From: a virus
IMG/VR virus record: IMGVR_UViG_3300036772_000566
Span: 1 to 32,263 of that record
Reading direction: 5' to 3' (one strand)
DNA: 32,263 nucleotides
Shown here: piece by piece, positions 1-32,263 of the stretch
Layout of the letters: every line of letters begins with the position of its first letter
Numbering within the stretch: the stretch's first letter is position 1
The notes under the pieces: model-generated
What the model saw: the letters and a program-made list of their open reading frames with translations, nothing else
Told to the model about the DNA's origin: nothing
Database searches by the model: none
Position numbers and translations under genes: made by a program

Positions 1-210
1 ATGTCAGCCAAAAACCAAGATTGGCATGCAGAAGATATTAAAGCTGCTGTCAGAAAGCGGGGGATAACACTCAGTCAGCTTTCGCGTGATGCAGGATTAA
101 AGCCTGACACGCTACGTAACGTTTTTCGTTACCACTGGCCTAAAGGTGAGTTGATTGTTGCGGCTGCAATTGGTGTTGAACCAGCCACAATTTGGCCAAG
201 CCGCTACTAG
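1..210 (+). CDS. ner: Ner-like (Nlp family) DNA-binding transcriptional regulator
   Basis: This 69-residue protein is a small helix-turn-helix regulator of the Mu Ner/Nlp family. In Mu, Ner binds between the early and repressor promoters and damps both after infection or induction. What is seen: an N-terminal DWHAEDIKAAVRKRG stretch, an HTH core (LSQLSRDAGLKPDTLRNVF, about residues 24-42), then the family hallmark HWPKGE and a C-terminal IWPSRY ending. Length matches Mu Ner (about 75 aa). It is the first gene of the rightward early operon, 31 bp before the transposase, as in Mu. The divergent repressor gene and the early promoter would lie left of the window and are not visible. Family assignment is secure; the regulatory role is taken from Mu. 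Confidence 0.93.
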   Translation: MSAKNQDWHAEDIKAAVRKRGITLSQLSRDAGLKPDTLRNVFRYHWPKGELIVAAAIGVEPATIWPSRY

Positions 211-241
211 TAAGTTTTAAGCAAACTATTAAGGTTTTATT

Positions 242-2233
242 ATGACATCTGATATTTGGGTAACAGTTCAAGAGTGTATTACGTTGGCAGATCTGCCAAA
301 TGCAGCTCCAAATGTTCGTAAAAAACTTGAATCCTTTGTATTAGGCCGCGCTGAATTACGCCGTAAGCGTCAAGGCAGTAAAGCGTTCGAATATCACATT
401 TCTATACTCCCCGCCGATGTGCGTGCCGAACTGTTGAAAGCACGAGGCCAGATTGAAACCAGCGACGGCGTGATCACACTGCCAGAGCAACCGCCAAAGA
501 CTGAAATGACTTCTGAGCGAGATCAGCTTTGGAAGCATTGGGAGCAGGCAACTAACGAGCAGCGTTTACGCGCAGAACATCGCGTTAAATCAGTGGCATT
601 GGTCGCCGAGCTGGTTGATTCCGGTCTGACTAATCGCCTTGCACTGACGACTGCCGCGCATAAGCTGAAAATGTCCGAAGGCTCGCTGCGTAACCTGTTT
701 TACAAAGCCCAGCGATTCAGCCGCAACGATTGGTATCCCGCACTGCTTGATCAGCGTCTACGCGAACCCAGCAAGCCGGGGCGTGAAATGCCAATGTGCG
801 AGGATGCGTGGGAGTTTTTCCTCGGTGATTACCTGCGTAATGAAGAGCCATGTTTTTCTAAATCGTATGAGCTGTTAGTGCTGGCGGCCAAAGAACATGG
901 CTGGTCTATTCCCTCCGAACGTACCCTGCGCCGTCGTGTTGATCGCGATATTGATAAACGCGTCATTCTGTTAGCCCGCAAAGGCGAGAACGCGCTCGCT
1001 CGTATGTTCCCTAGCCAGCACCGCACCGTTGCCAATCTGCACGCGCTGGAGTGGATAAATGGCGATGGATACCAGCACAACGTTTTTGTGAAGTGGCATA
1101 ACGGCGAAGTATTACGCCCAAAAACATGGGTTTGGCAAGACGTCTACAGCCGCAAAATTATTGGCTGGCGCACCGACGTTTCAGAAAACACGGACTCTAT
1201 CCGCTTATCTTTGATGGACGTCATTAAAAATTATGGCAAGCCAGAACACGCCACGATAGATAACACCCGCGCCGCAGCTAACAAATGGCTTACCGGTGGC
1301 GTTCCTAATCGCTACCGTTTCAAAGTGAAGCCAGACGATCCAAAAGGCATTTTGCCTATGTTAGGGATTCAAGTGCACTGGACCAGCGTGATTGGTGGTA
1401 AAGGCTGGGGACAGGCCAAACCTATCGAGCGTGCTTTTGGCGTGGGTGGCCTCGGTGATTACGTCGATAAACACCCGGCACTCGCTGGTGCATATACCGG
1501 CCCGAATGTGATGAATAAACCTGAAAATTACGGTGATCGGGTTATTGATGCAGACGAGTTTATGCAGGTTTTGGCCGAGGGGATCGCAATGTTCAACGCG
1601 AAAACCGGCCGTAGAACTGAAATGTGCGAAGGAAAATTATCCTTTGATGAAGCATTCGAACACAGCTATTCAAACAGCATTATTACCCATTTAACCGCTG
1701 AACAAATCCGTCAGCTTATGCTGCCAGCCGAAGCCGTCACTGTTAAACCATCTGGCGAATTCTTCCTCGACTGTGGTGGTAGCTTACGCGGCCGTAAAAA
1801 TGCGTATTGGAACCCGGCGCTCGCGGGTATCCGACCAAACAAAATTACCGTGCGTTTCGACCCGCGTGCATTGCATGAAGAGGTTGCCTGCTATTCGCTT
1901 GAGGGGCGTTTCCTTTGCATGGCTGAATGCCGCTCTGCTGTCGCGTTCGGCGATACTCAAGTCGGCCGAGAACATTCTCGCCACCGCAGCGCAATGATTA
2001 AAGCGACTAAAAAGGCGCTCAAGTCTAAGCAGCGCATGGATATTCTTGAAGTTAGCGAAATGCTACCGAAAATCTCGCAGCCAGAGCCGCCGCAACGTCA
2101 TATCGTTGAGCGTTTTTATTCCGCTGGAAATACTGCTCAGAAAGTCATGGCCGATGTGCAAGAGGCTGAAAGCGAGAATGATGTGATATTTCAGAATTTT
2201 GTGACTCGCAAGAGAAGTGAGCCGCAGGAATAA
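242..2233 (+). CDS. A: MuA-type DDE transposase
   Basis: Transposase of 663 residues, the length of MuA (663). It would assemble on the phage ends, nick them and join them to target DNA for integration and replicative transposition. The RNase H-fold catalytic triad is visible as D275 (INGDGY), D340 (ATIDNTRAA) and E396 (AKPIERAFG), with spacing close to Mu's D269/D336/E392. N-terminal residues carry the MuA-type winged-helix end- and enhancer-binding region; the C-terminal tail (about 600-663) is where MuA contacts MuB and ClpX. The start ATG at 242 has an AAGGT ribosome site upstream at 231-235. Nothing suggests inactivation: the frame is intact and all three acidic residues are present. Confidence 0.97.
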   Translation: MTSDIWVTVQECITLADLPNAAPNVRKKLESFVLGRAELRRKRQGSKAFEYHISILPADVRAELLKARGQIETSDGVITLPEQPPKTEMTSERDQLWKHWEQATNEQRLRAEHRVKSVALVAELVDSGLTNRLALTTAAHKLKMSEGSLRNLFYKAQRFSRNDWYPALLDQRLREPSKPGREMPMCEDAWEFFLGDYLRNEEPCFSKSYELLVLAAKEHGWSIPSERTLRRRVDRDIDKRVILLARKGENALARMFPSQHRTVANLHALEWINGDGYQHNVFVKWHNGEVLRPKTWVWQDVYSRKIIGWRTDVSENTDSIRLSLMDVIKNYGKPEHATIDNTRAAANKWLTGGVPNRYRFKVKPDDPKGILPMLGIQVHWTSVIGGKGWGQAKPIERAFGVGGLGDYVDKHPALAGAYTGPNVMNKPENYGDRVIDADEFMQVLAEGIAMFNAKTGRRTEMCEGKLSFDEAFEHSYSNSIITHLTAEQIRQLMLPAEAVTVKPSGEFFLDCGGSLRGRKNAYWNPALAGIRPNKITVRFDPRALHEEVACYSLEGRFLCMAECRSAVAFGDTQVGREHSRHRSAMIKATKKALKSKQRMDILEVSEMLPKISQPEPPQRHIVERFYSAGNTAQKVMADVQEAESENDVIFQNFVTRKRSEPQE

Positions 2234-2238
2234 AAAAA

Positions 2239-2256
2239 GCGACCTTGCAGGGCCGC
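2239..2256 (+). other. imperfect GC-rich hairpin between transposase and MuB genes
   Basis: Six A residues precede a GCG-A-CCT arm (2239-2245), a TGC loop and an AGG-GC-CGC arm (2249-2256), followed by CTCTTTG. The stem is only 3+3 pairs with an internal loop, and the trailing T-run is short. It may be a weak attenuator or RNA processing site that lowers MuB relative to MuA, or a degenerate terminator. Folding strength was judged by eye only. Confidence 0.3.
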
Positions 2257-2307
2257 CTCTTTGTAAAACAACTTAATTTGCCAAATCAAAATAGAGGATT
2301 TACTACC

Positions 2308-3249
2308 ATGACGCAACTAAATCATGACGGGCTGCGTGTATCTATCCGCGCATTAATCGACACAAAAGAAACCTCTCAGGCTGCGATTGCACGTGAGACA
2401 GGCGCGTCTCAGACCGCTATTTCTCAGTTTATTAATGGGAAATATAAAGGCGATAACAACGAAGTTGCCACCAAGTTAGCCAAATGGCTGGATGCTCGTA
2501 CATCGGCGCAGAATGAAGTGCCAAACATGCCTAGTTTTATCGAAACGCCCACTGTAAAAAAAATATGGTCGGCGCTGGGATATGCGCAGATCACTCACAC
2601 TATCACCGTGATTTATGGTCATGCGGGCGTTGGTAAAACCAAAGCGATCAAGGAGTACGCTGCGACGGGTAATAACGTCTGGTGTATCACTGCATCAAAA
2701 ACGCGCTCCAACGTCCTAGAAACACTGTACGAACTGGCGCTAGAAATGGGCGGTGATGCGCCATATCAGCGCGGAGCACTCTCCCGTCACCTGCGCCGCC
2801 GTCTATCAGGCACCAACGGCATGATTATTGTTGATGAAGCCGACCATCTTGATTACGACGCGATAGAAGAACTGCGCCTGCTGCAAGAGGAATGCAATGT
2901 TTCCCTCGCGCTGGTTGGCAATCATAAAGTGTATGACCGCATGAGCGGCAATAACACCCGCGCCGTTGAGTTCGCTCGCCTGTTTTCTCGTATCGCTAAA
3001 AAAATCGTTATTGATAAGGCGCTTAAATCTGACGTTGACGCTATTTGTGATGGTTGGAGCCTGACGGGTAAGGCTGAGCGGTCGTTAATTCAAAGCATCG
3101 CCTCACGCCCCGGCGCACTGCGCTCAATCTCGCTGATCCTCCCCCTTGCCACCATTTACGCGCAGGGGAAAAACGAACCGGTTAATGAGCAGCACATTCA
3201 ATCAGCCATGATTGAACTCGGCCATAACCAAGAGTTACTCATTGGGTGA
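2308..3249 (+). CDS. B: MuB-type target-capture AAA+ ATPase
   Basis: MuB is the AAA+ ATPase that forms filaments on target DNA, delivers targets to the MuA transpososome and gives target immunity. The 313-residue product (Mu MuB is 312) has an N-terminal HTH (SQAAIARETGASQTAISQFINGK, about residues 24-46), a Walker A motif GHAGVGKT (residues 104-111) and a Walker B motif MIIVDEAD (residues 172-179). The start is placed at ATG 2308, after an AGAGGA ribosome site at 2292-2297; this gives the MTQLNHDG start and the family length. An upstream in-frame TTG at 2245 lacks a ribosome site and lies in the hairpin. The 74-bp gap to gene A is unusually wide for this operon. Confidence 0.96.
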   Translation: MTQLNHDGLRVSIRALIDTKETSQAAIARETGASQTAISQFINGKYKGDNNEVATKLAKWLDARTSAQNEVPNMPSFIETPTVKKIWSALGYAQITHTITVIYGHAGVGKTKAIKEYAATGNNVWCITASKTRSNVLETLYELALEMGGDAPYQRGALSRHLRRRLSGTNGMIIVDEADHLDYDAIEELRLLQEECNVSLALVGNHKVYDRMSGNNTRAVEFARLFSRIAKKIVIDKALKSDVDAICDGWSLTGKAERSLIQSIASRPGALRSISLILPLATIYAQGKNEPVNEQHIQSAMIELGHNQELLIG

Positions 3250-3256
3250 GGTGTGT

Positions 3257-3496
3257 ATGTTTCCAGAAAAAATGTCCGAGCACGTAAACATGGCAGAAGC
3301 GGCGCAAGACTGGTTGCGTAGTCATGGGAGCCGCATTGTTGATATGCGTGTCTTTATGCGCCGCCCGTTGCTTGAGATTGCATGTCCGCCAGCGGCATTG
3401 GTCGCACAGGCTTCTCGTATCAGTGAAAGTTTTCAAGGTGGCACCCGCTCGGTATGGGTCGCTAGCGTTAATGGTTGTCGGGTTATCTGGCGTTAA
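3257..3496 (+). CDS. small early protein of unknown function
   Basis: A 79-residue protein that I do not recognise. It starts at ATG 3257, seven bases after the MuB stop, with GGTGAGG just upstream; an earlier in-frame ATG at 3212 lies inside MuB and is not favoured. The sequence is mixed alpha/beta, with a basic central patch (RVFMRRP), a possible strand LLEIACPP, and a C-terminal SVWVASVNGCRVIWR segment. No signal peptide or membrane segment is seen. Its place in the early operon directly after B suggests a Mu early semi-essential-region gene, which usually alters host or replication functions. Coding status rests on position, ribosome site and tight spacing. Confidence 0.65.
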   Translation: MFPEKMSEHVNMAEAAQDWLRSHGSRIVDMRVFMRRPLLEIACPPAALVAQASRISESFQGGTRSVWVASVNGCRVIWR

Positions 3497-3506
3497 GGTG
3501 GCACTG

Positions 3507-3845
3507 ATGGAAAACATTAAAAAAACCGGTTTTTGGACTGAGCCAGAAGTGGAATTTTTGAAAGCCAATGCGGTTGCAATGAGCGCTAGCCAGATTGCTG
3601 AAAAGTTAAACCGCTCACAGGAAAGTGTGCGCGGAGCTGCCTTTCGGTTTGATATTTCATTCCGTGCGCAGAGAAAGGCAGAAGGCAATATTCAGACTCG
3701 TAACCGCATTTCAGCACATGACGCGTGGCTATGTCGCGAGCTTTATAAAGAAGGTTTAAAGGTCAGCGTTATAGCCGAGAAAATGGAGATTTCACGCGAG
3801 GCAACCAGCAAGATTATTCACAATAAATCACACGTAATCAGGTAA
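3507..3845 (+). CDS. two-HTH early DNA-binding protein
   Basis: A 112-residue protein with two apparent DNA-binding units. Residues about 8-38 (WTEPEVEFLKANAVAMSASQ and following) look like a SANT/Myb or GcrA-like helical unit with the pattern SxxQIAEKLNRSxESVRG. Residues about 72-108 contain a second HTH (LCRELYKEGLKVSVIAEKME and following) like those of site-specific recombinase C-termini. ATG 3507 follows AAGGTGG and lies ten bases after the preceding stop. Longer starts would run through the previous gene in another frame and are rejected. It is likely a phage early regulator; no target can be named. DNA binding is inferred from motif shape only. Confidence 0.7.
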   Translation: MENIKKTGFWTEPEVEFLKANAVAMSASQIAEKLNRSQESVRGAAFRFDISFRAQRKAEGNIQTRNRISAHDAWLCRELYKEGLKVSVIAEKMEISREATSKIIHNKSHVIR

Positions 3846-3851
3846 TTAAAA

Positions 3852-4133
3852 ATGGCAATGAGGACAGAACAAGCAGCAAAGCCGCGTTTGATGGCGTATG
3901 CATGGGCCAACGGGGTAATTGAGTTCGGCTACGGCGTACCCGATGGCGCGTTACCCATCGCCTGCTCACGGGATGAGAGGCGCTTGCGTGATGTTGTTGA
4001 CGCTCGCGCCCGCCATAGCCGCACCAGTTCAGCGTTAATTGTTCCGGGTGTGCCAGAGGCTGCTGATCCAAATAGCGCGGTTGATGCATTAAAGCGCTTT
4101 TCTAATCAAATTCTTTGTGAACTAGAAGGTTAA
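3852..4133 (+). CDS. conserved-looking small early phage protein, function unknown
   Basis: A 93-residue protein with an N-terminal MAMRTEQAAKPRLMAYAWAN segment followed by VIEFGYGVPDGALPIA and a charged middle (SRDERRLRDVVDARARHSR). There is no transmembrane or Cys motif. An alternative ATG at 3858 would shorten it by two residues, and neither start has a strong ribosome site. It lies six bases after the two-HTH gene and three before the next start, so it is clearly part of the early operon. I have an impression of similar proteins in other Mu-like enterobacterial prophages but cannot assign a function. Confidence 0.65.
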   Translation: MAMRTEQAAKPRLMAYAWANGVIEFGYGVPDGALPIACSRDERRLRDVVDARARHSRTSSALIVPGVPEAADPNSAVDALKRFSNQILCELEG

Positions 4134-4136
4134 ACC

Positions 4137-4352
4137 ATGAGCAAGATTGTTATTGAACTAAAAGATGCTGGGAACGGCAAGAGCGGCAAACCGCAGGTGT
4201 CATGCGAATGCAATGTGATTGCCGGTAATGATGAGTTATTGACGCACGCCGCGACGTATCTCGGTGAACAATTCCAGAAAACGGCAAAAGACCATATTAA
4301 CTCGGCCTTTAAATATGCAGTTCAACAAATGAAGAAAAGAGGCATCCGCTAA
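4137..4352 (+). CDS. small early protein, function unknown (possible paralogue of next gene)
   Basis: A 71-residue protein beginning MSKIVIELKDAGNGKSGKPQ, with two Cys residues (SCEC) and a helical, basic C-terminus ending QQMKKRGIR. The stop TAA shares its last base with the ATG of the next gene (TAATG at 4350-4354), which implies translational coupling. The start resembles that of the next protein: both have a hydrophobic strand, then a DA-x-NG turn, then a Cys-containing strand. No function is recognised. Confidence 0.65.
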   Translation: MSKIVIELKDAGNGKSGKPQVSCECNVIAGNDELLTHAATYLGEQFQKTAKDHINSAFKYAVQQMKKRGIR

Positions 4353-4582
4353 TGGCTAAGCAAGTTATCACAATCACTTTAGACGATGCAGTTAATGGCG
4401 ATACCCACGACATTACTTGCGATGTGAAGTGCGAATTTACCAAGGAAGAAGGTTCAATGGCTGAGTTGTCAGGGCTGTTATTAGAAAAATATATGCCAAG
4501 CGTACTATCGCAGACTGGCGAAAAATTGCGATCTGATGTCGAGCGCATTATGAGCGCTCAATCAGTAAATAATACTCACTGA
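4352..4582 (+). CDS. small early protein, function unknown (possible paralogue of previous gene)
   Basis: A 76-residue protein, MAKQVITITLDDAVNGDTHD onward, followed by ITCDVKCEF and a helical C-terminal half rich in Leu, Met and Glu. It is coupled to the previous gene by a TAATG overlap. The shared layout (strand, DA-x-NG turn, Cys-bearing strand, helix) hints at a tandem duplication, but identity is low and this is only a visual impression. Function is unknown; the position just upstream of gam places it in the Mu accessory early region. Confidence 0.65.
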   Translation: MAKQVITITLDDAVNGDTHDITCDVKCEFTKEEGSMAELSGLLLEKYMPSVLSQTGEKLRSDVERIMSAQSVNNTH

Positions 4583-4589
4583 GGTAAAT

Positions 4590-5117
4590 ATGAAACCCAT
4601 TAAAAAAACGCGTAACAAAGCTGCTGCGGCCGTGGCTGTTCCACAGTCTCGCGATGATGTGGCCGCAGACATTCGCACGCTGGGCGATAAACAGCGCGAT
4701 CTGTTGCGCTTGGAAACTCGGTTAAACGACAAAATAGCCCGCTTAACCAATCTTGTAGCCCCGCAAGCGGAGGAACTTAAAGCCGAAATAAAGAGCCTGC
4801 AAGGTGGCGTGCAAACGTGGTGTGAGGCCAACCGCGAAGAGCTAACGAAAGGCGGCAAGACCAAAACGGCCAACCTAACCACCGGCGAGATCCGCTGGCG
4901 CTCACGCCCACCGTCAGTGGGTATTCGCAAAGTTGAAGATGTGATCGCGTCTCTCAAGCGCTTGAACCTGTCACAGTTCCTACGTGAGAAAGTTGAAGTG
5001 AATAAAGAGGCTATTCTCGCTAAACCTGATGATGTGAAAGGCATTGCGGGGATCACAATAAAACAAGGGGTAGAAGATTTTGAAATTATCCCCTTTGAAC
5101 AGACCGTAACTGATTAA
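4590..5117 (+). CDS. gam: Gam, host-nuclease inhibitor / DNA end-binding protein
   Basis: A 175-residue homologue of Mu Gam (174 aa), a Ku-like dimer that binds double-strand DNA ends and blocks exonucleases such as RecBCD. Seen: a basic N-terminal tail (MKPIKKTRNKAAAA), a long coiled-coil helix (about residues 24-75, IRTLGDKQRDLLRLETRLND onward), then the Gam core TGEIRWRSRPPSVGIRKVED (about 98-117) and a C-terminal half ending GVEDFEIIPFEQ. An AGGT ribosome site precedes ATG 4590 by about six bases. Position in the early operon after B matches Mu. Assignment is strong by length, core motif and context. Confidence 0.93.
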   Translation: MKPIKKTRNKAAAAVAVPQSRDDVAADIRTLGDKQRDLLRLETRLNDKIARLTNLVAPQAEELKAEIKSLQGGVQTWCEANREELTKGGKTKTANLTTGEIRWRSRPPSVGIRKVEDVIASLKRLNLSQFLREKVEVNKEAILAKPDDVKGIAGITIKQGVEDFEIIPFEQTVTD

Positions 5118-5145
5118 TTAAACCTATTTAATCACCTATTAAATT
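5117..5145. repeat. AT-rich operator-like repeats between gam and the MazG-like gene
   Basis: The 89-bp gap after gam opens with an inverted repeat ATTAAA-CCTA-TTTAAT (5117-5132). Overlapping it is a tandem 12-bp direct repeat, ACCTATTTAATC (5122-5133) and ACCTATTAAATT (5134-5145), with 10 of 12 bases equal. This looks like a protein-binding site, perhaps for a phage regulator, or an internal AT-rich promoter. Function is inferred from symmetry alone. Confidence 0.4.
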
Positions 5146-5152
5146 TTAATCC

Positions 5153-5181
5153 GGCGTGCATGCCGTGGGTTTCTGCACGCC
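5153..5181 (+). promoter_or_regulatory. leader hairpin before the MazG-like gene
   Basis: Perfect 8-bp arms GGCGTGCA (5153-5160) and TGCACGCC (5174-5181) enclose a 13-base loop. Only CAAATTTAGG follows, so a classic terminator is unlikely. The hairpin sits 25 bases upstream of a GTG start and may stabilise a processed mRNA end or act as a partial attenuator separating the gam and MazG-like portions of the early transcript. Confidence 0.45.
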
Positions 5182-5206
5182 AAATTTAGGAATTGAGGTA
5201 TTTAAA

Positions 5207-5764
5207 GTGAAAACTGATAAGTATTGGAATGAACACACATCCTCTTCTTTTGGGCTGAAGTCGATAGATAAAAATAAGGTGTTTGAGTCTGCATTTGTTC
5301 GCTGGGGCTATGACCGCCAGATTATTAAACTCGCCGAAGAATCCAGCGAGCTTTCGGTTGCCGCGTGTAAGTTTGTCGGCCATAGCGGGAATGGTAAAGC
5401 GCTGGCGGAAGAATGCGCCGATGTGGAAATCATGATCGAACAGGTTCGTCATAACGGGTTGCACTCGCAAATTGACGCGGAGAAAGAGCGCAAGTTGGCG
5501 CGATTGGCTCTCATGCTTGAGGGTTGCGAAGACATAGACGCAGCGCCTGACATGCAGCGATTGCGCGGCAAACTCGACCAGATAGAGCATTTTTTTATGG
5601 AGGACTGCGAAGCGTTAACAGATGCGTTTCTGGCTTTTGACTTCCATTTAGCCAGCAATATCTCCCGTCGTGCAGCGGGCCGTTTAATGCACATGGCCCA
5701 ATTATCCGCACGTATTGCCCGCGTTCGCTCTATTCCATCCCCAGCACGTTCGGAGGCTAAATAA
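5207..5764 (+). CDS. MazG-like nucleotide pyrophosphohydrolase domain protein
   Basis: The 185-residue product carries the metal-binding signature of the MazG/dUTPase all-alpha superfamily: E44-E45-x2-E48 (AEESSE), a loop (KFVGHSGNGK), then E69-x2-D72 (EECADVEIMIEQ). Such proteins hydrolyse NTPs or (p)ppGpp-like substrates to monophosphate plus pyrophosphate. Phage versions are thought to clean nucleotide pools or blunt stringent signalling; the substrate here is unknown. Residues after about 110 form an additional helical region not typical of minimal MazG domains. The start is GTG 5207, with GAGGT at 5195-5199; an earlier in-frame ATG at 5156 lies in a hairpin and lacks a ribosome site. The stop overlaps the next start (TAATG). 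Confidence 0.8.
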   Translation: MKTDKYWNEHTSSSFGLKSIDKNKVFESAFVRWGYDRQIIKLAEESSELSVAACKFVGHSGNGKALAEECADVEIMIEQVRHNGLHSQIDAEKERKLARLALMLEGCEDIDAAPDMQRLRGKLDQIEHFFMEDCEALTDAFLAFDFHLASNISRRAAGRLMHMAQLSARIARVRSIPSPARSEAK

Positions 5765-5964
5765 TGTTATCTCCATATTTCCAGATCGCAAATAAAGCAG
5801 CGACTACAGAACGCGCCGGAAACTATAAGCACGCAGCCATGTTGTGGAGTGAGGCTCGCGATAGTTCCAGCAAAGTGTTGAATCAGCAGTATTGCGAGCA
5901 CCGCATTGAAGCCTGCGAAAAGCTCCACATGCTGCGCAACGATAATCAAGGGGCGTTGAAATGA
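5764..5964 (+). CDS. ANR-family negative regulator
   Basis: This 66-residue protein matches the ANR (AraC negative regulator) pattern: YFxxAxxAAxxERxGNYxxAAxLWxxA, seen as YFQIANKAATTERAGNYKHA then AMLWSEA, followed by an Asn/Cys/Arg-rich helix (NQQYCEHRIEACEKL). ANR proteins such as Aar of enteroaggregative E. coli bind AraC/XylS-type activators or H-NS-like regulators and lower virulence gene expression; phage-borne members are known. In this phage it may tune host regulators or act on phage transcription. It is coupled at both ends (TAATG with the MazG-like gene, ATGA with the next). Assignment is by recalled motif; the function in this phage is inferred. Confidence 0.72.
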   Translation: MLSPYFQIANKAATTERAGNYKHAAMLWSEARDSSSKVLNQQYCEHRIEACEKLHMLRNDNQGALK

Positions 5965-6152
5965 ATGCTATTTGGTTTCTGGCTGGCTTGTTTTATTACT
6001 TTGCTGGTTATTTCTTGAAAGAGGCCTTATTCCCAAATATCGAAAATCGCTGGGAGAATATCAGTTTTATTGTGTTCTGGCCGCTCATCTTGCTGGTTAT
6101 TTCTTTGTTGTATATCGGTGATTCAATTAGCGAGCTAAGGAGGATGAAATGA
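5961..6152 (+). CDS. small two-helix inner-membrane protein
   Basis: A 63-residue protein with two predicted transmembrane helices, FLAGLFYYFAGYFL (about residues 6-19) and ISFIVFWPLILLVISLLYIG (about 34-53), and a charged C-terminus SELRRMK. The polar loop (NIENRWEN) lies between them. It overlaps the preceding gene by ATGA and the following one by ATGA. No family is recognised. Its early position argues against a holin; superinfection exclusion or a host membrane interaction is possible, but nothing in the sequence shows this. Confidence 0.62.
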   Translation: MNAIWFLAGLFYYFAGYFLKEALFPNIENRWENISFIVFWPLILLVISLLYIGDSISELRRMK

Positions 6153-6469
6153 AAACAGAGCGAGTGATGCAGACCGCACAGCCTGTAATATCAAACCTGT
6201 GCGAAATATCAGCCAAACGGCTTGAAGTTATCGGTTACGGTTCTGTTCCTGCAAGTCTCGAAGAGCAACGCTTTATGGCTCGGGCTTTGCTTTCTTCCCC
6301 TGCACAATCTGAAATACCAGAGCCAGTAGCGTGGCGATGTGATAAAGAAGAAACTAGAGGTGTGGTGATTACCGTTCATAAAACAGTAGCTAATCACTGG
6401 ATTTCAAAAGGATGGAAAGTTACGGCATTGATTGAAGCCTCCACGACATTGGAGACACTTTATGAATAA
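6149..6469 (+). CDS. small early phage protein with C-terminal host-like fold motif, function unknown
   Basis: A 106-residue protein. The C-terminal half (EPVAWRCDKEETRGVVITVH onward, ending GWKVTALIE) resembles a short beta-rich module common in lambdoid and Mu-like hypothetical proteins, with the pattern PVAW near the start and VTxLIE at the end. The N-terminal half is helical (ISNLCEISAKRLEVIGYGS). It overlaps both neighbours by a few bases, as typical for this operon. No activity can be given. Confidence 0.6.
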   Translation: MKTERVMQTAQPVISNLCEISAKRLEVIGYGSVPASLEEQRFMARALLSSPAQSEIPEPVAWRCDKEETRGVVITVHKTVANHWISKGWKVTALIEASTTLETLYE

Positions 6470-6926
6470 TACCGATTATAAACGCGCCCAGCGTGAGCGG
6501 GAACGCGCCGCAGGCGTAAAAACGGTAATCCTTAAACTCACCGCCGATGAGGCTAAAAAACTGGAAATGTGCCGCAGCTTACGTAATGCGGGCGCAGCTC
6601 CGTACCAAGAAAATGAATATATTTCTTTATTATTAATTAACGATGCCAATCGTCTTATGGAGCAAGTTAAAGAATTAAAACCGTGTAATAAGTGCAGAAA
6701 AACATTACCTGATACCTGCGGCGGCGAATATAAAACAGAATCAGCGTGTTTTTTAAGTCGTGATTACCGTCAGTTGAATCTCACAAATATGACATGTCAG
6801 ACGGGGGAGTTTTACGGGTTACTGACACGTCACCTAGAAGAAAATGGGCGAGATTTTTGTAATTCCTGCAACGAAAGATACTGCGGAAATTGCTCTTTTT
6901 CAAACGGTAAAAAGGTGAATTTCTAA
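6462..6926 (+). CDS. Cys-rich early protein, probable zinc binding
   Basis: A 154-residue protein. The start is ATG 6462 rather than an upstream in-frame ATG at 6432 that lies inside the previous gene. The N-terminal part is charged and helical (NTDYKRAQRERERAAGVKTV, then LKLTADEAKKLEM), reminiscent of ribbon-helix-helix-like phage proteins. The rest is Cys-rich: CNKC near residue 73, then a cluster CNSCNERYCGNC near the C-terminus, consistent with one or two zinc sites. The last base of its stop is the first base of the gemA ATG (TAATG). It might be a nucleic-acid-binding regulator; this is inferred from the Cys pairs only. Confidence 0.62.
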   Translation: MNNTDYKRAQRERERAAGVKTVILKLTADEAKKLEMCRSLRNAGAAPYQENEYISLLLINDANRLMEQVKELKPCNKCRKTLPDTCGGEYKTESACFLSRDYRQLNLTNMTCQTGEFYGLLTRHLEENGRDFCNSCNERYCGNCSFSNGKKVNF

Positions 6927-7480
6927 TGACTAAGACGCAGCTTATTCGTTTGATCCACGTCGCTAAGCGAACAATGAATATTGACGATGAAACCTATCGC
7001 CAGAAATTGATTGTTGCCACCGGCAAAGATAGTTGCCGTGAAATGAGTCTCGAAGAGCTTGAGTCCGCATATTCTGCTTTCAAAGATAGCGGTTTTAAAC
7101 GCCGCCTAACTAAGGGTAAGAGCAGCCATAAACTACGCGCAAATGAGCATGTGCGTAGCGATATTATTTTGAAAATAAAGGCCGTATGGCTTGAGATGCA
7201 TCACCATAATATCGTGCGCTGTGGAAGCATGGCTGCGCTTGATCAGTTTGTGCAGCGAATGACCACCAGTAGTAACGGCGGTGAAGGTATAGCTCGAGCT
7301 GATTGGCTCACGAATGAATTTGCTACGCAGGTTGTCGAGGCTCTTAAAAAGTGGCACATGCGCGAAATGCGCCAGCGTTTAGATGCAGCAAATATCGTCT
7401 TTTATCCTTCAATTCGTGGCTATGTTGCCTTAGCCGAGGCATTCAATGCAGAGGTAAACTGTGGAAAAATTACCCTTTAG
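6926..7480 (+). CDS. gemA: GemA (Mu gp16 family, DUF1018) early regulatory protein
   Basis: A 184-residue protein of the gp16/DUF1018 family. The N-terminal signature TKTQLIRLIHVAKRTMNIDD, then YRQKLIVATGKDSCREMS, is characteristic. The C-terminal half contains the usual SMAALDQFVQRMT and a helical ending in which a Trp-Leu pair precedes the EALKKWH helix. In Mu, GemA alters host gene expression and DNA supercoiling, apparently through gyrase, while the co-transcribed mor lies just downstream. The same gemA-mor adjacency is kept here, with one small gene between. The mechanism is known only from Mu studies; family membership is clear. Confidence 0.9.
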   Translation: MTKTQLIRLIHVAKRTMNIDDETYRQKLIVATGKDSCREMSLEELESAYSAFKDSGFKRRLTKGKSSHKLRANEHVRSDIILKIKAVWLEMHHHNIVRCGSMAALDQFVQRMTTSSNGGEGIARADWLTNEFATQVVEALKKWHMREMRQRLDAANIVFYPSIRGYVALAEAFNAEVNCGKITL

Positions 7481-7637
7481 TATTTCAGCGCCTAATGGTA
7501 AATATTTGCGTATTGTTTGCCCGTTTTGCTCACGCGTCACTAATTACACTACGAGTCGTATTATGTGTGGTTCCTTGGATTGCCGATGTGGTGCCAAAGT
7601 GGATTACCTAGAGCGCGTATCTTACAAATCAAAGTAA
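7461..7637 (+). CDS. small zinc-ribbon protein (GTG start) between gemA and mor
   Basis: A 58-residue open frame starting at GTG 7461, with a GAGGT ribosome site at 7451-7455. It overlaps the end of gemA by 20 bases and ends 11 bases before mor. It reads VEKLPFSISAPNGKYLRIVC, then PFCSRVTNYTTSRIMCGSLD, then CRCGAKVDYLERVSYKSK. Cys are at 20, 23, 36, 41 and 43, which fits a Com-like or zinc-ribbon fold (CPFC pair plus a distal Cys cluster). It fills what would otherwise be a 168-bp gap. It may be an RNA- or DNA-binding small regulator acting near mor, which is inferred from structure and location only. Confidence 0.72.
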   Translation: MEKLPFSISAPNGKYLRIVCPFCSRVTNYTTSRIMCGSLDCRCGAKVDYLERVSYKSK

Positions 7638-7648
7638 TTGGGGGCTGT

Positions 7649-8074
7649 ATGGCTTGCAAAGAGCGTACTCTTGATTTATTTGCCGAGCATAGTGACGTTG
7701 ATCCGCTGATTGATAATCTGAGCCTAATCCCTGCGGACGAGCAAGATAAAATCTGGGGCCATACGCTGCGAGATTTATTAGCAGTAATGATAAGCGAAAT
7801 GAAACGCGCGGGTTTGCCAGATTCTCAGGTCTATGAGCTGGCAAGTAAATTAACATTAGCTATTGCTATTTATATGGGGGGGCAGCAAATATACTTGCCT
7901 GCGGGGAATAGATTAAAAATAGCGATTCGTGATACGCTGATTTACGCAGAGTTTAACGGTCGCAACTTAAAACATTTATGCAAGAAATATCGACTTGCTC
8001 AAACCGCGCTTTATGGCGTTTTAAAAAGCCAGCGAACAGCCTATGTTCGACGAAAACAATATAATTTATTGTGA
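7649..8074 (+). CDS. mor: Mor/C-family middle/late transcription activator
   Basis: A 141-residue member of the Mor/C family (Mu Mor is 129 aa, C is 140). These dimeric activators bind just upstream of promoters lacking a good -35 and recruit RNA polymerase. Visible: an N-terminal helical dimerisation region (LRDLLAVMISEMKRAGLPDS), the turn GGQQIYLPAGNRLKIAIRDT, and a C-terminal HTH in FNGRNLKHLCKKYRLAQTAL. The start is ATG 7649 after GGGGGC; a longer in-frame start at 7565 would overlap the zinc-ribbon gene. It is the last gene before a strong terminator, as Mor is in Mu. No second Mor/C gene follows, so it may fulfil both the Mor and C roles. Confidence 0.93.
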   Translation: MACKERTLDLFAEHSDVDPLIDNLSLIPADEQDKIWGHTLRDLLAVMISEMKRAGLPDSQVYELASKLTLAIAIYMGGQQIYLPAGNRLKIAIRDTLIYAEFNGRNLKHLCKKYRLAQTALYGVLKSQRTAYVRRKQYNLL

Positions 8075-8076
8075 TG

Positions 8077-8105
8077 AAAGGACCGCCTCGTGCGGTCTTT
8101 TTTTT
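8077..8105 (+). terminator. intrinsic terminator of the early operon
   Basis: A stem GACCGC (8081-8086) and GCGGTC (8092-8097) with loop CTCGT, extendable by the AAAG/CTTT flanks, is followed by eight T residues (8098-8105). It starts only two bases after the mor stop and closes the early transcript, as in Mu. Confidence 0.9.
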
Positions 8106-8124
8106 GCAACTGTGAAATAAGCCT
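8106..8124 (+). promoter_or_regulatory. 19-bp late promoter element, copy 1 (candidate Mor-binding site, Plys position)
   Basis: The sequence gcaactgtgaaataagcct follows the terminator T-tract directly and is repeated exactly at 16026-16044, also directly after a terminator T-tract. Downstream at 8139-8144 lies GATAAT, one base off the -10 consensus, with no recognisable -35; that is what a Mor/C-dependent promoter should look like. This corresponds to Mu's promoter for the lysis/first late operon. The sequence identity is observed; Mor binding is inferred. Confidence 0.6.
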
Positions 8125-8202
8125 CGCTTAACCCTTCCGATAATATCGACCTGTCAGTTATACGCATCATTATTTTTTTATTAACATATGACGGGTCTTA
8201 TC

Positions 8203-8490
8203 ATGAAAAGTAAAACTATTCTTGCCGCTGTCGCGTTGTGTTCAGTTGCGTTGTTATCGGGTTGTTCGCACTCATTGCCCGCTAACGATGTGCGTTTAAA
8301 GTTAGATGAATGCACCAATGCGCAGCTCGATAACATCGTGTATATGCGTGCCGATAAAAGCGTGCTGAATGTTGTCTGTACCCCAAAGCCTGACGAGATT
8401 GTTAACCCGGTGACGGTTAATCATCCGCTCTTCTTTTGGTTATCACCATCACATCAAAAGCCTACCGTACCGCCTTTAAAGGTGAGCTAA
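8203..8490 (+). CDS. small outer-membrane-type lipoprotein
   Basis: A 95-residue protein with a classic lipoprotein signal: basic start MKSK, hydrophobic stretch TILAAVALCSVALL, and lipobox LLSGC, with the acylated Cys at about residue 21 and Ser-His following (so likely outer membrane). The mature part is about 75 residues with two further Cys and a Pro-containing C-terminus (PTVPPLKVS). ATG 8203 is preferred to ATG 8188, since the latter has no ribosome site. As the first gene after the putative late promoter, it sits where Mu carries lysis functions. It might be an Rz1-like spanin component or lysogenic-conversion protein, but no Rz partner is visible. Function is unknown. Confidence 0.75.
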   Translation: MKSKTILAAVALCSVALLSGCSHSLPANDVRLKLDECTNAQLDNIVYMRADKSVLNVVCTPKPDEIVNPVTVNHPLFFWLSPSHQKPTVPPLKVS

Positions 8491-8495
8491 GCGGC

Positions 8496-8720
8496 ATGGG
8501 TGATTATGTTGATCGTGCGCAGTTTGTTGCCGATGAATATACGCGGGAATGCGTAGCGCGGCAGCTTGCAAAAAGTCACCCAAACACGCAAGCGCGGTCC
8601 GATGGGCCGCGATATTGCGAGGGCTGCGGGTGTGTTATTCCAGAGGCAAGAATCTCGGCTATACCTGATGCAGTGTTATGCGTTGACTGTAAACAGTTAG
8701 AGGAACGCCGCTATGCCTGA
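8496..8720 (+). CDS. TraR/DksA C4 zinc-finger family protein
   Basis: A 74-residue protein typical of phage TraR/DksA-type proteins. The N-terminal helix MGDYVDRAQFVADEYTRECV carries the acidic/hydrophobic tip, and the C-terminal C4 zinc finger reads CEGCGCVIPEARISAIPD, then CVDC. TraR-like proteins bind in the secondary channel of RNA polymerase and mimic DksA plus ppGpp, so this may shift host transcription during late growth. An upstream in-frame ATG at 8436 lies inside the lipoprotein gene and is not favoured; ATG 8496 has AGGTGAG upstream. Family assignment is strong; the effect on this host is inferred. Confidence 0.9.
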   Translation: MGDYVDRAQFVADEYTRECVARQLAKSHPNTQARSDGPRYCEGCGCVIPEARISAIPDAVLCVDCKQLEERRYA

Positions 8721-9021
8721 ATTTATCCGAAATCATATGCCGTGGGTTGCCTTATTCATTAGCGCCGTTGGCGTTGCGTGGACCATTGTCCTCGCACTTC
8801 TTTCTAAAACCTATGTTAAGCGTGACGAGTTTGACGAAATTAAATCTCGACTGGTTAACGTAGAATTGCAAATAAGTGCATTGCCAACCAAGGAACAAAT
8901 GCACCAAATAGAATTAAAAGTATCCGAAGTGGGCGGCGATGTGAAAGCCATTAAATCGTATATGGACTCAATGCGCCATACGACACAAATGCTGGTTGAG
9001 AACGAATTGGAGAAGAGATAA
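8713..9021 (+). CDS. DUF2730-family membrane-anchored coiled-coil protein
   Basis: A 102-residue protein with one N-terminal transmembrane helix (WVALFISAVGVAWTIVLALL, about residues 11-30), then a heptad-rich coiled coil (KRDEFDEIKSRLVNVELQIS and LKVSEVGGDVKAIKSYM). This layout matches the Mu gp25-type DUF2730 family found directly upstream of gp26 and terminase in Mu-like phages. The ATG overlaps the DksA-like gene's last codons by eight bases. Function is unknown; the shape (short helix plus extended coiled coil) would suit a periplasm- or cytoplasm-facing spacer such as a spanin-like subunit, which is speculative. Confidence 0.8.
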   Translation: MPEFIRNHMPWVALFISAVGVAWTIVLALLSKTYVKRDEFDEIKSRLVNVELQISALPTKEQMHQIELKVSEVGGDVKAIKSYMDSMRHTTQMLVENELEKR

Positions 9022-9315
9022 ATGTCACTGCGTGAAATTATGGATAAAGAGGCTCGCCTCGTTATTTTGCGTTCTCTGCTAGATTGTCGTGGTGAAGCAA
9101 ATGAATCTATTTTGCAAAGCTGCTTAGATGTGTATGGCATTAATGTGTCGCGTGATGAAGTCAGAACACAAATGTCATGGCTTAATGAACAAGGCATGAT
9201 TGAATTAGAAATCGTGGGCAGTTGTTTTGTAGCGACATTAAAAAGCCGTGGGCAAGATGTTGCAGAAGGACGTTCAACGGTGCCGGGAATAAAAAAGCCG
9301 CGTATCGGGGAGTAA
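9022..9315 (+). CDS. Mu gp26-like winged-helix protein
   Basis: A 97-residue protein immediately after the DUF2730 gene. The sequence SLREIMDKEARLVILRSLLD, then CLDVYGINVSRDEVRTQMSW and LNEQGMIELE, is typical of a winged helix: helix, recognition-like helix and a basic wing ending FVATLKSRGQDVAEG. This is the family seen between DUF2730 and terminase in Mu-like phages (Mu gp26; sometimes labelled ArsR-like). Its role is not established. A DNA-binding or packaging accessory role is possible given its place beside the terminase. Confidence 0.82.
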   Translation: MSLREIMDKEARLVILRSLLDCRGEANESILQSCLDVYGINVSRDEVRTQMSWLNEQGMIELEIVGSCFVATLKSRGQDVAEGRSTVPGIKKPRIGE

Positions 9316-9316
9316 T

Positions 9317-9475
9317 ATGCCGCTGGTTATCATTATTGCCGTATTCTTATTAGGTATTATATTCGGTCATCCTGTATTAATTCCGTTAGCATTTGCAGGG
9401 GCCGTTATTCTTGTTTTTATCATCATTGTGGGCGTTATTGCGTGGTGTTTAGGTCCGCGTAAAACGTTTAGGTAA
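9317..9475 (+). CDS. tiny two-helix membrane protein (possible holin-like)
   Basis: A 52-residue frame: MPLVIIIAVFLLGIIFGH, PVLIPLAFAGAVILVF, then IIIVGVIAWCLGPRKTFR. It is nearly all hydrophobic, with two membrane spans (about residues 3-15 and 22-45, joined by a short turn GHPV) and a basic tail (PRKTFR). ATG 9317 is one base after the preceding stop and has GGGGAG at 9306-9311. The stop lies five bases before terminase small subunit. No gene otherwise fills this gap. It could be a holin-type or small accessory membrane protein; nothing beyond topology supports either, and no endolysin is adjacent. Confidence 0.68.
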   Translation: MPLVIIIAVFLLGIIFGHPVLIPLAFAGAVILVFIIIVGVIAWCLGPRKTFR

Positions 9476-9480
9476 ATACG

Positions 9481-10056
9481 ATGGCAAAAGAGAAAACGAC
9501 TCGCGGGCGAGCCTCAAAAATTAATCTCTTGCCTGAAAGTATACAGCGCGAACTTAACGCGCTGTTGTCAGATAAGACATACACGCAGGAAGATATAAGA
9601 AACGCGATTAACGAGCTAATTGATAAGTCTGGTTTATCGCCCGATTTAAAATTAAGCCGAAGTGGCTTAAATCGTTATGCCGTAAATGCCGCCGAAGCCG
9701 GAAAGAAAATCCGCGAAATGAACGATATTTCAAAACAGCTTATTAATAATATCGGCATGGAATCCAGTGGCGACACATCAAAACTCTTAATTCAAATGGT
9801 GCGCGGTTTAATCTTTGACGTTTCTTTATCGCTGCAAAATGAAGAACGTCAAATTAACGGCAAGGAATTAAAAGAGCTGGCTACGGCTATTGAGAAGCTA
9901 GAGAAATCATCAAGCGAAAACCTTAAACGTGAAAAAGAGATCCGCGCCCAAATGGCAGCAGAAGCCGCGAGCGAAGCCGAACGCGAAGCGAAATCGGCTG
10001 GTTTAACCGATGAAGCTGCGGCCATCATTAAAAATAAAATTCTAGGTATCGCATGA
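9481..10056 (+). CDS. terminase small subunit (Mu gp27, DUF3486)
   Basis: A 191-residue DUF3486 protein, the small terminase subunit of Mu-like phages. Typical features: the start KTTRGRASKINLLPESIQRE, then LSDKTYTQEDIRNAINELID, SRSGLNRYAVNAAEAGKKIR and the central helix LLIQMVRGLIFDVSLSLQ. The C-terminal third is a long charged helix (coiled coil). It would recognise the pac end near the left end of the integrated phage and recruit the large subunit. It overlaps the large subunit by four bases (ATGA). Confidence 0.93.
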   Translation: MAKEKTTRGRASKINLLPESIQRELNALLSDKTYTQEDIRNAINELIDKSGLSPDLKLSRSGLNRYAVNAAEAGKKIREMNDISKQLINNIGMESSGDTSKLLIQMVRGLIFDVSLSLQNEERQINGKELKELATAIEKLEKSSSENLKREKEIRAQMAAEAASEAEREAKSAGLTDEAAAIIKNKILGIA

Positions 10057-11651
10057 TGACTGAACCCCGCAGAACGCCCAGCGCTGAAATGGTCCTTGAG
10101 GCAATGAATAACGCCGCGTTTGATAAAAGCGCGGTGTTATTGGGCTATCAAAAGCGCTGGATTGCTGATGAGTCACCGCTAAAGATTGCTGAAAAAAGTC
10201 GCCGAACAGGTATTACGTGGGCCGAAGCGGCTGACGCTGCACTTACGGCTGCGAAGTCCCGAACGGCTGGCGGCTCTGACCATTTCTATATTGGCTCTAA
10301 CAAAGAGATGGCCCGTGAGTTTATTGATGCCGTCGCCATGTGGGCCAGTGCCTATGGCATGGTGGCAAGCGAAATCGGCGAAGAAGTCTTTAACGATGAA
10401 GATAAAGACATCCTCACTTTTGTGGTTAATTTTGGCAGCGGCTTTAAAGTTCAGGCGCTCTCGTCTAATCCAAAGAACCTGCGCGGTATGCAGGGTAATG
10501 TGACCATTGACGAAGCGGCATTCCATGACCGGCTGGCCGAAGTGCTGAAAGCCGCGCTGGCGCTGACAATGTGGGGCTCAAAGGTCCGTTTAATCAGTAC
10601 GCACAATGGCACTGATAACCTGTTTAATCAGCTTATCAATGACAGCCGAGCGGGCCGCAAGCGTTATGCCATTCATACCATTACTCTTGATGATGCCTGC
10701 GCAGATGGACTTTATCAGCGTATCTGTCAGGTGACGCGGCAGGCATGGACGCAAGCGAAGGAGGACGAATGGAAAGCCAATCTGCTTAAAGATACAGCTA
10801 CCGAAGAAGACGCCCTCGAAGAATATTACTGCGTGCCAAAGCAAGGCGGCGGCGCGTATATCCCTCGCCCGATGCTTGATCGAGCCGCCCGCCCTGAGCA
10901 TGTGGTGGTGTCGTTTGCATCGCCGAAAGGTTGGATGGATTGGACCGAAGAACAGCGACAAGCCGAGGTGTTGGCGTGGTGTGAGGAACATCTCGAACCA
11001 CTGTTAGATGAACTCGACAAAACCCGCCCCCACGCGTTCGGCGAGGACTTTGCGCGTAAAGGCGACCTGTCTGTTTTTGCCGTGGGCGCTATTGAGTCAG
11101 ATACCAAGCGCAAAATGCGGATCACTATTGAACTGCATGATGTGACGTACAACCAGCAGCGCGAGATCATGTTCTTCATTCTTGAGCGTCTACCGCGCTT
11201 TTGTGGCGCTGCATTCGACGCCACTGGCAACGGCGGCTATTTAGCCGAAGCCGCGCTATTACGCTATGGCTCTGAAATGGTGGAAGCCGTTCACCTGAAT
11301 GATCCGTGGTATCGCGAATGGATGCCGAAATATAAGGCGCTTTACGAATCGGACATGATTGAAATCCCGCGCAGCGAAGATGTGATCGCCGACCAGCGCC
11401 ACATTCAAGTGATGCGCGGTGTGCCAAAAATCGACAAATCCCGCACCGAGGGTCAGAACGGCGCGAAACGTCACGGTGATAGCGCCGTCGCTTATTGTAT
11501 GTGCGTCCGGGCTTCATATATGGACGGCTATGAAATCGACTTTACAGAGATACCCTCCTCACGTCATCACGAACAGAACGCCGAGCAACGCGGGCCGAAC
11601 TATGACGATATAGACGACGCCTATAACGAGTTTGATCGGGGGTGTTGGTGA
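10053..11651 (+). CDS. terminase large subunit (Mu gp28)
   Basis: A 532-residue packaging motor of the Mu gp28 type (Mu: 551 aa). The N-terminal ATPase part shows the family's Walker A-like EKSRRTGITW (residues about 47-56) and Walker B TIDEAAFHD (about 151-159). The RNase H-like nuclease has acidic residues in FGEDFARKGDLSVF (about 329-342) and FDATGNGG. The start is ATG 10053 or the adjacent 10056. It cuts at pac and packages headfuls including flanking host DNA. No frame damage is seen. Confidence 0.95.
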   Translation: MMTEPRRTPSAEMVLEAMNNAAFDKSAVLLGYQKRWIADESPLKIAEKSRRTGITWAEAADAALTAAKSRTAGGSDHFYIGSNKEMAREFIDAVAMWASAYGMVASEIGEEVFNDEDKDILTFVVNFGSGFKVQALSSNPKNLRGMQGNVTIDEAAFHDRLAEVLKAALALTMWGSKVRLISTHNGTDNLFNQLINDSRAGRKRYAIHTITLDDACADGLYQRICQVTRQAWTQAKEDEWKANLLKDTATEEDALEEYYCVPKQGGGAYIPRPMLDRAARPEHVVVSFASPKGWMDWTEEQRQAEVLAWCEEHLEPLLDELDKTRPHAFGEDFARKGDLSVFAVGAIESDTKRKMRITIELHDVTYNQQREIMFFILERLPRFCGAAFDATGNGGYLAEAALLRYGSEMVEAVHLNDPWYREWMPKYKALYESDMIEIPRSEDVIADQRHIQVMRGVPKIDKSRTEGQNGAKRHGDSAVAYCMCVRASYMDGYEIDFTEIPSSRHHEQNAEQRGPNYDDIDDAYNEFDRGCW

Positions 11652-11857
11652 TGTTTTGGCTTATCTTTGCGCTCCAGTATCTTCTGATTTTTGCGGATAT
11701 CTTCTCCGGTCAACATGGTGGCGGCATTTTTATTGCCATGCTTTGGTGCTGCTACGGACTTGTTATTTGGATGGAAGCAGGCAGACGCGCAGACATTTTG
11801 GCGAATATTTGGTACGCACAGCTTAAAGCGGAAATCAGGAGTTCTCATGGCAAATAA
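11651..11857 (+). CDS. small two-span membrane protein between terminase and portal
   Basis: A 68-residue frame with two hydrophobic segments: FWLIFALQYLLIFADIF (residues 2-18) and GGGIFIAMLWCCYGLVIWM (about 26-44). The charged C-terminus carries RRADILANIW and AEIRSSHGK. Its ATG shares a base with the terminase stop (TGATG at 11649-11653) and GGGGG lies at 11638-11642; it overlaps portal by 11 bases. Mu has no comparable gene that I can recall at this place. Function unknown; it may serve membrane or lysis roles. Coding evidence is the coupling, ribosome site and clear topology. Confidence 0.6.
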   Translation: MFWLIFALQYLLIFADIFSGQHGGGIFIAMLWCCYGLVIWMEAGRRADILANIWYAQLKAEIRSSHGK

Positions 11858-13427
11858 AAGCCAGATTGTTGATGCCACCGGCCGCCCGTTTGAATACCTT
11901 GACGAAGAACAAACCAAGGTCGATCCGAATATCGCGCTGGTCGCGGCTAGGACGCAAACGCACCCTATATCGGGTGTCACCCCTGACCGCGCTGCGCAAT
12001 ATCTGCGAGCGGCCGAGCAAGGGAATTTAACCGCGCAGGCGGATATGGCCGAAGATATGGAGGAGAAAGACACTCACCTCCAATCAGAACTCGGCAAGCG
12101 TCGCCGCGCCGTGCAAGCCGTTGATTGGATGCTGCAACCGCCACGCAACGCCAGCGCACAAGAAAAGCGTGACACGGAAGCCTTGCAGGAAATCCTTGAA
12201 GATGCGAACTGGTGGGAAGACGTCATTTTTGACGCCACTGACGCGATTTTAAAAGGCTATTCGGCGCAAGAAATCCGCTGGGAATATGTCGAAAAAATGC
12301 ATGTTCCGCGCTCTATCGAGTTTCGTGATCCGGGTATTTTTCAGCTCAATCCGAACAATCGCAATGAACTGATGCTGCGCGATGGTAGCTATACCGGCAA
12401 AGCGCCGAACGTATTCGGCTGGATTATTCATCGTGCAAAATCAAAATCAGGCTATCTCTCGCGCATCGGTCTTGTTCGCACGTTAGTCTGGCCGTTCATC
12501 TTTAAAAACTACAGCGTGCGCGATATGGCCGAGTTTTTAGAGATTTATGGCCTGCCGATTCGGCTGGGTAAATATCCGAGCGGTGCCAGCGAGAAAGAGA
12601 AAGCGACGCTGCTGCGGGCAGTGATGAGCATTGGACATAACGCTGGCGGCGTGATACCGCGTGGTATGGATATTGAATTCAATAATGCCGCCGATGGTCA
12701 GAGCGATCCCTTTGTCGCCATGATGGACTGGGCCGAGAAATCGATGTCTAAAGCCATCCTCGGCGGTACGTTAACGAGTCAAGCTGATGGCAAGAGCAGC
12801 ACGAACGCGCTTGGTGAAATTCATGACGAAGTACGAACCGAGGTCCGTGATAGCGACTTAAAACAGCTTGCGATCACGTTAAACCGTGACCTGATTTATC
12901 CTATGTATGCGCTGAATTTTCCGTCATACCGTGGGCCGCTACGTCAGCCGCAGCTTGTCTTTGATACTCGCGAACCGGAGGACATTAAGACCTACGCGGA
13001 TTCATTGCCGAAGTTAGCGCCGTTTATGAACATCCCGGCACGCTGGGCGCATGAGAAAATGGGAATACCCGAGCCGCAGCCGGGGGACTTGGTTATTTCG
13101 TCCGAGGGTGAGGTTCCCTTTGAAAAACCGGTGCCAAAGGACGAAAAGCCACTAAGCAAAGACCCGGCAGCATTAGCGGCCAACAATCCAGAACTGGATG
13201 ATTTAGACGATATGGCCGCCAGCGTCACCGGCGAACAATGGTCTGCGGTGATGCAGCCAGTATTGCAACCCGTTATTGACGCTATTCAGACAGATGGCCC
13301 AGAGGCCGCGATGAAGAAGGCGGCCGAGCTGTTCCCGCAGATGGACGATAGCCAACTTATTAAATTGTTGCGCGGTGCCATCTTTGCGGCCGACGTTTAC
13401 GGGCGATTAGAAAATGTCGAAGAGTGA
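11847..13427 (+). CDS. portal protein (Mu gp29, DUF935)
   Basis: The 526-residue portal (Mu gp29: 512 aa) forms the dodecameric vertex ring through which DNA enters and leaves. DUF935 features include THLQSELGKRRRAVQAVDWM (about 74-93), the RSIEFRDPGIFQLN segment and EFLEIYGLPIRLGKYPSGAS, with a long C-terminal helical region after about 430. The start is ATG 11847 with AGGAG at 11838-11842; an in-frame start at 11691 would lie entirely inside the small membrane gene. It overlaps gene F by 14 bases. Confidence 0.95.
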   Translation: MANKSQIVDATGRPFEYLDEEQTKVDPNIALVAARTQTHPISGVTPDRAAQYLRAAEQGNLTAQADMAEDMEEKDTHLQSELGKRRRAVQAVDWMLQPPRNASAQEKRDTEALQEILEDANWWEDVIFDATDAILKGYSAQEIRWEYVEKMHVPRSIEFRDPGIFQLNPNNRNELMLRDGSYTGKAPNVFGWIIHRAKSKSGYLSRIGLVRTLVWPFIFKNYSVRDMAEFLEIYGLPIRLGKYPSGASEKEKATLLRAVMSIGHNAGGVIPRGMDIEFNNAADGQSDPFVAMMDWAEKSMSKAILGGTLTSQADGKSSTNALGEIHDEVRTEVRDSDLKQLAITLNRDLIYPMYALNFPSYRGPLRQPQLVFDTREPEDIKTYADSLPKLAPFMNIPARWAHEKMGIPEPQPGDLVISSEGEVPFEKPVPKDEKPLSKDPAALAANNPELDDLDDMAASVTGEQWSAVMQPVLQPVIDAIQTDGPEAAMKKAAELFPQMDDSQLIKLLRGAIFAADVYGRLENVEE

Positions 13428-14736
13428 CGGCGTTGATTTAGGCGTCGCCGCCAGTCTGCCGCCAAAAGAGGCAATTAGCTACTTTGAGTCGAAAGGCTAT
13501 AAGGTTTCGTGGAATTGGTACGAAACCCTCGAAGAGGCGCACGCCCGCGCCTTTACTGTGGCTAAGTGCGTTAACCTCGATGTGCTGAACACGCTCCGTG
13601 ATGCCGCCAAAAAAGCGCTCAAAACGGGCATGACTGAAGAGCAGTTTGTTAGCGAGTTAACGCCGACGTTGCAAAAGCTCGGATGGTGGGGAAAGCAGGT
13701 TATTGTTGATAGTACCGGCACCGCGCAAACGGTGCAGCTCGGTAGCCCGCGACGCTTAGCGACGATTTACCAGACTAACACCCGCACTGCGTATGCTGCC
13801 GGGCGCTATACGCAGATGATGAACAACGCCGAAATGTTCCCGTATTGGCAGTATGTGGCCGTCATGGATACACGCACTCGTCCCGCCCACGGCGAGCTTA
13901 ACCTTATGACGTTTCGGTACGACGATCCGTTTTGGCAAACGCATTACCCACCGAACGATTGGGAGTGTCGCTGTCGCGTTCGTGCGCTGAGTGAGGCTCG
14001 TTATCAGGCGTCAGGCATAAACGTTACCGATAGCTCTGGCATGTTGACGACGAACACCGTTGACGCCGGTGTCGATCCGTTTACGGGTGAGGTTTATCAA
14101 ACCACGGTTACGACATTTAACAATGGCCACGTAAAAATGACGCCGGGCGCGGGTTGGTCCTACAACGTCGGCTCGGCCGCATTTGGCACTGACGCAGCTG
14201 CGTGCCGCAAGTTGATTGAAACACCCGATCCGGATTTACGCCGCCAGTTTATCCAGACGCTGAACGGGGCTCCGGCGCGGCAGGTGAATTACGGTGTCTT
14301 TGTGAATCAGGTTTTGGCTGGACGTGCGCTGGCAGGTGCCGTTCAATCCGTCGGATTTGTGTCCGAAGATATTGCCGATCAGGTCCAGCAACAGCTCGGC
14401 CAGCCGCCTGCACGGCTGATGACCATAAACACCGAGCAAGTGAAAGCCTTAACGACCGTCAGTGATAGCGTCCCCGCACCGCTTAAAGCGGGCGATGTGG
14501 CCGAGCTGGCGGCGATTGTCGCTAAGCCGCAGGCGGTATTGCTTGATCCCGCTTCGGGTGATCTGCTTTATGTCGGCAATGCGCAGGCAAACAATGTCGT
14601 TGCCGTAGCACCGATGGGCGAAGCCGGAAAAGCCGCGCTACAAAATACGGTGATCGGGGCGCAAGTCATACCGCCAGCCACACTTCAAGCCGGTATCGAG
14701 AGCGGTCAATATACGTTAATTCAGGGGGCGCTATGA
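13414..14736 (+). CDS. F: minor head protein (Mu gpF / gp30, SPP1 gp7-like domain)
   Basis: A 440-residue head morphogenesis protein. The SPP1 gp7/Mu F signature is at about residues 113-195: TIYQTNTRTAYAAGRYTQMM, then VAVMDTRTRPAHGELN and the DWECRCRVRALSEARY ending. It enters the procapsid in few copies and is needed for viable heads and DNA ejection. The C-terminal part (about 275-440, including TINTEQVKALTTVSDSVPAP and AVLLDPASGDLLYVG) resembles the nuclease-like domains described at the ends of gp7-type proteins; no catalytic residues were confirmed. It overlaps portal by 14 bases and gene G by four. Confidence 0.92.
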   Translation: MSKSDGVDLGVAASLPPKEAISYFESKGYKVSWNWYETLEEAHARAFTVAKCVNLDVLNTLRDAAKKALKTGMTEEQFVSELTPTLQKLGWWGKQVIVDSTGTAQTVQLGSPRRLATIYQTNTRTAYAAGRYTQMMNNAEMFPYWQYVAVMDTRTRPAHGELNLMTFRYDDPFWQTHYPPNDWECRCRVRALSEARYQASGINVTDSSGMLTTNTVDAGVDPFTGEVYQTTVTTFNNGHVKMTPGAGWSYNVGSAAFGTDAAACRKLIETPDPDLRRQFIQTLNGAPARQVNYGVFVNQVLAGRALAGAVQSVGFVSEDIADQVQQQLGQPPARLMTINTEQVKALTTVSDSVPAPLKAGDVAELAAIVAKPQAVLLDPASGDLLYVGNAQANNVVAVAPMGEAGKAALQNTVIGAQVIPPATLQAGIESGQYTLIQGAL

Positions 14737-15209
14737 AAATTGAAGTGGTAGAGAGCGGCGCAACGGCAAAGCTGCGCAAAGGCTTTAAAAATCTGGCCGA
14801 CGTCAAAGCGGTCACAAAGCCGGTGATGCGTGAAGCCGCAGGGGCTCTGCATGAATCGACTGAATACGCTTTCGAGCAGGAACGCGATCCGACAACTAAC
14901 GCGCCGTGGTTGCCATGGTCTGATCCATGGAAAGAATGGCGAGAGGAACACGGCTATACACCTGAGAAAAAATTGTCGCTAACGGGACAGCTTGCCAGCT
15001 CAATGACGACAGACTATGGCGACGATTACGCGCTGATAGGCACCAACAAAGTATATGGTGCTATACACCAATGGGGCGGATTGTCCACCATGCCGCCAGG
15101 CCCGCGTAATATTCCCGCCCGTCCGTATATGGGATTGGATGACACCGGCGAGCAGCTCATCCTTGCGTCTATTAATAAAGCCGTCAATAAGGCTTTGGGG
15201 ACTAGTTAA
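14733..15209 (+). CDS. G: virion morphogenesis protein (Mu gpG)
   Basis: A 158-residue protein of the phage virion morphogenesis family (Mu G, 156 aa; related to P2 S tail completion). Motifs: KLSLTGQLASSMTTDYGDDY, ALIGTNKVYGAIHQWGG and a proline turn with IPARPYMGLDD near the C-terminus. It is thought to act at the head-tail joint or as a tail terminator. It overlaps gene F by ATGA and ends the block of late genes driven from 8106. After it the tight gene packing breaks, and an 863-bp central region with one gene follows before gene I. Confidence 0.92.
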   Translation: MKIEVVESGATAKLRKGFKNLADVKAVTKPVMREAAGALHESTEYAFEQERDPTTNAPWLPWSDPWKEWREEHGYTPEKKLSLTGQLASSMTTDYGDDYALIGTNKVYGAIHQWGGLSTMPPGPRNIPARPYMGLDDTGEQLILASINKAVNKALGTS

Positions 15210-15299
15210 ACTCATTATCAATTTGTAACTTTTAATATCATACAGACCAACTTAATCGGGTTTTAATAGGGGTTACTTTGATACGACAAGGAATTTTTT
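15210..15299 (+). promoter_or_regulatory. AT-rich leader with possible host-type promoter for the moron gene
   Basis: Ninety bases of AT-rich noncoding DNA. TTTAAT at 15262-15267 differs from the -10 consensus by one base; a -35 at 17-bp spacing (15239-15244) matches only in ACA. The 13-mer ttttaataggggt (15261-15273) recurs at 15910-15922. CAAGGA at 15287-15292 is a good ribosome site for the GTG start at 15300. A lysogenic promoter here is likely by layout, not proven by motif. Confidence 0.4.
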
Positions 15300-15809
15300 G
15301 TGTTTAATCAACGCATTTCCCCCCTTATTTCTGGCGTAATGCTGACGTGCTCATTTTGCTTGAGTGCATCGGCGGCAACTAAAGCAGATGAGGGCATCGA
15401 GTGGCCTCCATACAGTGATGCATTGACCAGTGGTCCTCGTGCCGGTTTTTTCCCTCACACTGATAAATACGTCACCTTGCTAGGTGCTCCACAATTTTTA
15501 AAAAAAGGCATGTTTTATTTTTCTATTCCACAAATTTGGTATGAAAAGCAAGATGGTTCAACCTTGATGGAGGAAGGGAAATTGTTAAAACGAGCGAAAG
15601 ATAAATTTGTTGGTGGTCGAGTTTGTGACGCTGTCGCTCTTGGTGTTGACTTACGCGAAGGAAATTATTCATGGCAGTGCGTTGATGAAATGATAGGGAC
15701 AGATAAATTTTACTTTCGCAAAGATGATCCTGTCCTTACTGGCGCAAAAATTAAGCCTGAAAAAAGCACACCAATCAATCCAAAATTAGCGGCTATCTTA
15801 GAACCATAG
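15300..15809 (+). CDS. secreted protein of unknown function, probable moron
   Basis: A 169-residue protein with GTG start at 15300. It has a signal peptide: basic NQR, hydrophobic core LISGVMLTCSFCLSASAA, and predicted cleavage after ASAA or TKA (about residue 26-30). The mature part is about 140 residues (EGIEWPPYSDALTSGPRAGF onward) with two Cys (RVCDAVALG and YSWQCVDE) that could form a periplasmic disulfide. I do not recognise the family. Base and codon use are visibly more AT-rich than neighbours (many AAA, TTT and TTA codons), with its own leader and terminator, between the end of one late operon and the start of the next. That is the profile of a moron for lysogenic conversion; function is inferred only. 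Confidence 0.75.
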   Translation: MFNQRISPLISGVMLTCSFCLSASAATKADEGIEWPPYSDALTSGPRAGFFPHTDKYVTLLGAPQFLKKGMFYFSIPQIWYEKQDGSTLMEEGKLLKRAKDKFVGGRVCDAVALGVDLREGNYSWQCVDEMIGTDKFYFRKDDPVLTGAKIKPEKSTPINPKLAAILEP

Positions 15810-15992
15810 TAAAACCCGTAAGTAACGCGCTAGGAACGTCATAGCGACCTTACCGGTTCAATGGTACGACGCAGATGCATTTAATAGCGTGGTGCGCGAT
15901 TTAATAGCCTTTTAATAGGGGTATCACGCTGCGTTACCGCTGCCTTTTACTTTTACCGTGAGTTTCTCTATCGAATAGTTTAGGATTTGACC
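15810..15992. other. central noncoding region, candidate strong gyrase site
   Basis: These 183 bases have no credible gene. In Mu the strong gyrase site, which helps bring the two ends together for replication, lies between G and I near the genome middle, the same place as here. At 15838-15857 the sequence fits the classical gyrase cleavage consensus at 11 of 13 constrained positions, including all of the right half (GACCTTACCGGT). Nearby are three TTTAATAG copies (15880, 15900 and 15911). The assignment is by position and partial motif. Confidence 0.45.
15910..15922. repeat. 13-bp repeat flanking the moron (second copy)
   Basis: The sequence ttttaataggggt is identical to 15261-15273. The two copies bracket the secreted-protein gene and are about 650 bp apart. 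They may be leftover insertion boundaries or two copies of a regulatory site. Confidence 0.55.
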
Positions 15993-16025
15993 AAAGCCCG
16001 CAGTTAATCCCTGTGGGCTTTTTTT
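15993..16025 (+). terminator. strong intrinsic terminator before gene I
   Basis: Ten-base arms AAGCCCGCAG (15993-16002) and CTGTGGGCTT (16011-16020), with one G-U pair and loop TTAATCC, are followed by a run of T residues (16019-16025). It stops transcripts from the moron and upstream late genes immediately before the repeated promoter element. Confidence 0.92.
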
Positions 16026-16044
16026 GCAACTGTGAAATAAGCCT
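16026..16044 (+). promoter_or_regulatory. 19-bp late promoter element, copy 2 (candidate Mor-binding site, PI position)
   Basis: Identical to 8106-8124 and again abutting a terminator T-tract. It lies 29 bases before the gene I start. A weak -10 match CAAAAT is at 16061-16066, at nearly the same distance as GATAAT from copy 1. Mu's C-dependent promoter PI occupies this position. Identity and placement are observed; activator binding is inferred. Confidence 0.6.
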
Positions 16045-16072
16045 TCCTTTATATCCGCGTCAAAATGCGGCT

Positions 16073-17224
16073 ATGAAAACACAAACCCCAAACTTTAAAA
16101 AAACCTCAATCGCTATCCTCTCTGCGCAGACATTGCCGACGAGCGGACAAATCGGCGTATTGAGTGCCGAAATCGACGCCACCGGCGACGAGTGGAAACA
16201 GCTGCTGCCCGCTGGAAAGTTTGCGGCGCGTGATGGCCGTCCGTTCGATGTTGCAGGCGGTCAGTGGCTTATGGATGAGCTGGCATTTCAATTCATGACC
16301 TCGCGGTTCACTGAAATGAATCAGCCGATTGTCGTGGATTACAACCATCAAACCGTTAACAAAGACCAGACTGGCAGCGATGCGGTGGCCGCTGGCTGGG
16401 TTGAGTCTGCTGTTGACTTGAAATTCGACCCTGAAAAAGGCCTGTTTGTTCGTCCACGCTGGACGGCTCGCGCTCAAGCGCACATCGACAATAAAGAGTT
16501 TCGCTATCTGTCCGCTGTCTTTCATTACGAAGTTGAATTCGGCCGCCCGTTTGAGCTGCGCATGGTTGCGTTGACGAATGACCCCGGCGTCACCGGCATG
16601 GCTGCACTCGCTGCTTTGTCTGCTACTTCCCCCTCATTGGAGATTGAATCCGTGAATAAAAACGTTATTGCCCTGTTTGAAAAGCTGGGCGTCAAAGTTG
16701 AAGACGGCAAAGAGCCGACTGATGCGCAATGCACGGCGGCGTTGTCTGCGGTTGATGTTGCGCTTGCAGCCGTGCCAAAGGCTACCGAGCTAGAAACCAA
16801 AATCACCGCATTATCTGCGCAGTTGCAACAGCCCGGCGCTGCGGTGGATTTATCGAAATATGTGCCGGTTGAAACCTACAACGCGGTACTGGCCCAAACT
16901 GCAACGCTATCAGCAGAGAACGGCGCGGCCAGCGTTGAGAAAGTGATCGAAGATGCTCGCGCTAAAGGGCAAGTGGTCGCGGCCGAGGTGGATTATTTGA
17001 AGCAGTTCGGCACGCAAAAAGGCGTTGCTGAGCTGTCTGCGATGCTAGAAAAACGCCCGGCAATTCCTGCCCTAGTTGCCCGTGAGGCCGACGATACCTC
17101 GCGAAAAACGTCAGGAACCGGCACCGCTGAACTCTCGGCCGAAGATTTACAGGCCATCAAAATTACCGGCATTTCTCGCGAGAAATTCCTCGAACAACGT
17201 AAGAAAGAGCAGGAGCAGCAATAA
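16073..17224 (+). CDS. I: capsid maturation protease with C-terminal scaffold (Mu gpI)
   Basis: The 383-residue head protease (Mu I: 361 aa) cleaves scaffold and itself during prohead maturation. N-terminal half, about 1-180: EWKQLLPAGKFAARDGRPFD, then QPIVVDYNHQT (the conserved YxHQ-type segment of this protease family) and FRYLSAVFHYE. Residues about 195-383 are the helical, Ala/Glu-rich scaffold. ATG 16073 is chosen by homology in layout; a GTG at 16013 would have to be transcribed through the terminator. No clear ribosome site precedes ATG 16073. The stop overlaps T (TAATG). Confidence 0.9.
   Translation: MKTQTPNFKKTSIAILSAQTLPTSGQIGVLSAEIDATGDEWKQLLPAGKFAARDGRPFDVAGGQWLMDELAFQFMTSRFTEMNQPIVVDYNHQTVNKDQTGSDAVAAGWVESAVDLKFDPEKGLFVRPRWTARAQAHIDNKEFRYLSAVFHYEVEFGRPFELRMVALTNDPGVTGMAALAALSATSPSLEIESVNKNVIALFEKLGVKVEDGKEPTDAQCTAALSAVDVALAAVPKATELETKITALSAQLQQPGAAVDLSKYVPVETYNAVLAQTATLSAENGAASVEKVIEDARAKGQVVAAEVDYLKQFGTQKGVAELSAMLEKRPAIPALVAREADDTSRKTSGTGTAELSAEDLQAIKITGISREKFLEQRKKEQEQQ
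16652..17224 (+). CDS. Z: internal in-frame scaffold protein (Mu gpZ equivalent)
   Basis: In Mu the scaffold Z is made from an internal in-frame start in gene I. Here GTG 16652 is in frame, begins VNKNVIALFEKLGVKVEDGK, and has GGAG at 16639-16642 with nine-base spacing. The resulting 190-residue protein is helical and charged and covers the whole region after the protease domain, as scaffolds do. An alternative start cannot be excluded; the choice rests on the ribosome site and the domain boundary. Confidence 0.6.
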   Translation: MNKNVIALFEKLGVKVEDGKEPTDAQCTAALSAVDVALAAVPKATELETKITALSAQLQQPGAAVDLSKYVPVETYNAVLAQTATLSAENGAASVEKVIEDARAKGQVVAAEVDYLKQFGTQKGVAELSAMLEKRPAIPALVAREADDTSRKTSGTGTAELSAEDLQAIKITGISREKFLEQRKKEQEQQ

Positions 17225-18150
17225 TGGCTATTATCACAAACCCGCTACTACAGGCACTGCGTACCTCGTTTGATTCGTCATTCCAGAAAGGTCTGGATGA
17301 TGCCGGGTCACAGTATAAAGACGTGGCAACGGTCATTGAGTCCTCATCAAGCTCGAACGATTACGGCTGGCTCGGCTCGATGCCTGATTTAGTCGAGTGG
17401 GTCGGCGATCGCCCGATGACTGACATTAAAGAATTTGGTTATCAAATCTTTAACAAGACGTGGGCCAATGGCGTCAATATCAAGCGTGACAGTATTGAAG
17501 ATGACAACCTCGGCATGTATGCGCCGCTGTTGCAAATGCTCGGGCGTAACGCCGCTCTGTTCCCTGATAAGCAAATCTTTCCTTTATTTACGAATGGATT
17601 CGATGCGCCTTGCTATGACGGACAAAACTTCTTTGATACCGATCACCCGGTTTATCCGAATACCGATGGAACTGGCGCGGCAGCAAGCGTTGCCAACGTC
17701 TTTATGCAAAGCGAAGACTGGACCGGCCTGTCGTGGTATCTGCTAGACCTGTCTAAACCGCTGCGCCCCGTGATTTGGCAAGACCGCCGCCCGGTGGCAA
17801 CCACGGCGATCACTGCGCCTGATGCTGATACCGTGTTTCGAACCAACAGCTATGCCTACGGCTGTGACTTGCGCGGTAATGCCGGTTACGGATTCTGGCA
17901 GATGGCGTACTGCGGGCTGGCTGATTTGACCAGCGATAACCTCTGGACCGTATTTGAGGCTATGACGCAAATCCAAGGCGACGGCGGCCGCGAGCTAGAT
18001 ATTACGCCAACGCATTTACTGGTGCCAAAGGGCTTACGTAAACAGGCTACCCAGTTGTTAGAGCGTGAATTCATCGCAACCGAAAACGGCACGGTGAGCA
18101 ACGAATGGAACGGCTCAAAACTTGAGCTGATTGTCGGCGCATACCTGTAA
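17224..18150 (+). CDS. T: major capsid protein (Mu gpT)
   Basis: The 308-residue major head subunit (Mu T: 305 aa). Hallmarks: start MAIITNPLLQALRTSFDSSF, then SMPDLVEWVGDRPMTDIKEF, VNIKRDSIEDDNLGMYAPLL and FFDTDHPVYPN, ending NEWNGSKLELIVGAYL. It forms the HK97-fold icosahedral shell. It is coupled to I/Z through TAATG. A hairpin and a good ribosome site follow before the next gene, consistent with expression differing between this most abundant protein and the completion proteins downstream. Confidence 0.96.
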   Translation: MAIITNPLLQALRTSFDSSFQKGLDDAGSQYKDVATVIESSSSSNDYGWLGSMPDLVEWVGDRPMTDIKEFGYQIFNKTWANGVNIKRDSIEDDNLGMYAPLLQMLGRNAALFPDKQIFPLFTNGFDAPCYDGQNFFDTDHPVYPNTDGTGAAASVANVFMQSEDWTGLSWYLLDLSKPLRPVIWQDRRPVATTAITAPDADTVFRTNSYAYGCDLRGNAGYGFWQMAYCGLADLTSDNLWTVFEAMTQIQGDGGRELDITPTHLLVPKGLRKQATQLLEREFIATENGTVSNEWNGSKLELIVGAYL

Positions 18151-18176
18151 GCCTTTAAACCCGTTTTAATCAACGA

Positions 18177-18202
18177 ATAAACGGCTATTAACGGCCGTTT
18201 AT
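18177..18202 (+). promoter_or_regulatory. hairpin after the major capsid gene
   Basis: Perfect 9-bp arms ATAAACGGC (18177-18185) and GCCGTTTAT (18194-18202) enclose an 8-base loop. AGGAG follows at once, so there is no T-tract for termination. It may protect the 3' end of capsid mRNA after processing or lower translation of the next gene. Confidence 0.55.
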
Positions 18203-18215
18203 AGGAGCCAGAAAA

Positions 18216-18707
18216 ATGAATCACAACGCTCATGAGGTGTTCAATGTTAAGTTGCAAAGCACTCGCGATGATAATTATCGCCGGGGTGGCTACGCTCTCA
18301 AGCGTGGCATTAATGACCTTGAAAATGTCTCCCGTTCGTCCGTTATCGCCTTTAAACGCGATCCTTCTATTGCCTTGCTTAACGTTGAGCCGATGGGCAT
18401 GGGTACTGAAGAAAATTTGTCCTCCGAGCTTGATGCGTCGTATTCGGCGCTTAAAGACGCCGGGGCGCAGCCGCTGGATGGCGCTGCTGGTCAATTAAAT
18501 GCCAGTGGGGGCGAACAGAACGCGGTGCAGTTTCTTGCTGGGCTAATTGACCAACTCACGCCCGCGCAATTCACGCAAGGCGGCGTGCCGGATGCCAAGG
18601 CACTGTCTGCACTGGCTGAGCGTACTGTTAGCGCTGCCGAACGTGACGAAGCATTCGCGCTACATCAAGCGATGAAAGCGGCTAAAGCTGAGCAGGAACA
18701 ACAATAA
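18216..18707 (+). CDS. Mu gp35-like head protein with FluMu N-terminal-type domain
   Basis: A 163-residue protein in the place of Mu gp35. Residues about 8-56 (FNVKLQSTRDDNYRRGGYAL, then VSRSSVIAFKRDPSIALLN) look like the FluMu N-terminal domain seen in HI1506-related proteins: an arginine-rich start, a short strand, then a helix. The C-terminal two-thirds is low-complexity and helical, rich in Ala, Glu and Gln. AGGAG upstream gives a strong ribosome site. It may decorate or stabilise the head; the function is not known. It is coupled to the next gene by TAATG. Confidence 0.75.
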   Translation: MNHNAHEVFNVKLQSTRDDNYRRGGYALKRGINDLENVSRSSVIAFKRDPSIALLNVEPMGMGTEENLSSELDASYSALKDAGAQPLDGAAGQLNASGGEQNAVQFLAGLIDQLTPAQFTQGGVPDAKALSALAERTVSAAERDEAFALHQAMKAAKAEQEQQ

Positions 18708-19135
18708 TGACGTATGCGACGGTAGCGGATATGGAGCAGCGTTATTCAAAAGTGGAGCTGATTAAGCTCACGAATAAGAATGCGCCCGCATCACGAGAGA
18801 TTGACGAAGCGGTATTAAGCACGGCTCTCGATACTGCTAGTAGCATGATTGACGGTTATCTCGCGGTCCGTTATTCGCTGCCGTTGTCTGACGTTCCAAT
18901 CGCATTGACGCAGGCCGCGTGCGTCATTGCGCGTTATTCGCTGGAATCCGGGCGAGCCACCGACCAAGCCACGGACCAATACAAAGCCTCTATTCGTTAT
19001 TTAACTGACATTTCAAAAGGCAATGTGCAGCTCGGCCCCGGCACAGATGGCACGACGCCGGATAATAACGACGGTGCGATCATTGAGTCGGCTGGCTCGG
19101 TGTTTGCGCGTAAAAAATCACATGGGTTTATCTGA
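18707..19135 (+). CDS. head completion protein (Mu gp36, DUF1320)
   Basis: A 142-residue DUF1320 protein. Typical features: start MTYATVADMEQRYSKVELIK, then LDTASSMIDGYLAVRYSLPL, IALTQAACVIARYSLES and YKASIRYLTDISKGNVQLG. Proteins at this position are HK97 gp6-like head-tail connector adaptors that bind the portal. It starts at the stop of the previous gene (TAATG) and its own stop overlaps the next ATG (TGATG). Confidence 0.9.
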   Translation: MTYATVADMEQRYSKVELIKLTNKNAPASREIDEAVLSTALDTASSMIDGYLAVRYSLPLSDVPIALTQAACVIARYSLESGRATDQATDQYKASIRYLTDISKGNVQLGPGTDGTTPDNNDGAIIESAGSVFARKKSHGFI

Positions 19136-19683
19136 TGATTGCAGAAACTGAAACCGCGCTGCTCGCGCATATCCACGCGGTGCTGGGCGATAGCTGCAAC
19201 TTTGTTGAGCCACATCCGGGCAACTGGAGCGACGATACGGTCAACGAGATTATTCTGTCCGGCCCGTCTGTTTATGTTGCGTGGCTGGGTGCAAAACCGA
19301 CCTCGCAGTCGTATGTCATTAACAACGAATGGGCCGTGTTTATTGTTGCAAACGTGTTGAACGGGACACGCGAAGACCCGCTCGGCGCGTATCAGATGGC
19401 CGAGAAAATCATGGCCATGTTTGCGGGTCGTCAGTTGGCGGGCGTAGGCACGATGAAGTTTGATCGCGCTAAAAACCTGTGGAGCGACATTCGCGCAGGT
19501 GCCGGTAATGCGGTTTACGCGCTGTACTTCATGAATCCAGCCATCGTCGAACCTGTTGTGCCGGTGGGTGAGCTTGATGATTTCCTGCGTCACTATCAGG
19601 AATTTAAACAACGTGACGGTGCGCCAGTGCTTAAAGCGCTGGTTAATTTGCCCGGCCCCGGAGAAAACCATGAAGAAAGTTAA
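19135..19683 (+). CDS. Mu gp37-like tail/head joining protein (DUF1834)
   Basis: A 182-residue DUF1834 protein. The sequence TETALLAHIHAVLGDSCNFV, PSVYVAWLGAKPTSQ, WAVFIVANVLNGT and AYQMAEKIMAMFAGR follows that family closely. By position it is a tail completion or neck protein between the connector and the sheath. It overlaps gp36 by one base and gp38 by 14. Confidence 0.9.
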   Translation: MIAETETALLAHIHAVLGDSCNFVEPHPGNWSDDTVNEIILSGPSVYVAWLGAKPTSQSYVINNEWAVFIVANVLNGTREDPLGAYQMAEKIMAMFAGRQLAGVGTMKFDRAKNLWSDIRAGAGNAVYALYFMNPAIVEPVVPVGELDDFLRHYQEFKQRDGAPVLKALVNLPGPGENHEES

Positions 19684-19870
19684 GCTTTACCCTGCCCGCG
19701 AAGGGCTGATTATTCGTGATCCGCGCACGATGAAGCCGCTAGCCGAAACCGGGGAAGAAAAGCCCAAATCCGGCTATTGGCTGCGCCGTATCCGCGAGGG
19801 CGACGTAACGTTAACGCCGCTGGTTATAAAGAAGAAAAAGCCCGTAACGGTGGAGGATAATTCTAAATGA
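19670..19870 (+). CDS. Mu gp38-like protein (DUF2635)
   Basis: A 66-residue DUF2635 protein: MKKVKLYPAREGLIIRDP, TMKPLAETGEEKP, then the family ending with YWLRRIREGDV and a Lys-rich tail. It starts at ATG 19670 inside the end of gp37 and overlaps the sheath ATG by four bases (ATGA). Its function is not established; it is always found immediately before the sheath in Mu-like tails and may initiate sheath assembly. A longer frame upstream (from 19556) is only a shadow of gp37. Confidence 0.88.
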   Translation: MKKVKLYPAREGLIIRDPRTMKPLAETGEEKPKSGYWLRRIREGDVTLTPLVIKKKKPVTVEDNSK

Positions 19871-21372
19871 CGATCCAATTAAACGATATTCCCGCATCGA
19901 CTTATACGCCGCTGGTGCATATCGAGATCAACAATACCGGCGCAAATACCGGCCTGCCTACCGCGCTGAATAAAGTCTTGATTTTCGGCCAGCAGGACAG
20001 CACGGCCACGGTTGCCGAAGGCACTCTAAATAACGTGTTTTCGCCGCAGATGGCGCAAGCGCTGTATGGCCGCAGCTCAATGCTGGCGGCAATGGTTGCC
20101 GGTTTTAAAACACTGAATGCAGATGCTGACGTGTGGGTCATTGGTCTAGATGATGATCCGGCCGGTATTGCGGCTGCGGGCGGCTTGTCTATCACCGGAA
20201 CGGCCACGGCCAGCGGCACATTATCGGTTATGATTGGCGGTATTCGTATCCGTCAAGCTGTCTATGCGGGCGACACCGGCGCGGAAATCTCAACAGCGTT
20301 GATTGATACGGTAAACGCCAATTTAGATGTGCCAGTCATTGCTAGCGCGTATGTGGCTCCACCGCCGCCAGAGGGGCAGCTTGCGGCAGATATTACGCCG
20401 ACCATTGTGTTTACTGCTCGTCATGCGGGCGAATGCGGCAACGATATTGATATTCGCTACAACTACTATACGGGCGAAATGCTGCCAGCGGGTGTCGCTG
20501 TTGATGTTGTCGCCATGACGGGCGGCACGGCTAACCCGGATGTGAGTCTCGCCATTGCCGCGATGGGCGATACGTGGTGGAACTATACGGTTAACCCATA
20601 CACCGACGCTGCTAACCTCGACGCACTCAATGACGAGTTGGTCAGTCGCTGGGGACCCATGAAGATGATCGACAGCCTCGCGTTCAGTGCGTTTCGCGGC
20701 ACGCTTGCGGAAACCACGACATTTGGCCTGTCACGCAATGATTATCTGATGACTGTTGTTGGCACTGGCCTTGTACCGCAGCCGCCGTATGTATGGGCCG
20801 CGTGCATGGCCGCAGAGTCTATTGCATCGCTTGTCATTAATCCTGCCCGCCCGCTGCAAACGCTCGCCGTCTCGTATTTGTTGCCACCGGCTGCGGCTGA
20901 CAGATGGCCGCAAGAGGACCGTAACACGCTACTGCATGACGGTATTTCAACGTATACAGTCAACAGCGACACGGTGCAGATTGAGCGCATGGTTACGCTA
21001 TATCAGCTTGATGCTTACGGTAATCCAGATACGTCCTATTTGAACCTGACAACGCCAGCCACGCTTAGTTATATCCGTTATGCAACACGCTTAGATATTG
21101 AGCAAAAGTTCCCGCGTTGTTCGCTTGCTGATGACGGCACGCCCGTTGCGCCGGGTCAGGCTATTGTGACCCCGGCAATTATTAAAAATGAACTGATTGC
21201 GCTGGGCTATCAATTAAATACGCAGGGGCTTATTGAGAATATGGATGCGTATATTCAGACCCTGCAAGTTGAGCGTGATACAGAAGACCGTGATCGCGTT
21301 AACGTCGCGAGCAGCCCGGATATTGTTAACCAGTTCCGTCAGTTTGCGATGGCAATGAATTTCATTAATTAA
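19867..21372 (+). CDS. L: contractile tail sheath protein (Mu gpL)
   Basis: The 501-residue sheath (Mu L: 495 aa) contracts to drive the tube into the cell envelope. Signature segments: IPASTYTPLVHIEINNTGAN, LNKVLIFGQQDS, LNADADVWVIGLDDDPAG, and the C-terminal core with YIRYATRLDIEQKFPRCSLA, then VNQFRQFAMAMNFIN. It is coupled to gp38. It carries its own surface-exposed insert with repeated Ala/Gly/Thr (about 105-160), the variable part of these sheaths. An 11-base gap precedes the tube gene. Confidence 0.96.
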   Translation: MTIQLNDIPASTYTPLVHIEINNTGANTGLPTALNKVLIFGQQDSTATVAEGTLNNVFSPQMAQALYGRSSMLAAMVAGFKTLNADADVWVIGLDDDPAGIAAAGGLSITGTATASGTLSVMIGGIRIRQAVYAGDTGAEISTALIDTVNANLDVPVIASAYVAPPPPEGQLAADITPTIVFTARHAGECGNDIDIRYNYYTGEMLPAGVAVDVVAMTGGTANPDVSLAIAAMGDTWWNYTVNPYTDAANLDALNDELVSRWGPMKMIDSLAFSAFRGTLAETTTFGLSRNDYLMTVVGTGLVPQPPYVWAACMAAESIASLVINPARPLQTLAVSYLLPPAAADRWPQEDRNTLLHDGISTYTVNSDTVQIERMVTLYQLDAYGNPDTSYLNLTTPATLSYIRYATRLDIEQKFPRCSLADDGTPVAPGQAIVTPAIIKNELIALGYQLNTQGLIENMDAYIQTLQVERDTEDRDRVNVASSPDIVNQFRQFAMAMNFIN

Positions 21373-21383
21373 GAGGCTTATTT

Positions 21384-21749
21384 ATGACCAGTCCTTACGG
21401 CGTCATGGGCCGTGCGCTTATTAGAGCGAACGGTCAAGAATTATCAACGCTTGACGGTGCAACTTTTACCCCATCGGGAATAACTCGCACCACGGTAAAA
21501 GGCTATCGGGTGATTGGTTGGCAGGCCGCAACACAAGAGGCTCATCTTGAATGTAAGGTCCAACAAACACCGGGCGGCGTGAGTGTTGATGATATTAATA
21601 ATATGGATAATGTCACCATTACGTTTATTGCTGACAGTGGCGAAACGTGGACGATTGCGAATGCGTGGAGTGATGGCGGCGCGACGTTATCCGATAAAGG
21701 TGAAATTGACGCGAAATTCACCGGTGTTAAATCCCAGAGGACAGCATAA
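21384..21749 (+). CDS. M: tail tube protein (Mu gpM)
   Basis: A 121-residue tube protein (Mu M: 118 aa). Features: MGRALIRANGQELSTLDGAT, then GITRTTVKGYRVIGWQ, and the C-terminal strands NVTITFIADSGETWTIANAW and DKGEIDAKFTGVKSQ. It polymerises into the rigid inner tube below the sheath. An AGAGG ribosome site precedes ATG 21384, and the stop overlaps the next gene (TAATG). Codon and base use here is somewhat more AT-rich than for the sheath. Confidence 0.94.
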   Translation: MTSPYGVMGRALIRANGQELSTLDGATFTPSGITRTTVKGYRVIGWQAATQEAHLECKVQQTPGGVSVDDINNMDNVTITFIADSGETWTIANAWSDGGATLSDKGEIDAKFTGVKSQRTA

Positions 21750-22105
21750 TGAAATTTAATTTAAAACACGGTTTAACGGTGGGTATTGATAAAGATAAAG
21801 TCACCCATACGGAAATTGAAATTAGTAAAGTCACCACAAAACTATTACAACAGGCAAAGGAAGCGGCTGAAAAAGTCGTCCCTACGCCAACCGGCTATGA
21901 ATTATTAATTAGCCCGACGATTATGGAAAATGAAATTCTGCGACGTCGCATTGTAAGAATTGGTGATATTCAAGGGCCATTACAGATAAAAGAGTTTTAT
22001 AGTCTGCATGAAGATGATATTGACCTGATTGTCAAAAATATGCAGGAATTCGATAAAGCGGAGGACTTAGATAGCTCGGGGCGATTGGATACGAAGCCTG
22101 CCTGA
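21749..22105 (+). CDS. tail assembly chaperone, frame-0 product (Mu gp41)
   Basis: A 118-residue chaperone matching Mu gp41. MKFNLKHGLTVGIDKDKVTH, then EISKVTTKLLQQAKEAAEKV, followed by the helical middle and FYSLHEDDIDLIVKNMQEFD, is the alpha-helical tail chaperone type that coats the tape measure protein. The frame ends SSGRLDTKPA at 22105. A CGGGGCGA run at 22077-22084 lies where a +1/-2 shift would join the downstream frame (22071-22238), as in Mu. The shorter and the shifted products would be analogous to lambda gpG and gpGT. Confidence 0.88.
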   Translation: MKFNLKHGLTVGIDKDKVTHTEIEISKVTTKLLQQAKEAAEKVVPTPTGYELLISPTIMENEILRRRIVRIGDIQGPLQIKEFYSLHEDDIDLIVKNMQEFDKAEDLDSSGRLDTKPA

Positions 22106-22238
22106 TATTGAACGCGGTGCGTTAATTCTCGGCAAGGCTTCGGCGGGTGGTCCAGAATGGGCCTTTAATCTCCCGATTTCAAAACTGCTTTATTACTGTA
22201 AACATAATCTCAGTGAGCTAATTAAACATGGCTACTAG
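22071..22238 (+). CDS. tail assembly chaperone extension, read by programmed frameshift (Mu gp41/42-type)
   Basis: An open frame without any ATG, GTG or TTG that is open from 22071, after a TAG at 22068-22070. It encodes DWIRSLPDIERGALILGKAS, AGGPEWAFNLPISKLLY and a tail ending LSELIKHGY. This is the typical second domain of Mu-type tail chaperones. The frame differs from gp41 by +1 (equivalently -2), the same direction reported for Mu. The shift probably occurs at CGGGGCGA (22077-22084), giving a fusion of about 162 residues. It also overlaps the tape measure start at 22228 by 11 bases. Confidence 0.78.
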   Translation: MARGDWIRSLPDIERGALILGKASAGGPEWAFNLPISKLLYYCKHNLSELIKHGY

Positions 22239-24126
22239 TCAATTAAAAGCGTCAATCATTATTGATTTGACGGGCAACTTAATGAATAAGTCCCGTCAGT
22301 TTAGTAACGCTATAAGCTCAATGTGTCAGAAAAACTCTGCATCATTTAAATCAATGGCGAATGATGCGAAACAATTATCTAACTCGATTGATAGTTTAGG
22401 TAATAAAGCGGCAATGTCATTTACAGCGGCGGGATATGCGTTTAATAAAACGTTTATTAAAACCGCCGCCATGTTTGAGCGTTATCAAATCCAGAGTGCG
22501 TCATTATTTGGTGGGGATGAAGGCGGACGCAAGGCGATGGCGTGGGCGAAGCAGGACGCGAAAGACACCGTATTATCACTTGAGCAAGTCATGGATATGA
22601 TGACCGAAATGAAATCTTTCGGCATGAATCCGATGGACGGTACGCTCAAGACGATGGAAGACGTTTCAGCGATGCATGGCTGGGATTTTGACAAGCTGCA
22701 TGGCGCCATGCAGCAAATAGAGCAAATGTCTGCTAAAGGGAAAATAGGCATGGATGATGCCAAAATTTTATTTGGTTATGGCATCAACATGTATCAGGAA
22801 ATCGCAACAGCTACAGGTCACACCAAAAAAGAAATAATGGCTTTGGGTGCTAAGGGATTATTGACAACTAAAGCGATCCGCATTGCACTGGCTCAATTAC
22901 ATAAAGAAAGTGACGGCGCGTCATCAAAAGCCATGAAAACATGGGATGGCATGATTTCCAATCTAGGTGATGATTGGCAGCAATTTGTTGAAAATGTCAT
23001 GACGCGTGGCGTATTTGACAAATTAAAAGGAAGGTTGCGAGCCATAAAATCATTGGTTGAAAACCCTACTCAGTCTAATCAAGGTGCGCATAATACCGCT
23101 GCGATTTTAAATAAATCAATTGACCAAGCCACAGCAGCAGGTAGTGGTTTATGGGAAGTATTAAAAGGTGTTGGTAGCACGGTTGAATATATCGCGACCG
23201 AGGCTGGGAAAGTTTCGGCTTATTTTGGTGACAGCTCAAAGAATATTGATTCTAGCGTTAGTGGTATGAAAACGCTGGCCGAAATTGTGGCCTCTTTATA
23301 TATCGGTAATAAAGTTGTGCGCATGGGGGCACCACTAGTTAAAGGCGGCTATAAAGTTGCCCGCGCCGGTTATAAGGTCGGCAAAGGCACAGTAAAGGCT
23401 GGGCGTTGGAGTTGGCGCAAAATATTTGGCGGCGGTTCACCAGAGATTGGTGATGAACATAAACTGGGTGCGCCAGAATTACCGGGCGGAAAATCTGCCG
23501 GTGTTGAGCGTGTCTTTGTGACGAACTGGCCGAAATCTTTCGGTATGGATGATAGCGGTTCTTTTAGTGGCTCCGATGGTAAGAAAAGCCGCCGTAAAAA
23601 AGGCCCCGGCAAAGGCCGCAGTAAGTTTTCTCGTATCCTTGGTGCAGGTGAAGAAGTGCTTGAAGACGTGGAAAACGCTGCGGGGAAAAAAGGCCTGTGG
23701 GGAAAAATCAAAGGGATTGGCAATAGCGCGGGACGTTATGCGAAAGGCCTGCCGTTGCTGGGTGCTGCACTCACGGCCGTGGATGTGGCGACTGATGATA
23801 ATAACACTCAACGCGGCGGCGATATTGGCAGCTCAGCCGGTGCATGGGTGGGCGGTGCGCTGGGGACATTAACGGACGAATTTACCGGGCCGTTTGGCAC
23901 GATTATCGGTGCGCAAATCGGCCAAACCATCGGCGATAAAATTGGCTCGGCAATCGGCAGTTGGTTCGATGATGACAAAAAGCCTGCTGATGCCGCTGCA
24001 CAACCAACGAACGGTAAGATTGACCTCAATATCAATTTACCAGCTGGTGCGTCTATTGATTCGTCAATGTCGTCATTTGGTGGATACAACCCATTCAATC
24101 TGATGACCGGAGGCTATATCCCATGA
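22228..24126 (+). CDS. tape measure protein (Mu gp42)
   Basis: The 632-residue tape measure sets tail length. The N-terminal 280 residues are conserved: LKASIIIDLTGNLMNKSRQF, then AGYAFNKTFIKTAAMFERYQ, LEQVMDMMTEMKSFGMNPMD and IRIALAQLHKESDGASSKAM. After a linker with an amphipathic helix come a Lys/Gly-rich segment (SGSDGKKSRRKKGPGKGRSK, about 445-464) and glycine-zipper-like hydrophobic stretches (AGAWVGGALGTLTD and GTIIGAQIGQTIGDKIGSAI). These would insert into the membrane during DNA entry. A tail of about this length is short-to-medium for Mu-like phages (Mu gp42: 718 aa). The start overlaps the chaperone extension. Confidence 0.93.
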   Translation: MATSQLKASIIIDLTGNLMNKSRQFSNAISSMCQKNSASFKSMANDAKQLSNSIDSLGNKAAMSFTAAGYAFNKTFIKTAAMFERYQIQSASLFGGDEGGRKAMAWAKQDAKDTVLSLEQVMDMMTEMKSFGMNPMDGTLKTMEDVSAMHGWDFDKLHGAMQQIEQMSAKGKIGMDDAKILFGYGINMYQEIATATGHTKKEIMALGAKGLLTTKAIRIALAQLHKESDGASSKAMKTWDGMISNLGDDWQQFVENVMTRGVFDKLKGRLRAIKSLVENPTQSNQGAHNTAAILNKSIDQATAAGSGLWEVLKGVGSTVEYIATEAGKVSAYFGDSSKNIDSSVSGMKTLAEIVASLYIGNKVVRMGAPLVKGGYKVARAGYKVGKGTVKAGRWSWRKIFGGGSPEIGDEHKLGAPELPGGKSAGVERVFVTNWPKSFGMDDSGSFSGSDGKKSRRKKGPGKGRSKFSRILGAGEEVLEDVENAAGKKGLWGKIKGIGNSAGRYAKGLPLLGAALTAVDVATDDNNTQRGGDIGSSAGAWVGGALGTLTDEFTGPFGTIIGAQIGQTIGDKIGSAIGSWFDDDKKPADAAAQPTNGKIDLNINLPAGASIDSSMSSFGGYNPFNLMTGGYIP

Positions 24127-25529
24127 CAGCGACCAGTTCAACAGCGACAACTGCCAGCGCAGCGAATTGGCTAACGGCTATCGGCGACGGTTCCGGCTCG
24201 TTTCGCGGCGTTAAATTCGACCTAAAAGGCCAGCAAAGCCAAAACGGCGGCCGTCGCACGGCAAAGCGTGAGTTTCCGCTGCGTGAGAACGGCGGCGCGG
24301 ATGATTTGGGTAAGCGCCTGCGCGAATACACCTTTAACGCGGTGATTGTTGGCGTTGATTACCTGTCTCGCCGTGACGCGCTAATTAACGCACTCGACGC
24401 GCCCGGCCCCGGCGAACTCGTTCACCCAAATTTGGGAACGATGCAGATTCAGGTTGATACATGGCACTGCGACGAAGACACGTCGAGCGGCGGCAGTGCT
24501 GATTTTAGCGTCACGTTTATGCCTCCGCTGGATACCTCGGCACCGATATCAACGGCCGACGCAGCGGCAAAAACCAAGAGCGCGGCAGGCACAGCAGCGG
24601 ATGCGCTGAACGGTGATTTTTCTAACGGCTGGTCAATTGATGATTTATCGCTGCACGATATTACCGCCATCGTTGATAACGCCACTGCGCAGATCAATCA
24701 AATTACGTCGAGCATTCAACAAGCATTCGGCGTACTTGATGACCTGAGTAGCATTATGTCGTCGGCATCCGCGTTGCAAGCGGCGTTATCCGGTTTGATC
24801 TACGAACCCGCCGCGCTAGTGCATCAAATGAATAACTTGATCGGCAGCGTGGATGGTGTAGCGAATACGGCTGGGCAGTCATTCAACGCGTACAAGTCGA
24901 TGAGCGATCAGATGCGCTATACCAGCGGCACCCCAGATGTTTTAGAGACCACGGACAGCAGCGGCACGCCGCAGCCCGCACTCGTGACACAGCCATCCAC
25001 GGCGCAAGGCAAAACAGCGGTAAACCAGTTTAATACGATGGTTTCACAGCTTGTCACGCTGCAACAGACGTCGAGCGCGTCGGCAATGCTGACTGAAGCG
25101 ATCACCTTAAACAACAAGCAAGGGACACGAACCGGGCGCAAGGCGGCACAGCTTGAAGTGGCCGCGCCGGTCAATCTTCCCTCTTTAGCGATTCAGACAA
25201 GCGAAGATGCACAGTCTATTACGAAAGAGCTGGCGGGTAGCTTAGACGTTTTAACTGGGCTGAATAGCACGTTTAACTGGCCGATGGCTGAGGATTATAC
25301 ACGCCGCCTGCGCTTGATATTTATCGCCGATATGACAGCGCGCGGCCAGATATTGCCGGGTGCCATTACGGCTACCACGACAACAACCGAACCAGCGTTA
25401 ACGTTCTTAAATCGCATTACGGGCAATGCGTCCGAGTGGGCTGAATTTACGCGTCGCAACAATATTAAAAACCCGCTCTTTTTAATGCCGGGTGACAGTT
25501 TTGAGGTAATTGCAAATGGCAACGAATAA
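24123..25529 (+). CDS. N: DNA circulation / baseplate protein (Mu gpN)
   Basis: A 468-residue protein of the Mu gpN (DNA circularisation, DNA_circ_N) family. The N-terminal domain (SGSFRGVKFDLKGQQSQNGG, then REFPLRENGGADDLGKRLRE and YTFNAVIVGVDYLSRRDALI, with LVHPNLGTMQIQVD) is the conserved part and resembles phage distal tail/baseplate components. The rest is a long helical region with Ser/Ala/Gln-rich sequence. Overlaps: four bases with the tape measure and 14 bases with gene P. The old functional label came from Mu genetics; a structural tail role is now favoured. Confidence 0.92.
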   Translation: MTATSSTATTASAANWLTAIGDGSGSFRGVKFDLKGQQSQNGGRRTAKREFPLRENGGADDLGKRLREYTFNAVIVGVDYLSRRDALINALDAPGPGELVHPNLGTMQIQVDTWHCDEDTSSGGSADFSVTFMPPLDTSAPISTADAAAKTKSAAGTAADALNGDFSNGWSIDDLSLHDITAIVDNATAQINQITSSIQQAFGVLDDLSSIMSSASALQAALSGLIYEPAALVHQMNNLIGSVDGVANTAGQSFNAYKSMSDQMRYTSGTPDVLETTDSSGTPQPALVTQPSTAQGKTAVNQFNTMVSQLVTLQQTSSASAMLTEAITLNNKQGTRTGRKAAQLEVAAPVNLPSLAIQTSEDAQSITKELAGSLDVLTGLNSTFNWPMAEDYTRRLRLIFIADMTARGQILPGAITATTTTTEPALTFLNRITGNASEWAEFTRRNNIKNPLFLMPGDSFEVIANGNE

Positions 25530-26640
25530 CGCAGCAAATTACAACGCACGCGCACTGAATAATGCCGTCGTGCTCGAAATCGGTGGCAAGTCATTTACAG
25601 GCTGGTCGTCCGTCTCTGTGAATCGCTCAATTGATAATGTTGCTGGGCAATTCAGCCTCGGCATTATTAAGCCGGTTAATTTAACGGTGGATTCATTAAC
25701 GCCGGGCTTGCCTGTTCGCCTAACGATTAATGGCAAGCCGGTTGTGACGGGTTGGCTTGATGATAATCAACCGGAAATCACCTCGGATGATTATTCCATT
25801 CAAATCAGCGGCCGCGATAAAACCGGCGATCTGGTCGATTGCTCTGCTATCTATAAGGGCGGTATGTGGTCTGGTCGAACGCTGGCTCAAATTGCAGCCG
25901 ATTTATGCCAGCCATTTGGCATTACTGTCCTGTGGCAAGTCACTGAGGCCAGCGCTGGTAAACCATTTGGTTCGTTCAAGCTTGAACATAGCGAAACCGT
26001 ATACGAAGCGTTAGGCCGCGCTGCACGCCAGCGCGGCGTGCTGATGACGTCCAATGCCACCGGCGATCTGGTCTTTACTCAAGCTGGAACGGCGAGCGCT
26101 GGGAGCCTCGAAATAGGTAAAACATTGGCAAAGCTCAGCGGTCAGAACAGCTGGCATAACCGCTTTAGTTTGTACCGAATTTGCGGCGGCCATGCCGCTG
26201 GCGGTGGGCTCAGTGACGTGATGGATGTAGGCCAGATTACGGGGCCGCAGGCTGATGTTGTTGATCCGGAAGTCACGCGCTATCGCCCGACTATCAAAAT
26301 TGCCGATCACAATATTACGCAGCAAACCGCGTGGGCGCGTGCAGACCATGAGCGACGCCATGCGATAGCGAAATCAACACGCTATGACGCCGAAGTGATC
26401 GGCTGGTATCAAGCAGACGGCCAGCTGTGGGACGTGAATAAAATCGTTAATGTCACAGCGGCCGTGCTGAATATGAATGCAGTACCGTTATTAATTGCCG
26501 AGGTGAGTTATCAGCTCGACGATAAAGGATTAACCACAAAATTAACGCTCGCCCCACGTGAGGGTTATATCGTGCCGGTTGAATCCGATAATAAAGGTAG
26601 TGGCACCAGCGCCAAATATGCCGACGTGGTGGGAGATTAA
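25516..26640 (+). CDS. P: baseplate hub protein (Mu gpP / gp44)
   Basis: A 374-residue hub of the phage late control D/gp44 type (Mu gp44: 379 aa). Conserved segments: VVLEIGGKSFTGWSSVSVNR, IDNVAGQFSLGII, VTGWLDDNQPEITSDDYSIQ, SGRDKTGDLVDCSAIY and LEHSETVYEALGRAARQRGV. It forms the trimeric hub ring at the end of the tail tube that holds the spike. ATG 25516 is used; it overlaps N by 14 bases. A five-base gap follows before gp45. Confidence 0.94.
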   Translation: MATNNAANYNARALNNAVVLEIGGKSFTGWSSVSVNRSIDNVAGQFSLGIIKPVNLTVDSLTPGLPVRLTINGKPVVTGWLDDNQPEITSDDYSIQISGRDKTGDLVDCSAIYKGGMWSGRTLAQIAADLCQPFGITVLWQVTEASAGKPFGSFKLEHSETVYEALGRAARQRGVLMTSNATGDLVFTQAGTASAGSLEIGKTLAKLSGQNSWHNRFSLYRICGGHAAGGGLSDVMDVGQITGPQADVVDPEVTRYRPTIKIADHNITQQTAWARADHERRHAIAKSTRYDAEVIGWYQADGQLWDVNKIVNVTAAVLNMNAVPLLIAEVSYQLDDKGLTTKLTLAPREGYIVPVESDNKGSGTSAKYADVVGD

Positions 26641-26645
26641 TAGAG

Positions 26646-27293
26646 ATGGATATTAACCGCTTATTAGATCCGATTATGCGCCGTGTTCGCCTTATTATTA
26701 GTCGTGGCAAAGTGACCGGCGTCACTGACGGCCATAAAACGCAAAATTTGCAGGTGAGCCTATTTGCCAATGAGACGATGGATGATGTTGAACGGCTAAT
26801 TGAATACGGGTTGATTAGCGTGCCACCGGCTGGAAGTCAGACCGTTGTCGCATTTTCTGCGGGCGTGCGTGCTCATCCCGTTGCGCTGGTTGTTGCTGAC
26901 GGCCGCACGCGGCCAACCGGGCAAAAAACCGGTGACTCTGGGTTATATCACCTTGAGGGGCATCAAATATTATTAACCGAAAACGGCGAGATAGTGATTA
27001 CCTGCAAAAAGCTGCGTTTTGAAGTTGAGGAAGACGTCACGACGAATTGCAAAAACTGGTCAGTGAATGCCAGCGAGTCGGCCTCAATCACCAGCGCCGC
27101 TATCTCTTTGAATGGCTCGCTGGAAATGTTCGCGCAGGACGGTGAAAGCGACAGTACCGCGACATTGCACGGCGATCTGAATATGACCGGCACCAGTACC
27201 GCCGAGGACCATATTTCTGGCGGTCATAGCGGCGCGACTCATGGACACGGCGGCGTAGAGCGCGGCGACGGCGAAACGGACGGCCCAACATGA
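26646..27293 (+). CDS. membrane-piercing baseplate spike (Mu gp45 / gpV-like)
   Basis: A 215-residue spike (Mu gp45: 197 aa). The N-terminal OB-fold (about 10-100: RVRLIISRGKVTGVTDGHKT and GSQTVVAFSAGVRAHPVAL) is followed by a beta-helix (GHQILLTENGEIVIT, then SINGS-type turns). The C-terminal tip has His189, His194, His199 and His201 (DHISGGHSGATHGHGG), matching the HxH iron-binding apex known in Mu gp45 and P2 gpV. It is slightly longer than Mu's, with an acidic tail (GDGETDGPT). It overlaps gp46 by four bases. Confidence 0.95.
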   Translation: MDINRLLDPIMRRVRLIISRGKVTGVTDGHKTQNLQVSLFANETMDDVERLIEYGLISVPPAGSQTVVAFSAGVRAHPVALVVADGRTRPTGQKTGDSGLYHLEGHQILLTENGEIVITCKKLRFEVEEDVTTNCKNWSVNASESASITSAAISLNGSLEMFAQDGESDSTATLHGDLNMTGTSTAEDHISGGHSGATHGHGGVERGDGETDGPT

Positions 27294-27730
27294 CCGATAT
27301 TGCTCTGATTTGGAAAGACAGCCACGGCGATATCGCGCAGGACGGCATCGACCTATTAACCGACGATTCAATAGAAACTGCGGTCATTATCAGCTTGTTT
27401 ACGGATCGCCGCGCCGAACCCGGCGATGCGATCCCCGATGGTACAGACAACCGGCGCGGCTATTGGGGTGATGCATATCGAGCGCGGCCAATTGGCTCAC
27501 GGTTGTGGTTATTAAGCCGTGAGTCGCAATTGGCCTCGGTGCTCACGGATGCGGAAACCTACGCCGCCGAGGCGCTGCAATGGTTGCTCGATGATGGGCT
27601 CGCTAGCGCTCTGGCTATTACGGCCACTAACCCGGCGTTTGAGATGTTAGCACTACGTATCGACATTACGCTGCCGGATGGCAGTCCACTGCCACCATTT
27701 GAATTTAATACCACATTAACGGGGCGATAA
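27290..27730 (+). CDS. baseplate protein (Mu gp46, gpW/gp25-like)
   Basis: A 146-residue protein of the Mu gp46 family (Mu: 144 aa), related to T4 gp25/P2 W. Sequence: TDIALIWKDSHGDIAQDGID, then ETAVIISLFTDRRAEPGDAI, NRRGYWGDAYRARPIGSRLW and the end LPDGSPLPPFEFNTTLTGR. It joins the baseplate wedge to the sheath. The ATG overlaps gp45; the stop is directly followed by the gp47 ATG. Confidence 0.94.
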   Translation: MTDIALIWKDSHGDIAQDGIDLLTDDSIETAVIISLFTDRRAEPGDAIPDGTDNRRGYWGDAYRARPIGSRLWLLSRESQLASVLTDAETYAAEALQWLLDDGLASALAITATNPAFEMLALRIDITLPDGSPLPPFEFNTTLTGR

Positions 27731-28810
27731 ATGCCATTTAATGAAAAGACACTACCGCAGCTGATTGCCGAAACGCAGGCTGATATTGAGAGCCGTTTGC
27801 CGGGGTCATACGCTCGCGTTAATGAGAAGACATTGAATGCCATCGCATTCGCGCAAGGCGGCGTAGCGTCAGGGCTACAAGCTAAAATCGCATGGCTGGC
27901 ACGTCAGGTTATTCCGACTGAATCCGATCCGGAGAAGCTTTCCGAATGGTGCCTTGCGTTTGATGTGCCGCGTAAACTGCCGAGCGTTGCGAGCGGCCCG
28001 CTCCCCGTCACTGTGACCGATGCGGTTGTCATTGTAGCAGGAACGCGCTTCCAGCGGCCCGATGGCGTGACGTATGAAACCAGCACGGATGTGGCAAGCA
28101 GTAGCGCGGGCCAGATTAGCGTTACAGTGAAAGCCCTCGATGCGGGCGCAATTGGTAACACCCCGGCAAACGTGAAATTTACAATAGTAACGCCGCAGGC
28201 GGGCGTTCAATCCACAACAACGAGTACGGCTGCGTTAACCGGTGGCGCTGATATTGAGAGCTTATCGCGCTGGCGTTCACGCCTCATCTTTCGTATGCAA
28301 TACCCGCCAGCGGGTGGCACAACGTATGACTATGAACGCTGGGCGATGGAATGCGCCGGAGTGACGCGAGCGTGGTGCTATAAGGGCTGGCAAGCGGCCG
28401 ACGTTGGTGTTTCGTTCGTGATGGATGACAGCTCGCCGATCATCCCCACTACCGACGATGTTCAGCGTGTCGCGGCGTATATCGGCGGCCACCGTGACCC
28501 GATAACCAATCAATGGACAGGCCAGCCACTCGGCCCTGAAGTTGTTGTTTTCGCACCGACGCCGGTGAGCGTCGATATCACCGCGAAACTGGTGCCGAAT
28601 AATGCCACGACGCAGGCTAACGCATTAGCCGCCATTAATCAGTTTTTCAAAGATGAATTAATACCGAATGGCACGCTGTATTACTCAAAACTTGCGGCGG
28701 TTATATCTGATGCAGCGGGCATCACTAATAGCCAGTTAATTACCCCTGCCGCTGATGTGACGAGCGACGCTGGGCAGTTGCTAGCACCGGGAGTAATCAC
28801 ATGGCAATGA
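27731..28810 (+). CDS. baseplate wedge protein J-like (Mu gp47)
   Basis: A 359-residue wedge protein (Mu gp47: 360 aa) of the baseplate J family. Segments: LPQLIAETQADIESRLPGSY, then GVASGLQAKIAWLARQVIPT, EWCLAFDVPRKL, and the second half TGGADIESLSRWRSRLIFRM followed by QYPPAGGTTYDYERWAME. It forms the wedge dimer that widens on contraction. It overlaps the gp48 start by ten bases. Confidence 0.95.
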   Translation: MPFNEKTLPQLIAETQADIESRLPGSYARVNEKTLNAIAFAQGGVASGLQAKIAWLARQVIPTESDPEKLSEWCLAFDVPRKLPSVASGPLPVTVTDAVVIVAGTRFQRPDGVTYETSTDVASSSAGQISVTVKALDAGAIGNTPANVKFTIVTPQAGVQSTTTSTAALTGGADIESLSRWRSRLIFRMQYPPAGGTTYDYERWAMECAGVTRAWCYKGWQAADVGVSFVMDDSSPIIPTTDDVQRVAAYIGGHRDPITNQWTGQPLGPEVVVFAPTPVSVDITAKLVPNNATTQANALAAINQFFKDELIPNGTLYYSKLAAVISDAAGITNSQLITPAADVTSDAGQLLAPGVITWQ

Positions 28811-29391
28811 ATGACGTTGATTATCAGCGAGCCATGCTGCAACTCATGCCAACCGGCGCGGCATGGCCGCAAGACCCAAACAGCACGCTCGGCGAGTTGC
28901 TTCATGCGTTGGCTGATGGTTATGCACGTGCTGATAGCCAGTCTGATGAGGTTGCTATACGCGAGTCTATGCCGCGCACGGCGCAAGATTTGCTGACGGA
29001 TTGGGAAACTTGTTTAGGGCTTCCCGAATGTGGTGATCTGGGTGACACAGTCGTTAAGCGTCAGCAAGCCGCACAGGCAAAATTTGCGATGGCCGCTAGC
29101 CTCAATCTGTATTTTTACGAAGAGTTAGCGCTAGAGCACGGCTACGTTATCAAAATTTATCAGGCGTTTGCGCATAACTGTATGCGTGATTGTATGTACC
29201 CGCTTGTGCCGCAAACCGTGCGATTTACAGCCTATGTTTACGTCTATAACCAGATTGACAGCTATCGGGCCACGTGCCTCGATAGCTGCATGACTCCGTT
29301 GCTCATTTATGAATCTGGCGAACTGGAATGCTTGCTTGAACGCTATGGACCTGCGCATGAGAAGTTTATTTATTTTTACCCCCAGCAGTGA
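28801..29391 (+). CDS. baseplate wedge / tail fibre connector (Mu gp48, DUF2313)
   Basis: A 196-residue DUF2313 protein (Mu gp48: 193 aa). Typical are YQRAMLQLMPTGAAWPQDPN, STLGELLHALADGYARAD and the DLLTDWETCLGLPECGD segment, with a Cys-rich end (NCMRDCMY, TCLDSC and LECLLERYGPAHE). It is the linker between the wedge and the tail fibre in Mu and YmfQ-containing prophages. The next gene follows after nine bases with AGGA as ribosome site. Confidence 0.92.
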   Translation: MAMNDVDYQRAMLQLMPTGAAWPQDPNSTLGELLHALADGYARADSQSDEVAIRESMPRTAQDLLTDWETCLGLPECGDLGDTVVKRQQAAQAKFAMAASLNLYFYEELALEHGYVIKIYQAFAHNCMRDCMYPLVPQTVRFTAYVYVYNQIDSYRATCLDSCMTPLLIYESGELECLLERYGPAHEKFIYFYPQQ

Positions 29392-29400
29392 GGATTAATT

Positions 29401-30417
29401 ATGTATTACGTTGATAACGCCAGCGGCATTGCGCAAATGCCAGCATTAAAGCCCGTCTATAGCACAAGCCCAACGTGGTTTACCGAGGGCGGCGGCTCAA
29501 CTCCGCCGACGTATCCGGGGCCGGATACGTTTAACATGATTATTTCTGAGATGATTAACGTGCTCGAAGCGGCAGGCATGACGCCCAAAAAAGATAGCCT
29601 CACACAACTTTCAGAGGCTATCTCTAAGATAGTTTCAGATGGCATAGCGGGACTAGGCACTGCTGCAACGCACAACGTACAAACATCACCAACGGATACA
29701 ACAGCTGGCGCAGTGTTACTGCCGGGGGCATATGGGTGGGGGGGCGTTTCTATAGCGACCGCAACAACGTCTAATTCTGATTTACATCATTTGCCGGGCA
29801 TGTCGTTCAACGCGGTTCGTGAATACGTGTCATCTGATAGTTCGGTAGATTTAATTGGTATTAGTGGCCTCTCATCTAACGGAAATTTAGCCGAATGGCT
29901 TGCGCCGGAGAATGGCGCTGATGGAACTAAACTAGCCGTCAGGAACATGACCACATTATTCACTATTTATAGTGACATGAATGAACCACCTTATCCAGTG
30001 ACGTCAGTAAATGGGGAGACAGGCGCTGTTGTACTAACTGCGAGTGATGTTAGTGCACTACCTGACACTTACACACCACCTGCACCGGATTTAAGTGCAT
30101 ACATCACAACAAGCGCGGCTGATGCGAAATACCAGCTTAAAAACACAGCGTCAAAAGCAGTAAATGGCTGGGAGAAAGATTCTGCAACTGGGATTATTCG
30201 TCAATGGGGTACATTCTCTGGAGCTTACGCGAACAGTAGCATCACATTCCCTTTAGCATTCCCATCTACATGCTCTAACGTGATTCTAACTCAAGGCCCT
30301 CTAGGAGATGTTTATGATGCAAATATGGGGATTGCATCGATGTCGGCCACAAAATTTGTAACTGACAATTGGATGAGCGGTAGCGGGACTTTGTATTGGC
30401 AGGCCGTGGGGTATTAA
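29401..30417 (+). CDS. S: tail fibre protein (Mu gpS-like)
   Basis: A 338-residue receptor-binding fibre, shorter than Mu S (504 aa). The conserved N-terminus (MYYVDNASGIAQMPALKPVY, then PTWFTEGGG and PGPDTFNMIISEMINVLEAA) attaches to the baseplate. The centre holds a shaft-like GETGAVVLTASDVSALP element seen in many enteric fibres. The C-terminal tip (SKAVNGWEKDSATGIIRQWG to YWQAVGY) is the type that takes host-range variation and depends on a chaperone. The shaft region is AT-richer and less Mu-like than the ends, which fits modular exchange. The stop overlaps the next ATG. Confidence 0.9.
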   Translation: MYYVDNASGIAQMPALKPVYSTSPTWFTEGGGSTPPTYPGPDTFNMIISEMINVLEAAGMTPKKDSLTQLSEAISKIVSDGIAGLGTAATHNVQTSPTDTTAGAVLLPGAYGWGGVSIATATTSNSDLHHLPGMSFNAVREYVSSDSSVDLIGISGLSSNGNLAEWLAPENGADGTKLAVRNMTTLFTIYSDMNEPPYPVTSVNGETGAVVLTASDVSALPDTYTPPAPDLSAYITTSAADAKYQLKNTASKAVNGWEKDSATGIIRQWGTFSGAYANSSITFPLAFPSTCSNVILTQGPLGDVYDANMGIASMSATKFVTDNWMSGSGTLYWQAVGY

Positions 30418-30857
30418 TGATGAGCACATATATTTATAGCGCAATAAACAACGCCTTTTACCCGCTAGCGTTACAGAGTGATTATGAGGGGGTGGGTACG
30501 TGGCCGGATGACGGGGTTGATGTTGACGATTCTGTCTATGCTGAGTTTGCGGCTAATCAGCCACCTGATGGAAAGATGAGGGCTGCTGATTCTAGCGGCA
30601 TGCCCGCGTGGATTGATATTCCTCCACTTAGTCAGAGTGAAGTTATCGCTAAAAACACTCGAGCATTTAACGCGTTATTGCGTTCAACCACTGACGCGGC
30701 TTTTCCGCTTCAGTCTGCTGTTGCACTCGGTATTGCTACTGATGTACAGACTCAAGCGCTGGTCGCATTACAGCAGTACGCGGTTAATCTTGCAAGTACG
30801 AACCTTACAGTTGATCCGGTCGTTTGGCCTGAAGCACCGATAGAAGTGACGTTGTAA
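30417..30857 (+). CDS. U: tail fibre assembly protein (Mu gpU-like)
   Basis: A 146-residue chaperone for fibre folding, of the Mu U/lambda Tfa type. Seen: MMSTYIYSAINNAFYPLALQ, then GWP-like WPDDGVDVDDSVYAEFA, and the Pro/Asp segment PDGKMRAADSSGMPAWID, followed by a helix resembling other Tfa proteins. ATG 30417 shares its first base with the fibre stop (TAATG), as S-U pairs do. Unlike in Mu, no reverse-oriented second S'-U' pair or invertase gene is found next to it. Confidence 0.85.
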   Translation: MMSTYIYSAINNAFYPLALQSDYEGVGTWPDDGVDVDDSVYAEFAANQPPDGKMRAADSSGMPAWIDIPPLSQSEVIAKNTRAFNALLRSTTDAAFPLQSAVALGIATDVQTQALVALQQYAVNLASTNLTVDPVVWPEAPIEVTL

Positions 30858-30880
30858 AATTCAGTGCGGAGAAAACCAAA

Positions 30881-31048
30881 ATGCTGCCTTTTAATCGTTG
30901 TTTAAACTGCAATAAATTGCTCTTTAAAGGGCGATTTATTGAGGTTGAAATAAAGTGCCGTCACTGCAAAACGGTCAATCATTTGAGTGCCGCCGAGCGC
31001 CTAACATCAAATGAGGAATGCAATCATGAAGAAAAAAAACGCACCTGA
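30881..31048 (+). CDS. com: Com, zinc-finger translational activator of mom
   Basis: A 55-residue protein (Mu Com: 62 aa) starting at ATG 30881: MLPFNRCLNCNKLLFKGRF, then IEVEIKCRHCKTVNHLSAAE. The core RCxNCNKLLFK and KCxxCK give a C4 zinc site (Cys 7, 10, 26, 29), as in Mu. Com binds mom mRNA and refolds it so that the mom start is exposed. GGAG at 30868-30871 is the ribosome site. Its end overlaps the lysozyme ATG by 23 bases, whereas in Mu com overlaps mom itself. Only one GATC (30813-30816) lies within 150 bp upstream, so Dam-controlled transcription of the Mu type is not evident. Confidence 0.9.
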   Translation: MLPFNRCLNCNKLLFKGRFIEVEIKCRHCKTVNHLSAAERLTSNEECNHEEKKRT

Positions 31049-31514
31049 GAAAAGTCAAATTATCCCATTATTAGAATTTGAGGAAGGGACTGAATTGTCG
31101 CCCTATCTTGATTCTTTGGGGTATCCGTCAACAGGAACGGGCTTTAAATTGGGGCCAAAGGGTGCTCCCTTAAGTCACTATACATTCATAATTACGCAGG
31201 ATGTAAATGATGTATGGCTGCAATCGCTTGTTGATGTCACTTTGTCTCAGATGTCTAAAGACTCGGTGGTCTCCTCAGCACTTGAGCACTGCAATCAACC
31301 ACGCAAAGATATTTTGACCTCAATGTCTTATCAAATGGGTGAAAGCGGGCTTGATGGGTTTCATGATGCATTGGCGGCAATGACTGCCGAGAATTGGGAT
31401 GAAGCCGCTACGCAAATGTTAGACAGTACATGGGCCACGCAAACGCCAGAACGCGCCCAGCGTCATGCTGACGTTATGCGCTCAGGTGAATGGAAACCGA
31501 CCTATAATTTCTAA
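31026..31514 (+). CDS. T4-type lysozyme (endolysin, glycoside hydrolase 24 fold)
   Basis: A 162-residue muramidase aligned with T4 lysozyme (164 aa). The catalytic E20 and D29 are eight residues apart (EGTELSPYLD), and the beta-sheet turn GYPSTGTGFKLG follows. The position of the third residue, T26 in T4, is Ser35 here. The C-terminal lobe SYQMGESGLDGFHDALAAMT, then WDEAATQMLDS and TPERAQRHADVMRSG, matches T4. There is no signal peptide, so a holin would be needed; no neighbour is an obvious one. ATG 31026 has GAGGA upstream and overlaps com. Mu's endolysin sits in its lysis operon, so this location is unusual. Confidence 0.9.
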   Translation: MKKKNAPEKSQIIPLLEFEEGTELSPYLDSLGYPSTGTGFKLGPKGAPLSHYTFIITQDVNDVWLQSLVDVTLSQMSKDSVVSSALEHCNQPRKDILTSMSYQMGESGLDGFHDALAAMTAENWDEAATQMLDSTWATQTPERAQRHADVMRSGEWKPTYNF

Positions 31515-31528
31515 TAGTTAATATATTG

Positions 31529-31561
31529 AGCGCCCCCGAGCGCCTGTAAATTGGGGGCGCT
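31529..31561 (+). promoter_or_regulatory. hairpin sequestering the mom ribosome binding site
   Basis: Perfect 9-bp arms AGCGCCCCC (31529-31537) and GGGGGCGCT (31553-31561) end one base before the mom ATG (31562). The right arm contains the only ribosome site (GGGGG at 31553-31557). It is not followed by a T-tract, so termination is unlikely. This is the equivalent of the Mu mom translation-inhibitor stem-loop that Com opens. Action of Com here is inferred from Mu. Confidence 0.78.
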
Positions 31562-32263
31562 ATGCCTAAAGTATCTCGAGTACTCAGTCCACGCGGCGCG
31601 ATTAAAGACGGTGAAACGGTGATCGGTTATGGTTGCACCGAGTTAAACGTTAGCCTTATTTCATGCTGGCTCGCTCGTACTATCATCAAATCAAAACACT
31701 ATTCTGGAAGCTTTGTTAATAACAGCTACCTTCATTTAGGTGTTTTTGCTGGCCGCGAGTTGGTCGGCGTGCTCCAGTTCGGTTATGCACTTAACCCGAA
31801 TAGCGGTGCTCGTGTAGTTACGGGTACTGGCAATCGCGGGTATATGGAGCTTAATCGGATGTGGATCCATGACAGCCAGCCTCGCAACACCGAAAGCCGT
31901 GTTTTAAGCTATTCACTAAAGTTAATCACTTTACTTTATCCACGTGTTAAGTGGGTTCAATCGTTTGCAGATGAGCGCTGCGGGCGTGCTGGCGTCGTAT
32001 ATCAGGCTGCTAATTTTGAATATGTTGGTGGTCATGTGACGACGTTTTACGAGCTAGATGGAGAGTATTATCACAAGATTTGCATGGAAGCCGAGAAGCG
32101 CGGAGGCAAACGCGGAGAGTACTTAAGGGCTAACCGTGAGCGAGCTATAACACATCGGTTCAAGCAGTATCGGTATATAAGATTCTTAGATAAGCGAGCG
32201 AGAGCTTGTTTGAATGGTAAGCTGTTTAAGTTTCAAGCTTACCCTAAGCCCGAGGTTAGCTAA
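31562..32263 (+). CDS. mom: Mom DNA modification protein
   Basis: A 233-residue homologue of Mu Mom (about 230-240 aa), which converts many adenines to a carbamoylmethyl form and protects phage DNA from restriction enzymes; it is a GNAT-related enzyme. Conserved segments: [75 protein letters not shown] and [17 protein letters not shown]. The ATG is immediately after an inhibitory hairpin, so translation should be low without Com. The gene ends at the window's last base; the right phage end would lie just beyond. Confidence 0.95.

What the first reader, a model, noticed from the sequence alone, without database searches (positions are those of the whole stretch)
31026..31514. Lysozyme gene inserted between com and mom
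In Mu com and mom overlap, and Com acts on the adjacent mom leader. Here a T4-type lysozyme gene overlaps com by 23 bases and separates it from mom by about 500 bases. No lysozyme is seen in the usual lysis position after mor. Lysis and DNA modification would then share one late transcript, and Com may also affect lysozyme translation.
Basis: partly seen in the sequence, partly recalled or inferred. Interest (0 to 1): 0.65.

Follow-up and report, generated by a model that had tools for sequence, protein, structure and literature searches.

The report
Com operon with lysozyme before mom
In this Mu-like phage a T4-type lysozyme gene sits between the small RNA-binding regulator Com and the DNA-modifying gene mom, and both the lysozyme gene and mom are preceded by their own copy of the RNA hairpin that Com is known to bind, so one regulator may switch on both host lysis and DNA protection.

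Summary
None of about 70 other mom loci has a lysozyme there, and no other endolysin was recognised in the record.

The new result is that the published SELEX motif for Com (GAGNNCC-N2-3-GAGNNCC) occurs exactly twice in the 32-kb window. One copy ends 24 nt before the lysozyme ATG, the other 17 nt before the mom ATG. A covariance model built from other Com loci, without the window, ranks these two sites first and second by a wide margin. The second copy lies in the noncoding lys-mom gap and is a 29-nt relic of the com 3' end. The insertion is therefore flanked by two copies of the Com target, and mom kept its control element 513 bases away from com. mom's ribosome-binding site is buried in an 11-bp stem that overlaps its Com hairpin; for lys this masking is only weak.

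Most likely Com activates translation of both genes from one late transcript. Binding is strongly predicted; activation of lys is inferred. It is a new variant of the Com/mom system. Only one record shows com-lys-mom.

The parts
30881..31048 (+). com: Com zinc-finger translational activator, 55 aa; Cys 7, 10, 26 and 29 kept
   Evidence: PF10122, 33.9 bits; PHROG translational regulator; Cys columns invariant in alignment
30984..31002 (+). Com-binding hairpin 1, in the com 3' end, in front of lys (UGA-GUGC-CGCCGA-GCGC-CU)
   Evidence: exact SELEX motif; held-out covariance model 23.0 bits, E 3.1e-4, second-best hit in the window
30979..31014 (+). 8-bp inverted repeat UCAUUUGA/UCAAAUGA around hairpin 1; its 3' arm overlaps the first bases of the lys ribosome-binding site
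   Evidence: folds; not better than shuffled sequence (z +0.6), so weak
31013..31016 (+). lys ribosome-binding site GAGG
   Evidence: sequence
31026..31514 (+). lys: T4-type lysozyme, 162 aa, no signal or membrane segment; E20 and D29 match T4 E11 and D20, S35 replaces T26
31517..31545 (+). noncoding relic of a com 3' end; reads VNILSAPERL-stop in the com frame; 23 of 29 bases identical to 30974-31002
   Evidence: 0 of 2000 shuffles score as high
31527..31545 (+). Com-binding hairpin 2, in front of mom (UGA-GCGC-CCCCGA-GCGC-CU)
   Evidence: exact SELEX motif; held-out covariance model 23.8 bits, E 1.9e-4, best hit in the window
31529..31561 (+). 11-bp stem (31529-31539 with 31551-31561) that buries the mom ribosome-binding site GGGGG (31553-31557) and shares bases with Com hairpin 2; a translation-inhibition structure by analogy with Mu
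   Evidence: -24 kcal/mol, z -2.6; P(unpaired) of the ribosome-binding site 0.00
31562..32263 (+). mom: DNA adenine modification gene
   Evidence: PF25680, E 1.7e-71; 71% identical to Mu Mom
9317..9475 (+). candidate holin (52 aa, two membrane segments), unproven
   Evidence: hydropathy only; no family match

Best explanation
The com-lys-mom segment is a Com-controlled operon with two targets. An endolysin gene of the T4 lysozyme type was inserted at the com/mom junction in such a way that a com 3' end, with its Com-binding RNA hairpin, now lies in front of each gene. Late in infection one transcript carries all three genes. Com, made first, binds hairpin 1 and hairpin 2. At mom, Com binding (or the folding of its hairpin during transcription) prevents the 11-bp stem that hides the ribosome-binding site, so mom is translated, as in Mu. 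At lys, Com bound 24 nt before the start codon opens the weaker structure there and raises lysozyme translation, possibly together with coupling to com translation through the 23-base overlap. The lysozyme is the phage's endolysin and needs a holin encoded elsewhere. Shown by computation: gene order, family membership, two Com sites, relic of com, masked mom start. Inferred: Com binding in vivo, activation of lys, role of lys in lysis.
For: The SELEX motif of Com is NGAGNNCC(N)2-3GAGNNCCNN, and Com prefers it in a hairpin (PMC6483171). The window has exactly two exact matches on both strands, one before lys and one before mom; shuffles average 0.015 and none of 200 has two. A covariance model trained on 27 other Com sites puts these two first (23.8 and 23.0 bits) with the third at 12.5 bits. 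The hairpin is real in the family: 57 of 66 distinct com genes carry it in their 3' part with covarying pairs; three of four pairs show two-sided changes, and 0 of 500 shuffles reach the covariation score. It is not explained by coding: 29 of 39 com clusters have it against 1.1 expected under synonymous recoding. It precedes whatever gene follows com: mom, several DNA methyltransferase types, and bacteriocin-like genes. The noncoding lys-mom gap kept the motif although the rest of com is gone there. Relatives of lys elsewhere have no Com site and some sit beside holins. Distances from site to start codon are 17 nt (mom) and 24 nt (lys), against 15 in Mu and L002. A second example of com-gene-site-gene is L279, about 18 nt from site to ATG.
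Against: The lys site lies inside com, where nearly all com genes carry it, so it could be inherited without acting on lys. The predicted structure over the lys start is no stronger than shuffled sequence, and forcing the Com hairpin changes the access of its ribosome-binding site only partly. com translation runs through hairpin 1, which could disturb Com binding there (true of Mu as well). Only one record has the arrangement. No holin or spanin is recognised next to lys. The Com protein here differs from Mu Com (about 41% identical) and its binding was not measured.
Confidence: 0.6

Rival explanations
1. Only mom is under Com. The lysozyme is a passenger in the late operon, translated from its own GAGG site or coupled to com. 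Hairpin 1 is just the normal 3' end of com, and hairpin 2 was kept because mom needs it.
For: Hairpin 1 is where most com genes have it. The lys start is only weakly structured. lys has a normal ribosome-binding site.
Against: In other com operons the site in the com 3' end is the one just before the next gene. Once mom had its own copy, copy 1 was free to decay, yet all motif bases remain exact (all six differences between the copies fall outside the specified motif bases).
Confidence: 0.27
2. The lysozyme is not the phage's endolysin but an accessory muralytic enzyme; the true lysis genes are unrecognised or lie outside the record.
For: It lies next to tail fibre genes, with no holin beside it; S replaces the catalytic T26; the record lacks its left end.
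Against: Close relatives sit beside holins in ordinary lysis cassettes (L174, 64% identical and also with S at that place; L150; several phages). No other endolysin was found.
Confidence: 0.2
3. The arrangement is an assembly artefact that joined two contigs inside com-like sequence.
For: Single record; the insert is flanked by a 29-nt imperfect repeat.
Against: The repeats differ at six positions, the reading frames are intact and overlap sensibly, composition is even across the segment, and the second copy sits exactly where mom needs it.
Confidence: 0.03

Closest known systems
Mu com/mom operon (Mu, D108, SfMu; Com-activated translation of mom)
   Same: Com and Mom proteins, Com hairpin about 15-17 nt before the mom start, a stem that masks mom translation signals
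   Different: A lysozyme gene lies between com and mom; the Com site is duplicated; mom starts 513 bases after com; Mu has a cluster of three GATC sites (Dam control region) just before com, here a single GATC 67 bases upstream
com-linked bacteriocin and lytic-enzyme genes of Pseudomonas (PMC6240691; EU982300)
   Same: com in front of genes other than mom, including a lytic enzyme of a tailocin lysis cassette in some strains; a degenerate com with the site before a colicin M-like gene
   Different: There the target genes are bacteriocins or tailocin lysis genes; the review calls the role of Com unexplored and no RNA site is given in the passage read
T4-type lysozymes (T4 gene e; PF00959)
   Same: Full-length homology, catalytic E and D kept
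   Different: Catalytic T26 is S; gene is in a com/mom operon and not in a lysis cassette

Membership tests
T4-type phage lysozyme (PF00959) | HMM score above curated cut-off, full-length alignment to T4 lysozyme | tested here: met
   24.5 bits against 22.3; residues 12-158 align to T4 3-160, E 3.5e-18
T4-type phage lysozyme (PF00959) | catalytic E11, D20, T26 | tested here: inconclusive
   E and D kept, T replaced by S; the lysis-cassette relative L174 also has S
T4-type phage lysozyme (PF00959) | muramidase activity | not testable with these tools
   needs an assay
Com (PF10122) | four-cysteine zinc ribbon, HMM above cut-off | tested here: met
   33.9 bits against 22.9; all four Cys present
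Mom (PF25680) | HMM above cut-off over the whole domain | tested here: met
   240.5 bits against 27.1
Com-controlled mom leader as in Mu | Com hairpin with SELEX motif just before the target start | tested here: met
   both sites
Com-controlled mom leader as in Mu | translation-inhibition stem over the start or ribosome-binding site | tested here: met
   met for mom (z -2.6); for lys only weak
Com-controlled mom leader as in Mu | com overlaps the target gene | tested here: not met
   not met for mom (513 bases away); met for lys (23-base overlap)
Com-controlled mom leader as in Mu | Com binding and activation | not testable with these tools
   needs EMSA and reporter fusions
standard phage lysis cassette | holin and spanins adjacent to the endolysin | tested here: not met
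   neighbours are com and mom; only hydropathy candidates elsewhere

The most novel reading that the evidence does not exclude
Com is a multi-target translational switch: a mobile RNA hairpin, copied with the com 3' end, brings unrelated genes (lysis, DNA modification, bacteriocins) under one zinc-finger activator, and in this phage it sets the timing of lysis and DNA protection together.
Probability: 0.45. Interest if true: 0.75.

Novelty: new variant of a known kind. Interest (0 to 1): 0.6.

Why it matters
Com is a textbook one-target translational activator. Here its binding site is found in front of two genes, one of which probably kills the host, and a covarying hairpin is shown in most com genes whatever gene follows. 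This turns the open question noted in PMC6240691 (what is the general role of Com?) into a direct test: does a lytic or toxic gene downstream of com need Com through this hairpin? It also shows how a control element can be carried along when a gene is inserted into a regulated operon.

Tried and rejected
Searching viral contigs with lys as query gave no relative. A pattern scan for TTGAGYGCCNNNGAGCGCC in viral contigs gave 71 hits, mostly chance; only the already known L002/L110 phage had com and mom. No com-lys-mom in 392 genomes of the group around L065, nor in the E. coli, plasmid or phage collections. An intrinsic terminator between lys and mom was rejected: the GC stem before mom is not followed by a run of T. 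Rfam has no matching family (the microRNA hits are far below their thresholds). The folds of the lys start were expected to show strong masking and did not. No structure prediction was run because homology to T4 lysozyme is already full length.

Full report
Observation. The window is a Mu-like phage record of 32,263 bases, a virus contig that ends exactly at the mom stop. At its right end lie a tail fibre gene (29401-30417), a tail fibre assembly gene (30417-30857), com (30881-31048), a lysozyme gene (31026-31514) and mom (31562-32263). The lysozyme matches PF00959 just above its curated cut-off and aligns over its full length with T4 lysozyme: E20 and D29 stand at T4 E11 and D20, S35 at T26. 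com and lys overlap by 23 bases and com ends 513 bases before mom.

How unusual it is. In Mu com and mom overlap, and in the com-containing relatives fetched here com ends at or close to mom. Of 63 viral and 8 bacterial loci with a Mom relative, tblastn found the lysozyme only in the window. The E. coli, plasmid and phage collections gave mom matches but no lysozyme beside them. A search of 392 genomes around an enterobacterial relative found lys homologues up to 68% identical, none beside com or mom. The arrangement rests on one record.

Lysis genes. Mu has its endolysin and Rz between C and gp25. The matching stretch here has a lipoprotein (8203-8490), a DksA-like zinc finger and the gp25-like gene; PHROGs gave no other endolysin in the early and middle region. 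Relatives of this lysozyme lie beside holins in several phages and next to small membrane proteins in the prophage cassettes L174 and L150, so an endolysin role is likely. The protein has no membrane segment, so it needs a holin; 9317-9475 and 11642-11857 are only hydropathy candidates.

The Com sites. Nowacka et al. (PMC6483171) selected RNA with Com and obtained NGAGNNCC(N)2-3GAGNNCCNN, bound as a hairpin; the native Mu site is GAAUGCCUGCGAGCAUCCC. In the window this motif occurs twice in 64 kb of both strands: 30985 (GAGUGCCGCCGAGCGCC, ending 24 nt before the lys ATG) and 31528 (GAGCGCCCCCGAGCGCC, ending 17 nt before the mom ATG). Shuffled windows average 0.015 and none of 200 had two. The second site is noncoding: 31517-31545 matches 30974-31002 at 23 of 29 bases, more than any of 2000 shuffles, and in the com frame it reads VNILSAPERL-stop beside VNHLSAAERL in com. 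Joining the flanks at the repeats gives a com that ends just before mom with the usual spacing. The insert is therefore flanked by two com 3' ends.

The hairpin is a family-wide element. In 39 com clusters below 80% identity, 29 carry the (relaxed) motif in the 3' part of com, against 1.1 expected when codons are replaced by synonyms. In 66 clusters below 90%, 57 carry the loop core, and the stem pairs in 127 of 135 cells against at most 104 in shuffles. On a 27-site alignment without the window, three of the four pairs show two-sided changes and no shuffle of 500 reaches the covariation score. A covariance model from that alignment finds the two window sites first (23.8 and 23.0 bits), then nothing above 12.5. 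Mu's own site, which was in the training set, scores 24.5. Lys relatives elsewhere and Mu's lysis region have no site. No Rfam family matches. The genes after com include mom, adenine and cytosine methyltransferases and, in Pseudomonas, bacteriocin-like genes (gene types judged by eye from the translations). L279 shows com, a gene, a second site and, about 18 nt later, another start codon; EU982300 has a degenerate com with a site before a colicin M-like gene.

Structure at the two starts. The mom ribosome-binding site lies in an 11-bp stem (z -2.6; P(unpaired) 0.00), whose 5' arm shares bases with Com hairpin 2, so the two folds exclude each other. This is the logic of the Mu translation-inhibition structure with a different layout. 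At lys an 8-bp repeat around hairpin 1 overlaps the ribosome-binding site but is not stronger than chance. Control of lys is therefore the weaker half of the claim.

Transcription. No sigma-70-type promoter or terminator on the + strand clearly divides the segment; a TATAAT at 31503 without a -35 is noted. Mu has three GATC sites within 110 bases before com; here there is one, 67 bases upstream, and only 23 bases lie between the tail gene and com. com, lys and mom are probably read with the tail fibre genes (inference).

Conclusion. The best reading is a two-target Com operon: mom control is kept through a duplicated site, and lysozyme has taken the slot that Com normally serves. Com binding at both sites is well supported by motif, covariation and position; activation of lys is inferred. 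Precedent exists for com in front of lytic enzymes and bacteriocins (PMC6240691), so the finding is a new variant and not a new kind.

Noticed in passing
L002-L299 com loci: A covarying 17-base hairpin (GA-NNNC-C-N2-3-GA-GNNN-C) sits in the 3' part of most com genes just before the next gene, whatever that gene encodes; no Rfam family matches it.
   Followed up: yes
L195, L284, L288, L280, L271, L070, L251: Tandem Com sites about 22 nt apart before the next gene, several of them DNA methyltransferases.
   Followed up: partly
L181, L246, L296: com is followed by a gene for a roughly 375-aa protein with a P-loop (GPSGSGKS) of unknown role, in unrelated phages and genomes; possibly another modification system under Com.
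   Followed up: no
L279:1333-2372 and L269:3240-3475: Other operons with a second Com site away from com, one before a small secreted protein gene and one before a colicin M-like gene with a degenerate com.
   Followed up: partly
window 30813 and upstream of com: Only one GATC within 500 bases upstream of com; Mu's cluster of three GATC sites before com, tied to Dam control of mom transcription, is missing.
   Followed up: partly
window 9317-9475 and 11642-11857: Small ORFs with two predicted membrane segments, one just before the small terminase gene and one between the large terminase and portal genes; possible holins.
   Followed up: no
window 5156-5761 and 15300-15809: 5156-5761 is a MazG-like nucleoside triphosphate pyrophosphohydrolase gene in the early region; 15300-15809 encodes a likely secreted protein without family match.
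   Followed up: no
L074:5956-8090: Aeromonas phage pAEv1818, a lambda-like phage, has a mom gene (66% identical) directly before a small hypothetical gene, an annotated chitinase and a DUF2570 gene that look like its lysis genes; no com is annotated there.
   Followed up: no
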